From assembly GCA_022827885.1 (NCBI GenBank), contig JAJEIP010000011.1:1-64000 (forward strand): a stretch of 64,000 bases of DNA, read 5' to 3'. The position numbers and the translations under genes were made by a program. The stretch comes from Candidatus Poribacteria bacterium (lineage in GTDB: Bacteria > Poribacteria > WGA-4E > WGA-3G). Below are positions 1-64,000 of the stretch, piece by piece (position 1 is the stretch's first letter; every line of letters starts with the position of its first letter). Under the pieces are notes generated by a model that was not told where the DNA came from, made no database searches, and worked only from the letters and a program-made list of their open reading frames with translations.

Positions 1-117
1 ACTGCCTGGGATAACCACCGAGCGTTTCTCTTTTATGGCAACTGCGGGTATCGGACCGTAGATTGGACTTACGAGTTTGTCAAAAACCTCTCCGAAGCAC
101 CGACACAGAAGTGGTAG
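1..117 (+). CDS. C-terminal end of an unidentified protein (partial)
   Basis: An open frame runs from base 1 to a TAG stop at 115-117 and gives 38 residues ending in APTQKW. The start lies outside the window. The fragment is rich in aromatic residues (WDNHRAFLFYGNCGYRTVDW), which looks like real protein, but I cannot assign it to a family. It converges on the methyltransferase gene that ends at 134. Confidence 0.5.
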   Translation, partial: TAWDNHRAFLFYGNCGYRTVDWTYEFVKNLSEAPTQKW

Positions 118-133
118 TCTGTAATTCAGACAA

Positions 134-817
134 TCAGTCCAACTTTAACCGCAGCATCTCGTTCCCTGTCTTCTGAAAATGATACGGAACACGTTCAACC
201 GAGCAAGCAATATCTTCTTTTTCAAGGACATCGATAACGGGTGATAAGAAACGGGAAGGGTTACTGTTAACATCAACGATTGGGAAAATCCTTACCTCAG
301 TTCCAATACGAAGGAGTTCTCGTATCGCATTGAGGTGGAACGCTAAATCTCTGTTTTCGGAATAGAAAAAGAGGAGATGTGCAGAGAGCACGAGGTCGAA
401 GCGACCGTCGAGGAAGGGTAAATTCGGGAGTGATGCGTCTATGTAGCGTCCGTGTTGCTTGCCGTTCTCAAAGTCTTGACAGAACGTCTCCATCGCCTGC
501 ATCCTGATTTCAGCCAATTCATCAACAGACGCGATATGTGTCCAGACGAACTTATCCCGGTTCTGTCGGGCTTGCGCGATAACATCGTCGTAGGTGTCCC
601 GAATTCGCTGGCGCAATTCCGTCTCAGAATACCGATAAATCGGATCGACCGAGACGATCGGCGTGCCACGCTGGTGCATCAAGGCATTGAATGACGCGGG
701 ACCCCCGCCTACATCGATAATGTCCCGCGCCAAGTCGTCCTCAGAGAGGTTAAACATACCCAAGTATTCGTCAAACGATCTCCCCCACGGCACGATGTCT
801 TCGTAATGGAAATCCAT
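134..817 (-). CDS. class I SAM-dependent methyltransferase
   Basis: A 227-residue protein with a Rossmann-type SAM-binding start: IIDVGGGPA at about residues 33-41 is motif I, and SVDP with Asp58 at the end of strand 2 would bind the ribose. A FDLVLSAHLLFFYS stretch near 140-153 fits motif IV. The substrate cannot be told from sequence. Its ATG shares one base with the stop of the upstream PhyH gene (TAATG), and no Shine-Dalgarno is visible, so translation is probably coupled. Pairing with a PhyH oxygenase suggests a small tailoring unit, which is inference. Confidence 0.8.
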   Translation of the reverse strand: MDFHYEDIVPWGRSFDEYLGMFNLSEDDLARDIIDVGGGPASFNALMHQRGTPIVSVDPIYRYSETELRQRIRDTYDDVIAQARQNRDKFVWTHIASVDELAEIRMQAMETFCQDFENGKQHGRYIDASLPNLPFLDGRFDLVLSAHLLFFYSENRDLAFHLNAIRELLRIGTEVRIFPIVDVNSNPSRFLSPVIDVLEKEDIACSVERVPYHFQKTGNEMLRLKLD

Positions 818-1860
818 TATTGAGCAGCCCCAGCATTGATTTCTTGGAGAACTGCCGCCGCTCGCTGTGCTAATTCGGTCGTCGCATCGCGCTTGAGTGC
901 TCGGTTTAAGTGTAGGATGGCGCGTTCATCTCCGTTGCTTGCCAATTCCAACGCTTCCTCAAACCCTTTGTTTCCGTAACTGAAGTCCCTCGGCAGAACA
1001 GTCAAGTCACGGTCTTTCCAATAATACTTCAGTTCATCGGATTCCCAATTGCGGTAGACATCTTCCCACTGAAGGGAGTTAAAAAGGTTCAAGTGCGGTT
1101 CAAGCATGTGCTCAGCGATCGGATCATCGACAGCCTGATAGCGGTTGTCGAGCGATACGCGGAGCCGATCCTCGGTCAGATTCGGCAATGCCTTGTGAAT
1201 GGTCAAAGCAGGGAAGATGAGCGTATCACCAGCCTCATAGTTTGTGGAATGCCATTCACCCGACAACTCGTCCTCATTGACACACAAACTGCCAGCACCG
1301 AGTGAAAAGTGGTGTTCCATGACCTTATTGACTTTATGCGAACCCGGTAGAACTGCTAAACCTCCCAATTCTATCGGGCAATCCCCAATGGGTGCCCAAC
1401 AGGTGTAGGTCTGGAAATTTCCTTGGAAGTGGACGAAGTCTTGGTGTATCGGCGTGGTGTGCGCCGTGTATTTAGGGAACCAGAGGCGCGCAATCTTCTG
1501 TGGATGCGGGAGCACCTCTCTACCGACAATCTTCTCCACCATATCCACGACTTCATGCCAGTGTCCCGACCGGTGGAACGCCTCTAACTTATACACTTCA
1601 TGGTATACATCCGTATACTCAGAATCGCCTTCGGTACACTGGGTGGATATATCGGCGATGCCGTCCATGGGGTCAGTCCCCGCAACGAGCCAACCGCCTT
1701 CCTGCATCGTCGTTAGCATCTCTCGCCGTAACGCCCAGAGTTTGTCGGGATCTTGCAGCTTCTTGAAGAAAACATACCCGTCGTCCGAGATCCGGTGACG
1801 CAATTCTTCTGGATCATTCATCGCATCGTTAGATACGCGAAGTTCTTTTAATGCTTTCAT
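817..1860 (-). CDS. phytanoyl-CoA dioxygenase (PhyH) family protein
   Basis: A 347-residue Fe(II)/2-oxoglutarate oxygenase of the PhyH family. The facial triad is visible: H139-x-D141 within TTPIHQDFVHF, and the distal His222 in ALTIHKALPN. It is followed by Arg232/Arg234, which would hold 2-oxoglutarate. These enzymes hydroxylate small organic substrates, and the substrate here is unknown. A strong AAGGAGGAG lies 5 bases before the ATG. The stop is fused to the start of the next methyltransferase. The C-terminal 70 residues are helical and charged, beyond the core oxygenase fold. Confidence 0.88.
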   Translation of the reverse strand: MKALKELRVSNDAMNDPEELRHRISDDGYVFFKKLQDPDKLWALRREMLTTMQEGGWLVAGTDPMDGIADISTQCTEGDSEYTDVYHEVYKLEAFHRSGHWHEVVDMVEKIVGREVLPHPQKIARLWFPKYTAHTTPIHQDFVHFQGNFQTYTCWAPIGDCPIELGGLAVLPGSHKVNKVMEHHFSLGAGSLCVNEDELSGEWHSTNYEAGDTLIFPALTIHKALPNLTEDRLRVSLDNRYQAVDDPIAEHMLEPHLNLFNSLQWEDVYRNWESDELKYYWKDRDLTVLPRDFSYGNKGFEEALELASNGDERAILHLNRALKRDATTELAQRAAAVLQEINAGAAQ

Positions 1861-1878
1861 TGGTGCTCCTCCTTGTAT

Positions 1879-2088
1879 CTATCCGTGTTCGTCTCCGTTC
1901 TGTGAGGGGGGCGGTTCATTGAAAGGAATGCCTTTCGCCTCGGCTGCGAGTCTGCGTCGATTCCAAGCGGCAACGGCTTGGTATGCTTCTGCGCGCCCCT
2001 GCTCGATACCTTGTTCAATACCTTGTTCTTTCGCCTTTGCAAGGCTTTGTGCATGTTCAACACGCCATTCGTTAAAACGCCTTAACAT
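1879..2088 (-). CDS. small coiled-coil protein of unknown function
   Basis: A 69-residue protein read from an ATG with AGGAAGG 7 bases upstream. Its middle is a degenerate heptad-like run with three EQGI/EQGR units (KEQGIEQGIEQGRAEAYQ), followed by WNRRRLAAEAKGIPFNEPPP. The DNA repeats the codons directly (CTTGTTCAATAC words on the plus strand). I do not recognise a family. It resembles the C-terminal tail seen on some transposase- or nuclease-like proteins, so it may be a free-standing remnant. It is the first gene behind the promoter at 2130-2158 and precedes the PhyH gene by 18 bases. Confidence 0.55.
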   Translation of the reverse strand: MLRRFNEWRVEHAQSLAKAKEQGIEQGIEQGRAEAYQAVAAWNRRRLAAEAKGIPFNEPPPSQNGDEHG

Positions 2089-2129
2089 AACTTTTCCTTC
2101 CTACTTGGATGGCGACTTCAGGTATTGAC

Positions 2130-2158
2130 ATTATAACATATGCGTAACGAAAAATCAA
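2130..2158 (-). promoter_or_regulatory. sigma70-type promoter for the 2088-134 operon
   Basis: On the minus strand TTGATT (2158-2153) and TATAAT (2135-2130) are 17 bases apart. The -10 box is perfect and lies about 40 bases upstream of the small coiled-coil gene. The likely unit is small protein, PhyH, methyltransferase. Confidence 0.7.
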
Positions 2159-2183
2159 TTTTTTTAGATTCAGCAAATCCCCT

Positions 2184-3005
2184 CTATGTTCTATTTTTCT
2201 CAAGCCAATTGACGGCAAAGTCAACCACGGCACGTTGTGGCATCAGCTGGCAGTTGGCATTGCCGACCTTGCCGTGTCGAACCACGTTTCCCGCGTCAGA
2301 CCGCAAAAAATCCTCACCGATCTGATCAAAATCTGAAGCATCTATATCGATATTTTCAAAGGTTGTCCACGTCCTTGAACCTGCCTCTGAGATCGGGGCA
2401 CCCTCTCGGAAGAGACGTTTGGTCGGAAAGTCTGCCCGGTATTCTGCGAGATGTATGGACGTGTTGTTTGAATGCCCAACACCGAGGAGAAGAACGGAAC
2501 CCTGCAATTCGTAAATTCTGGCAAGTGGTGAATTTTCGCCCAAACCAAATCCTAAAGAATGATTAGTTGTGACATACAGGGCTTGCGGACCGCTTGCACA
2601 AAAGGAGCTCTGCGGATGCCCACTGCGGAGGACGCCTTTTTGCTTTCGGAACGTTTCGACAATTCTGCCCATCGAACGGGTCGGGGTCAAATCGGGATCA
2701 TAGGCGGGCATCGTTTCGCGTATTGTTTGCCACCACGACGCCGGCACGGGTGGGTTCTCCCACTGACTCGGGTCGCTGAGGTCAGTCGAGTGTGTTGGCA
2801 TCACAAGTGTGCCAGTTTCCCCTAAGACTTCCTGCAGCGCGATAATAACGGCGACGGGACCCCCGCACACCCATCCCATCGCGCTCAAGGACGAATGGAC
2901 GAGTAAGACCATCCCCTTTTCAATACCGAGTGCTTTAAGATCCGTCTGCAGCGACTCGATCGTGACAGGTGTCTTCGTCTTGTGAACCACTTGACTTTCA
3001 GGCAT
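2184..3005 (-). CDS. AAC(3)-family N-acetyltransferase
   Basis: About 273 residues resembling the aminoglycoside 3-N-acetyltransferase (AAC(3)/YokD) family, which transfers acetyl from acetyl-CoA to an amine. LLVHSSLSAMGWVCGGP near the N-terminus and LLGVGHSNNTSIHLAEYRA near residue 200 are the typical signatures. The His in TSIHLAE is close to the conserved acetyl-CoA/substrate region. The ATG at 3005 follows AGAGGG and is preferred over an upstream in-frame TTG. Chromosomal members often act on unknown amines, so a resistance role should not be assumed. It follows a methyltransferase gene by 13 bases, so the two are probably co-transcribed. Confidence 0.85.
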   Translation of the reverse strand: MPESQVVHKTKTPVTIESLQTDLKALGIEKGMVLLVHSSLSAMGWVCGGPVAVIIALQEVLGETGTLVMPTHSTDLSDPSQWENPPVPASWWQTIRETMPAYDPDLTPTRSMGRIVETFRKQKGVLRSGHPQSSFCASGPQALYVTTNHSLGFGLGENSPLARIYELQGSVLLLGVGHSNNTSIHLAEYRADFPTKRLFREGAPISEAGSRTWTTFENIDIDASDFDQIGEDFLRSDAGNVVRHGKVGNANCQLMPQRAVVDFAVNWLEKNRT

Positions 3006-3018
3006 TATCAATTACCCT

Positions 3019-3840
3019 CTATTTCGTCCCTATTGCAAGGACATGCGCACTCATACCGAGTATTGAAGGCTCCGCTTCGACCTTGCGAATCATATCTAAG
3101 ACCATAGCGCGTTGCGCAGGATCTGTCCAGTAGCTTTCAACAGATCTGAAAAGCCATGCCGGTCCTTCCACAGCCAGCGTTGCCTGATGCAGAAAGCCAG
3201 CTTCGACCACTTCAGAACCAAGGGCTTCCGGACGGTGAAGATGCGCGTCTGTAAAGTACTTAAGGCTCTCGGTTGGGTTACGATGGTAACCCGTTTCAAG
3301 GTCGTTTTGAACGATGTCCATGTGAACAGGAGTCCTGAACCGATCCTCAAAAAAACTGTGGAGCATAGACGCAAAACGTGAGATACCGGCAGCAAGCATA
3401 ACGCCTCCCTTTCGCAGGGCACGATGTGCCTCGCTGAGCGCAAGCAGCCGTTCACTTTTATCAATCAGATGATAGAGCGGTCCCAATAACAGAACGGCAT
3501 CCGCTGACATAGACGCAAAACGCAGTGCCCGCGCATCACCAAGCGATATGCTGGCAATCGGGTGTTCCGACTGTTGATTTGAGGCATCTTTCGCTTGTTC
3601 AATATGTAAATCCACAGGATCCACGAGGTGGACCTCATAGCCTGCCTTTGCTAACCAGCAGGCATACGGACCCGGACCGCCACCGATGTCCAAAACGACT
3701 GCCGGTGGCACAGGTAGATAGCGTGTGATGATCTCTTGCGTCCGCGTAAATTCTATCTGTCCTTGGACATTGTTTGTGAGTCTTTTCGATTCTTGCGTCT
3801 GTCTATAGAACGAGAGAATCTCATCAGAAAGTTGATACAA
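3019..3840 (-). CDS. class I SAM-dependent methyltransferase
   Basis: A 273-residue methyltransferase of the UbiE/Methyltransf_11 type. Motif I is VVLDIGGGPGPYA at about residues 48-60, Asp74 closes strand 2 (HLVDP), and SADAVLLLGPLYHLID is the motif IV region. The start appears to be TTG, preceded by GAGGAATTAAAAA, a leader sequence that recurs elsewhere in the window. The substrate is unknown. It lies in tandem with the AAC(3)-like gene and another methyltransferase, suggesting an accessory modification cluster. Confidence 0.82.
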   Translation of the reverse strand: MYQLSDEILSFYRQTQESKRLTNNVQGQIEFTRTQEIITRYLPVPPAVVLDIGGGPGPYACWLAKAGYEVHLVDPVDLHIEQAKDASNQQSEHPIASISLGDARALRFASMSADAVLLLGPLYHLIDKSERLLALSEAHRALRKGGVMLAAGISRFASMLHSFFEDRFRTPVHMDIVQNDLETGYHRNPTESLKYFTDAHLHRPEALGSEVVEAGFLHQATLAVEGPAWLFRSVESYWTDPAQRAMVLDMIRKVEAEPSILGMSAHVLAIGTK

Positions 3841-3868
3841 TTTTTAATTCCTCATCAAGTCAGTCATC

Positions 3869-4639
3869 TCAATATTTAGCAACATAGACAGCACCTTTTG
3901 AAGGGGATTGCCACGTAAGTTGGACCTCAGAGAATCCCGCCTCTTGAAGAATGTGGGTTTGTGTCTCTGGGGACAGGGTAATATCGTAATTCCACTCGGC
4001 GCGGTCGCCACCTGGGAGTTTCACAATCCATCTGTTGTACCAATAGAGTATATTCTTTTCCTCTTCAACCGTAGCAACCTGATCACCTTCTATGTAAATA
4101 CCAGTTGTTCGCAGCGCCTTTCGTGCCTTTTTGTAGATGGCAATCTTCCGTTCTGGAACGAAGTGATGCATAGTTAGCGTGGAAATAGCGTAGTCGTATG
4201 CGTTATTCCCAAATGAAAGTTCTAACAAAGAACCTTGCTTCAACCTCAACTGCTCGGCTTTATTAGCGAATTTCACGCCGAGTTGCTCAAGCATGTTAGG
4301 TGCTCTGTCAATCGCCGTAACTTTGGCATTAGGGGCTCTCGCGAAAACGAATTCAAGTTGAATACCCGTCCCACAACCGAGATCCAGGATGTCAATCGGT
4401 TCATCCGTCTGTGGTATCTGAAGGGCGACAGCCTGATAGAACGGATCGTCGGGTGCAGCACCAAACTTCTGATCCCAAATATCAGCAGTTGAATTGAAGA
4501 ACCCTGGGAGTTCTTCAATTCCGTCGGTTGTCCATTGGGGGACATCATCACCTGAAGGTCCAGGCGCAATGCGTAGTTGTGCCGCCCGCCGCTGAAATTC
4601 ATCGTTTATGGATTGAATTCGAGGCTTGTCTTTTGGCAT
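3869..4639 (-). CDS. class I SAM-dependent methyltransferase
   Basis: About 256 residues from the ATG at 4639, which has AAGG 8 bases upstream. An in-frame TTG at 4687 gives a 16-residue extension that I do not favour. Motif I is ILDLGCGTGI at about 84-93, with TAID as the acidic strand-2 end and YAISTLTMHHF as motif IV. This is the pattern of trans-aconitate or generic small-molecule methyltransferases. It lies 28 bases upstream of the preceding methyltransferase, and both are read leftward, so they are probably one unit. Confidence 0.82.
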   Translation of the reverse strand: MPKDKPRIQSINDEFQRRAAQLRIAPGPSGDDVPQWTTDGIEELPGFFNSTADIWDQKFGAAPDDPFYQAVALQIPQTDEPIDILDLGCGTGIQLEFVFARAPNAKVTAIDRAPNMLEQLGVKFANKAEQLRLKQGSLLELSFGNNAYDYAISTLTMHHFVPERKIAIYKKARKALRTTGIYIEGDQVATVEEEKNILYWYNRWIVKLPGGDRAEWNYDITLSPETQTHILQEAGFSEVQLTWQSPSKGAVYVAKY

Positions 4640-4687
4640 GTTAGTTACCTTGCTTTGTTTTGTGTGGTGAAGAGAGTCCTTAACCAA

Positions 4688-5446
4688 TCATCGGGTCTGT
4701 TTCACCCATGCCCATGTTGTCGTCAGTTTATCTTCTGGGTCAACAGAAAGCGGTTCGAGATCCAAGGCGTTGGTAACATCAATGTAGTTCGGTTTTCCAA
4801 ACCCACCGTCGCCATCATTGCCGTTTTTGGTATTATCGTTGGCGTTGCCTTCATCGAAAGTGTAGTGGGCGTTTAAGCCCTCTTCATCGCCGTTGAGCAC
4901 CTTCATCATGAACTCATTAATCTCTTCCTCGGTTCGAGCGACTTCCCAGATACGGATTTCATCGATGGACCCCGTACAGAACCAACTTTTGCTATCACCG
5001 ACACCGATGTACAGTGAAGCGTCAGTTGCCGCTAATTCCTTTGCTCCGAAAGGTGCGGCACCCTTCTCCTCCCCATCAATATATGTCCGCATCTCTTTAC
5101 CGTCCCAGACCCCAGCAACATGTTGCCATTCGTTCGGCTCCAATCCGGGGACATCCAGGATTTTTGTGCCGGGCCAGAGGACAAACCGTAATCCGTTTCC
5201 GTTTTGGACAATTTCTGGAAAGATGTAATCCCGTTGGCCGCCCCAGTCCTTTGCAAGGCACTCACCGACGGGTTTGCTCATGTTCATCCACGCCTCAATC
5301 GTTATAGCGGTTTTAGGATTTAAGCTGTCACTGTTTGGGACTTCGATAGCCGTCGCGCCATCTAACTCCAGTGCCAGATTTTTCGCCCAAAGTGTGCCGG
5401 GCATTGCCAAACTGATAACGAGGATCATAAAAAACAGAACTTTCAT
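4688..5446 (-). CDS. secreted LamG-domain protein with C-terminal TWxxxK tag
   Basis: A 252-residue exported protein. Residues 1-21 form a clear signal peptide ending in LWA. The rest is one concanavalin/LamG-type beta-sandwich: AITIEAWMNMS, GNGLRFVLWPG, NEWQHVAGVWDGKEMRTYIDG and GSIDEIRIWEVARTEEEI are textbook LamG_3 landmarks. Such domains bind carbohydrates or other ligands outside the cytoplasm. The last residues are DKLTTTWAWVKQTR, one form of the C-terminal signature shared by eight loci in this window. An Ala replaces the usual Gly after Trp. Confidence 0.85.
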   Translation of the reverse strand: MKVLFFMILVISLAMPGTLWAKNLALELDGATAIEVPNSDSLNPKTAITIEAWMNMSKPVGECLAKDWGGQRDYIFPEIVQNGNGLRFVLWPGTKILDVPGLEPNEWQHVAGVWDGKEMRTYIDGEEKGAAPFGAKELAATDASLYIGVGDSKSWFCTGSIDEIRIWEVARTEEEINEFMMKVLNGDEEGLNAHYTFDEGNANDNTKNGNDGDGGFGKPNYIDVTNALDLEPLSVDPEDKLTTTWAWVKQTR

Positions 5447-5524
5447 GGTTTTCCTCCTGCGTTGCCAATTTCATCAATTAGCAATTGGCAATTAGCAATC
5501 ATTTATTTTATTTCTCGATTTGGC

Positions 5525-6427
5525 TTACCTTTGTGAAGCCAGATCGTCAAGCATCTGGCGGATGTTGTGTTCACCACTGTCAATAAATAGAGGTGCTAAA
5601 GGACCTCGACCGTGTAAAGTCTGAAGTAGGGTATCAATCTGTATCATACGCTGTTGCGGTGTATGGCACTTGAGCCATCTTTTAACGAAGTCGCGCGCGG
5701 GTCTCGGGTTACCAGTTCTGAGTGAACGGGTGCTTTTACGCCACGCCTGCCATCTAAAGGTATATTGGCAGTTCGGACATTCGAGTTTCTCATCCTTCTT
5801 TTTCAAACTTTTTCGGTAATCTCGCCATCGACGTTTGTACCCGCAGGCTGTACATTCGATATTGCCGTGCTGATGCAGCGCAACCGCTTGACACTTCGGG
5901 CAGTGCAACGCAGGCGTGGGATGTCGGTTTTTAGCGGTTCGATCCATCGACGGCGGATCCGGTCTACGGACAAGACCAAAACAGTGCGGACACGGTAAAA
6001 GGACACGGGTTCTCACGGATTGCTTATAAGCTTCTGGGGTCCATGTTTCACCACAAGCGCATCTTAGCACAACCTCTTTCTGTAGAACAGTGCGACAGTC
6101 GAAACATCGCGGGACGTTTCGGAGTGCCTGACGGCAGTCGCGCCAAAGCAGCCGCTCGACACAGTGTGGGCAGCGGAACCAGTGTTCGTGCGTGCCACCT
6201 TCACCCTTACTAAAGAGCGGATCAATGCGGCGCGTTACCTTTGTGCTACACTTCGGACACGGCACCCCTCCGCCTCGGTAAACGTCGGCGACTGTCGCGA
6301 TGTCTACACAGCGCGCATAGAGTTCCCATCCGACATCGTGTAGCAATGTATCATCGTAGATACCGAGCCGAGTATACCGATAGAGTTGACGGATTTTGAT
6401 GGGTTTTACACGCGGTGCCCAATCCAT
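5525..6427 (-). CDS. multi zinc-ribbon protein of unknown function
   Basis: About 300 residues with eight Cys pairs: C57/C60, C86/C89, C108/C111, C123/C125, C146/C149, C176/C179, C192/C195 and C217/C220, enough for four zinc ribbons. Each second knuckle is followed by a W-x2-[YAC]-[KR] element (WRDCRQAL, WTPEAYKQS, WRDYRKSL, WQAWRKS), so the ribbon plus helix is an internal repeat. The C-terminal 55 residues are a separate alpha-helical domain. No known family came to mind; nucleic-acid binding is a guess. GGAGG lies 5 bases before the ATG at 6427. An earlier ATG at 6439 overlaps the stop of the preceding oxidoreductase (TAATG). Confidence 0.75.
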   Translation of the reverse strand: MDWAPRVKPIKIRQLYRYTRLGIYDDTLLHDVGWELYARCVDIATVADVYRGGGVPCPKCSTKVTRRIDPLFSKGEGGTHEHWFRCPHCVERLLWRDCRQALRNVPRCFDCRTVLQKEVVLRCACGETWTPEAYKQSVRTRVLLPCPHCFGLVRRPDPPSMDRTAKNRHPTPALHCPKCQAVALHQHGNIECTACGYKRRWRDYRKSLKKKDEKLECPNCQYTFRWQAWRKSTRSLRTGNPRPARDFVKRWLKCHTPQQRMIQIDTLLQTLHGRGPLAPLFIDSGEHNIRQMLDDLASQR

Positions 6428-6438
6428 TTCTGCCTCCA

Positions 6439-7458
6439 TTAGACCGATATTTGAACGACCTCTCCGGTCTCAATGCTATGGCTAATTGCCTCCAAGACGC
6501 GCATGTTCTGGTAGGAATCTTCGAGGCTGGCGTGGGGTTGGGTCCCCGCTTGCAATGACGCTGCCCAATGCTGCATCTCTTCGAGATAACCGGGTCTGCC
6601 GATGCTATGGAACGCCGTGTTGAGATCCCATTCTTCAGTGGGTGAATCAGCATAACCACCACCCGTACCGAGCCATGTCGGCATACGGTAACGGCGCAGT
6701 CTGCGTGTCTCCAACACCTGAATCGCCTGATCGCCAGTGCCTTTGACGAAAACCATTGCTTCCAAGACAGGACCGGTGCCGAGTGTCATCGTACCGATAC
6801 CGCCATTCTCATAACGCAGGTTCACGGACATTGAAACCGTACTCGATGCAGCATCAACTGTGCCTGTGGCGTAGACTTCGCTGACCTGTCCCATAAAGAA
6901 ACGCATACAATCGGTCGGATGGATTACCTGATCGAGCATGAAGGGCCACGCAAAGGGCGATCCTGCTTCTTGAAGACGCGGACCCGGGGCGAGGTATCGG
7001 GTATGGTATTGGCAGGCTTCACCGAACGCCTCTTCGTCCATCAACTGCTTGGCAATCTGGTGTGCAGGCGCATGTCGCCACATCGTGCCAACCATCCCTG
7101 TTTTGCCTGTCTCAACTGACGTATCGACGAGCATCTTCGCGCCTTCAGCGGTCGTCGCAGGTGGCTTTTCGGTGTAGATATGATAACCGCGTTGGAGACA
7201 CGCAATACCGATGTCACGGTGAAGTTTATCCTCCGGTCTACCGACAACAGCCACTGCGTAGAGATCTTCATTTTTGAACATCTCATTGTAATCGGTATAA
7301 TGACGGAGTGCCCCGAACCTTCGGGCGTTCGATGCTGCTTTCTCTTCGACGAGATCACAGGTAGCGACAAATTCAAATTCTGGCACCATCGGTATGCACT
7401 GTTGCAATTGCGATGACATGCCACCACAGCCAATAAAAGCAATTCGGATTTTATCCAT
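6439..7458 (-). CDS. Gfo/Idh/MocA family oxidoreductase
   Basis: A 339-residue NAD(P)-dependent dehydrogenase of the glucose-fructose oxidoreductase / inositol dehydrogenase class. The N-terminal Rossmann start is IRIAFIGCGGMS, and the catalytic-lysine motif is intact (YTEKPPATT, Lys98). The C-terminal half is the typical beta-sheet substrate domain. The sugar or polyol substrate is unknown. The leader AAAGGAAAATTAAAAA before the ATG matches a recurrent leader in this window. It sits upstream of the zinc-ribbon gene with a 1-base stop/ATG overlap. Confidence 0.87.
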   Translation of the reverse strand: MDKIRIAFIGCGGMSSQLQQCIPMVPEFEFVATCDLVEEKAASNARRFGALRHYTDYNEMFKNEDLYAVAVVGRPEDKLHRDIGIACLQRGYHIYTEKPPATTAEGAKMLVDTSVETGKTGMVGTMWRHAPAHQIAKQLMDEEAFGEACQYHTRYLAPGPRLQEAGSPFAWPFMLDQVIHPTDCMRFFMGQVSEVYATGTVDAASSTVSMSVNLRYENGGIGTMTLGTGPVLEAMVFVKGTGDQAIQVLETRRLRRYRMPTWLGTGGGYADSPTEEWDLNTAFHSIGRPGYLEEMQHWAASLQAGTQPHASLEDSYQNMRVLEAISHSIETGEVVQISV

Positions 7459-7531
7459 TTTTTAATTTTCCTTTACTTTGACCTATTCAAAAAGTTGAGC
7501 AACCCGACAGGAAAACCCGCCTCCTTACAAA

Positions 7532-8251
7532 CTATGCTATTCCTAATAGGTCCGCCAATTCGTTAAAATCACTGGCGACGAGGTCGGACGGATGCGCATT
7601 TACGCCTTGTGTTCTGCCGGGTCCGTATTCCAACGGGCGCGGCACCAACGCTGTTTGAAAACCGACGGCATGCGAGGCGCGGAGATCGCCAGGGTGTGCG
7701 GCGACCATCATCACTTCATGCGGAGACAAACCTAGCAGCGCGGCGGCAGTTTCGTAAACTTCAGGATCAGGCTTGTAATGCCCCGTTAACTCGGCAGACA
7801 GGATACAATCCCACGGGAGTCCCGAAAATTTTGCCATATTGGTGAGCAAGGCAACGTTGCCGTTAGAGAGCGTAGCGATGATATACCGCGTGCGGAGTCG
7901 TTGCAAACCGCTGACTGCATCGGGCCACGGTTTGAGTCGATGCCAGACCCGATTCAGATGGTCTTTATCGGCTTCACTTAAGCCCTCGATTTTAAATTCA
8001 TCAAGAAGGCTATCCAAAATGAGTCGATGCAGTGCGTCAATGTTCTGCCACGGTAATTCGCCTTGTCGAACCCTGTTCATCGCGGGCCCGTAACCGGCAC
8101 GCCATTTCAAGGCGAATTGTGCCCAGTCAATGTCGATACCGTGGGTGTCCCCGAATTTTTCGCCTTCATCAACGATTGAACTGTACCAGTCCACAACCGT
8201 GCCAAAAACATCAAAGGTGAGTGCTTTCACTTGGGAACGCGCGTTTTCCAT
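7532..8251 (-). CDS. haloacid dehalogenase type II-like hydrolase
   Basis: A 239-residue HAD-superfamily protein. FDVFGTVVDWYSS at residues 13-25 carries the nucleophile Asp14 and has the FDxxGTxxD...S form typical of L-2-haloacid dehalogenases. ATLSNGNVALL supplies motif II, YKPDPEVY the lysine motif, and MVAAHPGDLRASHAVGFQTALV the acidic motif with the cap-I family's usual spacing. It would hydrolyse a 2-haloacid or a phosphorylated small molecule; the true substrate is not determinable. AAGGA lies 10 bases before the ATG. Confidence 0.85.
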   Translation of the reverse strand: MENARSQVKALTFDVFGTVVDWYSSIVDEGEKFGDTHGIDIDWAQFALKWRAGYGPAMNRVRQGELPWQNIDALHRLILDSLLDEFKIEGLSEADKDHLNRVWHRLKPWPDAVSGLQRLRTRYIIATLSNGNVALLTNMAKFSGLPWDCILSAELTGHYKPDPEVYETAAALLGLSPHEVMMVAAHPGDLRASHAVGFQTALVPRPLEYGPGRTQGVNAHPSDLVASDFNELADLLGIA

Positions 8252-8384
8252 GGTATTACGTTCCTTTCTGTTCTCTGAGACGTGCTAAGAGGGGAGCGGC
8301 TATTTCTGTGCTGTCTAAAGTTATATCATATATCAATCCGTCGCAATTGTCCATTGAATTTGACGTTTCTGTAAGTATTCCTCT

Positions 8385-8424
8385 AAAAAAAAGCACTCTG
8401 GCGTGAAGTCGGACGCCAGAGTGC
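8385..8424 (-). terminator. intrinsic terminator of the ECF sigma gene
   Basis: A perfect 12-base-pair stem (8393-8404 with 8413-8424, loop GAAGTCGG) is followed on the minus strand by eight T (8392-8385). It lies 37 bases downstream of the sigma-factor stop. This is the clearest Rho-independent terminator in the window. Confidence 0.9.
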
Positions 8425-8460
8425 CAAGGGAGTTTATATGTTGAGGCCTAAGGACCTCTA

Positions 8461-9051
8461 TTATAAGCTGGTCCTATAAGGTGCCAAAAATTTCCGGAGT
8501 TGTCGAATCGCAGCATTTTTGCGTGAAGCAACAGTGCCAATCGGACATTGAACGATCTCGGCAACTTCTTGGTAAGACAATCCTTGAACCTCTGTCAGCC
8601 GAAACACTAATTGATGTTCTTGCGACAGTTTGTTGATTGCGGCTTGGATTGCCTCGTAAGTCTCCTTGGCGATAAGCAACGCCTCTGGAGAATAGTTGGA
8701 GTCTGCGATAGCAACCGCAATGGGGTGAGCGTTTTCATCTTCATCGCTATAAGGGGCATCTAAAGATTCAATCTGCGGGGTTCTCTGATTTTTCGCTAAC
8801 TCTTTCAAACATACGTTCTTGGCGATGTGATAAAGGAACGTTCTAAATTTCGCAATCGGGCGATACGTTGGCACACAGCGCCACACCCGTAGGAACGTTT
8901 CTTGACAGAGATCTTCCGCAAGTGTCCGGTTTTTGACAAATCGATAGATAAAATTTAAAGTGTTTGTATAGTGACGCTCGGTTAAAATTCGGAATGCATC
9001 TCTGTTTCCGTCCTTCACAGAGAGCATCAACTGTTCGTCAGTGTGTAACAT
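8461..9051 (-). CDS. ECF-type RNA polymerase sigma factor
   Basis: About 196 residues from the ATG at 9051, with GAGGAG 6 bases upstream. An in-frame TTG ten codons earlier has no such site. Region 2 holds NRTLAEDLCQETFLRVW, the -10-recognising and core-binding segment. Region 4 is LSYQEVAEIVQCPIGTVASR, a helix-turn-helix for the -35 element. No anti-sigma gene is adjacent on either side, so its control is not visible here. The gene is followed by a strong terminator and seems monocistronic. Confidence 0.9.
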   Translation of the reverse strand: MLHTDEQLMLSVKDGNRDAFRILTERHYTNTLNFIYRFVKNRTLAEDLCQETFLRVWRCVPTYRPIAKFRTFLYHIAKNVCLKELAKNQRTPQIESLDAPYSDEDENAHPIAVAIADSNYSPEALLIAKETYEAIQAAINKLSQEHQLVFRLTEVQGLSYQEVAEIVQCPIGTVASRKNAAIRQLRKFLAPYRTSL

Positions 9052-9476
9052 GCTTGTCTCCTCGAAAGAGGAGTTTCTCAAGCGAAGGCGCGCAACCCTC
9101 CTTCCGTTCCGTAACGGAGGATGCCTGCTTGTTCACTCCTCGGTCTGTGCCTTCTCCATATTCGTGTCCTGATCCAACAACGGCATGCAGTGGCAATTTT
9201 AAATGCCCGTGTCTTCAGGGAGATCCAATCCCCCAAAGAATTGTCACGTTCATCTCCAGCGTGAGGCATTGCCTCCGTTAAACACAAAACGTACTGACGC
9301 ATTTTGAAAACTCCTTTCTAAGTTTATTCGTCAGAGAGGGGTAGTGTTCTGTACCCCTTTTCAGTCATTAAAAAGAATATTTAAAGTTTAACCCTTATGT
9401 TTTGAAATAATTCATTTAAAATTAAAAAAATATTCACACCTTTAAATTTAATCCCTAAAGCCTGTGAGAATATCCG
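9052..9476. other. non-coding gap upstream of the sigma gene
   Basis: I see no convincing gene. A 74-codon minus-strand frame (9302-9078) has no recognisable sequence. A 7-base-pair stem-loop at 9337-9358 (AGGGGTA / TACCCCT) is followed by TTTT on the plus strand. The stretch 9363-9460 is very AT-rich and could hold the sigma-gene promoter, but I cannot pick a convincing pair of boxes. Confidence 0.4.
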
Positions 9477-10607
9477 TTACATTCCCTTTGGCTGAAAGGG
9501 TTCCAACGACAGTGATGGCTGTCCTGTGGTGATGAGTTCAGCGATGAGTTGTCCTGTAATCGGTGCGAGAAGAATACCATTTTTGAAATGGCCTGATGCC
9601 AAAACAACGTTGTCGTACCCGGGTAGGTAACCCAGAAGGGGCCCCTTTTTGGCGTAAGGACGTAGACCGACCCATGTTTGCACGAAGGTGCTCTGCGCGA
9701 GTTGCGGCGCGATGGCGATTCCTGCGTCAATCATCTGCTTCGCACCGTCCACGGTTGCGGTTTTGTCATAGCCGACAAATTCGACCGTCGCGCCGAGTAG
9801 AATCTTGCCGTCGGCTCTCGGGACGATATAGATGCCAAGTCCATCGATGGTTCGCTCGAAAGGCGGCGGCATCGCTTCAACGAGGACGATCTGTCCTTTC
9901 GCCGGTTCCACATGAATCGGAACGTCAAGTTGAGCCGTAAGCGTGCCTGTCCAGCAGCCTGCGGCAATCACGAACGTGTCCGCGTAATAGGTTTCACCGT
10001 TTACGACGACACCGACGACGTGTTCCGCGCCGTCCTCCCGCACTCGGATAAAATCGGTGACAGGGTTCCCCATTTGGAATTGCGCACCGAGTTTCGCTGC
10101 AGCCTTGGCGAGTGCAATCACCATCTTCGGGTTACGGACGTGCGCGTCTTCCGGAAAGAAAACGGCACCTGCAATAGATTTTGAGAGCGCAGGCTCCAAC
10201 TGCCAGGCTGCTTCCGCCGTTAAGACTTCTGCTGTAAAACCGCGTTTCACCCGCCGGTCCGCGAGACCGATTAATCCTGCTGCTTCCGCTGGGTTGAAGA
10301 ATACCGACAGCGTTCCACATTCGATCAACTCAATATCTATCTGGGTCTCTGCTCGAAGTTCTTCCGCTAATGCGGGGTAGCGTGCCAGGCTCGCTCGGCA
10401 CAAGGTTGGATACGGCGCATCTGTTGAGGCGTGTGAGGTTAAAATTCCCGCACCTGCCCACGAGGCTTCTGTGCCGACAGCGGATGCTTTCTCGATGACT
10501 AACGATTTCACGTTTCGTTTGGCGAGGTCGTAAGCGATGTGGCATCCGATAATGCCGCCCCCGATAATGATGACATCGGTATGATTTCGGCTCAAGTTCT
10601 CCTCCAC
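9477..10607 (-). CDS. thiO: glycine oxidase ThiO-like FAD oxidoreductase
   Basis: About 376 residues of the DAO family. The FAD-binding signature VIIIGGGIIGCHIAYDLAKR is near the N-terminus, TEASWAGAGIL follows, and WVGLRPYAKKGPLLGYLPG / LASGHFKNGILLAP is the typical C-terminal flavin-contacting region of ThiO. The enzyme oxidises glycine to the imine used for the thiazole of thiamine. No other thi gene is in the window, so a different amine substrate is possible. The start is either GTG at 10607 or TTG at 10595, the latter with GGAGG 5 bases upstream. Confidence 0.82.
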   Translation of the reverse strand: MEENLSRNHTDVIIIGGGIIGCHIAYDLAKRNVKSLVIEKASAVGTEASWAGAGILTSHASTDAPYPTLCRASLARYPALAEELRAETQIDIELIECGTLSVFFNPAEAAGLIGLADRRVKRGFTAEVLTAEAAWQLEPALSKSIAGAVFFPEDAHVRNPKMVIALAKAAAKLGAQFQMGNPVTDFIRVREDGAEHVVGVVVNGETYYADTFVIAAGCWTGTLTAQLDVPIHVEPAKGQIVLVEAMPPPFERTIDGLGIYIVPRADGKILLGATVEFVGYDKTATVDGAKQMIDAGIAIAPQLAQSTFVQTWVGLRPYAKKGPLLGYLPGYDNVVLASGHFKNGILLAPITGQLIAELITTGQPSLSLEPFQPKGM

Positions 10608-10639
10608 TTTCCCAGAGAATCAAACAACAACTTAAGAAT

Positions 10640-10668
10640 AGTTTAGCACATTAACGGACGTTTGTCAA
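10640..10668 (-). promoter_or_regulatory. sigma70-type promoter of thiO-like gene
   Basis: Minus strand TTGACA (10668-10663), 17-base spacer, TAAACT (10645-10640), about 33 bases upstream of the GTG start. Confidence 0.7.
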
Positions 10669-10840
10669 TTTCACTTGCCGATGTCTTACGGATATTTCAG
10701 TTCTACCGTCTATACACATTTTCGGATGCACTTTTTGGATGATATAGACAGAATCACAATTTTTGAAGTTATATTTGACTTTTTTCTATTAATAGTAAAA
10801 TTACAAGGAAGTATATATTTTTAAGCAAGGGAAATACTAT

Positions 10841-10960
10841 ATGAAAAAAGGCGAGTTAATTTTTGCTTTGGATCCAAATGATGCAAAAGAGTGTAAGAAA
10901 GTGCTTTACCTTCGGGAATCCCTCTCGGGAATTTTAACATGGGTTAAAGTTGGTTTTTAA
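10841..10960 (+). pseudogene. truncated orotidine 5'-phosphate decarboxylase (pyrF) stub
   Basis: A 39-codon frame, preceded by an AAGG ribosome site, matches only the N-terminus of OMP decarboxylase: LIFALDPNDAKE corresponds to the first strand (FALDV...A) and WVKVGF to the catalytic-lysine strand (VKVG). A TAA then ends the frame where the family continues with a conserved LELF segment, and nothing PyrF-like follows in any frame. A TTGACT-15-TAAAAT pair sits at 10775-10801. It is a recently broken 5' end of a gene whose rest has been lost. Confidence 0.6.
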
Positions 10961-11244
10961 GCCGCTCTTTTGTGTCCATTCAGCGCCAGTTATCGCAGCA
11001 GTTATGGCCGTATTTTCCACACCGTCTTTAAAGGTATATTTCCCGCTGGCGACATTTCTGAGGGCTGGAAAGTCTTATAGTAAAGCCCGAAAATATCTGC
11101 ATACCCCCGGTAGGGTCTTTCACCTAACCGCACCGAGTTTGGTGTAAAAGTAATTACAGAATCTACTATAAAATCCAATCGCGCCCTGTCCAAATTAACA
11201 AAAGATATGTTTTGGGCACTCCTGAAAACCCTCCGAAAAAAAGG
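10961..11244. other. decayed coding debris
   Basis: No intact gene. On the minus strand a short frame across roughly 10940-11076 reads protein-like (ALRNVASGKYTFKDGVENTA and onward to ITGAEWTQ) but lacks a start and is closed by stops on both sides. It looks like a fragment of another gene joined to the pyrF stub. I cannot name its family. Confidence 0.35.
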
Positions 11245-11274
11245 TTGACCTTTGAGGGAAAATAACAGTATAAT
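11245..11274 (+). promoter_or_regulatory. sigma70-type promoter for the BMC-P operon
   Basis: TTGACC (11245-11250), 18-base spacer and a perfect TATAAT (11269-11274). The next ribosome site (GGAGG, 11298-11302) precedes the interrupted gene at 11308, then the microcompartment vertex gene and the cyclo-ligase gene. Confidence 0.75.
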
Positions 11275-11307
11275 ACTCCTATGCCATATCCTATATCGGA
11301 GGCCATC

Positions 11308-11529
11308 ATGTAAGAATCTCCTTTTTACGAACAGGTCATGCAACGCTGTATCGAACAAGGGGCAACACACGCCAAGCGTGATGCTGTTCTCAAACTCCTA
11401 TCGCACCGATTTGGCAGTGTTCCGCAACCCATCGCTACCCACATTGCGCAACTACGCCACATCGCACAACTCGATGCGCTTTTTGAACAAGTTATGGCGG
11501 CTGAGGCACTTGATGATATTCAATGGTAA
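11308..11529 (+). pseudogene. DUF4351-like small protein, stop at codon 2
   Basis: The frame begins ATG TAA GAA TCT, with GGAGG ideally placed 5 bases before the ATG. Reading through the stop gives ESPFYEQVMQRCIEQGATHA, then RDAVLKLLSHRFG and a leucine-rich helical end, the pattern of DUF4351-type tails on Rpn/PD-(D/E)XK transposase-like proteins. A single C-to-T change (CAA to TAA) would explain the stop. Translation might restart at the internal ATG 11338, giving 63 residues. It is therefore either a nonsense pseudogene or a gene with an unusual start. Confidence 0.6.
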
Positions 11530-11562
11530 AGACGAGAAAGAAAGTGAAAGGTTTTTTATTCA

Positions 11563-11850
11563 ATGACCCTTGGAAAAGTTACCGGGACAATCGTCGCGAC
11601 GCAGAAAGATGAGAAATTAATCGGAAGCAAATTGATGGTTGTCCAAAATGTGGATCTCAACGGAGAGGTCGATCGGATATATACCGTCGCGGTCGATGCA
11701 GTCGGGGCAGGTATCGGCGAAATCGTCCTCGTGGCTACCGGGAGTTCCGCCCGTCAGACCCACGTGACGGGCAACAAACCCGTCGACGCTGTAATCATGG
11801 CGATTGTTGATACCGTAGAAGTGGCTGGAAAAGTCCTATACCAAAAGTAG
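11563..11850 (+). CDS. EutN/CcmL bacterial microcompartment vertex protein (BMC-P)
   Basis: A 95-residue protein matching the whole EutN/CcmL family, which forms pentamers that cap the vertices of microcompartment shells. LGKVTGTIVATQKDEKLIG, YTVAVDAVGAGIGEIVLVATG, SSARQT and PVDAVIMAIVDTVEV are the standard family blocks. No BMC-H hexamer gene or signature enzyme is in the window, so either the rest of the shell is elsewhere or the pentamer acts alone. It sits 33 bases after the interrupted DUF4351-like gene and 5 bases before the cyclo-ligase gene. Confidence 0.92.
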   Translation: MTLGKVTGTIVATQKDEKLIGSKLMVVQNVDLNGEVDRIYTVAVDAVGAGIGEIVLVATGSSARQTHVTGNKPVDAVIMAIVDTVEVAGKVLYQK

Positions 11851-11855
11851 AAACG

Positions 11856-12443
11856 ATGCAGATCGCGAGTGAACGGGCACGCCTCCGCGCGGAAACACGC
11901 CGCCGTCGCGAAGCACTCCCCGCAGAAGAGCGGATACGGTACAGCCAGCGTATCCTTGATGCCACTGCACGCTGGATACAGCGTGAGGGGTTCGACGCCG
12001 TGATGCTCTATCTGAATATGAGAAGCGAGGTTGAAACCACCGGTTTGCTTGAGAAGTTACTGGATTCAGGCAAGCAGGTGTGTGCCCCCGTCGTAGATAC
12101 AGAACACCTGGAACTCATCCCGCGACGGATTCAGAATCTGAAAACAGAAGTGGTGCGCCATCCCTACGGCATGTTGGAACCCAGTCAAGCATGCCCACGC
12201 TTTCCAATTGAACACCTTCAACTCATCGTTGTTCCGGGTATCGCTTTTGATCGGAATGGGTATCGTCTCGGATACGGCAAGGGGTTCTATGACCGGTTTC
12301 TCGCGAGGTGTCCACACGCTGTGGCGATCGGATTGGCGTATGGGGTGCAACTTGTGGAAAATACGTTCCCACAGACGTGGGATGTACCCGTCCAGCACAT
12401 ATTCACAGAAACGGGTAGGATAGGGATTTATAGTAAAAAATAA
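11856..12443 (+). CDS. 5-formyltetrahydrofolate cyclo-ligase
   Basis: A 195-residue enzyme that converts 5-formyl-THF plus ATP to 5,10-methenyl-THF in one-carbon metabolism. The C-terminal family signature is complete (PGIAFDRNGYRLGYGKGFYD), and the N-terminal RAETRRRREAL helix is typical. The length is normal for the family. It begins 5 bases after the BMC-P gene, so the two are translated from one message; whether this reflects function or chance is not clear. An inverted repeat follows the stop. Confidence 0.92.
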   Translation: MQIASERARLRAETRRRREALPAEERIRYSQRILDATARWIQREGFDAVMLYLNMRSEVETTGLLEKLLDSGKQVCAPVVDTEHLELIPRRIQNLKTEVVRHPYGMLEPSQACPRFPIEHLQLIVVPGIAFDRNGYRLGYGKGFYDRFLARCPHAVAIGLAYGVQLVENTFPQTWDVPVQHIFTETGRIGIYSKK

Positions 12444-12460
12444 CCGCCTCAGCCCTGTCT

Positions 12461-12492
12461 CGGTAGATTCGGTTAGGAAACCGAACCTACCG
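12461..12492. terminator. hairpin between convergent genes
   Basis: CGGTAGATTCGGTT (12461-12474) pairs with AACCGAACCTACCG (12479-12492), one mismatch, loop AGGA. It lies between the convergent cyclo-ligase and ComEA genes and probably ends both transcripts. There is no T-run. A weaker relative is at 49031-49055, so it may be a dispersed palindrome used as a terminator. Confidence 0.6.
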
Positions 12493-12537
12493 GGCTCTCG
12501 TACTCTCCCTGATAAACTTCCCAAACATACCCATTAA

Positions 12538-12960
12538 CTATTTAGCATCGACGAAAGGTCTCAACTTCTCCACCGTCTTTGCCCCGATACCTTTTACATT
12601 CTGGAGAGCATCCACACTGGCAAACATGCCGTGTTGCTTGCGATAGTCGACGATCCGTTGTGCCATCTGGGGACCGATATTTGGGAGGGTCTGCAGCGCT
12701 TTCGTAGAGGCGGTGTTGATGTTGAGGAGTTCAGGCGTGCTGGATGTTAACGTTTCTGTCGTTTGACTTTCTGGACGTTCCTCGTTCGGGACAGCGATTA
12801 AATCCGGTTTTCCGAGGAACACGGCAGGGGCAAACCGCCGCACCCCCCAAAATCCGCTGCCGACTAAAATCAGAACCACGAGAAAAGTAACCGCCTTCCA
12901 ATAATGACGTTCGACGATATCCGATGTAGGAGAGGTTTCTAACCCCGAGTCTTTATTCAC
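12538..12960 (-). CDS. ComEA-like helix-hairpin-helix protein
   Basis: About 140 residues with one membrane segment near the N-terminus (AVTFLVVLILVGSGFWGV), a polar linker, and a C-terminal tandem helix-hairpin-helix domain: LLNINTASTKALQTLPNIGP, then FASVDALQNVKGIGAKTVEKL. ComEA proteins bind double-stranded DNA at the outer face of the membrane during uptake; free-standing homologues are widespread and need not be for transformation. A GTG at 12960 overlaps the end of the upstream gene by 8 bases and follows GAGG; a TTG at 12975 is the alternative. Confidence 0.82.
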   Translation of the reverse strand: MNKDSGLETSPTSDIVERHYWKAVTFLVVLILVGSGFWGVRRFAPAVFLGKPDLIAVPNEERPESQTTETLTSSTPELLNINTASTKALQTLPNIGPQMAQRIVDYRKQHGMFASVDALQNVKGIGAKTVEKLRPFVDAK

Positions 12961-14638
12961 TTCTATTTTCCTCAAGAGATAGCACCTGATTTACAGGGAC
13001 ATTTTCGATGAACTGCTGTGTCCCGCGCTGCCACACCACCTCAATGCGGTCCACCCGTTCGTAATCCCCGATCCCGAAATGCAGTGTGAGGTCCTGTTGT
13101 GAAAGATAACCGTCCCCGCTCCGCACCTCACGCGTCTGTGTGAGGTCTCCCGTCGTAATCTTGACGCGTGCCCCAATCGCATCCGTGGAACCGTTTGTCG
13201 CTGTCAATCGGAGCTGCAAATAGTTTTTTCGGTTACCGCCATCGTTGCGTAAAAGGCGGGGTGCCGTGTTGGAATTGGTCACCACGATGTCGATATCACC
13301 ATCTAAATCGTAGTCTGCAAAGGTGGCACCGCGACTGACGTCCTCTAACGTCATGCCCGGACCGAGACTTTCAGAGACTTCGGTAAATGTGCCGTTCGCG
13401 GTATTGTTCCGAAAGAGCAGGTTGCGTTGCCCATACGTGCCTTCCTGTCCGAGTTCAGCGAGATTCTCATGTAGATGCCCGTTAGCAACGAAGAGATCTT
13501 GGTATCCATCGTTGTCGTAATCGATAAAAGCCGTTGCCCAACCGAGATAGGGATAGGTGAGTTGCGCGGTTTTTGTCATGGCTGTTGCGTCTGTAAAGAA
13601 GCCGTCCGCGTCGTTATGGTAGAGGGTATTCGTCTGTTGGGCATAATTCGTGACAGTGAGATCGAGCCAACCGTCGTTATTCCAATCGCCGAAGGCTGTG
13701 CCCATACCGTTTTCAGCGGCACCGTCTTCACTGAGGGCAACCCCAACCCTGAAACCAACCTCTTCAAAAGTGCCGTCCCCAGTATTGTGATAAAATAGGT
13801 TTTCTGTGGAATCGTTAGCGACGTAGATGTCAGGCGTGCCGTCGTTGTTATAGTCTCCCCAGACAACCCCTAACCCTTTGCCAGTGGTGTTGTAGATACC
13901 CGCTGTTTTTGTTACGTCGGTGAACGTGCCGTCACCGTTGTTGCGATAGAGGGTATCGGATTGGGCGATGAAGTTATCGGGTTCACAGTAGGCGCGAATC
14001 CCTTTTTCCTTGAATCCACACCACGGATTCTCATTGATGTCAAAGACGATGTAGTTGACGACATAGAGATCCAGGTGCCCATCTCGGTCGTAGTCAGCAA
14101 AGGCGCAGCCCGTGCTCCAACGCGGCTCCGTCACACCTGCGGCTTCCGCGACATCCGTAAACGTGCCATCGCCATTATTACGGTAGAGCCGATTGACCCC
14201 GTAGTTTGTGACGTAAAGATCCAGGTTCCCGTCGTTATCATAGTCCCCCACGGCACATCCATGTCCGTAACCCGTATCCCCAACGCCGGCTTTTTCGGTG
14301 ACATCTGTGAACGTGCCGGCGCCGTTATTTTCATAGAGGCAATTGGTCGGGATCTCTTGCGAGACGTAACCCGGGAGGGGTGCACTGTTAACGAAGTATA
14401 GATCGGGATCTCCGTCCTTGTCGTAGTCAAAGAAAGCGGCACCGGAACCGAGCGTCTCCATGAAATACTTCTGTCCGCTCCGTCCATCGACGTGTTTCCA
14501 ACGGATACCGGCTTCCTGCGTTACATCAACGAATTGAATGTGAGTATCGGCGTTCACAGGGCGGATAGGAATGCCTTGTGCGACAATTGCGATTCCGATG
14601 AGAATTAAAATGCCTATACTGTTACTTCGTCTTTTCAT
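12953..14638 (-). CDS. secreted FG-GAP/VCBS protein with ASPIC/UnbV end
   Basis: A 561-residue exported protein of the CRTAC1 type. A signal peptide covers about residues 1-30. At least seven FG-GAP/VCBS blades follow, each with a calcium-binding DxDxDGxxD loop (FFDYDKDGDPDLYFVN, VGDYDNDGNLDLYVTN, FADYDLDGDIDIVVTN). The last 90 residues are the ASPIC/UnbV domain (LQLRLTATNGSTDAIGARV, VRSGDGYLSQQDLTLHFGIG). It is predicted to be an extracellular or surface beta-propeller. Its start overlaps the TPR gene by 17 bases, and this TPR plus UnbV pairing recurs in related bacteria. Confidence 0.88.
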   Translation of the reverse strand: MKRRSNSIGILILIGIAIVAQGIPIRPVNADTHIQFVDVTQEAGIRWKHVDGRSGQKYFMETLGSGAAFFDYDKDGDPDLYFVNSAPLPGYVSQEIPTNCLYENNGAGTFTDVTEKAGVGDTGYGHGCAVGDYDNDGNLDLYVTNYGVNRLYRNNGDGTFTDVAEAAGVTEPRWSTGCAFADYDRDGHLDLYVVNYIVFDINENPWCGFKEKGIRAYCEPDNFIAQSDTLYRNNGDGTFTDVTKTAGIYNTTGKGLGVVWGDYNNDGTPDIYVANDSTENLFYHNTGDGTFEEVGFRVGVALSEDGAAENGMGTAFGDWNNDGWLDLTVTNYAQQTNTLYHNDADGFFTDATAMTKTAQLTYPYLGWATAFIDYDNDGYQDLFVANGHLHENLAELGQEGTYGQRNLLFRNNTANGTFTEVSESLGPGMTLEDVSRGATFADYDLDGDIDIVVTNSNTAPRLLRNDGGNRKNYLQLRLTATNGSTDAIGARVKITTGDLTQTREVRSGDGYLSQQDLTLHFGIGDYERVDRIEVVWQRGTQQFIENVPVNQVLSLEENRSE

Positions 14639-16283
14639 CTGCCTCCTTCATCTTTGCCCAGGTCTCTCGAAAAGCGCTGTTTTCGGGTTCCATTTCAATG
14701 GCGGTCTGAATCGCTTTCAGTGCTTTTTGATGCGCGCCTGCCTGGAAGTAGGCTAAGGCAAGCGTCTGTAGGTATTGGGGGATAGGGGCTAAACGGACAG
14801 CTTTCTCAGCCAAAGCGACGGTTTCTTGGATTTTAGCGGCTCTTTTCGCCGGCGGTAGGGACTGGGTTCCCCAACCCCTACGGGAGGTACCTTCAAGATA
14901 AAGCCGTGCCAATCCGTTTAGGGCGTAATGTGCATCTGCATCTAACTTTAAAGCGTTCTGATACGCGGCGCGTGCGTCCTCAAATTCGCCGCGACGGTGG
15001 TGGATGACAGCGATCCCGACCTGGGCATGCACCAATGAAGCGTCGTAGACGATAGCCGTTTTGTATTCAGCAAGTGCGTCCTCAAACCTGTCTTGCACAT
15101 AATAGACTGCCCCCAATCCAGCGTGCAGGGCGGCTTGCTCCGGCGCAACCGCAATCGCGCTGAGATAGGCGTTTTCTGCTTCGCTAAACCTACCCTCGCG
15201 GAAATAGAGTTTGCCGAGTTTATAGTGTGCCGCGGCGTATTCTGGCTGAAGTTTGACGGCTTTCTGATACGCTTCGAGTGCCTTATCGAATTTCCCATGC
15301 TTTTCGTAAGTGCCTCCGAGTTGATACTGTTTGCGCGGGTTGCTCGGTTCAAGGAGAATCGCACGCTCGCGGGTGTCAATCTCTTGCGCAATTGCGTTTA
15401 GACGCCGGTAGGTTTCCATGGCACGCCTGCCTTCCGCCGCCTGTTTTAATCGGAACAGTGCCTGCGCCAGGTTATAATATGCCCCGATATGGTCGGGGTG
15501 TTGGGCGATGACCCTGCGGTATAAGTCAACAGCGCGCTGGAATTCCCGGTGCTTTGATGCGATGAGACCCAGACGATAGGACGCCGCCGTAAAATTGGGG
15601 TCCAGACGAATCGCCTTCTCTAACAGTGGACGTGCTTTGTCCAGTTCTCCCTGTTTCTGATAAATGGCACCTAAGTTCCCGTTTGCCATGGAAAGCTCAG
15701 GATTCACGGCTAACGCCGATGTGTAGTAACGAATTGCCTGTTCCTGTTGTTTGACCGCCTCATAGCAGGAGGCGAGATTCGTCATGGCTTCTGCGAGTTT
15801 CGGTGAGAGGTTGAGCGTCCGGTGGTAGGCGTCTATGGCTTCTGCAAACCGCGAGGCTTTCTGATAAGCCGTTGCGAGTCCAACCTGTATTTGGAGGGAG
15901 TCTGGATGGTCTCGGCTGAGTTTTCCATAGAGGTCAATTGCTGCGGCATTGCGCTCGGTTCTTGTGTAGAGCAAAGCGAGATTTGCTTCGGCTTGTAGCA
16001 GTCCCGGCGCGATATCCAGTGCCTGTTTGAGGGCAACTTCCGCTTCAGCGAATTGGCTGATTTGCATGTAGACGGTTCCGAGTCCGGCGTATGCTTGCGC
16101 AGATGTTGGATCCCGTTGGATGGCGTGTTGAAAATATCGGATTGCCTGCGTGTAGTGTCCTTGCTGCGCGGCTTTCATACCGTGGGCGTAAAGGTCTTCG
16201 GATGTTTGTGCGGCAGCGTCCCACGCGGGACCGACGAAAACGATGAGGAGAAAGGCAACGAACCGGACTCCCTTGTTCGACAT
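14622..16283 (-). CDS. exported TPR-repeat protein
   Basis: A 553-residue protein with an N-terminal signal peptide (about residues 1-25, ending AAAQ) followed by roughly a dozen tetratricopeptide repeats covering almost the whole length; AYAGLGTVYMQISQFAEAEV and AHYKLGKLYFREGRFSEAEN are representative units. TPR stacks form peptide-binding superhelices. The partner is plausibly the ASPIC/UnbV propeller encoded directly downstream, with 17 bases of overlap. A -35/-10 pair lies at 16306-16334. Direct codon-level repetition between units suggests growth by internal duplication. Confidence 0.88.
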   Translation of the reverse strand: MSNKGVRFVAFLLIVFVGPAWDAAAQTSEDLYAHGMKAAQQGHYTQAIRYFQHAIQRDPTSAQAYAGLGTVYMQISQFAEAEVALKQALDIAPGLLQAEANLALLYTRTERNAAAIDLYGKLSRDHPDSLQIQVGLATAYQKASRFAEAIDAYHRTLNLSPKLAEAMTNLASCYEAVKQQEQAIRYYTSALAVNPELSMANGNLGAIYQKQGELDKARPLLEKAIRLDPNFTAASYRLGLIASKHREFQRAVDLYRRVIAQHPDHIGAYYNLAQALFRLKQAAEGRRAMETYRRLNAIAQEIDTRERAILLEPSNPRKQYQLGGTYEKHGKFDKALEAYQKAVKLQPEYAAAHYKLGKLYFREGRFSEAENAYLSAIAVAPEQAALHAGLGAVYYVQDRFEDALAEYKTAIVYDASLVHAQVGIAVIHHRRGEFEDARAAYQNALKLDADAHYALNGLARLYLEGTSRRGWGTQSLPPAKRAAKIQETVALAEKAVRLAPIPQYLQTLALAYFQAGAHQKALKAIQTAIEMEPENSAFRETWAKMKEADEKTK

Positions 16284-16305
16284 GACGGTTTATCCTCCAC
16301 TGTCA

Positions 16306-16334
16306 ATTTTAGTCGAAGCAATCCTTCATGTCAA
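16306..16334 (-). promoter_or_regulatory. sigma70-type promoter of the TPR operon
   Basis: Minus strand TTGACA (16334-16329), 17-base spacer, TAAAAT (16311-16306), 22 bases before the TPR gene start, with GGAGG between. Confidence 0.75.
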
Positions 16335-16348
16335 GTGTTTCTTGCGTT

Positions 16349-16891
16349 TCAATCAAAATACTCGTCTTCATTAAACTTCGTCCACGATTCAAATATAGGA
16401 AAGGGTCGAGGAAAATCGGCGTTCTCAATGTTCAGTTTGAACCGAATCTTTTCCTTATCAAAGAGATTACGGATGGAAATGGAAACTCCTGAAGTCCTGA
16501 TACAATTGTCGCACGCTGTCGGGAGGATTTGCACGGAACGCGGTGCCGCGAAATAAATCCTGTATTCTGAACCCGATTTTTCAACGGTGTAATCCGCCGC
16601 CAAAAGCTCCCACTCGCTCAAGGCTGTGTTACCTTCGGCATATTGTGCCCAGAGACTGACACCGCTAAAGAAATCGAGAATAACGCCTTTTCTTTTATTC
16701 GCGTCTCTGGAAGGGTCAAATTGCCGAAATGAACGACCCTTTAGTTCTGCTTTTACCAATTGTTCCTCTTCGCTATCCACAGGTTGCAAGGGGTTTGCGC
16801 ATGAGAAGAGGGGTATCAGATAGATGCATGTGAAAATAATAAACGCAAGACGTGTCTTTTCGCTTGTTTTAAAGGCAGTGTGTTGATGCAT
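16349..16891 (-). CDS. lipoprotein of unknown function
   Basis: A 180-residue protein with a lipoprotein signal: a hydrophobic stretch (LAFIIFTCIYLIPLFSC) ending in lipobox LFSC with Cys31 as the acylated residue. The mature part is mostly beta (GVSISIRNLFDKEKIRFKLN, with a CDNCIRTSG loop) and looks like a small beta-sandwich. I do not recognise the family. It is monocistronic, with its own promoter at 16925-16954, divergent from the Ldh2-type gene. Confidence 0.7.
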   Translation of the reverse strand: MHQHTAFKTSEKTRLAFIIFTCIYLIPLFSCANPLQPVDSEEEQLVKAELKGRSFRQFDPSRDANKRKGVILDFFSGVSLWAQYAEGNTALSEWELLAADYTVEKSGSEYRIYFAAPRSVQILPTACDNCIRTSGVSISIRNLFDKEKIRFKLNIENADFPRPFPIFESWTKFNEDEYFD

Positions 16892-16924
16892 GTCTATTTC
16901 TCCCGTTTTCTTTTGACTTAGTAA

Positions 16925-16954
16925 ATTTTAGCGTTAAACACACACGGGTTTCAA
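16925..16954 (-). promoter_or_regulatory. promoter of the lipoprotein gene
   Basis: Minus strand TTGAAA (16954-16949), 18-base spacer, TAAAAT (16930-16925), 34 bases before the ATG. Confidence 0.6.
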
Positions 16955-16990
16955 GAGCAATGATGGACACTTGAAAAAATCGGATTGTGC

Positions 16991-17019
16991 TTGATTCATA
17001 ACCGCGTCTCTGGTAGAAT
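16991..17019 (+). promoter_or_regulatory. promoter of the Ldh2-type dehydrogenase
   Basis: TTGATT (16991-16996), 17-base spacer, TAGAAT (17014-17019), 31 bases before the ATG at 17051. The divergent lipoprotein promoter starts 37 bases away. Confidence 0.65.
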
Positions 17020-17050
17020 GGGCAATAAATTCTTGACTGGAGGGGATGTT

Positions 17051-18079
17051 ATGCAGGAAATTGTGGTGGATTCAGCGAAGTTACACGATTTCGCTCGGAC
17101 GCTTTGTGAAAAGGCAGGCTTGCGTTCCGAGGATGGAGAAACAATCGCGAAACATCAGGTACTCACGGATTTGCGAGGTGTGCATTCACACGGTACTCGC
17201 GCTTTACCGGGATACCTTAACCTCGTTCTTGATGGGAAGATGAACCCGCAACCTGACCTCCGCATCGCAACGGAGGGACCGAGTGTCGCTGTTGTTGACG
17301 GAGATAACGGGATGGGACATCTGGCGAGTACGTTCGCAATGGCGACGGCGATAGAGAAAGCGAAGACAACGGGGATCGCTGCCGCGGGGGTTCGCAACGC
17401 TGGGCATTTCGGTGCGGCGGCATGCTACGCAATTATGGCGGCATCGAACCAGATGATCGGGTTTTCAACGACGAACACAGGGGGCGCCTCTATTGTAGCT
17501 CCCGGGGGTGCAGAAGCCGTAGTCGCCAATAACGCCATGAGTTACGCCTTGCCTACTGGCGATGGGCATCCGATTGTGTTGGATATGGCGTGTGGCGTTT
17601 CCGCATGGGGGAAGATCGGCACACTCCGAATGTATGGAAAACCGATTCCTGAAGGGTGGCTCATAGATGAAACGGGGCAACCCACTAACGATCCAGAGAA
17701 GGGACGTTTCCTCGCACCCGCAGCGGGACCCCGGGGTTACGGATTGGCACTCATCATGGGCATCTTGGCGGGTCCTTTGAGCGGTGGCTTAATGGCTTGT
17801 AATAAGGCAGGCGATCCCTCTGAACACTTCTTTTTCGCCATGGACGTTGCGAGTTTCACGGATTACGAGGGGTACGTTGCGGAAATCCAGCGCGGTATTG
17901 ACAAAATTCACGTCTCGAAAACGGCAGAAGGCGTGGAGCAGGCATATCTCCCCGGCGAAATTGAGTGGAATAACTACGATAATTACCTTGAAAACGGCAT
18001 TCCGATCCATGTAGACCATTTACGCGGTCTCGCTGGTATTGCGGAGAAGTTAGACATTCCCATCTGCTGGGAATGGTAG
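17051..18079 (+). CDS. malate/L-lactate dehydrogenase (Ldh2 family)
   Basis: About 342 residues of the LDH2/MDH2 oxidoreductase family, NAD(P)-dependent 2-hydroxyacid or ureidoglycolate dehydrogenases with a fold different from classical LDH. The conserved DLRGVHSHGTRALPGY block holds the catalytic His, and GHFGAAACYAIMA, GFSTTNTGG and GPRGYGLALIMGILAGPLSG are standard family segments. The ATG at 17051 has GGAGGGG 7 bases upstream and lies downstream of the promoter, so an in-frame start at 16985 is rejected. The substrate is not fixed by sequence. Confidence 0.88.
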   Translation: MQEIVVDSAKLHDFARTLCEKAGLRSEDGETIAKHQVLTDLRGVHSHGTRALPGYLNLVLDGKMNPQPDLRIATEGPSVAVVDGDNGMGHLASTFAMATAIEKAKTTGIAAAGVRNAGHFGAAACYAIMAASNQMIGFSTTNTGGASIVAPGGAEAVVANNAMSYALPTGDGHPIVLDMACGVSAWGKIGTLRMYGKPIPEGWLIDETGQPTNDPEKGRFLAPAAGPRGYGLALIMGILAGPLSGGLMACNKAGDPSEHFFFAMDVASFTDYEGYVAEIQRGIDKIHVSKTAEGVEQAYLPGEIEWNNYDNYLENGIPIHVDHLRGLAGIAEKLDIPICWEW

Positions 18080-18112
18080 GAGAAGAACAAGCGAAGTGTT
18101 CTGAGGTGGAAG

Positions 18113-18261
18113 GAAGTTTGCGAGTGTGCTAAAGCAGGAAGAAGTTTGCGAGTGTGCTAAAGTTTGCAAGTTCGGAAGTTGGAAGAGATATTTGGAGCAT
18201 CCAAGTGCCTCTTACAACTTTACAGACTTTAGAACACTTTAGAACACTTTACGGACTTTAA
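18113..18261. repeat. dispersed inverted-repeat element, family A copy 1
   Basis: The left part repeats AAGTTTGCGAGTGTGCTAAAG twice. The right part carries the near-complement ACTTTAGAACACTTTA and ACTTTACAGACTTTA. The halves can fold into an imperfect hairpin. Related copies are at 30252-30351 and 52915-53068. It fills the gap between the Ldh2-type and Nramp-like genes. Confidence 0.7.
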
Positions 18262-18275
18262 AAAAGGTGTGAAAT

Positions 18276-19772
18276 ATGGCAGAAACCAAAGAACGTGTAG
18301 CGGGCGGCACGCTCCCCGATTGGGAGGTCGATGATTTACCTGCACCGCCCCCGTATCAATTTGGGAAAGCATTTCGGAATATCCTGGGTCCCGGTATCAT
18401 TGCGTTAGGCGGTTCAATTGGGAGTGGTGAATGGCTACTCGGGCCCGCAATTACCGCACAATACGGTGGCACACTGCTCTGGATCGCGACAATCGCCATC
18501 CTACTTCAAGTCATTCTGAATACAGAGGCGATCCGATATACGCTCTATACCGGCGAACCGATGATGAGCGGTTATATGCGCTGTAAACCCGGCGCTGGAT
18601 TCTGGATGTCTTTCTATTCGGGTATCAACTTTTTCGGGATTTGGCCCGGTTGGGCGATGACGGCTGCGACGGCACTCGCTGCTGCGTGGCTCGGCTATAT
18701 GCCACAGGATGCAGATGGGGGGACGGTGCGTATATTCGCATATCTCATCTTTTTCTCGTGTCTCGGAATTGTGCTGTTCGGCGGGAAGATTTACAACTCC
18801 CTTGAGAAGGTGTCACTCTTTATGGTGGTTTGGATTATCGGCTACCTTGTCATCGTCGATCTGTTTATGGTGTCACCGAGCACATGGTGGAAAGTTATCA
18901 AGGGTTTCTTGAGTTTCGGCGCATTTCCGACTGGCGGAGAAGATGAACAGATCAATTGGTTGTTGGTCGGTGCGTTCGCGGCGTATGCAGGCAGCGGCGG
19001 CTTAGGCAATGTCGGCATTACCCATTACGTGCGCGATAAAGGCTGGGGTATGAGTAGTCTCGTGGGGGCAATTCCGTCTATGATCGGTGGACAACACGTG
19101 ACGCTTTCGCACTGGGGCAAAGTGTTTCGCATCACACCGGAGAACCTCGAACGGTTCAAGGAGTGGTGGAAATACGTCCGATTTGAGCAGTATTACATCT
19201 GGATGATCGGGTGTTTTGTCGGTATCGCACTCCCCGCAATGTTGACCTTGCAGTATGTGCCTTTAGGACAGGAGATGGGGCAGTGGTCGGCAGCGGCGAT
19301 GCAAGCGCAGGGACTTGAGGCAAAAGGCGGTAGAATTATGTGGTATCTCACACTCCTTTGCGGTTTCTGGGTGCTCTTTTCGACGCAGCTCGGGGGTGTG
19401 GACGGTGTGCCGCGTGGCTTTACCGATATTATTTGGACCGGCGTGAGACGGGCCCGAAACTTGGGTGAGAACAGCGCAAAATGGATCTACTATCCGATAC
19501 TCGCTGTTTATATCGTCTGGGGTATCATCGCCATGTATCTCGCGAAACCCTTCTTTATGATTCTCGTATCGGCAACGATTGGCGGGTATCTCCTTGTGTT
19601 CTCAGCGATACATACGCTTTACGTGAACCGGAAATTCTTGCCGCCTGAGATACAAGCACCCTTATGGAAGCAGATTGGACTCCTCTTGTGTGCAGGCTAC
19701 TATTCGATCTTCGGGACGATTACCGTCTATCAAAAAGTGCTTGTGCCTTATATTTTTCCGATTTTTGGATAG
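18276..19772 (+). CDS. Nramp-like divalent metal transporter
   Basis: A 498-residue polytopic membrane protein with about 11-12 hydrophobic segments and a LeuT-type layout. GPGIIALGGSIGSGEWLLGP aligns with the Nramp TM1, but the metal-binding DPGN is replaced by GSGE. The TM6 Met-Pro-His motif is also not evident (AYAGSGGLGNVGITHYVRDK is in the right area). It is therefore an Nramp relative whose ion may not be Mn2+ or Fe2+. AAAGG lies upstream of the ATG. It follows a repeat element and ends at a strong palindrome. Confidence 0.8.
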   Translation: MAETKERVAGGTLPDWEVDDLPAPPPYQFGKAFRNILGPGIIALGGSIGSGEWLLGPAITAQYGGTLLWIATIAILLQVILNTEAIRYTLYTGEPMMSGYMRCKPGAGFWMSFYSGINFFGIWPGWAMTAATALAAAWLGYMPQDADGGTVRIFAYLIFFSCLGIVLFGGKIYNSLEKVSLFMVVWIIGYLVIVDLFMVSPSTWWKVIKGFLSFGAFPTGGEDEQINWLLVGAFAAYAGSGGLGNVGITHYVRDKGWGMSSLVGAIPSMIGGQHVTLSHWGKVFRITPENLERFKEWWKYVRFEQYYIWMIGCFVGIALPAMLTLQYVPLGQEMGQWSAAAMQAQGLEAKGGRIMWYLTLLCGFWVLFSTQLGGVDGVPRGFTDIIWTGVRRARNLGENSAKWIYYPILAVYIVWGIIAMYLAKPFFMILVSATIGGYLLVFSAIHTLYVNRKFLPPEIQAPLWKQIGLLLCAGYYSIFGTITVYQKVLVPYIFPIFG

Positions 19773-19803
19773 GTTTCGTCCGCTGGCTTGAACCGATATA
19801 TGC

Positions 19804-19823
19804 GGGCACCCACGAGGGTGCCC
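19804..19823. terminator. palindrome between convergent genes
   Basis: A perfect 8-base-pair stem GGGCACCC / GGGTGCCC with an ACGA loop sits 31 bases after the transporter stop and 31 before the end of the next, convergent gene. It can act as a hairpin for both strands. No T-run follows. Confidence 0.6.
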
Positions 19824-19854
19824 CTACTTAATTAAAATGATCCTGATCGTAATA

Positions 19855-20601
19855 CTAATAGCGGGACTTCAGGATACCCCAAGTTGTCGCTACTTTGCCT
19901 TCGGGTTCAACTCCCCACGGTGTCACATTGTCTTGGAAATACTCGTATTCCACCTCCAAGGAACCGACCCCTGAAGCGACACCCGCATAAATCCCCAACC
20001 ACAGCGGGGGTGTCATCTTAAAGTCGCCTGCACCAAAGTCTGTCCAATCGTCGTTTCCGTCTGTTTTATACCACGCCGTGTAAGTATCTCGCTCTTTCTT
20101 GAGCCTGAGGAACAACTCCGTATCACCGAATTCCGGACGCCACGGTGGATCGGGTGGACCGCCAGGCACACCCGCCTCCCGGGTTTGGAACTGGAGTTGC
20201 CCTTTAGCACCCGCATCCCGCGACCAGAATTTGATGGTGACCCAGTTATTGTCCTTCGGGCTTTTGACGAGGAGTCCATTCACACCGGAATCGGTGTCCC
20301 ATTTGGAAAAGAAGTGGGTTTCGACATCGAACATCTCAGCATCCGTTTCCTGATAGAGAAAGTGGGATTCATCCGATGCCCAGATGTTTCGATTCGTTTC
20401 ACTGTCGATATACAGGTAATCCGCGCGGGTTTCACCGAGATCCCAATCCGGGGGTTCGTTTTGCCATTTCCAATTCGGATTTTGCAACTTCCCCTTCTCG
20501 AAGGGATCCCCGAAGGATTCGTCTGCGGCGTTTGCTATGCAGGTAACACTGAACATGAGTAAGCAAACGAGCGCGCTATAACAGAAAATTTGGTTTTTCA
20601 T
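19855..20601 (-). CDS. secreted DUF1349-like protein with C-terminal TTWGxLK tag
   Basis: About 248 residues from the ATG at 20601 (AAAGGAG upstream). A signal peptide ends near ANA. The body is a concanavalin-like beta-sandwich of the DUF1349 kind: ADYLYIDSETNRNIWASDES, NGLLVKSPKDNNWVTIKFW, ELFLRLKKERDTYTAWYKTD, LWLGIYAGV. It probably binds a carbohydrate outside the cytoplasm. The final residues GKVATTWGILKSRY are a clean example of the shared C-terminal signature. It has its own ribosome site and no co-transcribed neighbour. Confidence 0.82.
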   Translation of the reverse strand: MKNQIFCYSALVCLLMFSVTCIANAADESFGDPFEKGKLQNPNWKWQNEPPDWDLGETRADYLYIDSETNRNIWASDESHFLYQETDAEMFDVETHFFSKWDTDSGVNGLLVKSPKDNNWVTIKFWSRDAGAKGQLQFQTREAGVPGGPPDPPWRPEFGDTELFLRLKKERDTYTAWYKTDGNDDWTDFGAGDFKMTPPLWLGIYAGVASGVGSLEVEYEYFQDNVTPWGVEPEGKVATTWGILKSRY

Positions 20602-20695
20602 AATGTAATCTCCTTTTTGTAACACAAACTTTTAGTTTGTGCCTGTGTGTCGCAAACTAAAGGTTGCGCTACGACATTGTCGGTTTTACTATAAG

Positions 20696-22201
20696 TCATG
20701 CCTCAATAAGTGCGTCCACAAGACTCTCAACGGATGCCGCCTTCGCAACCACATCAACCCGTATATCACGCGCCAGTGCCGTTTTCTGCGTTGTGGGTCC
20801 GATCACGGCGACCTGGACATTCGCGAGTAAGGCTGTAGGTGCGTGTGCGGGAAACATCTCCAAAAAATTCGTAACAGTTGATGAACTGGTGAATGTGACG
20901 AAGTCGATGCTACCGTTCAGGAGGTCTACTGCGATGTCGTCTCGCTTTTTATCATCACCCACCACTTTGAGGGTATCATAAAGCGGCACATCGTTGACGT
21001 GTGCCCCCTTCTCGCGCAAACCGTTGGGTAGATCGGCAGCGGCAATCTTCGCACGTGGTAGGAGGATCTTCTTTCCATTCACGTCTTTCATTTCAGCGGC
21101 AATCGCACTGCCGCGAGCCTGAGAAGGAACAAAATCGGGATGGATCCCGATGTTGTTCAGGGCATCGACCGTCTTTGCACCAACTGCGCAGATACGGCTC
21201 CTACCGAACGCTCGAGTATCTTTTCCGCTTTCCCGTAGACGTTCATAGAAAATTTCAACGGCGTTAACACTCGTGAAGATAATCCAATCGTATGCGTTAG
21301 GAGGGGGTATGTCCACACCCTCAAGCGGTTGAATCTGTATCGTGGGGAATTGGATGACCTCTGCGCCGTTTGCCTCCAAAACACCTGCGAACTCGCTCGC
21401 TTGTGCACGGGCGCGCGTGACGAGGATCCGCTTCCCGAAAAGGGGTTTGGTATCAAACCATCGGAGTTGCCGGCGGAGCCGATTCACCTCTCCCACAACG
21501 ATAACTGCCGGACTTTTGAGGTGTGCCGCCTCCACTTTTTGCACGATGTCGATAAGTGTGCCTTGGACGACGTGCTGTTGAGGGGTCGTTCCGACGCGGA
21601 CTAAACTAACCGGGGTTTGTGGATCTCTACCGTGTGCGGTCAGCCGTTCGACAATCTGAGGGAGGTGTGCAACTCCCATATAGACAACGAGCGTATCGAC
21701 GGCTGTGGCGAGGTGTGCCCAATTGATGTTTGAATCTGGACGGAGTGCCGCGGAATGCCCCGTCACAAAAGCGACCGATGAGGCATAGTCGCGGTGTGTG
21801 ACCGGGATGCCAGCATACGCGGCGGCGGCGATCGCAGACGTGATACCCGGCACTATCTCGAATGGAATACCCGCTTTCCTGAGGGCAACCGCTTCTTCGC
21901 CACCGCGTCCGAAGATATACGGATCGCCGCCTTTCAGGCGAATAACAGTTTTACCCGCTTTGGCATGTTCAACCAGCAAATGATTGAGTTCATCTTGGCG
22001 TGTCGTTCGGATTCTTGGGTCAGGGGCTTTGATTTTTTCGGCGTGCACAGGGCAATGTTCCAACAGCGCATCGTTTAGTAACAGGTCATAGATGACAACA
22101 TCGGCGCGTTGAAGGCACTCCACACCTTTGAGCGTAATGAGTTTTCTATCGCCGGGACCCGCCCCTACAATGTAAACAATACCCCTGCTCGGTTTGTTCA
22201 T
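20696..22201 (-). CDS. CobA-HemD fusion: uroporphyrinogen-III methyltransferase/synthase
   Basis: About 501 residues. Residues 1-245 are the SUMT (CobA) domain, which methylates uroporphyrinogen III at C2 and C7: GAGPGDRKLITLKG, RLKGGDPYIFGRGGEE and GIPVTHRDYASSVAFVTGH are all present. Residues 250-501 are HemD, which cyclises hydroxymethylbilane: ILVTRARAQASEF, PNAYDWIIFTSVNAVE and VDFVTFTSSSTV-like segments are visible. The ATG at 22201 has AGGAG upstream and overlaps the hemC stop as ATGA. The fusion lets one protein make uro'gen III and divert it to siroheme or cobalamin. Confidence 0.93.
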   Translation of the reverse strand: MNKPSRGIVYIVGAGPGDRKLITLKGVECLQRADVVIYDLLLNDALLEHCPVHAEKIKAPDPRIRTTRQDELNHLLVEHAKAGKTVIRLKGGDPYIFGRGGEEAVALRKAGIPFEIVPGITSAIAAAAYAGIPVTHRDYASSVAFVTGHSAALRPDSNINWAHLATAVDTLVVYMGVAHLPQIVERLTAHGRDPQTPVSLVRVGTTPQQHVVQGTLIDIVQKVEAAHLKSPAVIVVGEVNRLRRQLRWFDTKPLFGKRILVTRARAQASEFAGVLEANGAEVIQFPTIQIQPLEGVDIPPPNAYDWIIFTSVNAVEIFYERLRESGKDTRAFGRSRICAVGAKTVDALNNIGIHPDFVPSQARGSAIAAEMKDVNGKKILLPRAKIAAADLPNGLREKGAHVNDVPLYDTLKVVGDDKKRDDIAVDLLNGSIDFVTFTSSSTVTNFLEMFPAHAPTALLANVQVAVIGPTTQKTALARDIRVDVVAKAASVESLVDALIEA

Positions 22202-23226
22202 TTGTAGCTCTCCTGTTCTTTCAACAGTTCTGTTGCGCCGTTGTTCCGCAGTTTTTCGGCAACAATGTCGCCTAAGTGTTGCGCTATGTCTGGCGTTCCC
22301 GTGGCGCGTGCTACGATGCGTCGCGTGCCGTCTGGATGACAAACCGCTCCGATGAGCGAGAGTTCACCCTCGACATGTTTCGCATACGCACCAATCGGCA
22401 CTTGACATCCGCCACCGAGACTTTCCAAGACAGCTCGTTCCGCTGTGATTTCTGCCGTTGCTGCAGCGTCATTCAGAGGCAGTAGCAGGTGTTCGACCCT
22501 ATCGTCGCCTTCCCGCACTTCAATCCCGAGCGCACCCTGTCCAACCGCCGGAACCATCTGTTCCGGGTCAAAGAATTGTGTGATAATTTCTGGCTCGAGA
22601 AGCCGTTTGATGCCTGCTGCAGCGAGGATGATGCCGTCGAGGTCGGTTTCATAAAGTTTACGCAGCCGCGTATCAATGTTGCCTCGCACATCAACGACTT
22701 GCAGATCTGGACGGATATAGAGAAGTTGCGCTTTTCGGCGTGGGCTTGTCGTGCCAATCTTCGCACCTTCCGGCAGGTCTTCTAAAGGCGATCCTGTGTC
22801 TGTGACAAGTACATCGCGCGGGTCTTCTCGCGTCGGGATGGCGGTAATGCAAAGTCCTTCTGGTAATTCTGTCGGGAGGTCTTTCAAACTGTGGACAGCG
22901 AGGTCGATGTCGCCGGTTAAGAGCGCGTTTTCTATCTCTTTCGTGAAAATACCTTTGCCCAGGCCAACTAACGAGCGGTTTTGGATTGTATCACCGGTAG
23001 TTTTGATGGTCTTGAGGGAGACTTCCAAGGTGGGGAAATAGCGTTCCAATTGATTTTTGATGAAGTGTGCCTGCCAAAGTGCAAGTTGACTGCCACGTGT
23101 GCCGATTACCAGTTTTTTAATTTTCCTTTGCGGAACAATTGAGTGGGTTTCATGTTTGACGGGTTTCCTTTTCGACGAATCGCCCGCGTCGTTGTTACGG
23201 ACTTTGTTTTTGCTTCTAATTTTCAT
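22198..23226 (-). CDS. hemC: porphobilinogen deaminase (hydroxymethylbilane synthase)
   Basis: A 342-residue enzyme that joins four porphobilinogens into hydroxymethylbilane. KLVIGTRGSQLALWQ opens the conserved core. RKAQLLYIRPDLQVVDVRGN and the cofactor-binding LGGGCQVPIGAYA, whose Cys carries dipyrromethane, are intact. An unusual Lys/Arg/Asn-rich N-terminal extension of about 38 residues precedes the core. It lacks a good ribosome site, while the DNA just before the core (CCGCAAAGGAAAATTAAAAA) matches the leader seen before other genes. The gene lies 18 bases after hemA and overlaps cobA-hemD. Confidence 0.93.
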   Translation of the reverse strand: MKIRSKNKVRNNDAGDSSKRKPVKHETHSIVPQRKIKKLVIGTRGSQLALWQAHFIKNQLERYFPTLEVSLKTIKTTGDTIQNRSLVGLGKGIFTKEIENALLTGDIDLAVHSLKDLPTELPEGLCITAIPTREDPRDVLVTDTGSPLEDLPEGAKIGTTSPRRKAQLLYIRPDLQVVDVRGNIDTRLRKLYETDLDGIILAAAGIKRLLEPEIITQFFDPEQMVPAVGQGALGIEVREGDDRVEHLLLPLNDAAATAEITAERAVLESLGGGCQVPIGAYAKHVEGELSLIGAVCHPDGTRRIVARATGTPDIAQHLGDIVAEKLRNNGATELLKEQESYK

Positions 23227-23244
23227 TTTACTAACCGCTGATGG

Positions 23245-24552
23245 CTATTCTGGGGTCTCATCGTTAACATCCAAAACGAACAGTTCCTGTAGTGCTTGAA
23301 CATATTGTCCGTGATCAGCGTCGCCGTCGTTGACAGCACCCCGCAGGTTCTTCATCGGATGATGGAGCAGTTTTTTGACGATTGCCTGTGTCATGGAGGC
23401 GATGGCTTCCTCTTGCGCGTCGGAGAGTGTTGTTTTGTAGAGACACGCTTGCAATTCGGTGTCGGCTATCTGTCGAAACTGCTGGTGCAATGCTTTAATC
23501 GTCGGATTGACTTGAAAGACTTGCAATTGGTCGTAGAATCGTTTCGCTTCTTCAGAGACAATCTGTTCTGCGTGGATGGCTTCCTGTTGCCGGTCTTTGA
23601 GGTTAGAGACGACAACGGCTTCCAGATCATCGATATTGTAGAGGAACGCCGAGTCGAGTTTGCTGACATCCGGCTCGATGTCGCGCGGGACAGCGATATC
23701 GATGAGGAACATATACCGATGCTTCCGTTTCCGCATAATATTGACGAGAGGCTGTCGCTTGATGAGATAGTCCGGAGCGTTGGTAGAACTAATGACAATA
23801 TCGGCATCAATGAGGAAATTGAGATCGCTATCGTAGGCAAGCGGGGTTCCCTTAAACTTCTCTGCAACTTTTACTGCCCGTTGGTAGGTCCGATTCGCAA
23901 CAATCACGTTGGAGACCCCGTTCGCAACGAGATGCTTTGCTGTGAGCTCGCTCATCTCGCCTGCCCCGATAATCGCGACGGTCTTACCTTCGAGTGTGTT
24001 GAAAATCTTTTTGGCGAGTTCGACGGCGGCGTAACTGATGGAGACGGCACCGGTGGTGATTGTCGTTTCGGATCGGATGCGTTTGCCAACGTTGAAGGCT
24101 TTCGTGAAAAGACGATTGAGAATAGTGCCCGTGCTACCTGCGGCACGTGAGGTGTCGTAGGCATCTTTGACTTGACCGAGTATTTGGGACTCACCGACAA
24201 CCATGGAGTCCAGACTCGATATGACTCTGAAAAGATGCTGGATGGTCTCCAGGTTATGATGGAGATACGTCCATTTCTTCAGGGATTCCGTATCAATCTG
24301 ATGGCATCGGGAGAGGAATTCAGCCAATACCTTGGCGGCGGCTTCGGGAGTCCGAACTGAATTCAGCACTGCATAGACTTCTACCCGATTGCAGGTCGAG
24401 AGAATTACGCTCTCTTGGATCTGATCGGACTCACGCACGTACTGATGGGATTCAATGAGTTGTTCTTCGGAAAACGCCAACCTTTCCCTGAATTCAATGG
24501 GCGCGACATGATGGCTGGTTCCGATAGAGACGAGCTGGTTCATCCTTTTCAC
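23245..24552 (-). CDS. hemA: glutamyl-tRNA reductase
   Basis: A 435-residue first enzyme of the C5 tetrapyrrole route, reducing glutamyl-tRNA to glutamate-1-semialdehyde. IGTSHHVAPIEFRERLAF, the nucleophile motif LSTCNRVEVYAV (Cys54), VVGESQILGQVKDAY and the NADPH-binding AIIGAGEMSELTAKHL are all present. The product goes to HemL, encoded upstream in the cluster. The start may be GTG at 24552 or ATG at 24543; neither has ideal spacing. A consensus promoter at 24593-24621 heads hemA-hemC-cobA/hemD. Confidence 0.95.
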   Translation of the reverse strand: MKRMNQLVSIGTSHHVAPIEFRERLAFSEEQLIESHQYVRESDQIQESVILSTCNRVEVYAVLNSVRTPEAAAKVLAEFLSRCHQIDTESLKKWTYLHHNLETIQHLFRVISSLDSMVVGESQILGQVKDAYDTSRAAGSTGTILNRLFTKAFNVGKRIRSETTITTGAVSISYAAVELAKKIFNTLEGKTVAIIGAGEMSELTAKHLVANGVSNVIVANRTYQRAVKVAEKFKGTPLAYDSDLNFLIDADIVISSTNAPDYLIKRQPLVNIMRKRKHRYMFLIDIAVPRDIEPDVSKLDSAFLYNIDDLEAVVVSNLKDRQQEAIHAEQIVSEEAKRFYDQLQVFQVNPTIKALHQQFRQIADTELQACLYKTTLSDAQEEAIASMTQAIVKKLLHHPMKNLRGAVNDGDADHGQYVQALQELFVLDVNDETPE

Positions 24553-24592
24553 CGAAAGAATCTAAAAGCGTGAAGCATTTTGCGTTTGCTAA

Positions 24593-24621
24593 ATTATATC
24601 ACATATCGCGGGTTGTGTCAA
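24593..24621 (-). promoter_or_regulatory. consensus sigma70 promoter of hemA operon
   Basis: Minus strand TTGACA (24621-24616), 17-base spacer, TATAAT (24598-24593): a perfect match to both boxes, about 40 bases before the hemA start. Confidence 0.85.
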
Positions 24622-24642
24622 ATTTAGATGAGATTAGACTGG

Positions 24643-24714
24643 TTCGTAGTAGGGCAATTTATTGCCCGTTATATACAACTTTAGGACATGCGATGAATCG
24701 CACTACTACAAACG
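24643..24714. repeat. dispersed palindromic element, family B copy 1
   Basis: TTCGTAGTAG GGCAATTTATTGCC at the left and GCGATGAATCGC ACTACTACAAAC at the right are inverted relatives, each with its own inner palindrome. Similar units lie at 37489-37554 and 63859-63981. The rest of the gap (24715-24789) shows nothing I can name. Confidence 0.65.
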
Positions 24715-24789
24715 CACTTACTCGTAGTCGGAAATCGCTGATTGTCCATCAATTTGAACGATTTAATAAATTCTTAAAACTAAATATCT

Positions 24790-25632
24790 CTAACGATAGG
24801 TATGCATGCTGTCTAAAAAGAGATCCACACCAACGTATGTGCAAAGGACGGCAACGAAACCGATGAGTGTGGCATACGCCGCCCTGCGTCCGTGCCAGCC
24901 CCAGAGTTGACGGATACCGATTTGCCCGACATAGATAAACCATGTCACTAAAGTGGAGATTACCTTGGCATCGAGCCATCGCCACGGTACATCTCGGATG
25001 TATTGCGTCCAGAGGCTCCCGACGATGACTCCCATTGTCAGTAAAATGACACCCAAAATGGCGCAACGATATCCGAGGACATCGGAAGTATCGAGCGACG
25101 GAAGTAGATTGTCAAAGAGCGTGTCCGTCTTTCTTCGGATTTTCCGTTCTGCTATCAAATACATCAGTCCGAACCCAAAGGCAGCGATGAACGCCGCATA
25201 AGCGAGAAAGATGAGTGTTGTGTGTGCCAGAAGCCAGTAATTTTGCAACGGCTCAGGCAGCGCTGCTGTATGCGTGGCGAAACTGTATGAGATGAGTATA
25301 GCGATGAATGCAACCGGCATCACGAAACTACCGAGGGTGCGGAGATGGGTCAAACGCACGATGATGAGATAAATCAGGGTGATTGCCCATGCAAAGAAGG
25401 CGGTGGAGTCCGTCCAGTGCGTCATTGGAAAATGCCCCTGCTGGAGCCACCAGAGCGCGATAAAGACGGTCAGAAAAGCGAAACCGATGAGAGTGCACCA
25501 AAAAGCGATCTGCTCGATTGTGGGACGAATCATCAATGCTTCGGTTCGAGCCCCAATCGCCAGTGAGAGGGTCTGGAAAATGCCTGCTGCTAAGTATATT
25601 AAGAGGGTAAGGAGAAAGAGAAAATTTATCAT
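24790..25632 (-). CDS. HemX/CcsA-like cytochrome c assembly membrane protein
   Basis: About 280 residues with eight predicted membrane helices. The segment GSLWTQYIRDVPWRWLDAKV is the haem-handling WWD-like region of CcsA/CcmC proteins in weakened form, and LVTWFIYVGQIGIRQ follows as in the family. In Bacillus-type clusters hemX sits beside hemA and influences HemA levels; the same adjacency here supports HemX rather than a full cytochrome synthase. The start at MINFLFLL (25632) fits the topology; an in-frame GTG at 25716 inside the Uma2 gene is possible. Confidence 0.78.
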   Translation of the reverse strand: MINFLFLLTLLIYLAAGIFQTLSLAIGARTEALMIRPTIEQIAFWCTLIGFAFLTVFIALWWLQQGHFPMTHWTDSTAFFAWAITLIYLIIVRLTHLRTLGSFVMPVAFIAILISYSFATHTAALPEPLQNYWLLAHTTLIFLAYAAFIAAFGFGLMYLIAERKIRRKTDTLFDNLLPSLDTSDVLGYRCAILGVILLTMGVIVGSLWTQYIRDVPWRWLDAKVISTLVTWFIYVGQIGIRQLWGWHGRRAAYATLIGFVAVLCTYVGVDLFLDSMHTYR

Positions 25633-25696
25633 ACGCAGTGTTTTTTTGAGACTATAAGGACAGACAGCATATAGATATGATTGTCTTTTGGATATG

Positions 25697-26560
25697 TCAT
25701 TCGCTTTCAGTTTCACGATCGGCGAGTTGTGCCCGGAGGCGTTCTAACTCGGTTTCTATTGCCTGCCGTCGTTCGGCTTCTTCTCTGGCGAGCCTTTCTG
25801 CCACTTGTCGCCGTTCGGCTTCTTCTCTGGTGAGCCTTTCTGCCGCTTGTCGCCGTTCGACCTCTGCTTCCACTAATTCTTCCGCCTCGATGCGTAGGTG
25901 ATGTTCTTCCATAGAAGTCGTTATCGGCGTGCCATCAGGGAGATATGGACGTAAAAGTCGTAACTCCCACGCCTCTTGGAGTTCCCACCGCAAATACAGA
26001 TTTAACGACGCACTGAAGATGCTGCCATCCGTCTCCGGTTCAATCTCAATGATGTTGTCCGATGCATCCCGCCGCCATCCCCGAAATTCTATCGGGCGAT
26101 TCATATCGGGTTGATGAATGAAATACTCCGCAACTCCTATATCCCGCAGATACACCTCAACTTTTTCATGCCGATCCTCAGATGCTGTTGCATCTGAAAG
26201 AAACTCAAAAACTGCTGTAGGGACGGTCCCTTCTGCCCAGGTATAAAAACTCCTTCGCAAGGGAAGTTTCGCGGCACCCAAGACGATATACACATCGGGA
26301 CCAACGACCTTTCTGATATCGCCTTCGCGGTAATAGATAAAGTTGTCCATACTGACATGAACATAAGGGTGTGCCTGAAAATATCGTAAGAACTGGTCAA
26401 ATAAGCTCTGCATCTGCATCCCGTGAAATTCACCTGCTGGCATGGGGTTTTCGTCCTCGGAAGGGTAGCCTTCGATGTAACCGGTCGGTTTTCCGATCGC
26501 TTTTGGAAAGACAGGCATGTATTTTCTTTGCTTCAATTCAAAATCATGTAGCGTCTTCAT
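25697..26560 (-). CDS. Uma2 family PD-(D/E)XK endonuclease with coiled-coil tail
   Basis: A 287-residue protein. Residues 50-190 are a Uma2/DUF820 domain: VVGPDVYIVLGAAKLPLRR, TVPTAVFEFLSDATASEDRHEKVEVYLRDIGVAEYFIHQP carry the acidic and E-x-K-like positions of the restriction-nuclease fold. Residues 225-287 form a charged coiled coil built from EEAERRQ(A/V)AERL repeats. Uma2 genes are often multicopy and of unknown role. It is embedded in the tetrapyrrole cluster with no obvious functional link. The alanine/arginine-rich tail could vary in length by repeat slippage. Confidence 0.82.
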   Translation of the reverse strand: MKTLHDFELKQRKYMPVFPKAIGKPTGYIEGYPSEDENPMPAGEFHGMQMQSLFDQFLRYFQAHPYVHVSMDNFIYYREGDIRKVVGPDVYIVLGAAKLPLRRSFYTWAEGTVPTAVFEFLSDATASEDRHEKVEVYLRDIGVAEYFIHQPDMNRPIEFRGWRRDASDNIIEIEPETDGSIFSASLNLYLRWELQEAWELRLLRPYLPDGTPITTSMEEHHLRIEAEELVEAEVERRQAAERLTREEAERRQVAERLAREEAERRQAIETELERLRAQLADRETESE

Positions 26561-26681
26561 GATGTTCTTCCTTTGCGTATCAAGGCAGAAATGTCTCTTA
26601 TCCGCGTGAGATTGTTAAAGCAATTCTCAATCGTTTTGGAGGTCTTGAAAAAGAGTACACTATTTTTATTTTCATGCAATT

Positions 26682-27881
26682 TTAACAACGTCTCTGTTCT
26701 TTGTCAAGTAGCTTAGTGGTAAAAGCGTTGGCGCGTTCCAACCGACCGTAACGAACCCAGTTGAAAAGGCATTCGGCAGCGCATTCAGGATTTGTGAGAC
26801 CGAGACAGCATGTTGTGGGAGGGGTTTGTAACCCCGATACCGTCTCTTCAACAGTGTCGATAAGCACTTCAAAGAAGTCGGCACGCTTTTTAGGGGTCCG
26901 GAAAGCCTTGAGAATCTCCGCGCGGCGCGTTCCGAGGAATGCAATAAATGCACCGTAACCGTTGTTTTCAAACTGGTTGGTGAGTTTTTTATGGAGGCGT
27001 TTCCCCTTGTCAATACCTGTGCTACTTCGCGCCGATACGCTAATGATCAAGTCGTCGTCTATGATGAGTTCGGGTGTGAAGTGGGTGCCTGCGTTCGGTT
27101 CATCGAGATATTCCCGAATGAATGTCTCTTGATAAGGGGCGGTGGTGTTCAAATGTCTATCTACAGCAGAAAATTTGTCTGTAATAACGAGGAACGCCTC
27201 TTCAAGATGATAGCGTTTCATCTCATCGGGCGAGATGCGGATAACAGAGGCACCACATCGGTCTAACAGAGAGATACGGCGTTCAACTTCGGCGGTTTTC
27301 TGTTCGGACACGACAACACATCTACGATTTTCCAACAGAAGATAGACAGGATACGGGAGTCCTTGCCCTTCTCTTTCACTGACAATTGGCACGGGTTCAC
27401 CATCTTCGTATCCGAGTATATATAACGAAGTGGCATCCAGGACCGTCTCAAAATGTTCACGGATCCGGCGACTCGTCGCGGGACTTTTACCGCTCGTTGA
27501 GATGCTCAACAGAATCTCACCATCGGTTACGACAGAGGCAGCGGCAAAGGTGCATTGTGGGATGACGTCAACGACGTTGACGAGGGGGATTTTGTGTTTT
27601 TCGTGCGCCTCCCTGAAAACAGCAGAATTAATATCTGTAAAATCGGTGGCGGCACAGACGAGAAAATAGCCATTCGTATCGCCGGTCTGCAACTGCCGTT
27701 TGTGCCAGCGGATTGTGCCGATGTTTGCGAGGAGCGTCACCAATTCCGTGGCATCCGGACTGATGACGGTGACATCGCCACCGCTGAGGAGCATGGCGAC
27801 AACTTTCCGCTCCGCAACGGTGCCACCGCCGACAACGAGGCACTTCTTGTCCTGAAGGTTTATATGGGCAGGATAGAACAT
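26682..27881 (-). CDS. siroheme-synthase-fold protein with duplicated domain
   Basis: A 399-residue protein. Residues 1-150 match precorrin-2 dehydrogenase (SirC/CysG N-part): HINLQDKKCLVVGGGTVAERK, VCAATDFTDINSAVFREAHE, LLSISTSGKSPATSRRIREH. Residues 170-330 look like a second, degenerate copy (PYPVYLLLENRRCVVVSEQK, AFLVITDKFSAVDRHLN, LIISVSARSSTGIDKGKRL) in which the NAD-binding GGG has become SEQ. The first half should oxidise precorrin-2 or remove hydrogen for siroheme. The second may be structural, chelatase-like or regulatory. It sits between polyprenyl synthase and Uma2 in the haem cluster. Confidence 0.78.
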   Translation of the reverse strand: MFYPAHINLQDKKCLVVGGGTVAERKVVAMLLSGGDVTVISPDATELVTLLANIGTIRWHKRQLQTGDTNGYFLVCAATDFTDINSAVFREAHEKHKIPLVNVVDVIPQCTFAAASVVTDGEILLSISTSGKSPATSRRIREHFETVLDATSLYILGYEDGEPVPIVSEREGQGLPYPVYLLLENRRCVVVSEQKTAEVERRISLLDRCGASVIRISPDEMKRYHLEEAFLVITDKFSAVDRHLNTTAPYQETFIREYLDEPNAGTHFTPELIIDDDLIISVSARSSTGIDKGKRLHKKLTNQFENNGYGAFIAFLGTRRAEILKAFRTPKKRADFFEVLIDTVEETVSGLQTPPTTCCLGLTNPECAAECLFNWVRYGRLERANAFTTKLLDKEQRRC

Positions 27882-27907
27882 TATTCAGACGTTTCCGCTC
27901 CTTTGCC

Positions 27908-28891
27908 TTAGGACTCGCGTGAAACAACATAATCTGCGAGGTGTTCCAGGGCACTGCGAGCAGGGGTCTCCGGTAAGGGTGACAATGCCGCTTTGGCGCG
28001 ATCGGCATAGCCTTGGGCAATCTTCAAACAGTGGGGCTCGACACCGTATCGTTGGAACAAAGCCTCGACAAAGGCAATCGCCTCGGTTTCGTCGGTCCCA
28101 GGGTTTAGCACTTTTTCAAGCGTCTGTTTCTCATCGTCATCGCAGACAGATCTTGCATAGATGATGGGGAAGGTGAGTTTTCCTTCGCGGAGGTCGCCGA
28201 ACGCGTCTTTCCCCAATGTATCGGAATCTTCTGTGAAATCGAGCAGGTCATCTACAATTTGGAAGGCTGTCCCGATCTGTTGTCCGTAGGTTGTGAGTGC
28301 CTCAATCTGCTCTGTTTCTGCTGGGTTTCCGAGATGTGCGCCGAGGGTGCAGGACGCAGCGATCAGTTTACCGGTTTTGAAACTGATAATTTTGAGGTAT
28401 TCGGCTTCGGAGATGTCGAAATCGCCACTCTTGTATGCGTGTATGACCTCACCTTCACACATTGCCTGTGTGGTGTCGGCGAGGATAGCCATCGCTGGAT
28501 CGTCCGCGCGGCGGGATACGAGCATCGAAAGCACGCGTGCATGGAGGTAATCTCCGACGAGGACTGCGACTTTGTTGCCCCATTTCGTCTGTAGCGTCTC
28601 ACGTCCCCGGCGGATCGCGGCTTCGTCGAGGACATCGTCGTGAACGAGCGATGCGACATGGATGAGTTCGACAACGGCGGCAAGCGTGTGCGCATCGCTG
28701 CCTTCGTATCCGCAGACTTTCGCAGAAAGCACAACGAGAATCGGACGGAGGCGTTTACCGCCGCCCTCCACAACATGTTGAACTGCCATGTCAACGAACG
28801 TATATTCACTGACGGTATCTTCGGTGAGTTTCGCCTCAACGGCACTGAGATCGTCGGCAATCAATTCAACGATTTGATCAAAGTTGGACAT
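27908..28891 (-). CDS. polyprenyl diphosphate synthase
   Basis: About 327 residues of the trans-isoprenyl synthase family. The first aspartate-rich motif is LVHDDVLDEAAIRRG and the second is QIVDDLLDFTED. GGGKRLRPILVVLSA near residue 50 and KTGKLIAASCTLGAHLG are also typical. The product is probably a long-chain prenyl diphosphate for quinones, which fits the haem/cytochrome neighbourhood; chain length cannot be read with certainty. The ATG at 28891 is preferred over an upstream GTG. It lies 26 bases before the siroheme-fold gene. Confidence 0.9.
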   Translation of the reverse strand: MSNFDQIVELIADDLSAVEAKLTEDTVSEYTFVDMAVQHVVEGGGKRLRPILVVLSAKVCGYEGSDAHTLAAVVELIHVASLVHDDVLDEAAIRRGRETLQTKWGNKVAVLVGDYLHARVLSMLVSRRADDPAMAILADTTQAMCEGEVIHAYKSGDFDISEAEYLKIISFKTGKLIAASCTLGAHLGNPAETEQIEALTTYGQQIGTAFQIVDDLLDFTEDSDTLGKDAFGDLREGKLTFPIIYARSVCDDDEKQTLEKVLNPGTDETEAIAFVEALFQRYGVEPHCLKIAQGYADRAKAALSPLPETPARSALEHLADYVVSRES

Positions 28892-28925
28892 AATGTAGGG
28901 CACCCCGTGTGGCTGCCGTTTCCCT

Positions 28926-30209
28926 TTAGAGATTTGCCAATGCCTGTGTTGCGGCTTGAACGGTGTTGTTGATGTCCTCTTCGGAGTGGACTAAGGAGAC
29001 AAATCCCGCCTCAAATTGGGAGGGTGCGACGGAGACACCGCGTTCTATAAGTCCCCAGAAGTAGTGTTGAAAACGTTCGGTATCCGCTGTGCGTGCACCA
29101 TCGGCATCGGTAACACTTTCGGGTGTGAAATAGAGCATCAACATCGAACCGACCCGACTGTGCCATGCGTCGATCCCGTGTTTTTGGGTCGCCTCGGCGA
29201 GACCTTCCGCAAGGGCAGCGGCACTGTTCTCGAGGTGTTCATAAACCCCCGGTTCAGCGAGACGTTTCAACGTTGCTATACCTGCGGTAACGGCTAACGG
29301 ATTGCCCGACAACGTTCCTGCCTGATAGACATCGCCTTCTGGGGCAACGCATCGCATGATGTCCCGTTTTCCGCCGTATGCCCCGACAGGCAACCCGCCA
29401 CCGATAATCTTCCCGAGACAGGTCATGTCGGGTGTAACGTTATAGTAGGATTGCGCACCGCCGTAAGCAACCCGGAAGCCGGTGATAACTTCGTCGAAAA
29501 TAAGCACGATGCCGTGTTCTTCAGTGATTTCACGGAGCTGATTGAGATACCCTTCACGCGGTGGGATGATGCCCATATTGCCCATAATCGGTTCGAGAAT
29601 CAAACAGGCGATTTCGTCCGAGTTGGCTTCTATCGCTTCACGGACAGCGTCTGGGTTATTGAAGGGGACTGTGAGGGTATTGCGTGCGAAGTCTTCAGGG
29701 ACACCGCCGCTATCGGAAAGCCCAAACGTGGCAACACCCGACCCCGCTTTCGCTAATAGATAGTCCACGTGACCGTGATAGCATCCGTCAATTTTGAGAA
29801 TTTTATCGCGACCGGTATACCCGCGGGCGACACGGATTGCGCTCATGGTGGCTTCGGTGCCAGAATTGACGAGTCGCACCTGTTCGATCGAGGGGACCGC
29901 AGTGACAAGGGTTTCAGCGAGTTCTGTCTCGCGAGGCGTCGGTGCCCCGAAACTCGTGCCGTTCACTGCTGTTGAACGGATAGCCTCTATGACACTCGGA
30001 TACGCGTGTCCGAGAACCAAGGGACCCCAGGAGGCGACATAGTCAATATATTCGTTCCCATCGATGTCGTAGATTTTCGAGCCTTCGCCGCGTTCGATGA
30101 AACGCGGATGTCTGCCGACTTTGCTGAAATTTCGGACGGGACTGTTAACCCCACCGGGGATAAATTGTTGTGATTTTTGCCATGCAGCTAAGGATTTACT
30201 GCTCTCCAA
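28926..30209 (-). CDS. hemL: glutamate-1-semialdehyde 2,1-aminomutase
   Basis: About 427 residues of the PLP-dependent aminomutase that converts glutamate-1-semialdehyde to 5-aminolevulinate. FIPGGVNSPVR, YIDYVASWGPLVLGH, VNSGTEATMSAIRVARGYTG and the PLP-lysine motif CLGKIIGGGLPVGAYGG are all present. The likely start is TTG at 30209 with GGAGG 7 bases upstream, rather than TTG at 30248. It acts directly after HemA and before HemB, both encoded in this cluster. Confidence 0.94.
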   Translation of the reverse strand: MESSKSLAAWQKSQQFIPGGVNSPVRNFSKVGRHPRFIERGEGSKIYDIDGNEYIDYVASWGPLVLGHAYPSVIEAIRSTAVNGTSFGAPTPRETELAETLVTAVPSIEQVRLVNSGTEATMSAIRVARGYTGRDKILKIDGCYHGHVDYLLAKAGSGVATFGLSDSGGVPEDFARNTLTVPFNNPDAVREAIEANSDEIACLILEPIMGNMGIIPPREGYLNQLREITEEHGIVLIFDEVITGFRVAYGGAQSYYNVTPDMTCLGKIIGGGLPVGAYGGKRDIMRCVAPEGDVYQAGTLSGNPLAVTAGIATLKRLAEPGVYEHLENSAAALAEGLAEATQKHGIDAWHSRVGSMLMLYFTPESVTDADGARTADTERFQHYFWGLIERGVSVAPSQFEAGFVSLVHSEEDINNTVQAATQALANL

Positions 30210-30251
30210 AGTGTTTCCTCCAAATTTTCTATGGCTTTCGGTTATCAATAA

Positions 30252-30351
30252 AAAGTTGGCAAGTGAGAAGAAAGTTATGAAGTTTGCAACTGTACTAAAG
30301 TTGGCAAGTGAGAAGAGGTTTTTTCCTCAACTTTAGCTACACTTTACAGAC
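30252..30351. repeat. dispersed inverted-repeat element, family A copy 2
   Basis: AAAGTTGGCAAGTGAGAAG occurs twice at the left, with AAGTTTGCAACTGTACTAAAG between. CAACTTTAGCTACACTTTACAG lies at the right as near-complement. This is the same design as 18113-18261 and 52915-53068. It fills the hemB-hemL gap. Confidence 0.6.
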
Positions 30352-30365
30352 CGCTGACCGCCAGA

Positions 30366-31337
30366 TTATAGCCACTCGACAACCGACTTTGCAAAGTAGG
30401 TTAAAATCATGTCCGCCCCTGCACGCTTGATGCTGTTGAGGACCTCCAAAGCGACCCGCGCTTCGTCAATCCAACCGTTTTGTGCCGCGGCTTTAATCAT
30501 GGCGTATTCACCGCTGACGTTGTAAGCCGCAACAGGGACCTGAAATTCTGTTTTGACCCGATGGATAACGTCGAGGTAGGAGAGGGCGGGTTTCACCATG
30601 AGGATGTCCGCACCTTCTTGGATGTCCAAGGCGACCTCGCGCAACGCCTCTTCCACATTTGCTGGATCCATCTGATAGGCGCGCCGATCGCCGAATTGGG
30701 GCGTCGATTCCGCCGCTTCCCGAAACGGTCCGTAGAAGGCGGAGGCGTATTTGGCAGAATATGCCATAATCGGGATATTTTCATAACCGTTTTCGTCTAA
30801 CGCCTCACGAATCGCCCCGACACGACCGTCCATCATATCTGAGGGTGCGATGACATCCGCACCGGCGCGGGCGTGCGACAGGCTCTCCTTAACGAGGAGT
30901 TCCAATGTCGGATCGTTTTGCACTTCCCCGGCTTCAACGACACCGCAGTGTCCATGGTCGGTATATTCGCAGAGACACACATCCGTCATGACAAGCAGAT
31001 CGGGCACAGCGTCTTTGATGGCTCGGACGGCTTGTTGGATAATCCCATCGTCGGCGTATGCCTCAGAACCGAGCGGGTCTTTTGCCTCCGGGATCCCGAA
31101 CAGAATTGTCCCGGGGATTCCGAGCGCGGCGAGTTCTTTCGCGGCGATGATGAGGGTGTCAACCGAGTATTGGTAGCACCCGGGCATGGCGGAAATTTCG
31201 GTCGCGGTGTTATGTCCGTGGACGACAAACATCGGGTAGATAAGGTCGTTAACGGAGAGCGTAGTCTCGCGAACCAATCGTCGCAAGTTCTCATTTGCGC
31301 GAAGTCGCCTCGGACGATAGATAGGGAAAGTGCTCAT
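30366..31337 (-). CDS. hemB: delta-aminolevulinic acid dehydratase (porphobilinogen synthase)
   Basis: A 323-residue enzyme that condenses two 5-aminolevulinates to porphobilinogen. Both Schiff-base lysines are present: Lys196 in [15 protein letters not shown] and Lys249 in LMVKPALSY. The metal site is the cysteine type (Cys121, Cys123, Cys131 in [14 protein letters not shown]), implying zinc dependence. The start ATG overlaps the stop of the upstream secreted-protein gene by 4 bases. It is the first tetrapyrrole gene of the leftward cluster. Confidence 0.96.
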
Positions 31338-32260
31338 TCGGTCTCCGAACTTGAGGATTTGATTTCGTAACGGACTAATTCAAGCGTCTGGTCTTCAGGT
31401 GTTGCCAGACCCATCTCTTCATTCTCCGCAGATGCCTCGTGTTGGTGCTCAAATTTGACGATGCCCACGTTGGGTGCCAACCAGATGGTTGTTACGGTTA
31501 CGTCTTGTTGTTCTTGCGGTCCTTGCGGTTGTTGTGGGACTTCCACAGACATGGCGGTCTCCGTTGACGCATCCGTTCGATATTCAATGACCAAGCAATC
31601 TTCAAAGGTGCCAGCTTCCGTTTCCACGGTTTCCGTGCCGGTGACGTTGCCTGACTCTATGAGAGTCGTGTAAGTTTTTACAGTCTGTGTTGAACCTCCC
31701 GGTATCTCTATCGGCATACCTTGGATATCAATTGTCATCGTGAGGACGACGTTTATTTCTATGGCTGTCCATTCTTCACCAAAGGTGGCGGGTGTCGGCA
31801 GGAAATAGAAGTAATCTTGGGATTCTACCTCGACATCGTAATCTAAGTCAAATGTGATATTTAATTCAGCAGGCATCTGTTCCTGCAGTGCCTGACGCAT
31901 CAGCACAATCGCTTCTTCCATCTGTTTCATCGTGGCGGCTTTGAGCGCGTTTTCGGTTTCAGCACCGACAAAAAACGCTACCCAATCGGCACCGACTTGG
32001 TAGAAATAGGGGTGAATGTAATGCTCAAAGTCTGCCCAGTCTTCCAAAGCAGGATCGTAACTGAAAGCGCGATAAAATTCGCCATCAATCTCTTCTGGCT
32101 CTATTGCGTAGCGCGTCAACTCGTCCCCGTTCTGGTCTTCGTAAACCCAGTAACTGCCAGGGGCATCTGGGAAGTAGTAGTTCGCCCATTCGTTTCCCAT
32201 CAACGTCGCGCTGAAACCGAAGAGAAGTAAAGTGGCGAGAATGAACCGAAAGTTTTTCAA
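31334..32260 (-). CDS. exported protein of unknown function
   Basis: About 308 residues with a signal peptide ([21 protein letters not shown]), likely started by TTG at 32260 with GGAGG upstream; an earlier TTG at 32278 is possible. The mature part opens with [24 protein letters not shown] and is rich in Thr, Glu and beta-strands ([24 protein letters not shown]), like proteins that assay or bind lipid or sugar in the periplasm. I do not recognise a named domain. It overlaps hemB, so it is co-transcribed, but a haem role is not evident. It lacks the TWGxLK tail. Confidence 0.7.
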
Positions 32261-32381
32261 AATGGGAGGTTCCTCCAAGGTTCTGATTATTCCAACTTAA
32301 TTATTAAAAGTATACAAGATATCTCGGCAAACGGCAAGCCAAATTCCCTAACAACGGTGCGTTTTTGCTTGGGGGTTTCCC

Positions 32382-33467
32382 CTAACGTGCCTCGTATTCA
32401 AAGGGGAAAGTGACGGGTGCCCCATTGTTTGCCCATGAACGTGCCATCGCGACATCGATCTCCCGATCCTTGCGCCCGTTATAAGCACCGTACTCAGGGT
32501 CTGTATCGTTACGAACTGCGTTTACGAGACTCATCAACTCCGATGCGACAGTGATTTCACCGTCGCTGAGCGGATAATTTTGCAACGGATTTTCCCACAC
32601 CACTTCGGGATCGGTGTCTGCCACAAGGGCGGCTAAGGTTTCGTAGCCATCGACAGTATTCGTTCTACGTGAGATATTAATCGCGCGCTGTTCGTCAGCG
32701 GTTTCGTTTAAGATAACGGCATCGTTTCGGAAGCACATCCCGCGTTCCGCATAGAACTTCGACCCGTTAAAGCCTCGCAGTGGCGAACCGTAGGAGAGAC
32801 TACTGAAATTGAAAATGCCGACGGCACCATCTGCGAACTCAATGACTGCGTGTTGCCAATCCTCACTGTCGCGCGTCGGTTGTCCCTGCCGCCAAACGTG
32901 TTCTTGGATGTTGTATCCTTTTCGGAAACCGTAAACTTGAACGGGTTCATTGTCGAAACCGACGTAGCTGCGGATGAGCCCGATACCGTGGTAGCCGTGC
33001 CCTCGAAAGTCGTTATAGGCGGCGTTGACTTTCCCGAAAACTCCCGCAAGAATCATCTCCCGTTTTATCCGCTCTGAAGGGACGCGGTAGTAGTTTTCGT
33101 TGACTTCCAATTTTGTCCCGTTCACCTGGGCAGCGGCGATCATCTTGTCTGCCCATCCGAGATCGGTGTCAATTGGTGTTTCGGTGCAATAACTGACGCC
33201 TCGCTCGGAGCAGAGCAGCCCTGGAATGTGGTTGTTGCTGGGCGTGATTACAATTGCACAGATGTCCGGTTTCACTGTCTCCAACATCTGCTCGGTATTC
33301 GTGTAGGCGGGGACACTGTATTTCTCGCCCTGTTCCGTGACGCTCTCTTCGTGTGGATCGCAAACAGCAACGAGTTCAAGGTCATCCGTCAATTTTGAGA
33401 TAAGGGGAAGGTAGGTTCCGGCACCGCGTCTGCCCGTACCGATATGTGCGATTTTGAGTGTATCCAT
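32382..33467 (-). CDS. Gfo/Idh/MocA family protein lacking the catalytic lysine
   Basis: A 361-residue member of the family, with the Rossmann start LKIAHIGTGRRGAGTYLPLI and strand-2 VAVCDPHEE. The usual [E/D]KP motif, whose Lys is catalytic, reads YCTETPIDTD here, so Thr replaces Lys. The other two family members in this window keep EKP. The C-terminal domain (YNDFRGHGYHGIGLIRSYVG) is long and normal. It may be a binding or regulatory homologue, or use another residue. AGGAGGA precedes the ATG. Confidence 0.82.
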   Translation of the reverse strand: MDTLKIAHIGTGRRGAGTYLPLISKLTDDLELVAVCDPHEESVTEQGEKYSVPAYTNTEQMLETVKPDICAIVITPSNNHIPGLLCSERGVSYCTETPIDTDLGWADKMIAAAQVNGTKLEVNENYYRVPSERIKREMILAGVFGKVNAAYNDFRGHGYHGIGLIRSYVGFDNEPVQVYGFRKGYNIQEHVWRQGQPTRDSEDWQHAVIEFADGAVGIFNFSSLSYGSPLRGFNGSKFYAERGMCFRNDAVILNETADEQRAINISRRTNTVDGYETLAALVADTDPEVVWENPLQNYPLSDGEITVASELMSLVNAVRNDTDPEYGAYNGRKDREIDVAMARSWANNGAPVTFPFEYEAR

Positions 33468-33509
33468 GGTTTTCCTCCTCCCACAGGTGTGAGTCGGTAA
33501 TCGCTCGTG

Positions 33510-33998
33510 TCACTCTACCCAGAAAACATGGCTCCGTTCAAAGAGATCGTCATCTAAATAGATTTCAACAAACCACTCGCCTGTAATATCGGGCAAGTCG
33601 ATATAAAACCACGTAATTTTATCCCCGGTTGTTGATGTGAGGGTTTGCTGTTCTGTCCAGAAGGGCGGATCGTCCAGTCCATCTTCGGGTGAGAACCATG
33701 AAACTTTAACGGTGTGGTGTTCTATGATGTTAGCCCATAAGATCCATAAGAACACTTGGTCGTTGACCTCAGCGGAGAAGGTGGTCGTGATGCCGTCGGG
33801 TCTATCCTCGAAGACAGCGATCGCCAGAACAGAGTCTATAATGGTCGGCTCGTCCCGTCCTACATCGGTGAGTCCGCTTCCGCCAGAGGGATCTTCACTA
33901 CAACCGCTCACGACAAGCGTCAGCGACAATAGAACCATCCCGAATGTCGAATAAGGCGTTGTGAGCAATGTCTTGATATAAGTGCAGGTTTGACGCAC
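33510..33998 (-). CDS. small lipoprotein of unknown function
   Basis: A 162-residue protein with signal sequence MVLLSLTLVVSGC; the lipobox VSGC marks the acylated Cys near residue 33. A Gly/Ser-rich linker (SEDPSGGSGL) follows, then a beta-rich domain (TTFSAEVNDQVFLWILWANI, HTVKVSWFSPEDGLDDPPFW, ITGEWFVEIYLDDDLFERSH) resembling a C2- or CARDB-like sandwich. The function is unknown. It has a perfect consensus promoter at 34060-34088. Confidence 0.72.
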   Translation of the reverse strand: MRQTCTYIKTLLTTPYSTFGMVLLSLTLVVSGCSEDPSGGSGLTDVGRDEPTIIDSVLAIAVFEDRPDGITTTFSAEVNDQVFLWILWANIIEHHTVKVSWFSPEDGLDDPPFWTEQQTLTSTTGDKITWFYIDLPDITGEWFVEIYLDDDLFERSHVFWVE

Positions 33999-34059
33999 GG
34001 GTTCTTCTCCTATCTTGGGGTGGTCTTAGTTGATGAATTTGATATAAATATCAATTCGC

Positions 34060-34088
34060 ATTATATCACGCCTCGGTTTTTTTGTCAA
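34060..34088 (-). promoter_or_regulatory. consensus sigma70 promoter of the lipoprotein gene
   Basis: Minus strand TTGACA (34088-34083), 17-base spacer, TATAAT (34065-34060), about 60 bases before the start. A near-palindrome TTGATATAAATATCAA lies just downstream (34039-34054) and could be an operator. Confidence 0.8.
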
Positions 34089-34104
34089 AGAGAAATTGGG
34101 CATC

Positions 34105-34247
34105 TGTGTTGACAGGTATCCTTTTTGATGGCCCGGTAGGTGCGGTTTCCAACCAGGGTTCCCACCCGTTACTGGGAAGGGACACCGGTTCTGAATGTCT
34201 AATTAATTCTAAAGTTTACTATGTGTTGACAGGTATCCTTTTTGATG
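34105..34247. repeat. 26-base direct repeat pair
   Basis: The same 26 bases, starting TGTGTTGACAGGTATCC and ending TTTTTGATG, occur at 34105-34130 and 34222-34247. The unit contains a -35-like TTGACA; in the second copy TAGACT follows 17 bases later. Between them lies CGGTAGGTGCGGTTTCCAAC, a relative of the hairpin at 12461-12492. Apart from this I see no gene in 34089-34433. Confidence 0.75.
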
Positions 34248-34433
34248 ATAGACTGAGACAGTAATAGAGAAGGACCTTTCATAGAATCGATCTGACCGAA
34301 CTACCAGGAAAATTAGAAAATATGAAACAAAGGCGCGTAGCTTGAAACGAAGTGGAAAGGTTTTTGCTTGGGCATTTCCGCTAGAGTTACGGAAAGGAAC
34401 GTAAAAATACCCACACACCTAAACGACCGCAAG

Positions 34434-34461
34434 GAAAATTAAAAAAAGGAAAATTAGAAAA
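34434..34461 (+). promoter_or_regulatory. duplicated A-rich ribosome-binding leader
   Basis: AAGGAAAATTAAAAA is followed at once by AAGGAAAATTAGAAA and the ATG of the amidohydrolase. A third relative is at 34309-34321 before a 7-codon frame (ATGAAACAAAGG...TGA). Similar leaders precede genes starting at 3840, 7458 and 54445. Confidence 0.55.
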
Positions 34462-36009
34462 ATGAGATTTGATACAATTATTACAGGCGGGAACATCATT
34501 GACGGAACGGGTGAGCGAGAACCGTTTATCGCGGATATCGGCATTCAGGGGGACCGGATTGCCGATATCGGTGATCTTTCGGAGGCAGAAACACCGCGTC
34601 GAATTTCTGCGGCGCGACAGGTTGTCTGCCCGGGTTTCGTTGATGTGCATGTGCATTCTGAAATCGCGCTGCTCGGCGGTCGAGACCAGTTCGCCGCTGT
34701 CAGTCAAGGTGTGACGACCCATTTAGCCGCACCGGATGGCTTCGGATGGGCTCCTTTATCACCAGAACAGGCGCGAGAGATGTGGCACTACACACAATTC
34801 GCTTATGGTGATGCGGCGGTCCCACTCAATTGGCAAACACCAGATGAATATCTCAGCATGTTTGAGGGACGAATCCCGGCAAACCTCTATCCACAGGTGC
34901 CCCACTGTGCGGTTCGGCTCGGCGCGATGGGATGGGAGCCGCGCCCAGCGACGCCTGATGAATTGAAAGTGATGGAACGCACAACGCGTGAATGGTTGGA
35001 GGCGGGTGCGTGTTGCCTCTGTTTAGGACTCGACTATCAACCCTCCGCGAATGCCGATGTGCACGAACTGGTGTATCTCTCAAAAATTGCGAAGGCTTAC
35101 GATGCCATCTACGCTGCGCACATCCGCTACCGCATTCTCGGTAGAAGACAGGCGTGGGAGGAGACGATTGAGATTGCACAACGCGCCGAAATTCCTGTGC
35201 ATATTTCGCATGAGCGTGTTGACGATGAAGCCGCCGACGTGCTGGAACGGGTAGAGAAAGAGCAGATAGATTTGACGTTTGAGTCCTACCTCTATCCTGC
35301 CGGTATGACGCACCTCGCTATGATGCTCCCGATGGAATATCAGACCGGCGCGCCTGTTGACATGTTGGCATATCTACAAGACCCCGAAGTCCGAGAAAAA
35401 TCGATCGCATACCTACGCGGTGAATTGCGCAACGGGAACCAGATCGTGGGTTACAACCGGTCGGGTAGATTTATCGGGATGACGCTCGCCGAAGCCGCTG
35501 AAAGCGAAGGGAAGTCGCATGAAGCGTTCGCCTTCGATTTCATTCAGGAAGAAGCCGCGATTGAAACCTTTGTAATGCCGTGGGCAACCCCGCCCGAAGA
35601 GAATGAACGCATTTTGAACCGCACGGCGAGCCATCCCCGCATGATGATTGCCAGCGACGGTGTCTACAACATTCCGCATCCACATCCACGGAGTTACGGA
35701 TGCTTCGTGCAATATCTGGGCAAATTCGTTCGCGAACGCCAGTTGGTTTCATTGAAGGAAGCCATCTATAAAATGAGCGGTTTTCCAGCGGAGCGTTTTC
35801 GACTCGCCGACCGCGGAAGAATCGATCGAGGTCTCGCCGCGGATATCGTTGTCTTCGATCCGGAGACTGTCGCAGACAGGTCTACGTGGGCGGACCCCGT
35901 GCAATCTCCCGTCGGTGTAAACTATGTGTTCGTCAATGGCGTTTCGGTTGTTGGAGATGGGGACGTGACGGGGCAGCTGCCCGGTAGAGTTTTGCGTCAA
36001 CAACGATAG
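34462..36009 (+). CDS. D-aminoacylase-like amidohydrolase
   Basis: A 515-residue metal-dependent hydrolase of the N-acyl-D-amino-acid deacylase/dihydroorotase group. DTIITGGNIIDGTGEREPFI starts the composite beta-domain, VCPGFVDVHVHSEIALLGG carries the metal-binding H-x-H, HISHERVDDEA a further His, and MIASDGVYNIPHPHPRSYG the catalytic Asp region. GRIDRGLAADIVVFDPETV is the C-terminal closing element. It would cleave an acyl or amide bond in a D-amino-acid derivative or related compound. It is followed 25 bases later by a flavoprotein gene. Confidence 0.87.
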   Translation: MRFDTIITGGNIIDGTGEREPFIADIGIQGDRIADIGDLSEAETPRRISAARQVVCPGFVDVHVHSEIALLGGRDQFAAVSQGVTTHLAAPDGFGWAPLSPEQAREMWHYTQFAYGDAAVPLNWQTPDEYLSMFEGRIPANLYPQVPHCAVRLGAMGWEPRPATPDELKVMERTTREWLEAGACCLCLGLDYQPSANADVHELVYLSKIAKAYDAIYAAHIRYRILGRRQAWEETIEIAQRAEIPVHISHERVDDEAADVLERVEKEQIDLTFESYLYPAGMTHLAMMLPMEYQTGAPVDMLAYLQDPEVREKSIAYLRGELRNGNQIVGYNRSGRFIGMTLAEAAESEGKSHEAFAFDFIQEEAAIETFVMPWATPPEENERILNRTASHPRMMIASDGVYNIPHPHPRSYGCFVQYLGKFVRERQLVSLKEAIYKMSGFPAERFRLADRGRIDRGLAADIVVFDPETVADRSTWADPVQSPVGVNYVFVNGVSVVGDGDVTGQLPGRVLRQQR

Positions 36010-36034
36010 ATGGTGCAACGTGGAGGGGAGAACC

Positions 36035-37468
36035 GTGGATGTATATGATATAACAATTATCGGTGGCGGAAGTGCCGGACTCGTGCTTGCCGTGGCGGGT
36101 GCTAAATTGGGTAAGAAGACCGCGCTCGTGGAGAAACACCGCATCGGTGGCGACTGTCTCTGGACGGGATGTGTGCCTTCCAAAGCACTCCTGAAAGCAG
36201 CGAAGGTCGCAAATTACGTCAAAGACGCTGAGAAATACGGCATTGCCAGCACCCCTACAACACTTGACTGGCAACGTGTGATGGCGTATGTGAGAAGCAC
36301 TCAACACGTCATAGAGGAGGAGCACGACAATCCTGAGCGATTCCGTGAGATGGGCGTTGATGTCATCTTCGGCAACGGGCATTTTGCGTCCGCTGAGAGT
36401 TTTGTTGTGGAGGATACTGAAAGCGGTCAGACCCGCACGCTTAAGAGTAAAAAGTTCGTAATTAGCACGGGGTCCCGCCCTGTTCCGCCGCCTATACCGG
36501 GTTTGGAATCTTGCGACTATCTTGACAGTGAGAACGTCTGGGATCTTGAAGCGTTTCCCAATCGGTTGCTCGTTGTGGGCGCGGGTCCAATCGGTATTGA
36601 ACTCGGACAGGCGTTTCATCGTCTCGGTGCGGATGTGACGATAGCGCAACGGAGTGAACGCATTCTGACGAAAGAGGATGTGGATATTTCTGAACAGATG
36701 CTGCGTTACCTCCGCGAGGAAAGGATCACGATCCGACTGAATACGAGTATCGCAGGCGTTGTAAAAAATCGGGAAGGCACAACTGTTACGTTTAGCGATA
36801 GTGAAAATGGAAGTGTAGAGCAGTCTTTTGATAACATTTTGATTGCCGCGGGACGCGCACCGAACGTTGAGGGTTTAGCGCTTGACAAAATCGGGGTGCA
36901 GGTTGGTACACGTGGGATTGAAGTGAACAATAAACTTCAAACGAGCGTGAAAAATATCTATGCCGCAGGCGATGTGATCGGACATTACCTGTTCACACAT
37001 GTTGCGGCGTTTCAGGCGCAGCTGCTCCTCCGAAATATCTTTTTCCCACTTTCTCAAACGATTAACTACGCTGTCGTGCCGTGGACAACCTTCTGTGATC
37101 CAGAAGTTGCCCGTTGCGGGTTAACAGAAGCGGAAGCACGCGAGAAATATGGGGACGTTGATGTATTTACGCTGGACCAAGGGGATGTCGACAGAGCCGT
37201 TGCTGAAGGTGAGACACACGGCTTCAGCAAAGTCATCGCGAGTCGGTGGACTGGAAAAATATTAGGTGTGCATCTCGTTGGTGCAAACGCCGGCGAGGTC
37301 ATCCACGAGTATATCCTTGCGATGCAAGAGGGGATTCCGTTGCGGAAATTGAGCGGGATGATTCACGTGTACCCGACGTTTTCGAGCAGTGTCTGGCGCG
37401 TGGCAGGTAAGTGGTTCTCGGAAGGCACACTGATTCAGACGTTACGGAAGTTGATCCCATCAGGTTGA
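36035..37468 (+). CDS. FAD-dependent pyridine nucleotide-disulfide oxidoreductase
   Basis: About 477 residues of the class I flavoprotein reductases (dihydrolipoamide dehydrogenase / mercuric reductase-like). YDITIIGGGSAGLVLAVAGA binds FAD. GGDCLWTGCVPSKALLKAAK holds the redox disulfide Cys41/Cys46. LLVVGAGPIGIELGQAF binds NAD(P)H. The C-terminal interface has HVYPTFSSSVW instead of the H-x-x-P-T-x-x-E of true lipoamide dehydrogenase, so the acid-base His-Glu pair is incomplete. It is more likely a YkgC/MerA-like enzyme than E3. GTG at 36035 has GGAGGGGAG upstream. Confidence 0.85.
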   Translation: MDVYDITIIGGGSAGLVLAVAGAKLGKKTALVEKHRIGGDCLWTGCVPSKALLKAAKVANYVKDAEKYGIASTPTTLDWQRVMAYVRSTQHVIEEEHDNPERFREMGVDVIFGNGHFASAESFVVEDTESGQTRTLKSKKFVISTGSRPVPPPIPGLESCDYLDSENVWDLEAFPNRLLVVGAGPIGIELGQAFHRLGADVTIAQRSERILTKEDVDISEQMLRYLREERITIRLNTSIAGVVKNREGTTVTFSDSENGSVEQSFDNILIAAGRAPNVEGLALDKIGVQVGTRGIEVNNKLQTSVKNIYAAGDVIGHYLFTHVAAFQAQLLLRNIFFPLSQTINYAVVPWTTFCDPEVARCGLTEAEAREKYGDVDVFTLDQGDVDRAVAEGETHGFSKVIASRWTGKILGVHLVGANAGEVIHEYILAMQEGIPLRKLSGMIHVYPTFSSSVWRVAGKWFSEGTLIQTLRKLIPSG

Positions 37469-37488
37469 CCGAATTTATAGACGATCCT

Positions 37489-37554
37489 GTTTGTAGTAGG
37501 GAGACCATTCATTGCCCGTTGTTGATGTGCGAGAAATCGCACACCTACGAACCT
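37489..37554. repeat. dispersed palindromic element, family B copy 2
   Basis: TTTGTAGTAGG...ATTCATTGCCCGTT at the left and GTGCGAGAAATCGCACACCTACGAAC at the right match the arms of the element at 24643-24714. It sits between the convergent flavoprotein and TolB-like genes and may serve as their terminator. Confidence 0.6.
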
Positions 37555-37581
37555 ACCGTAGAATTCAAAACGGATAGAACG

Positions 37582-38553
37582 CTACTGTTTCAGTTTCCCC
37601 CATGTGGTCGTGAGCAACTGCGGTTGTGGCGAAACAGGCAACGCAAACTCTGGATCAAACCAACCGCCCATATAATTCCATCCCTCGTGGGTGAGTTGGA
37701 CCGGCTTCCCACCGTCCAAGGCGACTTTGAAGATGTGTAAATTCCTGTTAATAAGTTGTGTATATAGGAGTTCGGTGCCATCGGGAGACCAGATCGGATT
37801 GGTAGCCCGTGTTGTAAGGGTTCCCACGATCTCTTGCGGATCTGTCCCATCGCGGTTCACAATGTAGATTGCCTCTTCCCTGAAGCCGTCAATGTGCCAG
37901 GAGAAAGCGAGTTTATCGCCACTTGGAGACCATGCGGGGCCCCGAACCCACATCGGTTCCTTGGGGAAAGGGAAGAACTTGACTCTTTTCGTTTTGACAT
38001 TGAGTAAACTAAAACGTCTCGGTTTGTTCAAGGCGCCGCTGCGAAAGATGATTTCTGTGCCATCAGGAGACCATACCGGTGAGTAACCAATCGCTACACG
38101 CTCTTCATCTTTTCCATCGATTGTGCCAATATAGAGCAAATTGTTTCCAATTTTTCCATAACTATAGGCGATGTGTTTGCCATCAGGAGACCAGGTGGGA
38201 GTATCTCGTATTTTCCATTTGTCAAACACCTTTCGGACATTAGAGCCATCTGGTTCCATGAGATACAAATCCCAATTCCCCCATCCCTTCTCTTTCTGCT
38301 CACGATCAGAGACGAAAAGGATGTGTTCGCCTGTTGGCGACCAAACTGCATAAATATCGTTTGCGCGGTGATTGGTGATATTAACCTGCTCACTTCCATC
38401 CGGATTCATCAGATAAATTTCACGATTTCCATCACGAGATGACGCGAATACAATTTTTGCCGTATTGGGTGCTTTGGCAAGCACTGGACAGACGCTTACG
38501 CATGACATGACAATACTGAGTGCCCAGAAAACAAGTAGGCATTTCTCTCGCAT
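37582..38553 (-). CDS. secreted TolB-like beta-propeller with TTTWGxLK tag
   Basis: About 323 residues from the ATG at 38553 (AAGGGG upstream); a longer frame to 38646 lacks this. Signal peptide to VLA. The body is built of PD40/TolB repeats with the NPDGSEQVNIT and WSPDGKHIAYS signature in each blade, about six in all. TolB-like propellers bind partners in the periplasm or on the surface. The tail LLTTTWGKLKQ is the shared C-terminal signature. It is closely similar in repeat words to the genes at 39845-40855 and 40881-41356, so the three are paralogues. Confidence 0.85.
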   Translation of the reverse strand: MREKCLLVFWALSIVMSCVSVCPVLAKAPNTAKIVFASSRDGNREIYLMNPDGSEQVNITNHRANDIYAVWSPTGEHILFVSDREQKEKGWGNWDLYLMEPDGSNVRKVFDKWKIRDTPTWSPDGKHIAYSYGKIGNNLLYIGTIDGKDEERVAIGYSPVWSPDGTEIIFRSGALNKPRRFSLLNVKTKRVKFFPFPKEPMWVRGPAWSPSGDKLAFSWHIDGFREEAIYIVNRDGTDPQEIVGTLTTRATNPIWSPDGTELLYTQLINRNLHIFKVALDGGKPVQLTHEGWNYMGGWFDPEFALPVSPQPQLLTTTWGKLKQ

Positions 38554-38660
38554 TATGAACCCCTTAATTGAAACGGACACCCTCTGACGTGAGGAAAGCG
38601 ACTGAAAAAAACTTTTCTGGGATGTGAAGAAATCTCTCGGTAGCACCTTGGGTTAATGTA

Positions 38661-39485
38661 TTAAAAACGCTTTAGACGTCCCCAGACCGTCGCGAGTTTT
38701 GCTTTCGGCGTTACCGATAATCCACCGCTGTCCGGGATACTGTCGCCAGTGATGACAATATTGTCGAATATCGCCCTCTGGTTCGAGAGACCCAAACCCG
38801 CTGCGCCCATCGAGAAGTCGTGGAATCCGTTTAAATCTAATGGATGAAATATCTTTATATTTCCCGGTTTAGGGGGATGCGCCTTTTTGGCAGCTTCACG
38901 ATTCTTGAAGGTTTGATGGTTTGGAAGTTGAACGGGTCCAATAACCAGTTTACCGTTAATCCAAAAGTTTAGGGTATTTTCTTCAACTGCCAATTTTAAC
39001 TGCGACCACCTGTTTAATTTTAAAGAGCGATGGAGCTCGGAATGGCTATAGAAAATTGTGTTTCGGTCATGAAAATTACCAGTACCAAGCAGAGCCTCGG
39101 AGGCGTGTTCGCGAAATGACGGCAAATCGCCGATGACACACCATGCCACCCAACTCCCCTTGATTCGGGCGGCAATAGCGATATTGCTGCGACCCGGTTT
39201 ACCAAGCGGTTTGACATCAAATTCGATGGTGTAATCGCGCCAGGTCTCATCACCAATTGTGAGCAAACGCGTGCTCTCATCAGGACTTACCGCATGGAGT
39301 TCACCGTCAACAATTTCCCAAGAACCGGGAGGCGGATCGTCCACATCAAGAAAAAGAAAATCCTGGGTCGAAATAAGTTCCTGCCACGCATCCAAGTTTT
39401 CGTTATCAAAATTCTCTCGAAACACCCCTGCCCTTGCTGAAAAAGTAAAGAGGAAAATCATACTTGCAATCATTAATAGTTTCAT
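38661..39485 (-). CDS. secreted DUF1080/LamG-like protein with TVWGxLK tag
   Basis: A 274-residue exported protein. The signal peptide ends near ARA. VFRENFDNENLDAWQEL and PGSWEIVDGELHAVSPDEST are the typical opening of 3-keto-disaccharide hydrolase/DUF1080-type or concanavalin-like domains. NRWSQLKLAVEENTLNFWING and FHDFSMGAAGLGLSNQRAIFDNI close the sandwich. It is predicted to bind glycans extracellularly. The end, KAKLATVWGRLKRF, carries the shared signature. The upstream gap holds a 33-base tandem repeat. Confidence 0.82.
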   Translation of the reverse strand: MKLLMIASMIFLFTFSARAGVFRENFDNENLDAWQELISTQDFLFLDVDDPPPGSWEIVDGELHAVSPDESTRLLTIGDETWRDYTIEFDVKPLGKPGRSNIAIAARIKGSWVAWCVIGDLPSFREHASEALLGTGNFHDRNTIFYSHSELHRSLKLNRWSQLKLAVEENTLNFWINGKLVIGPVQLPNHQTFKNREAAKKAHPPKPGNIKIFHPLDLNGFHDFSMGAAGLGLSNQRAIFDNIVITGDSIPDSGGLSVTPKAKLATVWGRLKRF

Positions 39486-39611
39486 GCTTGTCTCCTTTTA
39501 CTACCTGTAACTCAAATTGCTACCTATCATAACCGTAGCACTTTCTTCGGCTTGCGGTCACTTAAATATGCTGTCTATAGACATATTGAAGAAATCCGTA
39601 GTTCTTTATCA

Positions 39612-39677
39612 GACTCACGTTTACATCCTTAACGTGGATTCGACGACTCACGTTTACATCCTTAACGTGGATTCGAC
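39612..39677. repeat. tandem 33-base duplication with inner inverted repeat
   Basis: Two perfect adjacent copies (39612-39644, 39645-39677) begin GACTCACGTTTACATCC and end GTGGATTCGAC. Each contains CACGTT...AACGTG, which can form a short hairpin or a dimeric protein site. It lies about 130 bases upstream of the DUF1080-like gene. Confidence 0.85.
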
Positions 39678-39706
39678 GTAAGCGCGGTTAGAAAAAAAGC
39701 CCTTTC

Positions 39707-39754
39707 AGTTATTAAAGACACAGTGTTAGGGTGGGAAAGGTGCATAATCTTACA
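39707..39754. repeat. intergenic element, family C copy 1
   Basis: GTTATTAAAGACACAGTG...AAAGGTGCATAATC matches GTTGTTAAAGACACAATT...AAGGGTGCATAATG at 45300-45347 over about 48 bases. The rest of 39486-39844 shows no gene. Confidence 0.6.
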
Positions 39755-39844
39755 GAGGTGGAAGGAATTTGAGAAAACTAATGATTTTTCGGAGAGAATT
39801 TTCCAAATGTTTATGTCAAACGCACATTAATTAAAGAGTGGACT

Positions 39845-40855
39845 TCAGTTCCCTTTCTTTACATCTCCCCACGTCGTCGTTAGCAATTGTGGTTGTGGTA
39901 AGACAGACAACGCATACGCCGGATCGAACCAATCTGCATGAAGATTTCGACCATTGGCAGTCAGTTGTTTCGGCTTCTTTCTACCCAATATAAGTCTGAA
40001 GAGTTGTGTCTCACCGAAATCTCGGAGAACTTCTTTAACTTCTTGTTGGTAAAGCAGTGCATCCCCGCGTGGAGACCATACCGGATAATCAGCCTTGAAA
40101 TCGCCTTGAGTTACGACGGGTTCCACGCCCGTACCATCTCGATTTACAATATACACTTTCAAATCATTAAAGTTTTTAAGACGACACGGCTGATTCTGAA
40201 TACACGCTACGCCAGCGAACGCAAGCTGTTTCCCATCAGGAGACCACTCGACGTTGAACATTACAAACTGAAGTTCTGGAAGTAGCGGCTCTACCGTTCG
40301 CGTCTGTAAATTAACAATATGTGTTCTATGGAATCGGACAATATTATCAAAGGCGATCTCTGTTCCATCCGGAGACCAAGCAAGATTGACATAGAGAAGA
40401 TCGTCTACAGGCGTCAACATCTCAACCTCGTTACCATCTTTTGTGGCGATGTTTAATGTTTGTTGGACCCCGCTGTGCACGTAGGCAATCCGTTTGCCGT
40501 CAGGAGACCAGATAGGGGCGACACGGCGGGACTTTTCCTCAAATACGCGACGGACATTGCTCCCATCTGGTTCCATTAGATATAGGTCGTGCATGCCTTC
40601 TCGGGCTGACACGAAAAGGATGTGTTCACCTGTCGGTGACCAAGTAGGCTGCATATCATCTGCTGGGTGTTCAGTAAGGTTGATTTTGTTATGTCCGTTA
40701 ATATCCATAATGAAGATGTCTCGTTTATTAGCTAAGTGTACTGAGGCGAACACTATTTTGGCAGTGTCGGGTGCCTTAGCAAAAACTGGACAAATGCTCG
40801 CGCATAACATGACGACACTGAGTGCGTATAGAACAAACAGGCGTTTCTCTCGCAT
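39845..40855 (-). CDS. secreted TolB-like beta-propeller with TTTWGxVK tag
   Basis: A 336-residue exported propeller. The signal peptide ends at VFA. Repeats such as WSPTGEHILFVSAREGMHDL, YLMEPDGSNVRRVFEEKSRR and WSPDGKRIAYV mark five to six PD40 blades. The final LLTTTWGDVKKGN is the shared signature. It is a paralogue of the gene at 37582-38553, sharing whole phrases such as QPQLLTTTWG and TAKIVFAS, which points to recent tandem duplication. Sequence between blades has diverged more than the two ends. Confidence 0.85.
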   Translation of the reverse strand: MREKRLFVLYALSVVMLCASICPVFAKAPDTAKIVFASVHLANKRDIFIMDINGHNKINLTEHPADDMQPTWSPTGEHILFVSAREGMHDLYLMEPDGSNVRRVFEEKSRRVAPIWSPDGKRIAYVHSGVQQTLNIATKDGNEVEMLTPVDDLLYVNLAWSPDGTEIAFDNIVRFHRTHIVNLQTRTVEPLLPELQFVMFNVEWSPDGKQLAFAGVACIQNQPCRLKNFNDLKVYIVNRDGTGVEPVVTQGDFKADYPVWSPRGDALLYQQEVKEVLRDFGETQLFRLILGRKKPKQLTANGRNLHADWFDPAYALSVLPQPQLLTTTWGDVKKGN

Positions 40856-40880
40856 GATAGACTCCTTTGAAAGAGCGACT

Positions 40881-41356
40881 TCAGTTTCCTTTCTTTACGT
40901 CTCCCCATTGGGTTGTTAGCAACTGTGGTTGTGGTGAGACTGACAGCGCATACGCCGGATCGAACCAATCTCCTGTAAAATGCCAAAACTTTGGATCCGT
41001 TTTCCGTCTGGTGACCATGTCGGGTGTCTTCTATCCGCTGATTTGCCAAAGACCCGTTTCACATTTTTCCCATCTGCATCCATAAGATACAGGTCGCGGA
41101 CCCCATCTCGATCGGAGACGAAAAGGATGTGTTCGCCTGTTGGGGACCAGATGGATGAGACATCATCTGCGCGGTGATTGGTAATGTTGACTTGCTCACT
41201 TCCATCCGGGTTCATCAGATAAATTTCTGAATTTTGTTTGCCGTCGATTAGCGAAAACGCAATTTTAGAGGTTTGGAGTGCTTGTGCCAAGACGCTGCAA
41301 AGGCTTGAACAGAAAAGCATGAGACTCAAAGCAGAAAGAAGTCGTGCGAATTTCAT
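40881..41356 (-). pseudogene. TolB-like paralogue with internal deletion and frameshift
   Basis: From the ATG at 41356 the frame reads a signal peptide (RLLSALSLMLFCSSLCSVLA) and about three PD40 units to WSPDGKRIQ. It then leaves frame near 40993. In another frame the normal family end resumes (GDWFDPAYALSVSPQPQ, then LLTTQWGDVKKGN and TGA at 40881-40883). About 200 residues present in the two paralogues are missing. The deletion joined the third blade to the tail out of frame, so the encoded product has neither a complete propeller nor the tag. Confidence 0.8.
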
Positions 41357-41612
41357 GAAATATCCCCAATCTAAATCTATACTTAATTTTATTGTCGAAT
41401 TCACGTTATTATAACACAAATTTCTCTCAGGGTGTGGCGATATTTTGTTGAAGGTCAAGATTCGGAGATCACCGCTACTGGGAGTTTTTTATAGGCGGGA
41501 ATTCTGATTCCTAACAATATCGGAAACCATCGACTGACGGATGCCAAGTGGAAGGGTAGAAGAAGAGTGACGAACAAGTTCTAATGATTTAGCATCGTTT
41601 AAACTGGCGGGG

Positions 41613-42086
41613 TTAATTTTGACGTTCTGTCTTCAACGCTCCCCAGTGAGTTGGGAGTTTGTCATTCGCTGTGACGGCACGAAAGCCCGTCCCAAATACC
41701 ATGACGCTGGCGAAATTCACCTTATTTTCTCCTGTGCCGCCGAAGACATAGATGTTGCCGTTGGCTACCGCTGCGCCAAAAGGTAAAACCGGTATTGCTG
41801 TCTCAGCATTCGTGCGTGGCGTTGGCATATCGGCGACCTGCTACCAACTATTCGTTTTTGGGTCATAGACCTCAATCGTTGAAAGTCCATACGGACCGCG
41901 CCTATTTTGAAAAGGCGTGCCACCGATAAGATAAATCTTACCATCCACTACGGCAGTCGCGAAGCCAGTTCGCAGCGTCGGAAGTTCAGAAATTACGTGC
42001 CATTTTTCGGCGGCAGGAAGATTGGCAACGCTGATACCTAACAGTGTGCACAGGATCAGGATTGCGAAGATCAAATAGGTTTTCAC
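41613..42086 (-). pseudogene. kelch-repeat secreted protein split by an in-frame TAG
   Basis: The ATG at 42086 starts a signal peptide and one kelch unit (LRTGFATAVVDGKIYLIGGT, IEVYDPKTNSW). TAG at 41843-41841 stops it exactly where kelch repeats have a variable residue after the Trp. The same frame continues QVADMPTPRT, a second unit (AAVANGNIYVFGGTGENK) and the signature DKLPTHWGALKTERQN. Restoring one codon gives about 157 residues. It is either a recent nonsense pseudogene or a readthrough gene; an internal ATG at 41828 could also yield a leaderless piece. Confidence 0.75.
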
Positions 42087-42134
42087 GGTTTACCTCCATT
42101 TAAGATTGAGATCTATCCCATTGTAGAACGTATT

Positions 42135-45017
42135 TCAATACCCAGAACTTCCGTCTGCGCCGCTATCCGTCTCAAGCGGTATATGAAACATTCCACGCTC
42201 TTGCGTAACACTATAAAGCCTGTTATTACTGACGGCGAGAGAGAGAATGTTATCGGGAACATTTGACGAAATCTGTTTCCATTGACCACTGGCATCTAAA
42301 TGATAGACCCCTGCTTCACCGATGCCATAGACTTTGGTGCCATCTGTCGTAAATCTGTCTACGATAAGATGCCTGTCAGCACTATCGGTCAGAACGCTCC
42401 AGTGTTCCCCAGTCTGTGAAACCAAGGTGCCTTTGTCTGTTGCGACGTAGATCGCTGATCCGATGAAGGTTACCTCTTTGAAACGGGTAAAGCGAAGCGG
42501 CAAACTGGATGTAATGTCTTTCCAACTGTTCCCTTCATCGAGCGACTGAAACAGATGTCCGTCCCGTTGACCGACGTAGACGGTTTCATCGGAAACCGCT
42601 ATTTTGAATCCGTTTCTGTGCCTGCTATGGAACACTGGACTTGGGTCTACCAATCCGGTGTGTATCCACGCCGGAGCTCCCAGTTTCCATTTGAAAAGTT
42701 TGCTTTGGTATTCCACATAGAACGCATCGCGGCTAGCGGTAGCCGTCTCCGTTTGCAGACGGGATATATCATGAGAAATGGATCGACGGTCAAAAATGGG
42801 GACACCTTGAATTGGAATGAGCGTATCACCCTCTGTAGATAAACGGAAAATTTGGAAGTCTTCTGCTTCAGATGAAAGAAAATAAAGCGTATTGCCGATA
42901 ACCACGAACTTTGACTCAGAAGCGACTTTGATTCTGGGGTTGAGAACAGCTTCGTCTCCATCGACCGGAACTTTTTTCCAAGACGCTCCGGCATCGGAGG
43001 ACTGATAGACTTCGTAGCCGGAATGTGCATATAATCTATTGTTGAATGCAACCAGATCGATGATAAGTGTTCCTGTTATCCCGTTCAAAAAGATATGCCA
43101 TGAGTTACCGCCATCAGTCGTGCGATGAAGCCCGAATCCACTGGTTTTGTAAAACATATGCTCGTTCACCATTACAGCTGGGCGGCTACTTGTCCACAAC
43201 CAACTCAAGTCCCGTCCAAGCTTTGCCCAAGTTTTACCGCCATCTACCGAACGAGATTGATACTCGCCTAATGCCAAGAGTGTTTCACCTGCGGCTAAAA
43301 CTGTTATACCCGATGGTGAACCCTCATAATTGTATTCACTTCCATCCATGATTTCAGTCCACGAGGCACCCAAGTCAGCTGAATGGAAAATCTTGACGGG
43401 GTACGACCTGTTATTCCGGTTATTCCATGTGTTCCGTGTCTCCCGATATACTTCTCTTGGTGTTAATTGCACTAATAGATTGGGACCCGTCCCAACATAA
43501 AGATTATTTCCAGAGACTGTCAAGGAACAAACAGCTCGCGATGTATCCACTGGCAACTTATTCCAGATATCGGCATCGAGACGGTAGAGTCCACTCTCTG
43601 TGCCCGCAAACACTGTGTTGTCAACAGCGGCAATGGTGGAGATTTTTTCGCTTGTTAATCCATCTCGAAGGGGCTGCCAGTGCGTTCCATTGTCTGTTGA
43701 TCGGAAAATCCCTTCATCTTTCAAAGCGAGATACATGGTAATGCGGGGGTGTGCCTCATCCGTAATGAGGATTCCGACAGCCTCTCCTTTTGGTCGTAGG
43801 CCGAGGGGCCTCCATGTCTCACCCCTATCCGCCGAAGTGAATATCTCGTCAGCAAAAACAATATAAAGGTTTTCCTCGTGGGCTGCCATCGGCATTAGCG
43901 ATTTATCAATTGGAACCCTCCTGTTGATGCGTGTCCATGCGGTCGCGTCTTCTGTTAATCTGTAGAGTCCTGACGATGCAACAGTATAGACGGCTCCTTC
44001 AGGCGTAGCGAAGATATTGCGGATATAACCGGCTGGCGGTCCATTGGTCTGTGCCCACTGTGAGATAGAAAACTTGGAAGAACCCGATTGGGCATTCGCG
44101 GTTGAGATCTTCTCAGAAGTTTGCGAACCTGCGTTGCCATTTTTATCCGTGGATGCAATCCGTCCGACTTGATTTCGCACGTCCGGTTTCACATCAATAT
44201 CAAGGACGATAGGGGCCTCAACGATTTCAATTGTGGGTTCAGATGCCGCATCGAGACTATAAGGTTTCTGAAAACGGGTGAGGTATCGATCGCTTGCACC
44301 GACCAGCAATAGCACTAAAACCGCCGCTGTTCCCAAAGCCATCCATGGGATCAACGGTTTCACAGTCGGCGGGGATGTGGGTTTCAAGTCAGCAACTTGC
44401 CGCATGATGTTCTGGCTTAAACCCGTTGATATGTGGACACCACTGAAAACTTCTTGAATGAGGCGTTCCTGATCTGCTTGTAAACGTTCCCGTGCTCGTC
44501 GGAGTCGGCTCTTAATCGTGTTCACTGACACCCCTAAGAAATTGCCTATCTCTTTTGCCGTCATCTCACCGAGATAATAAAGCGTCATCACCGTGCGCTC
44601 GCTTTCTGGGAGTCTTTCGAGGAGTTTTTGGACGATTTCATACCGACGTTCGGTCGCTTCCGATTCGCGTGCCTCGGAGATATAACGCTCATACGTTAAC
44701 CTATCTAATTCTTTCATAGGCGTGTCCTTCAACGATTGCGTCCCGGATTTGTTTCTTTGAAGCCAGTTAATGCAGTGCCGATTTGCGATGACATACAACC
44801 ACCCAGCAAATTGATGCGGATTTTTGAGGGTCGAAAGTTTTTTATAGGCTTGGAGGAAGGTGTCTTGTGTAATCTCTTCGGCATAGTGAAAATCGCCGAT
44901 CTTGCGCCATGCAAGTGCGTGAACACTCTTCTGATACTTTTGCACTAACACGTTGAAGGCATCATCGTTGCCTGATAAAATGTCGTGAATCAACTGAACA
45001 TCTTCTTTTGTTTCCAC
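42135..45017 (-). CDS. ECF sigma factor fused to membrane anchor and Asp-box propeller
   Basis: A 960-residue single frame from GTG with AGGAGGG upstream. Residues 17-88 are sigma region 2 (FHYAEEITQDTFLQAYKKL, FAGWLYVIANRHCINWL). Residues 133-190 are sigma region 4 (TAKEIGNFLGVSVNTIKSRL). Residues 222-241 form one membrane helix (LIPWMALGTAAVLVLLLVGA). About 330-960 form a sialidase/Ycf48-like propeller with at least seven Asp boxes (SADRGETW, STDNGTHW, SADLGASW, SVDGGKTW, TTDGGNSW, SSDAGASW, SLDEGNSW). The sigma part would be cytoplasmic and the propeller outside. It has no tag at its end. Confidence 0.9.
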   Translation of the reverse strand: METKEDVQLIHDILSGNDDAFNVLVQKYQKSVHALAWRKIGDFHYAEEITQDTFLQAYKKLSTLKNPHQFAGWLYVIANRHCINWLQRNKSGTQSLKDTPMKELDRLTYERYISEARESEATERRYEIVQKLLERLPESERTVMTLYYLGEMTAKEIGNFLGVSVNTIKSRLRRARERLQADQERLIQEVFSGVHISTGLSQNIMRQVADLKPTSPPTVKPLIPWMALGTAAVLVLLLVGASDRYLTRFQKPYSLDAASEPTIEIVEAPIVLDIDVKPDVRNQVGRIASTDKNGNAGSQTSEKISTANAQSGSSKFSISQWAQTNGPPAGYIRNIFATPEGAVYTVASSGLYRLTEDATAWTRINRRVPIDKSLMPMAAHEENLYIVFADEIFTSADRGETWRPLGLRPKGEAVGILITDEAHPRITMYLALKDEGIFRSTDNGTHWQPLRDGLTSEKISTIAAVDNTVFAGTESGLYRLDADIWNKLPVDTSRAVCSLTVSGNNLYVGTGPNLLVQLTPREVYRETRNTWNNRNNRSYPVKIFHSADLGASWTEIMDGSEYNYEGSPSGITVLAAGETLLALGEYQSRSVDGGKTWAKLGRDLSWLWTSSRPAVMVNEHMFYKTSGFGLHRTTDGGNSWHIFLNGITGTLIIDLVAFNNRLYAHSGYEVYQSSDAGASWKKVPVDGDEAVLNPRIKVASESKFVVIGNTLYFLSSEAEDFQIFRLSTEGDTLIPIQGVPIFDRRSISHDISRLQTETATASRDAFYVEYQSKLFKWKLGAPAWIHTGLVDPSPVFHSRHRNGFKIAVSDETVYVGQRDGHLFQSLDEGNSWKDITSSLPLRFTRFKEVTFIGSAIYVATDKGTLVSQTGEHWSVLTDSADRHLIVDRFTTDGTKVYGIGEAGVYHLDASGQWKQISSNVPDNILSLAVSNNRLYSVTQERGMFHIPLETDSGADGSSGY

Positions 45018-45063
45018 GAAACTCCCTCCTATACACCCATAACAATAACTCTTTTTAGAAATT

Positions 45064-45216
45064 TCATTGTTTCAGTAGTCCCCATGTTGTGGCGAGTTTT
45101 TTGTGAGGTTCGACTGCGAGTGAGATACCGGTCCTTGCGCCATTTTGACCCGTCAGATGGTGTGCCTGACCCGATGCGTCTGAAAATTTCTGTGTGCCGC
45201 TCGGTTCATCAAAATG
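45064..45216 (-). pseudogene. orphan C-terminal fragment with TTWGxLK tag
   Basis: A 50-codon open frame, closed upstream by TAG at 45217-45219 and with no start, ends HKKLATTWGLLKQ and TGA. The 20 residues before the tag (GQNGARTGISLAVEP) resemble the end of the kelch gene (FGTGFRAVTAND). It is the remains of a deleted tagged gene immediately upstream of the sigma/propeller fusion. Confidence 0.7.
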
Positions 45217-45240
45217 CTACAGTGCAACCGTCTTCGCGTC

Positions 45241-45347
45241 ATCCTTTTTCGCCTAAAAAGAAAATGTGTGAGTTTCATATCTTGCAAAATCAAGACGATG
45301 TTGTTAAAGACACAATTTTAAGGCGAAAAGGGTGCATAATGTGAAGA
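45241..45347. repeat. intergenic inverted repeat, family C copy 2
   Basis: TTTTTCGCCTAAAAAG...AAAATGTGTGAG at the left is an imperfect complement of AAAGACACAATTTTAAGGCG at the right, so about 90 bases can fold back. The right arm and its flank (to TGCATAAT) match 39707-39754. The region 45348-45425 is AT-rich with no gene. Confidence 0.6.
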
Positions 45348-45425
45348 AAAATGAAAAAATTGCTTGAAATTGTGGATTTTTTTACAGATTTGAGTAAAAA
45401 AAGATTGTTGTCTGAATAAGGGGAT

Positions 45426-45540
45426 AAAAAAGGAGCCGGAAACCACATTCCTAATCGGTTCCAAGAGTTTCAGGGATTTCAACTGAACTAACGCATGCAA
45501 CGGGAACTTGCAAGGCACACCTTATAGGAATTATGGCTCC
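45426..45540 (-). ncRNA. candidate rod-shaped structured RNA with intrinsic terminator
   Basis: Read on the minus strand, nested complementary segments give an irregular rod: GGAGCC/GGCTCC (45540-45535 with 45437-45432), ATTCCTATAA/TTAGGAAT, GGAAC/GTTCC and TTCAG/CTGAA. Six T follow the last GGCTCC (45431-45426). The length near 110 bases, closing stem, inner bubbles and apical loop recall 6S RNA, but I see no primary-sequence match to any known RNA. No promoter is obvious. It lies between the sigma/propeller fusion and rtcB. Confidence 0.45.
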
Positions 45541-45701
45541 GGCTTACCCAAGGAGGCTCACATAGACCTAAGCAAGTTCTGTGCCAATGAAAAAGGGGCT
45601 GTTTTGAGCAATTTTTCGGAATATTGCCTATTTTTTGGACATGCTGTGATAAAAAAATGCACAGTGTAGTGAAAGTATATGGAAATCACCAACACTAAAA
45701 T

Positions 45702-47156
45702 TTAGCCTTTCACAACACCGATGGGACGGAGGCGTGCGACACGACGGGAAAGTCCAGCTTTGTCAACAACTCGGACGACCTCGTCTACATCTTTATAGGC
45801 TTCAGGGACCTCTTCTTGGAGGGTGCGTCTGCCTTCTGCTCGGACGTAGATACCTTGTGCCTCCAAATCTTTCTGGATAGAACGTCCCTTCGTCAAGGCG
45901 ATCGCCTTTCGGCGCGAGAGAACCCTACCGGCACCGTGGCAGGTCGTGCCCCATGTCTCTGCCATCGCACCCGGATTCCCGACAAGCACGTAGGAGGCGG
46001 TTCCCATGTCGCCGGGAATTAAAACGGGTTGACCGACTTTCTGGTATTTATCGGGGATCTCAGGATGCCCCGCTGGAAACGCACGCGTCGCGCCTTTGCG
46101 ATGGATAAACAACTCGCGTTCTTTACCATTAACTTTGTGTTTCTCGAACTTTCCGATGTTGTGTGCCACATCGTAGACGAGTTCTAAGCCGAGTTCATCT
46201 TCTGTCGTCTCAAAGAACTGCATAAAGGTCTGGCGGACGAGGTGCATAATACACTGTCGATTGTTCCATGCGTAGTTGGCACTACACGCCATCGCTGTGA
46301 TGTAATCCTGTCCCTCTGGTGAGTTGATCGGGGCGGAGGCGAGTTGTCGGTCGGGGAGATTTATGCCGTATCGCTCAGCGACTTTGACCCAGCTTTTGAC
46401 GTGTTCATCGCAGATTTGATACCCAAAACCGCGTGAACCGGTATGAATCATGACACAGATGTTGCCTTCGCTTAATCCCATCGCGTCAGCGGCTTCTCGG
46501 TAAAAAACGCGGTCAACAGCTTGCACTTCAAGGAAGTGGTTACCCGAACCGAGGGTGCCGAGTTGGTTTTTACCGCGTTCCAACGCACGCTGGCTCGCCG
46601 CGTCGGCGTTTGCGTGTTGGAGGAAACCGGTCGCTTCTGTAAAATCGAGGTCTCCCGCGTGACCATATTCCCGTTCGATTGCCCAAAGCGCGCCTTTCTC
46701 TAACATCTGCCGCTCTTCTTGGACGGTGAGCCGAATTTTGCCACTTGAACCTACGCCACACGGAACGTTTTGAAACAACTTGGCGACGAGGGCTTTCCGC
46801 TTTCCTTCAAGTTGTGAGACATCGAGGTTCGTCCGAATCAGGCGGACGCCGCAGTTGATGTCATACCCGATACCCCCCGGAGAGACGACACCATCTGCTT
46901 TTGGATCGGTCGCCGCGACGCCACCGATGACAAAGCCGTAACCCCAGTGCAAATCGGGCATAGCGAGGGAGTGCCCGACAATCCCGGGGAGATGCGCGAC
47001 GTTTGCGACCTGCTGCAGTGCCTCGTCGCTTTTAGTCTGTTCGAGGAGTTTCTCGTTGGCGTAGACAATTCCGTCCACACGCATGCCTTTCATGTAGCTT
47101 TTCGGGATCCGCCAGCGATATTCATCGAGTTTTTGGAGTGTTACATTTTGTGCCAT
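45702..47156 (-). CDS. rtcB: RNA-splicing ligase RtcB
   Basis: About 484 residues of the GTP/Mn2+-dependent ligase that joins 2',3'-cyclic phosphate or 3'-phosphate ends to 5'-OH RNA. GDMGTASYVLVGNPGAMAET, the guanylylated-His motif GTTCHGAGRVLSRRKA, metal ligands in SPGGIGYDINCGVRLIRTN and GSGNHFLEVQAVD are all present. The length is normal. The frame opens at 47264, but the family begins at about 47156 (MAQNVTLQKLDEYRW). No archease gene is nearby. A RtcB partner phosphodiesterase (ThpR-like) is encoded at 61363. Confidence 0.95.
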   Translation of the reverse strand: MAQNVTLQKLDEYRWRIPKSYMKGMRVDGIVYANEKLLEQTKSDEALQQVANVAHLPGIVGHSLAMPDLHWGYGFVIGGVAATDPKADGVVSPGGIGYDINCGVRLIRTNLDVSQLEGKRKALVAKLFQNVPCGVGSSGKIRLTVQEERQMLEKGALWAIEREYGHAGDLDFTEATGFLQHANADAASQRALERGKNQLGTLGSGNHFLEVQAVDRVFYREAADAMGLSEGNICVMIHTGSRGFGYQICDEHVKSWVKVAERYGINLPDRQLASAPINSPEGQDYITAMACSANYAWNNRQCIMHLVRQTFMQFFETTEDELGLELVYDVAHNIGKFEKHKVNGKERELFIHRKGATRAFPAGHPEIPDKYQKVGQPVLIPGDMGTASYVLVGNPGAMAETWGTTCHGAGRVLSRRKAIALTKGRSIQKDLEAQGIYVRAEGRRTLQEEVPEAYKDVDEVVRVVDKAGLSRRVARLRPIGVVKG

Positions 47157-47193
47157 GATAGAAGGTAATTTCCGATGTATGTTTTTGTTCTTC

Positions 47194-47799
47194 TTACGCC
47201 TTTTGTGCCACCATACTTGAGAGGATCCCCAGAATTGTATCGCACTGCGAGATTTGATAGGCACTCATGTCAATATAGAGTTTCTTTCCCTCCAATTTGA
47301 GAAAGAGCCAGTCTATTCCGGATGTGATTGTCCCATAAATGCAAGCGATGTCATTCCCTTCTTCTGCGTTAAAACGTTGTGCAGCTACCATTTCCGCAAC
47401 ACATTGTCCAAGCCCTACCAGCAAGTCATCTTTTTTCGCCTCAACAAGGATGATGATGGGGGCTTTCAAAGAAAATTGCCGTGGCGAAAGGCTAACGACA
47501 AAATCGCATACACCGGTCAGATTGGCATCGGGATCAACGTTGAACTCGATCCCTGAAAAAAAACTGATACGGTGCTCCTGCTGCTCGCGGAGTTCAACGA
47601 GAATATTGGCGACAATTAACTCTGATTTGGCTTTTTCTGTGCCGACAGCGAGGGCTAACGGCATATTTCGCGCCAACACGGCGGTGAGCAGTTCACTCGG
47701 TGCCACAGGTTCGTTGTCAGCAAAGATACCGGCGGCATCAACTTCTTCTAAATCAAACGCTTCCAGGACTGTGTCTAAAGTAAAATTGCTATACGCCAT
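47194..47799 (-). CDS. predicted PD-(D/E)XK nuclease-like protein
   Basis: A 201-residue protein. LTGVCDFVVSLSPRQFSLKA followed by PIIILVEAKKDDLLVGLGQC gives the D-x(n)-E-A-K core of PD-(D/E)XK nucleases, and QCVAEMVAAQRFN is the usual following helix. It resembles small stand-alone proteins that accompany Rpn- or HsdR-N-type folds. The function is unknown. It lies 37 bases before rtcB and may share its transcript, but there is no evidence of RNA repair. AGGAGG precedes the ATG. Confidence 0.7.
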   Translation of the reverse strand: MAYSNFTLDTVLEAFDLEEVDAAGIFADNEPVAPSELLTAVLARNMPLALAVGTEKAKSELIVANILVELREQQEHRISFFSGIEFNVDPDANLTGVCDFVVSLSPRQFSLKAPIIILVEAKKDDLLVGLGQCVAEMVAAQRFNAEEGNDIACIYGTITSGIDWLFLKLEGKKLYIDMSAYQISQCDTILGILSSMVAQKA

Positions 47800-47827
47800 G
47801 CGAGAACACCTCCTTATTGTGCTTGTT

Positions 47828-48997
47828 TTAGAGGGTGTGCAGTTCTGGCAATTCTACCCACTTTCGGGTCTGCCACGATTCCATGCCCTTTTCTGCCAAT
47901 TGCACACCCTTTGCACCCGCAAGCAGCGTCCACGGAAAGGGTTCATCGGCGACAACGTGTCGAAGGAAGAGTTCCCACTGCGCTCGGAATGCGTTTTCAT
48001 AATCTTCCTGTTCAGGAACCTTGAGCCATCCATCGAAGAACTTGATCGGCTGTTCGATATCGGGATTCCAGACAGGACGCGGGGTCCCAGAGAGGGGTTG
48101 AATCCAACAATCTCTCAAACCAACAATCGCAGATCCATTCAAGCCGTCCACGTGTATCGTCAGCAGATCGTCGCGACGAACCCTGACTGCCCAAGACGAG
48201 TTAAAGTGCGCAATGATACCGTTCTCCAATTCAAACGTTGCATAAGCGGCATCTTCCGCTGTGCATTTATATGGATTCCCTTCCTCATCCCACCGTTGCG
48301 GTAGATGGGTCGCCGCGATGCAAGAAACCCCTTTAACGGCACCGAAAAGGTTATCGATGACGTATCGCCAGTGGCTGAACATATCGAGGATAATACCGCC
48401 ACCATCTTCAACGCGGTAGTTCCACGACGGACGCTGCGTCGGGATCGCATCGCCTTGGAAGACCCAATAGCCGAATTCGCCGCGGACAGCGATAATCTTT
48501 CCAAAAAAGTCGGCGTCTATCAAGCGTTTCAGTTTCTGGATACCCGGTAGCCAGAGTTTATCCTGAACGACCCCGTTTTTAAGTCCGGCTTTTGCCGCCT
48601 GTTCATAGAGGCGGTAGGCATCGGCAGTCGTCGTAGCGGTCGGTTTTTCACAGTAGATATGTTTTCCGGCGGATATTGCAGCTTCGACTGCATCCACTCG
48701 CCGAGACGTAACCTGCGCGTCGAAATAGACAGAATACGCGTCATCGGCGAGAGCCGCATCAAGATCCGTGCTCCACTTCTCAACGCCGGTGGTTTCGGAG
48801 AGTTTCTCTAATTTTGCTGGGTTTCTACCGACAAGAAATGGATCGGGCATAATCACTTCGCTGTCCCCAATCGGGATGCCCCCCTCTTCTGCGATTGCCA
48901 AGATGGAACGGATGAGGTGTTGGTTCGTTCCCATCCTGCCGGTAACGCCGTTCATGATGATGCCAACGCGGTGTGTTTTTGGGCTATGATTCGTCAT
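47828..48997 (-). CDS. Gfo/Idh/MocA family oxidoreductase
   Basis: A 389-residue dehydrogenase. The Rossmann start is VGIIMNGVTGRMGTNQHL, an unusual NGVTGRMG in place of GxGxxG that recalls dihydrodipicolinate-reductase-type loops. The catalytic motif YCEKPTATT is intact. The long C-terminal domain (GGIILDMFSHWRYVIDNLFG) has the conserved D-x3-H. The substrate is likely a sugar or inositol. It lies 28 bases before the PD-(D/E)XK gene, so it is probably co-transcribed with it. Confidence 0.87.
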   Translation of the reverse strand: MTNHSPKTHRVGIIMNGVTGRMGTNQHLIRSILAIAEEGGIPIGDSEVIMPDPFLVGRNPAKLEKLSETTGVEKWSTDLDAALADDAYSVYFDAQVTSRRVDAVEAAISAGKHIYCEKPTATTTADAYRLYEQAAKAGLKNGVVQDKLWLPGIQKLKRLIDADFFGKIIAVRGEFGYWVFQGDAIPTQRPSWNYRVEDGGGIILDMFSHWRYVIDNLFGAVKGVSCIAATHLPQRWDEEGNPYKCTAEDAAYATFELENGIIAHFNSSWAVRVRRDDLLTIHVDGLNGSAIVGLRDCWIQPLSGTPRPVWNPDIEQPIKFFDGWLKVPEQEDYENAFRAQWELFLRHVVADEPFPWTLLAGAKGVQLAEKGMESWQTRKWVELPELHTL

Positions 48998-49030
48998 GTA
49001 TAATCCTTATATGTACACAGGGTATATCCA

Positions 49031-49055
49031 TAGGTACGGTTGGAAACCAAACCTA
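49031..49055. repeat. short imperfect palindrome
   Basis: TAGGTACGGTTGGAAACCAA then ACCTA folds as TAGGT/ACCTA around GGTT/AACC. It is a degenerate relative of 12461-12492 and of bases around 34135-34155. Confidence 0.45.
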
Positions 49056-49074
49056 TCAAAGACGAGAATGGCTA

Positions 49075-49524
49075 CTAAGACTTCGCCGGTTCAGTGCATT
49101 GGGGAGCTGCGCCTTCAGGGAGTGGTGGTGCGTCAACGCCGGCTTTCGGGAGTGTGCCAGCGAGTTCCTGTTTCCAATGCGCCACATCGCCCGCGGGTCC
49201 ATAGCAGTAGACCATCTTCATCGGTGTGTCGCTGGTGTTTGTCAATTGATGGAAAACCCACGACGGAATAAAGACAGTCTGACCCGTGGAGAGGGTATGG
49301 CGTTCCTCTCCGAGGCACATTTCGCCTTTACCTTCGACGATGAAATAGATCTCTTCCTGTTCGTGGTTGTGCCACGGCACTTGTCCGCCATTTGGTTCTA
49401 AGACGACGAACCCCATACAGAATTCATCTATCTGAATAGGGGATGCACCGCCGACGAGATTTTTGGTGCGTCTACGTGCAGGATAGGTGCGTCCTTCAAT
49501 TTCATTTAGATCTGCGATTAGCAT
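49075..49524 (-). CDS. single-domain cupin protein
   Basis: A 149-residue cupin. Motif 1 is GGQVPWHNHEQEEIYFIVEGKGE (the two His and the Glu are metal ligands), and motif 2 is GQTVFIPSWVFHQLTNTSD (final His ligand). Such proteins are sugar-phosphate isomerases, dioxygenases or ligand-binding regulators; the sequence does not tell which. The family's double-stranded beta-helix spans residues 35-115. It is followed by a Gfo/Idh/MocA gene 77 bases later on the same strand. Confidence 0.85.
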   Translation of the reverse strand: MLIADLNEIEGRTYPARRRTKNLVGGASPIQIDEFCMGFVVLEPNGGQVPWHNHEQEEIYFIVEGKGEMCLGEERHTLSTGQTVFIPSWVFHQLTNTSDTPMKMVYCYGPAGDVAHWKQELAGTLPKAGVDAPPLPEGAAPQCTEPAKS

Positions 49525-49550
49525 TATGTGTTGTCCTTTTCAATGCTGAC

Positions 49551-49567
49551 GGCACAGGAACTGTGCC
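49551..49567. terminator. short perfect hairpin between Uma2 and cupin genes
   Basis: GGCACAG-GAA-CTGTGCC, 7 base pairs. It lies just after the Uma2 stop on the minus strand. There is no T-run, so it may act as an mRNA-end stabiliser rather than a full terminator. Confidence 0.4.
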
Positions 49568-49579
49568 TGTTACTTCTGC

Positions 49580-50149
49580 CTATTCAAAAAGTTCTGCCAC
49601 TTGACAAGAGAATCCTTCAACGACATCCTCACCGGTGAGGGTATCATTCCGAGTGAGAAGTGTGATGTCTGTTTCCGAACGATAGATGGTTACTGTTTTG
49701 GAGATAGGCTTAAGCACCCATACCAACTGTGTGCCCGCTTCCAAATAAACGAATGCCTTTTCTTCAACCCGATGAAATAGATCTGTTCGAGAAACCACTT
49801 CAACGGCGAGGTCTGGTGGAACCGGAGATGCTTTGCTCCGATCATCAGGTAAATGTTCGTTTGAAAGAAACGCGATATCTGGCATCAGCACACGTTCACC
49901 AACTCGGAAACCTGTGTCTGGCATATAAACGCGTCCTAATTGATTTTCACGAACATGCAGGCTTAAAAACCAGAACAGATCTGCACTAATATCACCGTGT
50001 TCCATTGATGTAGGCGGCACCGGTATTAATTCTCCTTTAATGTACTCGTATCCCTCTAAATCGCTTTCCAGGAATTCCTCCAACGTCATCTTAGGGATTT
50101 CAGGAGGAAGATTTTCTTCTGAGAATTGGCGACCTGCATGTGTATTCAT
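49580..50149 (-). CDS. Uma2 family endonuclease
   Basis: A 189-residue Uma2/DUF820 protein with the full domain: MTLEEFLESDLEGYEYIKGELI, VLMPDIAFLSNEHLPDD (Asp), PPDLAVEVVSRTDLFHRVEEK (Glu and Lys) and YLEAGTQLVWVLKPISKTVTIY. This is the restriction-nuclease fold of unknown biological role. Unlike the copy at 25697 it has no coiled-coil tail. GGAGGA precedes the ATG. Confidence 0.88.
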   Translation of the reverse strand: MNTHAGRQFSEENLPPEIPKMTLEEFLESDLEGYEYIKGELIPVPPTSMEHGDISADLFWFLSLHVRENQLGRVYMPDTGFRVGERVLMPDIAFLSNEHLPDDRSKASPVPPDLAVEVVSRTDLFHRVEEKAFVYLEAGTQLVWVLKPISKTVTIYRSETDITLLTRNDTLTGEDVVEGFSCQVAELFE

Positions 50150-50194
50150 TTTTTCCTCCTATCTATTTTCCGTTTAATCCATTCGCGTTTGCGT

Positions 50195-50221
50195 GGAGGG
50201 CGCACTTTAAAGCGCGCCTCC
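50195..50221. terminator. GC-rich hairpin after ppdK
   Basis: GGAGGGCGC (50195-50203) pairs with GCGC-G-CCTCC (50212-50221, one bulge) around ACTTTAAA, 12 bases past the ppdK stop. There is no long T-run on the minus strand. Confidence 0.5.
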
Positions 50222-50232
50222 CTCGCGATACT

Positions 50233-52866
50233 TTAAGCATCAGCCTCAATCACAGCCTGTGCTGCAGCGAGACGTGCAATCGGGACCCGGAACGGGGAAC
50301 ACGATACGTAATCGAATTCTAATCCGTGACAGAACTTCACAGAATGCGGTTCGCCACCGTGCTCACCACAGATACCAACTTTCAGGTCAGGACGTGTTGC
50401 GCGCCCTTTTTCGGAACCGATTTGCAAGAGACTACCGACACCCTCTTGGTCCAGAACCTGGAACGGGTCGTATTCAAGCACGCCGTTTCTGACGTAGTCA
50501 TCGAGGAACTTCGCTGCGTCGTCACGGCTCATCCCGAAGGTCGTCTGGGTGAGGTCGTTCGTCCCGTAGGAGAAAAACTCCGCTTCGGCAGCGATTTTAT
50601 CAGCGGTGAGTGCTGCGCGAGGCAATTCGATCATCGTGCCGATAAGATACGCCACGCGGGTGCCTGATTCCTTGAAGACGGCTTCAGCGGTATCCACGAC
50701 AACTTCGCGCTGTAGGGATAATTCGTTGATGTGCCCAACGAGCGGGATCATAATCTCTGGCAACACAGTGATACCCCGTTTTGAGACATCAACAGCGGCT
50801 TCAAAGATCGCGCGGGCTTGCATTTCGGTTATCTCTGGATAGACAATACCGAGCCTACATCCACGGTGTCCAAGCATCGGGTTGAATTCGTGTAATTCTT
50901 CAACACGCTCACGGAGTTTCTGTGGCTCAACGTTAATTCGCCCTGCGAGTTCAAGGATTTCGGATTCGCTTTTGGGTAAGAACTCGTGAAGCGGCGGATC
51001 GAGCGTCCGGATCGTAACCGGGTAGCCTGCCATCGCCTCAAAGATACCGATGAAATCTGAACGTTGATGCGGCAGCAATTTCGCCAACGCTACTTCGCGT
51101 TCTGCCGTCTCATCGGCGAGAATCATCTCACGGATGGCATCAATCCCCGCACCGAAGAACATGTGCTCAGTCCGGCAAAGCCCGATGCCTTCTGCGCCAA
51201 ATTGTCTGGCGTTTGTGGCATCTTCGGGGGTATCCGCATTCGTGCGGACACCTAACGAGCGGACTTCGTCTGCCCACTCCATGAGCGTTCCGAATTGTCC
51301 ACTCAATTCGGGTTGGATGAGTGCCACCTGTCCATTGAGAACATCACCTGTGGATCCGTTAAGCGTGATGTAATCGCCTTCGGCGTAGCGTTTCCCTTCA
51401 GCATAAAATTCCAAGGCTTCTTCGTTGATAAACAGAGCAGAGCAACCGGCGACACACGATTTTCCCATACCGCGTGCGACGACGGCGGCGTGACTCGTCA
51501 TGCCCCCGCGTGCCGTGAGGATACCCTCTGCGGCGTCCATACCCCCGATATCCTCTGGTGATGTTTCAGTTCGGACGAGGATGACCTTTTCGCCAGCGGC
51601 GGCAAGCTCTTCGGCGTGGAGTGCGGTGAAGACAACCTTACCGACGGCAGCCCCTGGAGAGGCAGGTAAACCTTGGGCGATAATCTCAACGTCTGCCGCT
51701 GGGTCAACGCTTGGATGCAACAGTTGATCCAAGTCGTTCGCGGGGACGCGTGTCAAGGCGGTCTGTTTATCGATCAAGCCTTCCTCAACCATCTCAACAG
51801 CGATACGGACGGCGGCTTGACCCGTGCGTTTTCCGTTACGGGTCTGGAGCATGTAAAGCTTACTGTCTTGAATCGTAAATTCCACATCCTGCATGTCGGT
51901 ATAGTGCTTCTCAAGCCGCAAACCGATATCGACCAATTCATCGTAAGCCTCGGGCAAGATGTTTCTCAATTCGATGACTGGCAGTGGGGTGCGGATACCC
52001 GCCACTACGTCTTCGCCCTGTGCGTTAATGAGAAATTCGCCATAAAATTGGTTCGCGCCGGTCGAGGGATTACGCGTGAAAGCGACCCCTGAACCGGAGG
52101 TCCCGCCCATATTTCCGAACACCATCGCTTGGACGTTGACAGCCGTGCGTCCGAGTTCTTCAGAAATATCGTTGAGACGGCGGTAGGTAATCGCCCGTTG
52201 GTTTCCAGAGGATTCAAAGACGGCGTCCCGTGCCATGTCTAATTGCTTGCGCGGTTCATCAGGAAAATCGCTACCTGTGCGCTGTTTGACAGCGTGCTTG
52301 AATTCCGCAACGAGTGCCACTAAATCGTCGGCTTCTAATTCGGTATCTAATGTAACACCTTTCGCCTCTTTCTTTTCTTCAAGGAGATGCTCAAATTCAT
52401 CGTGATCGACATTAAGGACAACGTTTCCGAACATCTGGACGAACCGCCGGTATGAATCGTAAGCAAAACGTTCGTTTTCAGATCTGGCGATAAGTCCTTT
52501 AACGGCATCGTCATTTAAGCCGAGGTTAAGGATCGTGTCCATCATACCGGGCATTGAGACAGCGGCACCAGAGCGGACAGAGAGCAGGAGTGGATTTTCG
52601 GTATCACCGAACTTCGCGCCGAGCGCGGCTTCTAATTTCGCAAGATTTTCATCAATCTGTGCGTCAAGTCCGGCGGGGTACTGTTTATCGTTTTCGTAGT
52701 ATAATTTGCAAACCTCAGTGGAGATGGTGAAACCGGGGGGGACGGGTATACCGAGATTGCTCATCTCTGCGAGATTCGCCCCTTTTCCGCCAAGTAGCGT
52801 GCGCATTGTGGCGTTGCCATCACTTTCACCGCCTCCAAAGAAGTAGACATACTTCGGTTGTGACAT
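50233..52866 (-). CDS. ppdK: pyruvate, phosphate dikinase
   Basis: About 877 residues of PPDK, which interconverts pyruvate, ATP and Pi with PEP, AMP and PPi. The N-terminal ATP-grasp starts GGKGANLAEMSNLGIPVPPG. The swivelling phosphohistidine domain has GILTARGGMTSHAAVVARGM (catalytic His). The C-terminal barrel has LGHRGCRLGIVYPEI and the catalytic Cys in GICGEHGGEP. The length is normal. GGAGG precedes the second ATG. The gene is monocistronic between repeat elements and supports gluconeogenic or PPi-linked glycolysis. Confidence 0.96.
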   Translation of the reverse strand: MSQPKYVYFFGGGESDGNATMRTLLGGKGANLAEMSNLGIPVPPGFTISTEVCKLYYENDKQYPAGLDAQIDENLAKLEAALGAKFGDTENPLLLSVRSGAAVSMPGMMDTILNLGLNDDAVKGLIARSENERFAYDSYRRFVQMFGNVVLNVDHDEFEHLLEEKKEAKGVTLDTELEADDLVALVAEFKHAVKQRTGSDFPDEPRKQLDMARDAVFESSGNQRAITYRRLNDISEELGRTAVNVQAMVFGNMGGTSGSGVAFTRNPSTGANQFYGEFLINAQGEDVVAGIRTPLPVIELRNILPEAYDELVDIGLRLEKHYTDMQDVEFTIQDSKLYMLQTRNGKRTGQAAVRIAVEMVEEGLIDKQTALTRVPANDLDQLLHPSVDPAADVEIIAQGLPASPGAAVGKVVFTALHAEELAAAGEKVILVRTETSPEDIGGMDAAEGILTARGGMTSHAAVVARGMGKSCVAGCSALFINEEALEFYAEGKRYAEGDYITLNGSTGDVLNGQVALIQPELSGQFGTLMEWADEVRSLGVRTNADTPEDATNARQFGAEGIGLCRTEHMFFGAGIDAIREMILADETAEREVALAKLLPHQRSDFIGIFEAMAGYPVTIRTLDPPLHEFLPKSESEILELAGRINVEPQKLRERVEELHEFNPMLGHRGCRLGIVYPEITEMQARAIFEAAVDVSKRGITVLPEIMIPLVGHINELSLQREVVVDTAEAVFKESGTRVAYLIGTMIELPRAALTADKIAAEAEFFSYGTNDLTQTTFGMSRDDAAKFLDDYVRNGVLEYDPFQVLDQEGVGSLLQIGSEKGRATRPDLKVGICGEHGGEPHSVKFCHGLEFDYVSCSPFRVPIARLAAAQAVIEADA

Positions 52867-52914
52867 CAAAAGCCTCCTATTATTGGTTATCAGTTATCAG
52901 TTTTCAGTGAATCA

Positions 52915-53068
52915 GAAAGTTTGCAAGTGTGTTAAAGTTTGGAAAATAAAAAAGTTTTGAAGTGTGCTAAAGTTTGCAAGTGCCTAAAGTTGTAAAAGGG
53001 ACTTAGATGGTCAAACATCTCTTGAAACTTTACAGACTTTAGGCATTTTAGAACACTTTACAGACTTA
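52915..53068. repeat. dispersed inverted-repeat element, family A copy 3
   Basis: AAAGTTTGCAAGTGTGTTAAAG and AAGTGTGCTAAAGTTTGCAAG are at the left; CTTTACAGACTTTAGGC and TTTAGAACACTTTACAGAC are at the right as near-complements. It shares words with 18113-18261. A 17-base word TGGTTATCAGTTATCAG at 52884-52900 recurs exactly at 58183-58199. Confidence 0.7.
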
Positions 53069-53086
53069 TTGAGGACCGACAACTCT

Positions 53087-54445
53087 TTAGATTGAATAAA
53101 TTGTTCGACTTGCTTCGTCAAATTCGGGTTTAAAAGGATCTGTTGAGAGGTAAAGAATCTGATACGGTTCATAAAGTTGAATGTAGCTCCAATTGACACC
53201 GCAGAGGACTTTTCCCTCGTTAACTTTCTTGATAAATTTCCCGCGGAATTTCGCTCGGGTCCGTTCAGGTGGAAATTGCTCAGCATGGCGAATCTGTTCA
53301 TCTCTAACAATTCGCTCGGTTTCTGATCGGTTTTCAAGGGCGTAGTAGAGACTTTCGCTCTGACGGACGTTGTGGTATTTTAAATCTAAGTGTTTTACCT
53401 GTGGGGCATCCCATTCAAGTCCACGCTTTGTGAGGTAGGTCTGCAACCACTTCCACTTAATGACCCAGTCCAATTCTCTGTCCAACTGCATCGGATCGCT
53501 TTCCAAGCAGGTCAGGACGTATTCCCAGCGTGCCATTATTTGGTTCGTCGTTGAATCGGATTCGGCTTGTTCCAGATATCGCTTTGCGCATTCTAAATAT
53601 TGCCACTGTAGTTCGACAGCAGTCAGTCGCTTTCCATTTTGGAGTTCGATGGGATGTGTACATGTAATATCGTCGGAAATATCACGAATCGCTTTGACAG
53701 GATTGCGGAGTGCGAAGCGCTGCTCAATGAAGTTATCTTCTATCATGCGGAGGATAATACCGGTTGTCCCTACCTTCAAAAAAGTCGAAAACTCGGACAT
53801 GTTGGAATCCCCGACGATGACGTGTAAGCGTCTGTACTTTTCTCGGTCGGCATGGGGTTCATCGCGTGTGTTGATAATCCCGCGTGCCGTTGTTGTACCG
53901 ATGGAAATTTCCTCTCGGATGTGTTCGGCACGTTGCGAAATTGCGTAGTAACCCCGATAACTCGGTTTGATTTTTCCGGCGCCTGCGAAAACCTGTCGCG
54001 TTACAAAAAAGGGGATCAGCTTCGATGCCAACTGGCGGAAATCCACATGTCGTTCCATCAAATAATTTTCGTGGCATCCATAAGTATTTCCGGGGGTATC
54101 CAAATTGTTTTTAAAGATAGAAATCTTTCCATAGAACCCGTCGTTGCGCATGCTCCGTTCCGCAGTGCTGGCGAGTCGTGTAATAATGCGTTCGCCGGCT
54201 TTATCGTGAGCGACGAGTTCAGTAACATCATCGCATTCAGGAGTCGCGTATTCCGGGTGACATCCGATGTCTTGGTAGAATCTGGCACCGTTTTCCAGGA
54301 AGACATCGGGATACATTCTCCCAGCGACGATTTCACGGAAAAGGTACATTACGACGTTCTGAACGGTGAGGGTCTTTCTACGCGGGGCATCAGGGGTCCA
54401 GATGATCCCAAATTCAGTTTCTAATCCGTAAATTCTACGTTTCAT
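53087..54445 (-). CDS. pafA: Pup ligase PafA
   Basis: A 452-residue glutamine-synthetase-fold ligase that joins the Pup C-terminal glutamate to substrate lysines using ATP. RIYGLETEFGIIW carries the Mg-binding Glu pair at the N-terminus, NTRDEPHADREKYRRLHVIVGDSNMSE is the conserved core and ILYLSTDPFKPEFDEASRTI the C-terminal domain. It lacks the Dop insertion loop. Start ATG follows CCGCAAGGTAAATTAAAAAA, the recurrent leader. It is the last gene of the proteasome locus. Confidence 0.93.
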   Translation of the reverse strand: MKRRIYGLETEFGIIWTPDAPRRKTLTVQNVVMYLFREIVAGRMYPDVFLENGARFYQDIGCHPEYATPECDDVTELVAHDKAGERIITRLASTAERSMRNDGFYGKISIFKNNLDTPGNTYGCHENYLMERHVDFRQLASKLIPFFVTRQVFAGAGKIKPSYRGYYAISQRAEHIREEISIGTTTARGIINTRDEPHADREKYRRLHVIVGDSNMSEFSTFLKVGTTGIILRMIEDNFIEQRFALRNPVKAIRDISDDITCTHPIELQNGKRLTAVELQWQYLECAKRYLEQAESDSTTNQIMARWEYVLTCLESDPMQLDRELDWVIKWKWLQTYLTKRGLEWDAPQVKHLDLKYHNVRQSESLYYALENRSETERIVRDEQIRHAEQFPPERTRAKFRGKFIKKVNEGKVLCGVNWSYIQLYEPYQILYLSTDPFKPEFDEASRTIYSI

Positions 54446-54572
54446 TTTTTTAATTTACCTTGCGGTTCGGGCAGGCAGTTTTTTTCAAGAACGATCCGTT
54501 CTGTATATCCGCCCGGCGCGTTGCTTGGGCTTATGATCTTTGGACCCTGCGCATAGCCTCACAGCAAAAAAA

Positions 54573-55292
54573 TTAGGATAACAACCTTGCCACCTCGTCA
54601 GTAGAGAGTCGTCGAAATTTTCGGCGTTCGGCGGTTTGTTCAAGACATGCCACTTCTATGGTTTCTGGGGTGATTTCATAGTCATCTTCGCTATCGGTTT
54701 CAACGGTTTGAAAAGTCTCTGTTACCAATTGGAGTGCGGCTGCCATTTCCAAACCATCTGTATACCGCTGTTCCAAAAGTTCCGTGATCGTTGTGGCACG
54801 TCCGCCAATAACGGCGTACTTCTCCTCTTCGGAATAGATGCCATCAAATGCAATATGGTAAATCTGATTTCGCTGCGTCCCGGAATGTGTTGAGGCATCG
54901 GGGATCCCTATCTCACAGACAAGGAGTTCGATCTCCAAGGGTTTCGCGTCCCAGGCTTGTGCGACGGCACCCATGTGCTGTGAATAGAGGTTCGTCAGCC
55001 ATTTCGCGGTGACATCTTCACGGTAGTAGCGAAAACCTTTAATTTCTGATTCGCGAATGCCAGCGACGCGTAATGCCTCGTATTCAGCGATTCTACCTGC
55101 CGCCGCGAGCGCAATCCTGTCATAAATTTCGGAAATCTTAAAGGTCGTTTTGCGTGGATTCTCGGCAACCATCAGGAGTCCATCCCGGAATTCTAAGACG
55201 ACGACCTCTTTCGCCTGGGCGATGCCGCGACGGACGAAATCCTCTTTATCCTGACGGATCTGTTCCGGTGAAACATAATAAGGTGTGGACAT
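54573..55292 (-). CDS. prcA: proteasome alpha subunit
   Basis: About 239 residues from the ATG at 55292 (MSTPYYVSPEQIRQDK), preferred over a TTG that adds 26 atypical residues. The alpha-type N-terminal helix (EQIRQDKEDFVRRGIAQAKE) that gates the chamber is clear, followed by VVLEFRDGLLMVAENP and SEIYDRIALAAAG. There is no catalytic Thr, as expected. Alpha rings dock the ARC/Mpa ATPase through hydrophobic pockets. The C-terminal tail is acidic, then basic (ERRKFRRLSTDEVARLLS). Confidence 0.93.
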   Translation of the reverse strand: MSTPYYVSPEQIRQDKEDFVRRGIAQAKEVVVLEFRDGLLMVAENPRKTTFKISEIYDRIALAAAGRIAEYEALRVAGIRESEIKGFRYYREDVTAKWLTNLYSQHMGAVAQAWDAKPLEIELLVCEIGIPDASTHSGTQRNQIYHIAFDGIYSEEEKYAVIGGRATTITELLEQRYTDGLEMAAALQLVTETFQTVETDSEDDYEITPETIEVACLEQTAERRKFRRLSTDEVARLLS

Positions 55293-55396
55293 GTCTGTAT
55301 CTTTCAGATTCCAAGGAGCAAAGACGAACGCGGGTGTCTCGTTACACGTGGGAATCGGGTTTCCCGTCAATCCGTGTTGCGAGATTCTTTCGTTCT

Positions 55397-56194
55397 CTAC
55401 ATGAGACGCGATATGAGGTCCCGGTAGAGCTCTTCTACAGTAGCCTCAGGAATCTCGGCGACTCCTTCTTCAGTAATAGTGTAAAGCGTTGGGAAAATTT
55501 TCCGGATGAGATCAGGACCGCCTGTTGCGATATCTTCATCGGCAGCGTCCCAAAGAGCTTCCGCGACACTCTCTAATGCCTCTTGACGCGAAATCTCTGG
55601 CGTGTACCGTTTTTTTAGGGTTGTACGGGCATCCTTACCACCGGAACCGATTGCGTAATAGGTGTCTTCCTCGTAACGGCCCCCGATAGCATCGTATTTA
55701 AAAATTCTACCGCGTTGCCGTTTCAAATCATAACCGGCGAAGAGTGGCAAGACAATTAAGCCCTGCATGGCAAGCGCTAAGTTAGAGCGGACCAAGTGTG
55801 AAAGGAAATTCGCTTGCCCTTCAAGACTGAGGCTCATCCCTTCTGTTTTTTCGTAAAATTCGACCTCAACTTGGAAGAGTTTTGCCATCTCAATACAGGG
55901 ACCAGCGGCACCCGCAACAGCGATTGCCGAGTGCCGATCTACTGGATAGACTTTCTGAATTCGCCGTTCGCCGACCTGATACCCTTCTGTTGCCTGCCGG
56001 TCACCCGCCATGATGACACCCGCATTATAAACAACCGCTAAAACGGTGGTGCCTTCGTAAGAACGCAATGACGACTCGGATATGTGAGCACGTGAAACGG
56101 CATCAGGCGCATCGGACATCGCCAATAATTCAGGGTGGCGACGCTTGAGAATTTGGAGAAAGTCAGAAGTGCCATAATCATCGAGGTCAAGCAC
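55397..56194 (-). CDS. prcB: proteasome beta subunit
   Basis: A 265-residue precursor with a 48-residue propeptide. EGTTVLAVVYNAGVIMAGDR puts the nucleophile Thr49 after Gly48, where self-cleavage would expose it. AIAVAGAAGPCIEMAK, YYAIGSGGKDA and the conserved Asp/Lys positions of the active site follow. The start is GTG, 2 bases after the pup stop, with GGAGG overlapping the end of pup, so the two are tightly coupled. It forms the proteolytic chamber with PrcA. Confidence 0.94.
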   Translation of the reverse strand: MLDLDDYGTSDFLQILKRRHPELLAMSDAPDAVSRAHISESSLRSYEGTTVLAVVYNAGVIMAGDRQATEGYQVGERRIQKVYPVDRHSAIAVAGAAGPCIEMAKLFQVEVEFYEKTEGMSLSLEGQANFLSHLVRSNLALAMQGLIVLPLFAGYDLKRQRGRIFKYDAIGGRYEEDTYYAIGSGGKDARTTLKKRYTPEISRQEALESVAEALWDAADEDIATGGPDLIRKIFPTLYTITEEGVAEIPEATVEELYRDLISRLM

Positions 56195-56196
56195 TC

Positions 56197-56394
56197 CTAC
56201 TGCCCTCCTCGTTGGATGTAGTTTTCGACGAATTCCTGTGAGTCTTCTTCCAAGATTTCATCGATTTCGTCAAGAAGTGAGTCTAAGTCTTCGACGAACT
56301 CCTCGTCCATTTCGCTTGATTTGACATTCAGTTCAATCTCTTCGGTTTCATCGACAGGAGGATTGACCTGTTCCTGTTGTTTTTCAGTCGACAT
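56197..56394 (-). CDS. pup: prokaryotic ubiquitin-like protein (Pup/UBact type)
   Basis: A 65-residue acidic, disordered protein whose C-terminus is ENYIQRGGQ. The terminal Gly-Gly-Gln means Dop must deamidate Gln65 to Glu before PafA can attach it. The helix that binds the ATPase coiled coil is EEFVEDLDSLLDEIDEILEE. The QRGG-Q end and phylum fit the UBact variant described for Gram-negative lineages. There is only one lysine, Lys25, outside the N-terminal tail. AAGGA precedes the ATG. Confidence 0.93.
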   Translation of the reverse strand: MSTEKQQEQVNPPVDETEEIELNVKSSEMDEEFVEDLDSLLDEIDEILEEDSQEFVENYIQRGGQ

Positions 56395-56421
56395 GATGTT
56401 CTGTTCCTTTTAACCTGAGCA

Positions 56422-56623
56422 TTTCTATAAAAATCTATAGAAATCTCGGTTTGCACGCCCCTTTGGAGCATGGTGAAACCTACAAAGTTAGTGCCCAGAC
56501 ACTAACGCTCTTAGCTTCCGAGTGTCCTCACAGGGTCTGGGTTCGTCTCACTCGCGTATGAACCCATCGCAGTAGAACCGACAGGGTTATTATCGGGTGT
56601 GCTTGGTTTTTACACGATGCTAC
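56422..56623. other. structured leader between dop and pup
   Basis: This 200-base gap has several perfect pairings: TTTCTATA/TATAGAAA (56422-56443), GTTAGTG/CACTAAC (56487-56506), TGGGTTC/GAACCCA (56538-56566) and CCGA/TCGG (56578-56596). CATCG-CAGTAG (56565-56575) and CGATG-CTACTG (56615-56625) are complementary in 1-2-1'-2' order, an H-type pseudoknot. It would be the pup 5' leader on the minus strand. No protein is encoded. Confidence 0.55.
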
Positions 56624-56672
56624 TGGATACGGTAGAGGGGAATTGAACCCCCGAAACGCCTACGTTTACCGC
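56624..56672 (-). ncRNA. tRNA-like element overlapping the dop stop
   Basis: Minus strand GCGGTA (56672-56667) pairs with TACCGT (56634-56629 side). Inside are a small hairpin AACG-TAGG-CGTT and a perfect T-arm, GGGG-GTTCAATT-CCCC, whose GGTTCAATTCC fits the tRNA/tmRNA B-box. CCA occurs at 56626-56624. There is no D or anticodon arm. It resembles the 3' end of tmRNA, but the rest of a tmRNA is not in place. Confidence 0.4.
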
Positions 56673-58174
56673 TTTGATCGGAGTTTTTTAACGAGTTCGT
56701 CTGCTGTGCAGTTGTTCAGCAACTCCCCAACGATCTGTTGGGTGCCAAAATGCGGACGATCCATCATAATTTTATCAAAGCTTCTTCGATCTTTACCAAG
56801 AAAAATCATTGAGTTCCAACTTGCGCTGTAAATGTGATTTGGAAACTTCCGTAAACAGGTCCCCCGAAAATATGCACGGGTATCCACGGGCGGATAGTGC
56901 ATCGCGTGCACAATCTCTTCGTGGTTGAGCAACCGTTTCACATGTCCGTTTTTCAGCAATCTAATGTAAAGTCCTTTGTCGGGACGGATATCGTGATACT
57001 GTAAGTCAAGCATTTGGACGTGCGCGTCCGTCCATTGGTATCCGTGTCGTTTGCGATACGCCTCTATTAATTTCTTTTTTATGATCCAGTCGAGGTGTTG
57101 ACTGAGCCGCATCGGATCGATTTCTAAGTTGTCAAGCACATATTGCCATTTTTCGAGAACATCTTCAACAACTGGGGTCCGCTCCTCGGTTGTGAGATGT
57201 TGTTGTGCGAGTTTGAGATACGCACGCTGGACTTGTATCGGTGTCCACTGCTCGCCATCTGCGAGTTCTATCTGATTTTTGCACGACAGGTCTCGTGAAA
57301 TACTTTTTATTGCCGCGACGGGATCCTTTAAACCGAATTGTTTGCCGACAACTCCTTTCTCAATCAACTGAAGCACTATGGAGGTAATACCAACTTTAAG
57401 ATAGATGCTGAGTTCGGACATATTAGAATCGCCGACAATAACGTGCAAACGTCGATAGATTTTGTCATCAGCATGCGGTTCATCGCGCGTGTTAATCAAA
57501 GGACGATTCACCATAGTGCTGAGGCCAACCTCTTTCTCAAAAAAATCGGCGCGTTGAGAAATCTGATAGTCTGTTTCGCGACTTCCGTTTTCTGCCCCGA
57601 CTTTACCGCTACCTGTGATAATAATACGGGTAACGAGGAACGGTGTCAACCCATCAACAATCGCATCAAACGGCACTTTACGGGACATAAGATAGTTTTC
57701 ATGGGAACCGTAGCTGTGCCCTTTGTAATCGGTATTATTTTTATAGATGATAATTTCTTGGTTGTCAAGCAAAAGGCGTTCAGCGGTTACCCTACTGACT
57801 TCCAATATTAATTCTCCCGCCTTTTCGTAGAGCAGTAGGTCGCGTGCGTTGGCACATTCCGGTGTGCAATACTCCGGGTGGGCATGGTCCACATAATAAC
57901 GCCCCCCGTTTATCAATATATCATTGACGACACTGTTTGTGTCCGCCTCGCTGATAGGTGTGTCCGCCTCCGCGAGAAACCCACGAGCGTCCATCAGGGG
58001 ACTTTCTTGTTCATAGTCCCACGTGACAGAAGAAGTCGCGCTCGGAGTATCACCCCTTGAAGTTTTATAGGCGTTAACTACCAAGGTGGACGCAGCAACC
58101 GGATCTTGCTCGCGGGCATTTTTGACTGAGATACCATACTCAGTCTCTGTTCCCATTACTATTGGTATTTCCAT
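56666..58174 (-). CDS. dop: Pup deamidase/depupylase Dop
   Basis: A 502-residue paralogue of PafA that deamidates Pup-Gln and removes Pup from substrates. IVMGTETEYGIS is the N-terminal Glu motif. The Dop-specific loop (TSRGDTPSATSSVTWDYEQE) and DARGFLAEADTPISE distinguish it from PafA. NTRDEPHADDKIYRRLHVIVG is the shared core. Gln-ended Pup in the same locus requires this enzyme. The stop lies inside the tRNA-like element. The start is 22 bases after mpa. Confidence 0.93.
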   Translation of the reverse strand: MEIPIVMGTETEYGISVKNAREQDPVAASTLVVNAYKTSRGDTPSATSSVTWDYEQESPLMDARGFLAEADTPISEADTNSVVNDILINGGRYYVDHAHPEYCTPECANARDLLLYEKAGELILEVSRVTAERLLLDNQEIIIYKNNTDYKGHSYGSHENYLMSRKVPFDAIVDGLTPFLVTRIIITGSGKVGAENGSRETDYQISQRADFFEKEVGLSTMVNRPLINTRDEPHADDKIYRRLHVIVGDSNMSELSIYLKVGITSIVLQLIEKGVVGKQFGLKDPVAAIKSISRDLSCKNQIELADGEQWTPIQVQRAYLKLAQQHLTTEERTPVVEDVLEKWQYVLDNLEIDPMRLSQHLDWIIKKKLIEAYRKRHGYQWTDAHVQMLDLQYHDIRPDKGLYIRLLKNGHVKRLLNHEEIVHAMHYPPVDTRAYFRGTCLRKFPNHIYSASWNSMIFLGKDRRSFDKIMMDRPHFGTQQIVGELLNNCTADELVKKLRSKR

Positions 58175-58195
58175 GTTTTTACTGGTTATCAGTTA

Positions 58196-59956
58196 TCAGA
58201 GGAATGTACCGCCTCGGGTCACCCGGACGTTCTGTTTTTTCTCCTGTGTGGGCTCATTAATCAAAGCACGGATGTTAACGATCTTTTCACCTTTCCTGCC
58301 CGAGATTTTTGCCCAATCATCAGGATTCGTAGTGTTGGGAAGATCTTCATTTTCGTGATATTCTTCTCGAATCGCTGCGCTGAGATCTTCGAGACGTATC
58401 CCTTTGTCAGTCCCATCAGAACCAATAAAACGTTTAATTGCTGTTTTCTTGGCACGTGAAACGATGTTTTCGATCATTGCTCCGCTCACAAAGTCTTTAA
58501 AGAAGAGGGTTTCCCGTTCGCCGCGGGCGTAAGTCACTTCAATAAACCGATTTTCATCCGTTGTTGCGTACATGTCGTTTACCGCTTCATTGATGAAATG
58601 CTTCACGATCGCCTCGGTATCCCCATTAAACTGTTGACGGGTTTCTTCAGAGAACGGGATATCTGGGGTCAGATATATGGCGAAGATGTCTTTAGCACCG
58701 TCAAGATTGGGACGGTCTATTTTAATTTTCACGTCAAGCCTACCCGGTCTTAGAACAGCAGGGTCGAGAAGATCCTGTCGATTGCTCGCGCCAATGACAA
58801 TAACATCCCGTAGGTTCTCAACACCATCAATTTCCGAGAGGAACTGCGGCACGAGGGTTGATTCCATATCCGATGAGATTCCCATACCTCTGGATCGGAA
58901 CAGAGAGTCCATTTCATCAAAGAAGATGATAACCGGAAATCCTTCCCGCGATTTATCGCGCGCTTTTTGGAAGACTTCTCGGATTTTACGTTCAGTTTCA
59001 CCGACGTACTTATTTAAAAGTTCGGGTCCCTTGATGTTAATAAAATAGCCGCGAACCTCGTCCCTACCTGTTTCTTTTCGGACACGCTCAGCGATGCTGC
59101 TCGCGACGGCGCGCGCTATCAAAGTTTTACCGCAACCCGGAGGTCCATAAAGGAGTACCCCTTTTGGGGGCGAAAGATTAAATTCCTTGTATTCCTTCGG
59201 ATACAGGTATGGCAGCTCAATGGCATCGCGAATCGCCTCTATCTGTGTATCAAGTCCACCGATATCGGTGTAACCGATGTCTGGGACCTCTTCAAGTAGC
59301 AGATCTTCGACTTCTCGTTTTGGAAGTTTTTCCATGAGCATACTCGTCGTATGGTTGAGAAGGACGTGATCTCCGGCTTTCAGAGATTCCTCTTTGAGGG
59401 ATTCCGCTATTCTGACGACTCGCTCTTCATCGGTGCGAAGGCTCACGATGGCGCGTTCATCCGCGATCCGCTCTTTGATTTTAACGACATCGCCATGCTT
59501 TTCGGCAGTTTTAATATTAACGACGTTCATCCCACTATTAACAATAACCTCTTGTCCAACCGCAAGGTCTGTATCCCTGAGTGCTGGATCGAGATTCACG
59601 CGCCATTTTCTACCGCTAATGTCGATATCGACGGTGCCATCTTCGTTTGAAGCGAGGAAGACTCCGTAATTATTGGGGGGTGCGCTGAGTTGGGCGACCT
59701 TTTCTTTAAGGATCTGGAGTTTCTCTTTCGCCTCTTGTAGCATGTTCGTGAGTTTCTTATTCCGACGGTGTGCCGCCATTAACTCACGCTGCATTTCATA
59801 GAGTCGAGTTTCAAGGTCCTTGACATAGACAGCACGCTGTTGTTGGCGCATGCTGGCAAGCTCGGCTTCGAGCATGTCAATGGTCCCTTGGAGTGTGCGC
59901 ATTTGCTGTTGATACCAAACAGCATCGCAATTCTCTTGCTCCTCAAAGGAATCCAT
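58196..59956 (-). CDS. mpa: proteasome-activating AAA ATPase (ARC/Mpa)
   Basis: About 586 residues from the ATG at 59956 (AGAGG upstream). The N-terminal coiled coil (residues 10-80, MRTLQGTIDMLEAELASMRQ) captures Pup. Two OB folds follow. The AAA domain has Walker A GPPGCGKTL, Walker B VIIFFDEMDSLF and an arginine-finger region PAVLRPGRLD. The C-terminus TRGGTFL is a variant of the proteasome-docking GQYL tail, with Phe for Tyr. A strong promoter at 60101-60129 heads the whole locus. Confidence 0.94.
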   Translation of the reverse strand: MDSFEEQENCDAVWYQQQMRTLQGTIDMLEAELASMRQQQRAVYVKDLETRLYEMQRELMAAHRRNKKLTNMLQEAKEKLQILKEKVAQLSAPPNNYGVFLASNEDGTVDIDISGRKWRVNLDPALRDTDLAVGQEVIVNSGMNVVNIKTAEKHGDVVKIKERIADERAIVSLRTDEERVVRIAESLKEESLKAGDHVLLNHTTSMLMEKLPKREVEDLLLEEVPDIGYTDIGGLDTQIEAIRDAIELPYLYPKEYKEFNLSPPKGVLLYGPPGCGKTLIARAVASSIAERVRKETGRDEVRGYFINIKGPELLNKYVGETERKIREVFQKARDKSREGFPVIIFFDEMDSLFRSRGMGISSDMESTLVPQFLSEIDGVENLRDVIVIGASNRQDLLDPAVLRPGRLDVKIKIDRPNLDGAKDIFAIYLTPDIPFSEETRQQFNGDTEAIVKHFINEAVNDMYATTDENRFIEVTYARGERETLFFKDFVSGAMIENIVSRAKKTAIKRFIGSDGTDKGIRLEDLSAAIREEYHENEDLPNTTNPDDWAKISGRKGEKIVNIRALINEPTQEKKQNVRVTRGGTFL

Positions 59957-60100
59957 GGAATTTCCTCTTTTGATAGCCATACATGAAGTTCTCACTTTCA
60001 AAAACGATTTTTCGACTCCACTCGTAGCGGTGAAAGTCAGATACGCGGATAACTGTGTTCGGATGGGTTTCTGTTTGATCGACCCACCGTGTTTATTTAG

Positions 60101-60129
60101 AGTATAGCGTACCGAAAAAATTGTGTCAA
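60101..60129 (-). promoter_or_regulatory. sigma70-type promoter of the proteasome locus
   Basis: Minus strand TTGACA (60129-60124), 17-base spacer, TATACT (60106-60101), about 145 bases before the mpa ATG, leaving a long untranslated leader. Confidence 0.8.
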
Positions 60130-60174
60130 GAAAAATTGGATGTTTTTGTTTTTTCGGGAGTTTTCAAGGATTTT

Positions 60175-60204
60175 GTATAGCGAGACGTGCCTGTCTCGCT
60201 ATAC
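60175..60204. terminator. perfect 12-bp hairpin between recA and mpa
   Basis: GTATAGCGAGAC (60175-60186) pairs exactly with GTCTCGCTATAC (60193-60204), loop GTGCCT. It lies 53 bases after the recA stop. There is no T-run on the minus strand beyond ACAAAATCC; probably a terminator or a dispersed palindrome. Confidence 0.6.
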
Positions 60205-60256
60205 CAGCACTACATCCTCAGGTGTGCTACAGTATGAAAACTTTGCCCTGCTTTTT

Positions 60257-61303
60257 TTACGACGTCGTATCATCGGTTTCGTCTTCGGGAATCGCGCCGG
60301 CGGTAGATTCGGGTGCCACACTCAGTGTTTCCCGTATCTTCGCCTCGATTTCCGTCGCAATCTCTGGGTTCTCTTCCAGATATTTCTTGGCATTTGATCT
60401 GCCCTGACCGATGCGTTCACCGTTGTAGGCAAACCAGGAACCACTCTTTTGAATCAATTCATTATCAACGGCAATATCCAAGAGATTCCCTTCTTTAGAG
60501 ATGCCTTTTCCGAAAGTAACGTCGTATTCTGCCTCTTTGAAAGGGGGTGCCACTTTATTTTTTACCACTTTGACCCGGACACCACTTCCAAGAATTTCAT
60601 TCCCATCTTTAATCTGGGTACCGCGTCGGAGTTCTAAACGAACGGAAGCGTGGAACTTGAGAGCAAGTCCGCCCGGTGTTGTATCTGGGTTTCCGAACAT
60701 GATCCCGATTTTCTGCCGGATCTGATTTGTGAAGATAACACAGGTTTGGGATTTGTTTGTGACACCCGACAGTTTCCGTAGAGCTTTAGACATTAAACGG
60801 GGCAATAAACCGACGTGGGCGTCGCTCATTTCACCTTCAATTTCGGCTTGAGGGGTCAAAGCCGCTACCGAGTCAACGACTACCAAGTCAATCGCACCAC
60901 TGCGGATCAGCGTTTCTACGATCTCTAAGGCTTGTTCGCCGGCATCGGGTTGTGCGATGAGTAGATTTTCCATGTTGACCCCGATATTGCGAGCGTAGGT
61001 GGTATCAAGTGCGTGCTCAACGTCAATGAACACCGCCGTGCCCCCTAATTTTTGTGCTTCGGCGACAATATGGAGTGCCAAGGTGGTTTTTCCAGTGCCT
61101 TCGTGTCCAAATACCTCGATGATTCTGCCGCGCGGGACACCGCCTACACCGAGAGCAAGATCAAGCGCGAGAGAACCGGTCGGGATGGCTTCGACGGGCA
61201 CAACTTCGTTATCTGCGAACCGCATGATAGACCCTTTACCGAATTCACGCTCTACTTGCGAAATTGCTTGATCAATGGCTTTTTGTTTCTGTTCATCTTG
61301 CAT
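60257..61303 (-). CDS. recA: recombinase A
   Basis: A 348-residue RecA, the DNA strand-exchange ATPase. The Walker A is GHEGTGKTT, slightly unusual against the common [30 protein letters not shown] is Walker B and L1 region, and [22 protein letters not shown] is L2. The acidic C-terminal tail ([10 protein letters not shown]) is normal. AAGGAG sits 11 bases before the ATG. I see no clear LexA box in the short upstream gap. Confidence 0.97.
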
Positions 61304-61362
61304 GTTTTTACATTCTCCTTATATTACACCTGCTGTGGAAAATAGGTGCTTTGAGCATCGCA

Positions 61363-61944
61363 TTACGCCGAAAAATGATGGACGCTTAAAGGCGTGTGGA
61401 TCGCCCCATTTGAGTGAAGTTGGCTCTGCATGAGTGTGATTTCGTTTACACGCATTGATCTGCCAACGATTGTATCATGTTTACGTGAAATATTCTTTAA
61501 TGGTTCAAGATTTGTCGCGGTTCTCAACCGCGCCAGCGTGAGGTGTGGGTGAAAACGAGTGTCTGTTGAGAAACCGAGATGTGTCAATTCATGGTTCACG
61601 GTTTTTGCAAGACGTGACACAGTCGACGCCCCCTGTTTTATGCCCATCCAAAGGACACGTGGACGAGCGAGATTCGGGAACGCACCGATGCCCCCGAAGG
61701 CAATGGAGAATGACGAGTGCGTATCTGCCATGCGCTGAATGGTGGCACTTATATCATTGATTGCTTCAGGACGAACATCGCCGAGGAATTTCAAGGTAAG
61801 GTGAAAATTTCTGGGTTTTGTCCATGAAGCCTTGTAAATCCACGGCTGAAGATCTGTTTGCACTGACTTCAGCAATGCCTGTATCGATTCTGGGATCTCA
61901 ATTGCTACAAAACAGCGAATGACTGCGCTTTTGGCTGTATCCAT
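61363..61944 (-). CDS. thpR: RNA 2',3'-cyclic phosphodiesterase (ThpR/LigT)
   Basis: About 193 residues of the 2H phosphoesterase family. Both catalytic H-x-T motifs are present, FHLTLKFLG and FHPHLTLARL, with RCFVAIEIPESI at the start. It opens 2',3'-cyclic phosphates to 2'-phosphates, chemistry related to the ends handled by RtcB encoded 14 kb away. The ATG overlaps the pgsA stop (TGATG), so translation is coupled. Confidence 0.92.
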   Translation of the reverse strand: MDTAKSAVIRCFVAIEIPESIQALLKSVQTDLQPWIYKASWTKPRNFHLTLKFLGDVRPEAINDISATIQRMADTHSSFSIAFGGIGAFPNLARPRVLWMGIKQGASTVSRLAKTVNHELTHLGFSTDTRFHPHLTLARLRTATNLEPLKNISRKHDTIVGRSMRVNEITLMQSQLHSNGAIHTPLSVHHFSA

Positions 61945-62564
61945 CACGCACCTGCTTTTGGATCGTAACGGGTTGCGTGGAACAGGCCGAATAAAGGTTT
62001 ACGATTGTTAACCAGAAATTCCAGACCGGATCCGATTGTGAGCACTAAGGGGATATACATCATAAAATAGATAGGACCTCGACTTTGCACAATCAGTGCT
62101 GAGTTCAGATAGTCTTGAAATGCGAGTAGCATTAACCCGATAATGATGACGATCAGCTGTGAAGTCATCTTGTATTTTCCCCACTGGTTTGCAGAGACGA
62201 CCTGCCCGTACTTTGCCATGAAAACAATCCGTAAGAATGTAACGAGAACTTCACGACCGATGATAACAAAAACCATCCATACCGGAATGAGTCCACTGTC
62301 AACGTGCTTGAATAACGCTAAACAGATTAAAGCCGCACCGATTAATAACTTGTCAGCGAGCGGGTCCATAAATTTTCCGAAGCCCGTCACACCTTGCTTT
62401 CGGGCAATTTTACCGTCAAGATGATCGGTCAGTGCTGCGCCAGCGAAAATAGCGAGCGCAATCCCCATCCTATCAGTCTGAAAACAGTATATGAACGGGG
62501 GGATGAGGAAAAGCCGTAAAATGGTTAGGAGATTTGCCAACCGCAAAAGGGTACCGAAATTCAT
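61944..62564 (-). CDS. pgsA: CDP-diacylglycerol-glycerol-3-phosphate 3-phosphatidyltransferase
   Basis: A 206-residue integral membrane enzyme making phosphatidylglycerol-phosphate. The CDP-alcohol phosphotransferase motif is complete: DHLDGKIARKQG followed by FGKFMDPLADKLL (D-G-x2-A-R-x8-G-x3-D-x3-D). There are five to six membrane segments. NLLTILRLFLIPPFIY at the N-terminus is typical of PgsA rather than of cardiolipin or PS synthases. It is the first gene of the pgsA-thpR pair. Confidence 0.92.
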   Translation of the reverse strand: MNFGTLLRLANLLTILRLFLIPPFIYCFQTDRMGIALAIFAGAALTDHLDGKIARKQGVTGFGKFMDPLADKLLIGAALICLALFKHVDSGLIPVWMVFVIIGREVLVTFLRIVFMAKYGQVVSANQWGKYKMTSQLIVIIIGLMLLAFQDYLNSALIVQSRGPIYFMMYIPLVLTIGSGLEFLVNNRKPLFGLFHATRYDPKAGA

Positions 62565-62612
62565 AATGTGTTCTCGAAAAGTAGGAATTATCTCGGCATA
62601 AGAGATCCATCC

Positions 62613-63350
62613 CTAATTTTCGGAGAGATCTATTACCTCGGCATCTTTAGGCACCACAAACTTGAAAAGATCCGGTGCGAGTTTTTTATCTCGTTTAATC
62701 TCTGTGAGCGTGACAATCACACTTTGACGCGTACCATCTTCAAATTCGGTTTCGTAGCCAAATTGCACGGGGAGCCACTCACCGGATTTCACCCAGATTT
62801 GAAGGGTTTCCTTGGCGTTCGTATTCACCATGTGAACTTTAGGTGCCAATTCAATTTGATGGACCCCTTTTGGATTCGCAAATTCGTCAGGAATCAGCGT
62901 CATATCGTAGTTTTTCTGAACATCTTCAAGGGATGCGCCAATACCCGGCAACAGCTCCCGACGTTCTGGATTGTTCCATTTCATCTTATTGACTTGATTG
63001 AGTATCGGTGTATATGTCCAGCCGTATTCGCCGTCTAAAACAGTGAGTTGGACCACCTTTGACGTATCGTTCCGGTCAACATACTCTTTACGAAGCAGAT
63101 TCGGTTTCCCGAATATAAACCGTCCACGAGCGACACTTTTCTTCTGCGCGAAGAGCGTCGTTTCCTCAAAGTTCGCACTGAAATTATTAGATTGCGCGTA
63201 CGCCGTTTTGAAATTCTGGAAGATTTCATCAACAGTTTGCGGATGTGCCTCGCGAACGAACAGCACTGAGAGTGACATCAGTATTAATAGTAAATTTTGA
63301 AGTCGCACAAACTTTCCCAGCATAGCGGTCCAAAGGGTTCGTCGGATCAT
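62613..63350 (-). CDS. lolA: LolA-like outer-membrane lipoprotein carrier
   Basis: A 245-residue periplasmic protein with a signal peptide (LQNLLLILMSLSVLFVREAH). The mature part follows the LolA/LppX layout: VDEIFQNFKTAYAQSNNFSA, FEETTLFAQKKSVARGRFIF, GKPNLLRKEYVD, VLDGEYGWTYTPILNQV and NAKETLQIWVKSGEWLPVQF. LolA ferries lipoproteins from the inner to the outer membrane, consistent with the lipoproteins found here. A start at the second Met (residue 10) is possible. Confidence 0.88.
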   Translation of the reverse strand: MIRRTLWTAMLGKFVRLQNLLLILMSLSVLFVREAHPQTVDEIFQNFKTAYAQSNNFSANFEETTLFAQKKSVARGRFIFGKPNLLRKEYVDRNDTSKVVQLTVLDGEYGWTYTPILNQVNKMKWNNPERRELLPGIGASLEDVQKNYDMTLIPDEFANPKGVHQIELAPKVHMVNTNAKETLQIWVKSGEWLPVQFGYETEFEDGTRQSVIVTLTEIKRDKKLAPDLFKFVVPKDAEVIDLSEN

Positions 63351-63455
63351 TACCCATCTCCTGTTTTACCTAATTACCTTGTTGGAGAACTGATTTCTAC
63401 CTCAATATTATAGCATAATCTATTTGCGGGTGTCAACACTATTTATGCCGCGTTC

Positions 63456-63836
63456 TCAATTCGCTAAGCGCGTCCAATCCGTCAGGATAACCTCTATATC
63501 GTTGGGGTCGTCTAAGGCATGCGTGACGAGACGTTCTAAAACTTCGGAGACGGAGGGTTCTCGGAATATTGCCTGAAACCAGTTGCCGAAGGTTTTAATC
63601 GCGTCCGGGGATTCTGAACACACCCAGAAAACAACCCGGCAAAAGTCGAGGCCTTCGTCTACCCATTTTTCAGAGACCCAGACATCTCTTGGGAATCCGT
63701 GAAAAATTGGCAGAAGATCCGCTATTAAGACGGGTAGGTCTTCATTGAGATAAGAAATCTCTGGAAGGATGTCAAAATGGATGGCGTATTTATGGGCGTG
63801 TGGGGAACGTTCGCGTTCTCTGTTTTGCGTTTGCAT
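63456..63836 (-). CDS. hypothetical protein
   Basis: A 126-residue protein with a basic, polar N-terminus (MQTQNRERERSPHAHK) and a compact remainder rich in Trp, Phe and acidic residues (PRDVWVSEKWVDEGLDFCRV, FGNWFQAIFREPSVSEVLER). There is no signal peptide or membrane segment. I do not recognise a family. The A-T-rich upstream gap holds a palindromic repeat element. Confidence 0.55.
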   Translation of the reverse strand: MQTQNRERERSPHAHKYAIHFDILPEISYLNEDLPVLIADLLPIFHGFPRDVWVSEKWVDEGLDFCRVVFWVCSESPDAIKTFGNWFQAIFREPSVSEVLERLVTHALDDPNDIEVILTDWTRLAN

Positions 63837-63858
63837 AGGTGGTTTTCTTTATGGTATT

Positions 63859-63981
63859 AGGACTTAGGCAGACATGCGATAAATAGCATTACTACAAACA
63901 GGCATACCTTGGCGGGATATGTGTTTCCCAAAAGCAGTAGGATTCGTAGTAGTGCAATTCATTGCGCATTGTATAAGTCCT
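63859..63981. repeat. MITE-like inverted-repeat element, family B copy 3
   Basis: About 42-base arms begin AGGACTTA (63859-63866) and end TAAGTCCT (63974-63981). Both arms contain the ACTACAAA / TTCGTAGTAG word and an AATTCATTGC-like palindrome. The core of about 40 bases has no gene. The arms match the elements at 24643 and 37489. Confidence 0.65.
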
Positions 63982-64000
63982 GTGGTATATTATAACACAC

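Follow-up and report, generated by a model that had tools for sequence, protein, structure and literature searches.

An ORF-less IS607/TnpB-family element with a tRNA-like RNA domain between dop and pup of a Candidatus Poribacteria genome, a candidate leader of pup

The segment between dop and pup in a Candidatus Poribacteria genome is likely to be an ORF-less copy of an IS607/TnpB-family element that was deleted at its left end, is probably immobile, and has been retained as a cis-acting leader of pup. Its family assignment is shown by common ends and dispersed copies, and intact members of the family insert precisely after AGGAG, between the Shine-Dalgarno (SD) sequence and the start codon. 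In this study the window is the whole stretch of 64,000 nucleotides that was analysed (contig JAJEIP010000011.1, positions 1 to 64,000). On its minus strand dop (58174-56666) and pup (56394-56197) are separated by a 271-nt gap, and pup is followed by the proteasome subunit genes and a further gene of Dop/PafA type; we assigned these names from the sequences, and they match those given in a preliminary description. The second Dop/PafA-family gene (53087-54445, minus), 3' of the proteasome subunit genes, is probably pafA. The features of the locus are:

56666 to 58174, minus strand: dop, whose last codons and stop codon derive from the element as the result of a deletion fusion, judging from the dop ends of relatives
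56401 to 56677, minus strand: element remnant, ORF-less, IS607/TnpB-family, left end deleted, with the right end ...TTAAAAGGAACAG at 56401; dispersed homologues have the same right end
56629 to 56672, minus strand: tRNA-like domain (acceptor-like stem, D-like hairpin, T-arm), based on covariation and on identity in the orthologue of genome G030
56570 to 56625, minus strand: three-way junction, with stem CAGUAG/CUACUG around two hairpins with A-rich AAAAACCA-type loops, based on covariation
56519 to 56565, minus strand: GGGUUC/GAACCC hairpin (covariation) and H-type pseudoknot, in which loop CGAGUG can pair with CACUCG at 56524-56519
56401 to 56504, minus strand: right-end region with hairpins, matching TnpB elements L070 and L073 at their right ends, a probable omega-RNA scaffold
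56197 to 56394, minus strand: pup, the host gene directly 3' of the element, with its start codon 6 nt past the right end

RNA structure of the segment

The 5' domain is arranged like a tRNA minus the anticodon arm, comprising an acceptor-like stem, a D-like hairpin and a T-arm with a UUCRANU-type loop. The preliminary description had reported a T-arm and a 6-bp acceptor-like stem overlapping the dop stop (TAA, 56668-56666, minus strand). Both were located on the minus strand with covariation support: the T-arm, GGGGG-UUCAAUU-CCCCU, at 56652-56636 (extended to 6 bp in other copies), and the stem, GCGGUA/UACCGU, between 56672-56667 and 56634-56629. The CCA also noticed there corresponds to 'UCCA' at 56627-56624 (minus), after the acceptor-like stem. 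The same description found no D arm, which proved mistaken, as a D-arm-like hairpin, AACG-UAGG-CGUU with loop UAGG, is present at 56666-56655 (minus). The acceptor/T stack, the UUCRANU T-loop and the D-like hairpin, with their covariation support, together form a mimic of the tRNA elbow.

The 276-nt segment folds better than its shuffles (z = -3.0). In an alignment of 24 copies, standard pairs occupy 97.1% of pair cells, versus 90.2% in shuffled and 31-43% in slid alignments, and double-change cells number 74 versus 25 in shuffles. RNAalifold, run unaided on these copies, recovered nearly the same helices, preferring local hairpins around the pseudoknot. With distant copies added, in an alignment fitted to the structure and so biased towards it, 32 of 37 pairs were changed on both sides (172 cells versus 41); in the distant copies the stems are mostly rewritten while the T-loop persists, usually together with a GG within or close to the D-like loop. 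The covariance check proposed earlier thus gave a positive answer, with compensatory changes backing the helices across 24-33 relatives. The hairpins that had been described ahead of pup are present, several of them further 3', and the pseudoknot strands CGAGUG/CACUCG are pairable in all alignment rows, yet nearly invariant, so that covariation speaks neither for nor against the pseudoknot itself.

No Rfam family was found in the window at gathering threshold, a full-length copy gave chance-level matches only, and the loci with related elements contained no family at threshold except ordinary tRNAs. The mascRNA/menRNA, which differs from the window domain in being eukaryotic and having a further arm, is released by RNase P. 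It too is a small tRNA-like fold inside a longer transcript, and its family (RF01684) matched 56629-56672 weakly (15.4 bits, E 3.6, far under the gathering score of 42.5). With its 6+6 bp acceptor/T stack, its T-loop and the D-like hairpin, the tRNA-like part may recruit RNase P or other enzymes of tRNA processing. That enzymes of this type would then cut the dop-pup transcript or mature the element RNA is suggested by the topology, and we regard this whole step as a rather unlikely possibility.

The tRNA-like domain was also observed without the rest of the core, two to three times within about 9 kb, at loci L218 (3694-3836, 8505-8649 and 12607-12702, minus) and L219 (171-304 and 3810-3952), which belong to other genera (G082, G083) and to a region that also has an integrase-like gene.

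A dispersed element and its autonomous relatives

A search of 60 relatives showed that the segment is dispersed across one Poribacteria genus, with at most 9 matches per genome; in many relatives the match is restricted to the dop end and the sequence diverges beyond it. In its complete long form the element measures about 430-440 bp and is ORF-less. Within the genus a covariance model retrieved 33 strong copies, and it gave weaker matches in sister genera of the same family. All named records with the core motif are Candidatus Poribacteria, in a search that may omit records very near the window's own genome. Phages and plasmids had no DNA similarity to the element, and a pattern search of viral contigs gave no match. 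Four copies in genome G005 are about 99% identical among themselves, which points to recent spread and leaves the mobilising enzyme unspecified.

The left end of about 55 bp is common to full-length ORF-less copies, autonomous TnpA+TnpB elements and TnpB-only elements, and the 3' end of about 200 nt of the long form aligns with that of the autonomous elements, with predicted structure in common. The TnpA of the latter has Resolvase and MerR domains, as an IS607-type serine recombinase. IS607 membership is supported both by ends in common with an element carrying such a TnpA and by insertion without target duplication at a short motif. The window copy is without the left end, and its shorter right end matches the TnpB loci L070 and L073. 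The structured right end terminates at the element boundary and is common to tnpB elements, in keeping with a TnpB omega-RNA.

An intact autonomous TnpA+TnpB element is found in the window's own genome (contig C18), behind AGAGGAG and 10 nt ahead of an ATG. The TnpB, at L073:3061-4248 (minus) and at G000:C18, has a DPG motif, a glutamate placed six residues ahead of the first zinc-finger position and, as read from the alignment, no zinc-finger cysteines, which have been lost; the best solved relative of the TnpB searched was the TnpB-like protein L79. The DPG motif and displaced glutamate are characteristic of the Fanzor-related IS607 lineage (PMC10711439), of which this TnpB, minus the cysteines, is a variant. 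Intact ORF-less members most likely depend for their movement on the serine recombinase TnpA, acting in trans, and their right end may serve TnpB as a guide-RNA scaffold. AGGAG, the target, would then be the TAM, as the insertion sites suggest, and the start region that follows it would be the guide.

The elements resemble IS607/TnpB transposons (PMC10711439) in having autonomous relatives with serine recombinase TnpA and a TnpB with DPG motif and displaced glutamate, in inserting at a common dinucleotide (AG here) without duplication, and in their conserved structured right end; ISXfa1, for comparison, uses GG and has a GGG TAM (PMC10711439). Unlike those elements, the window copy and its kin are ORF-less, have a structured core in addition and insert behind SD sequences. 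Among the matches listed, a search of the open-access literature returned nothing directly relevant on a link between IS607 and Shine-Dalgarno sequences, on IS607 or miniature elements in Poribacteria, or on a transposon-borne tRNA mimic.

A second ORF-less kind (L069 in G030:C60, L074 in G010, L075 in G030, L076, L115 and L125) has the same right ends and a different core without the tRNA-like part. These elements sit between rplF and rplR and between fabG and acpP, preceding rplR and acpP. Since two different cores are combined with the same right ends, no single role can be assigned to the core. Between the left end and tnpB, the TnpB-only elements L114, L117, L118 and L120 have a leader, GGCGAGGA...UCCUCGCC, that looks structured and may form a pseudoknot; it lies directly after a promoter-like sequence, ahead of tnpB, and the leaders of L114 and L117 had no Rfam match at threshold.

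Insertion between Shine-Dalgarno sequence and start codon

Wherever the left end is present, its left flank is SD-like (AAGGAG or variants). A script placed the right end 2-12 nt ahead of a start codon in 28 of 36 copies, and inspection by eye added about 4 more; L057 runs into N, and L050 and L216 are exceptions. As a rough control, the fetched loci contain 164 AAGGAG hexamers, of which 37 stand ahead of an ORF start; this suggests that the bias towards the interval between SD and start codon exceeds a hexamer preference alone. The host genes, named by us from their sequences, include rplU, rpmB, rpsT, rplV, nuoD, trxA, superoxide dismutase (sod), cytochrome oxidase III, a microcompartment shell protein and pup. 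Empty sites were found in at least 29 relatives at rplU (AGAAAGGAG/TAATATTCAAAAATG) and likewise in at least 29 at sod (AACAGGAG/GCTATTTTTAAATG), and the elements of G011 and G003, respectively, are inserted exactly at the slash.

Such an insertion raises the question of how the host gene is translated. Roughly half of the copies have ACUAACAG as their end and lack a ribosome-binding site (RBS), so a replacement RBS is not a general solution. Copies ending in ACUAACAG or ACUAAAAG before rplU, rpmB and rpsT leave no obvious RBS near the start codon, and translation there therefore needs splicing, SD-independent initiation or structural help. Terminal pairing of the left end GTTCCTAAA with the right end TTTAGGAAC, considered as an RNA device joining SD and start, was rejected, as many copies break the pairing uncompensated.

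Constraint at pup and the competing explanations

The dop-pup interval is without the element in most members of the genus. The pup leader of relatives reads, for example, TTAAAGGAGAAAATCATG, and its counterpart in the window is GGTTAAAAGGAACAG/AACATCATG. In G033, G034 and G017 (L027, L028, L078), dop is followed by a gene that has the appearance of a DNA adenine methyltransferase instead of pup. In the window the left end was lost when a deletion joined the element to dop, and as a result the copy probably cannot move. The G030 orthologue has the same dop fusion and is 96.8% identical over the element (268/277) and 100% identical over the tRNA-like part (48/48), while third-codon identity between the two is 79.1% for dop, 87.9% for pup, 84.6% for prcB and 78.9% for the next gene. 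As the element exceeds the third positions of its flanking genes, the comparison argues for selection in place, and purifying selection on the structured RNA at pup is supported by this one orthologue pair. Among other orthologue pairs, acpP agrees weakly and three are without extra constraint, so extra constraint was rejected as a general rule. Moreover, the last bases of the right end contain an RBS-like AAAAGGA, whose AGGA, 10 nt before the ATG, may provide a new RBS for pup. The element looks domesticated as the pup leader.

The suggestion of a regulatory leader of pup, made in the preliminary description, survives in this changed form: the copy is strongly constrained in the pup 5' UTR, but it did not originate as a pup leader. 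A riboswitch or leader evolved specifically for pup control would explain why the segment is conserved in that position; the same RNA, however, precedes some thirty unrelated genes, and the pup of most relatives is without it. As an origin this is refuted and the proposal is highly improbable, a later regulatory role belonging to the explanation that we prefer. Even less credit can be given to a tmRNA, whole, permuted or two-piece, as had also been considered. The segment resembles tmRNA (RF00023) in its T-arm and acceptor-like stem without anticodon arm and in the pseudoknot nearby, and an 18-nt stretch gives a weak tmRNA match (9.6 bits). This match is limited to the T-arm, with similar T-arm-only matches elsewhere in the genome; ARAGORN, and Rfam at gathering threshold, found neither tRNA nor tmRNA in the window, and the segment, without a tag-coding part, is a dispersed element present in many copies per genus before unrelated genes. 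Furthermore, the genome contains a separate, full-length standard tmRNA (RF00023, E 5e-77, 188.5 bits), one of the two observations named at the outset as counting against the idea, which is practically excluded.

The remaining alternatives concern the function of the core. Core and right end could be a guide (omega) RNA and nothing else, conserved through TnpB binding, with the tRNA-like part just stabilising or maturing the RNA. The right end is indeed common to TnpB elements, the RNA would terminate exactly at the element boundary, an intact TnpB is encoded in the genome, and the G005 copies point to recent movement. Against this, the window copy is conserved without a left end, where selection for transposition is unlikely, while autonomous elements do without the core and others have a different one; we find this explanation unlikely, though worth serious consideration. 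A self-splicing intron of unknown type, as in IStrons, would restore the spacing of SD and start codon on excision from the mRNA. Group B IStrons, found in Firmicutes and Fusobacteria, combine a group I intron with IS607, and they insert after GG/AG and end in CGG/CAG (CAG in CsISt1) without target duplication (PMC4227781); they are the nearest precedent for a structured RNA within an IS607 element, with ORF-less copies known. Insertion is exact here too, and many copies precede the essential rplU, rpmB and rpsT without an RBS at the right end. Unlike IStrons, of whose insertions 58% are intragenic (PMC4227781), our elements occur in Poribacteria and showed no intragenic copies, and a search of Rfam with a full-length copy, allowing E values up to 10, gave no group I intron, while no family reached threshold elsewhere. 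The core is conserved in the window copy despite its missing left boundary, and autonomous elements without it likewise lie behind SDs, which makes an intron improbable. A ribosome-recruiting, IRES-like leader, whose tRNA mimic would contact the ribosome at starts with a displaced SD, fits the covarying tRNA-like fold and the essential genes preceded by copies without an SD near the start codon. However, core-less autonomous elements likewise stand ahead of host genes (e.g. a ferredoxin gene), and the AGGA of the window copy gives it an RBS-like motif of its own, so that we consider this role decidedly improbable.

Retention of a left-end-deleted element as a cis-acting leader thus remains our preferred explanation for the dop-pup copy. 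More broadly, the SD itself may be the target motif of this TnpB-associated transposon family, and the tRNA-elbow-mimic RNA of the ORF-less members may keep insertions in essential operons harmless and then open to domestication as host leaders, as at pup; we advance this tentatively, judging its chances to be not quite even. If true, SD targeting would give the family an entry site ahead of a large fraction of genes. In the libraries and papers searched, neither a mobile element landing between SD and start codon, including those of ribosomal-protein genes, nor a covariation-supported RNA that is a minimal tRNA mimic without Rfam match has been described. The elements make it testable how essential genes are translated when their RBS has been displaced by about 430 nt, and whether TnpB systems use ribosome-binding sites as TAMs, and the dop-pup copy is a candidate for an element turned host leader in a proteasome operon.
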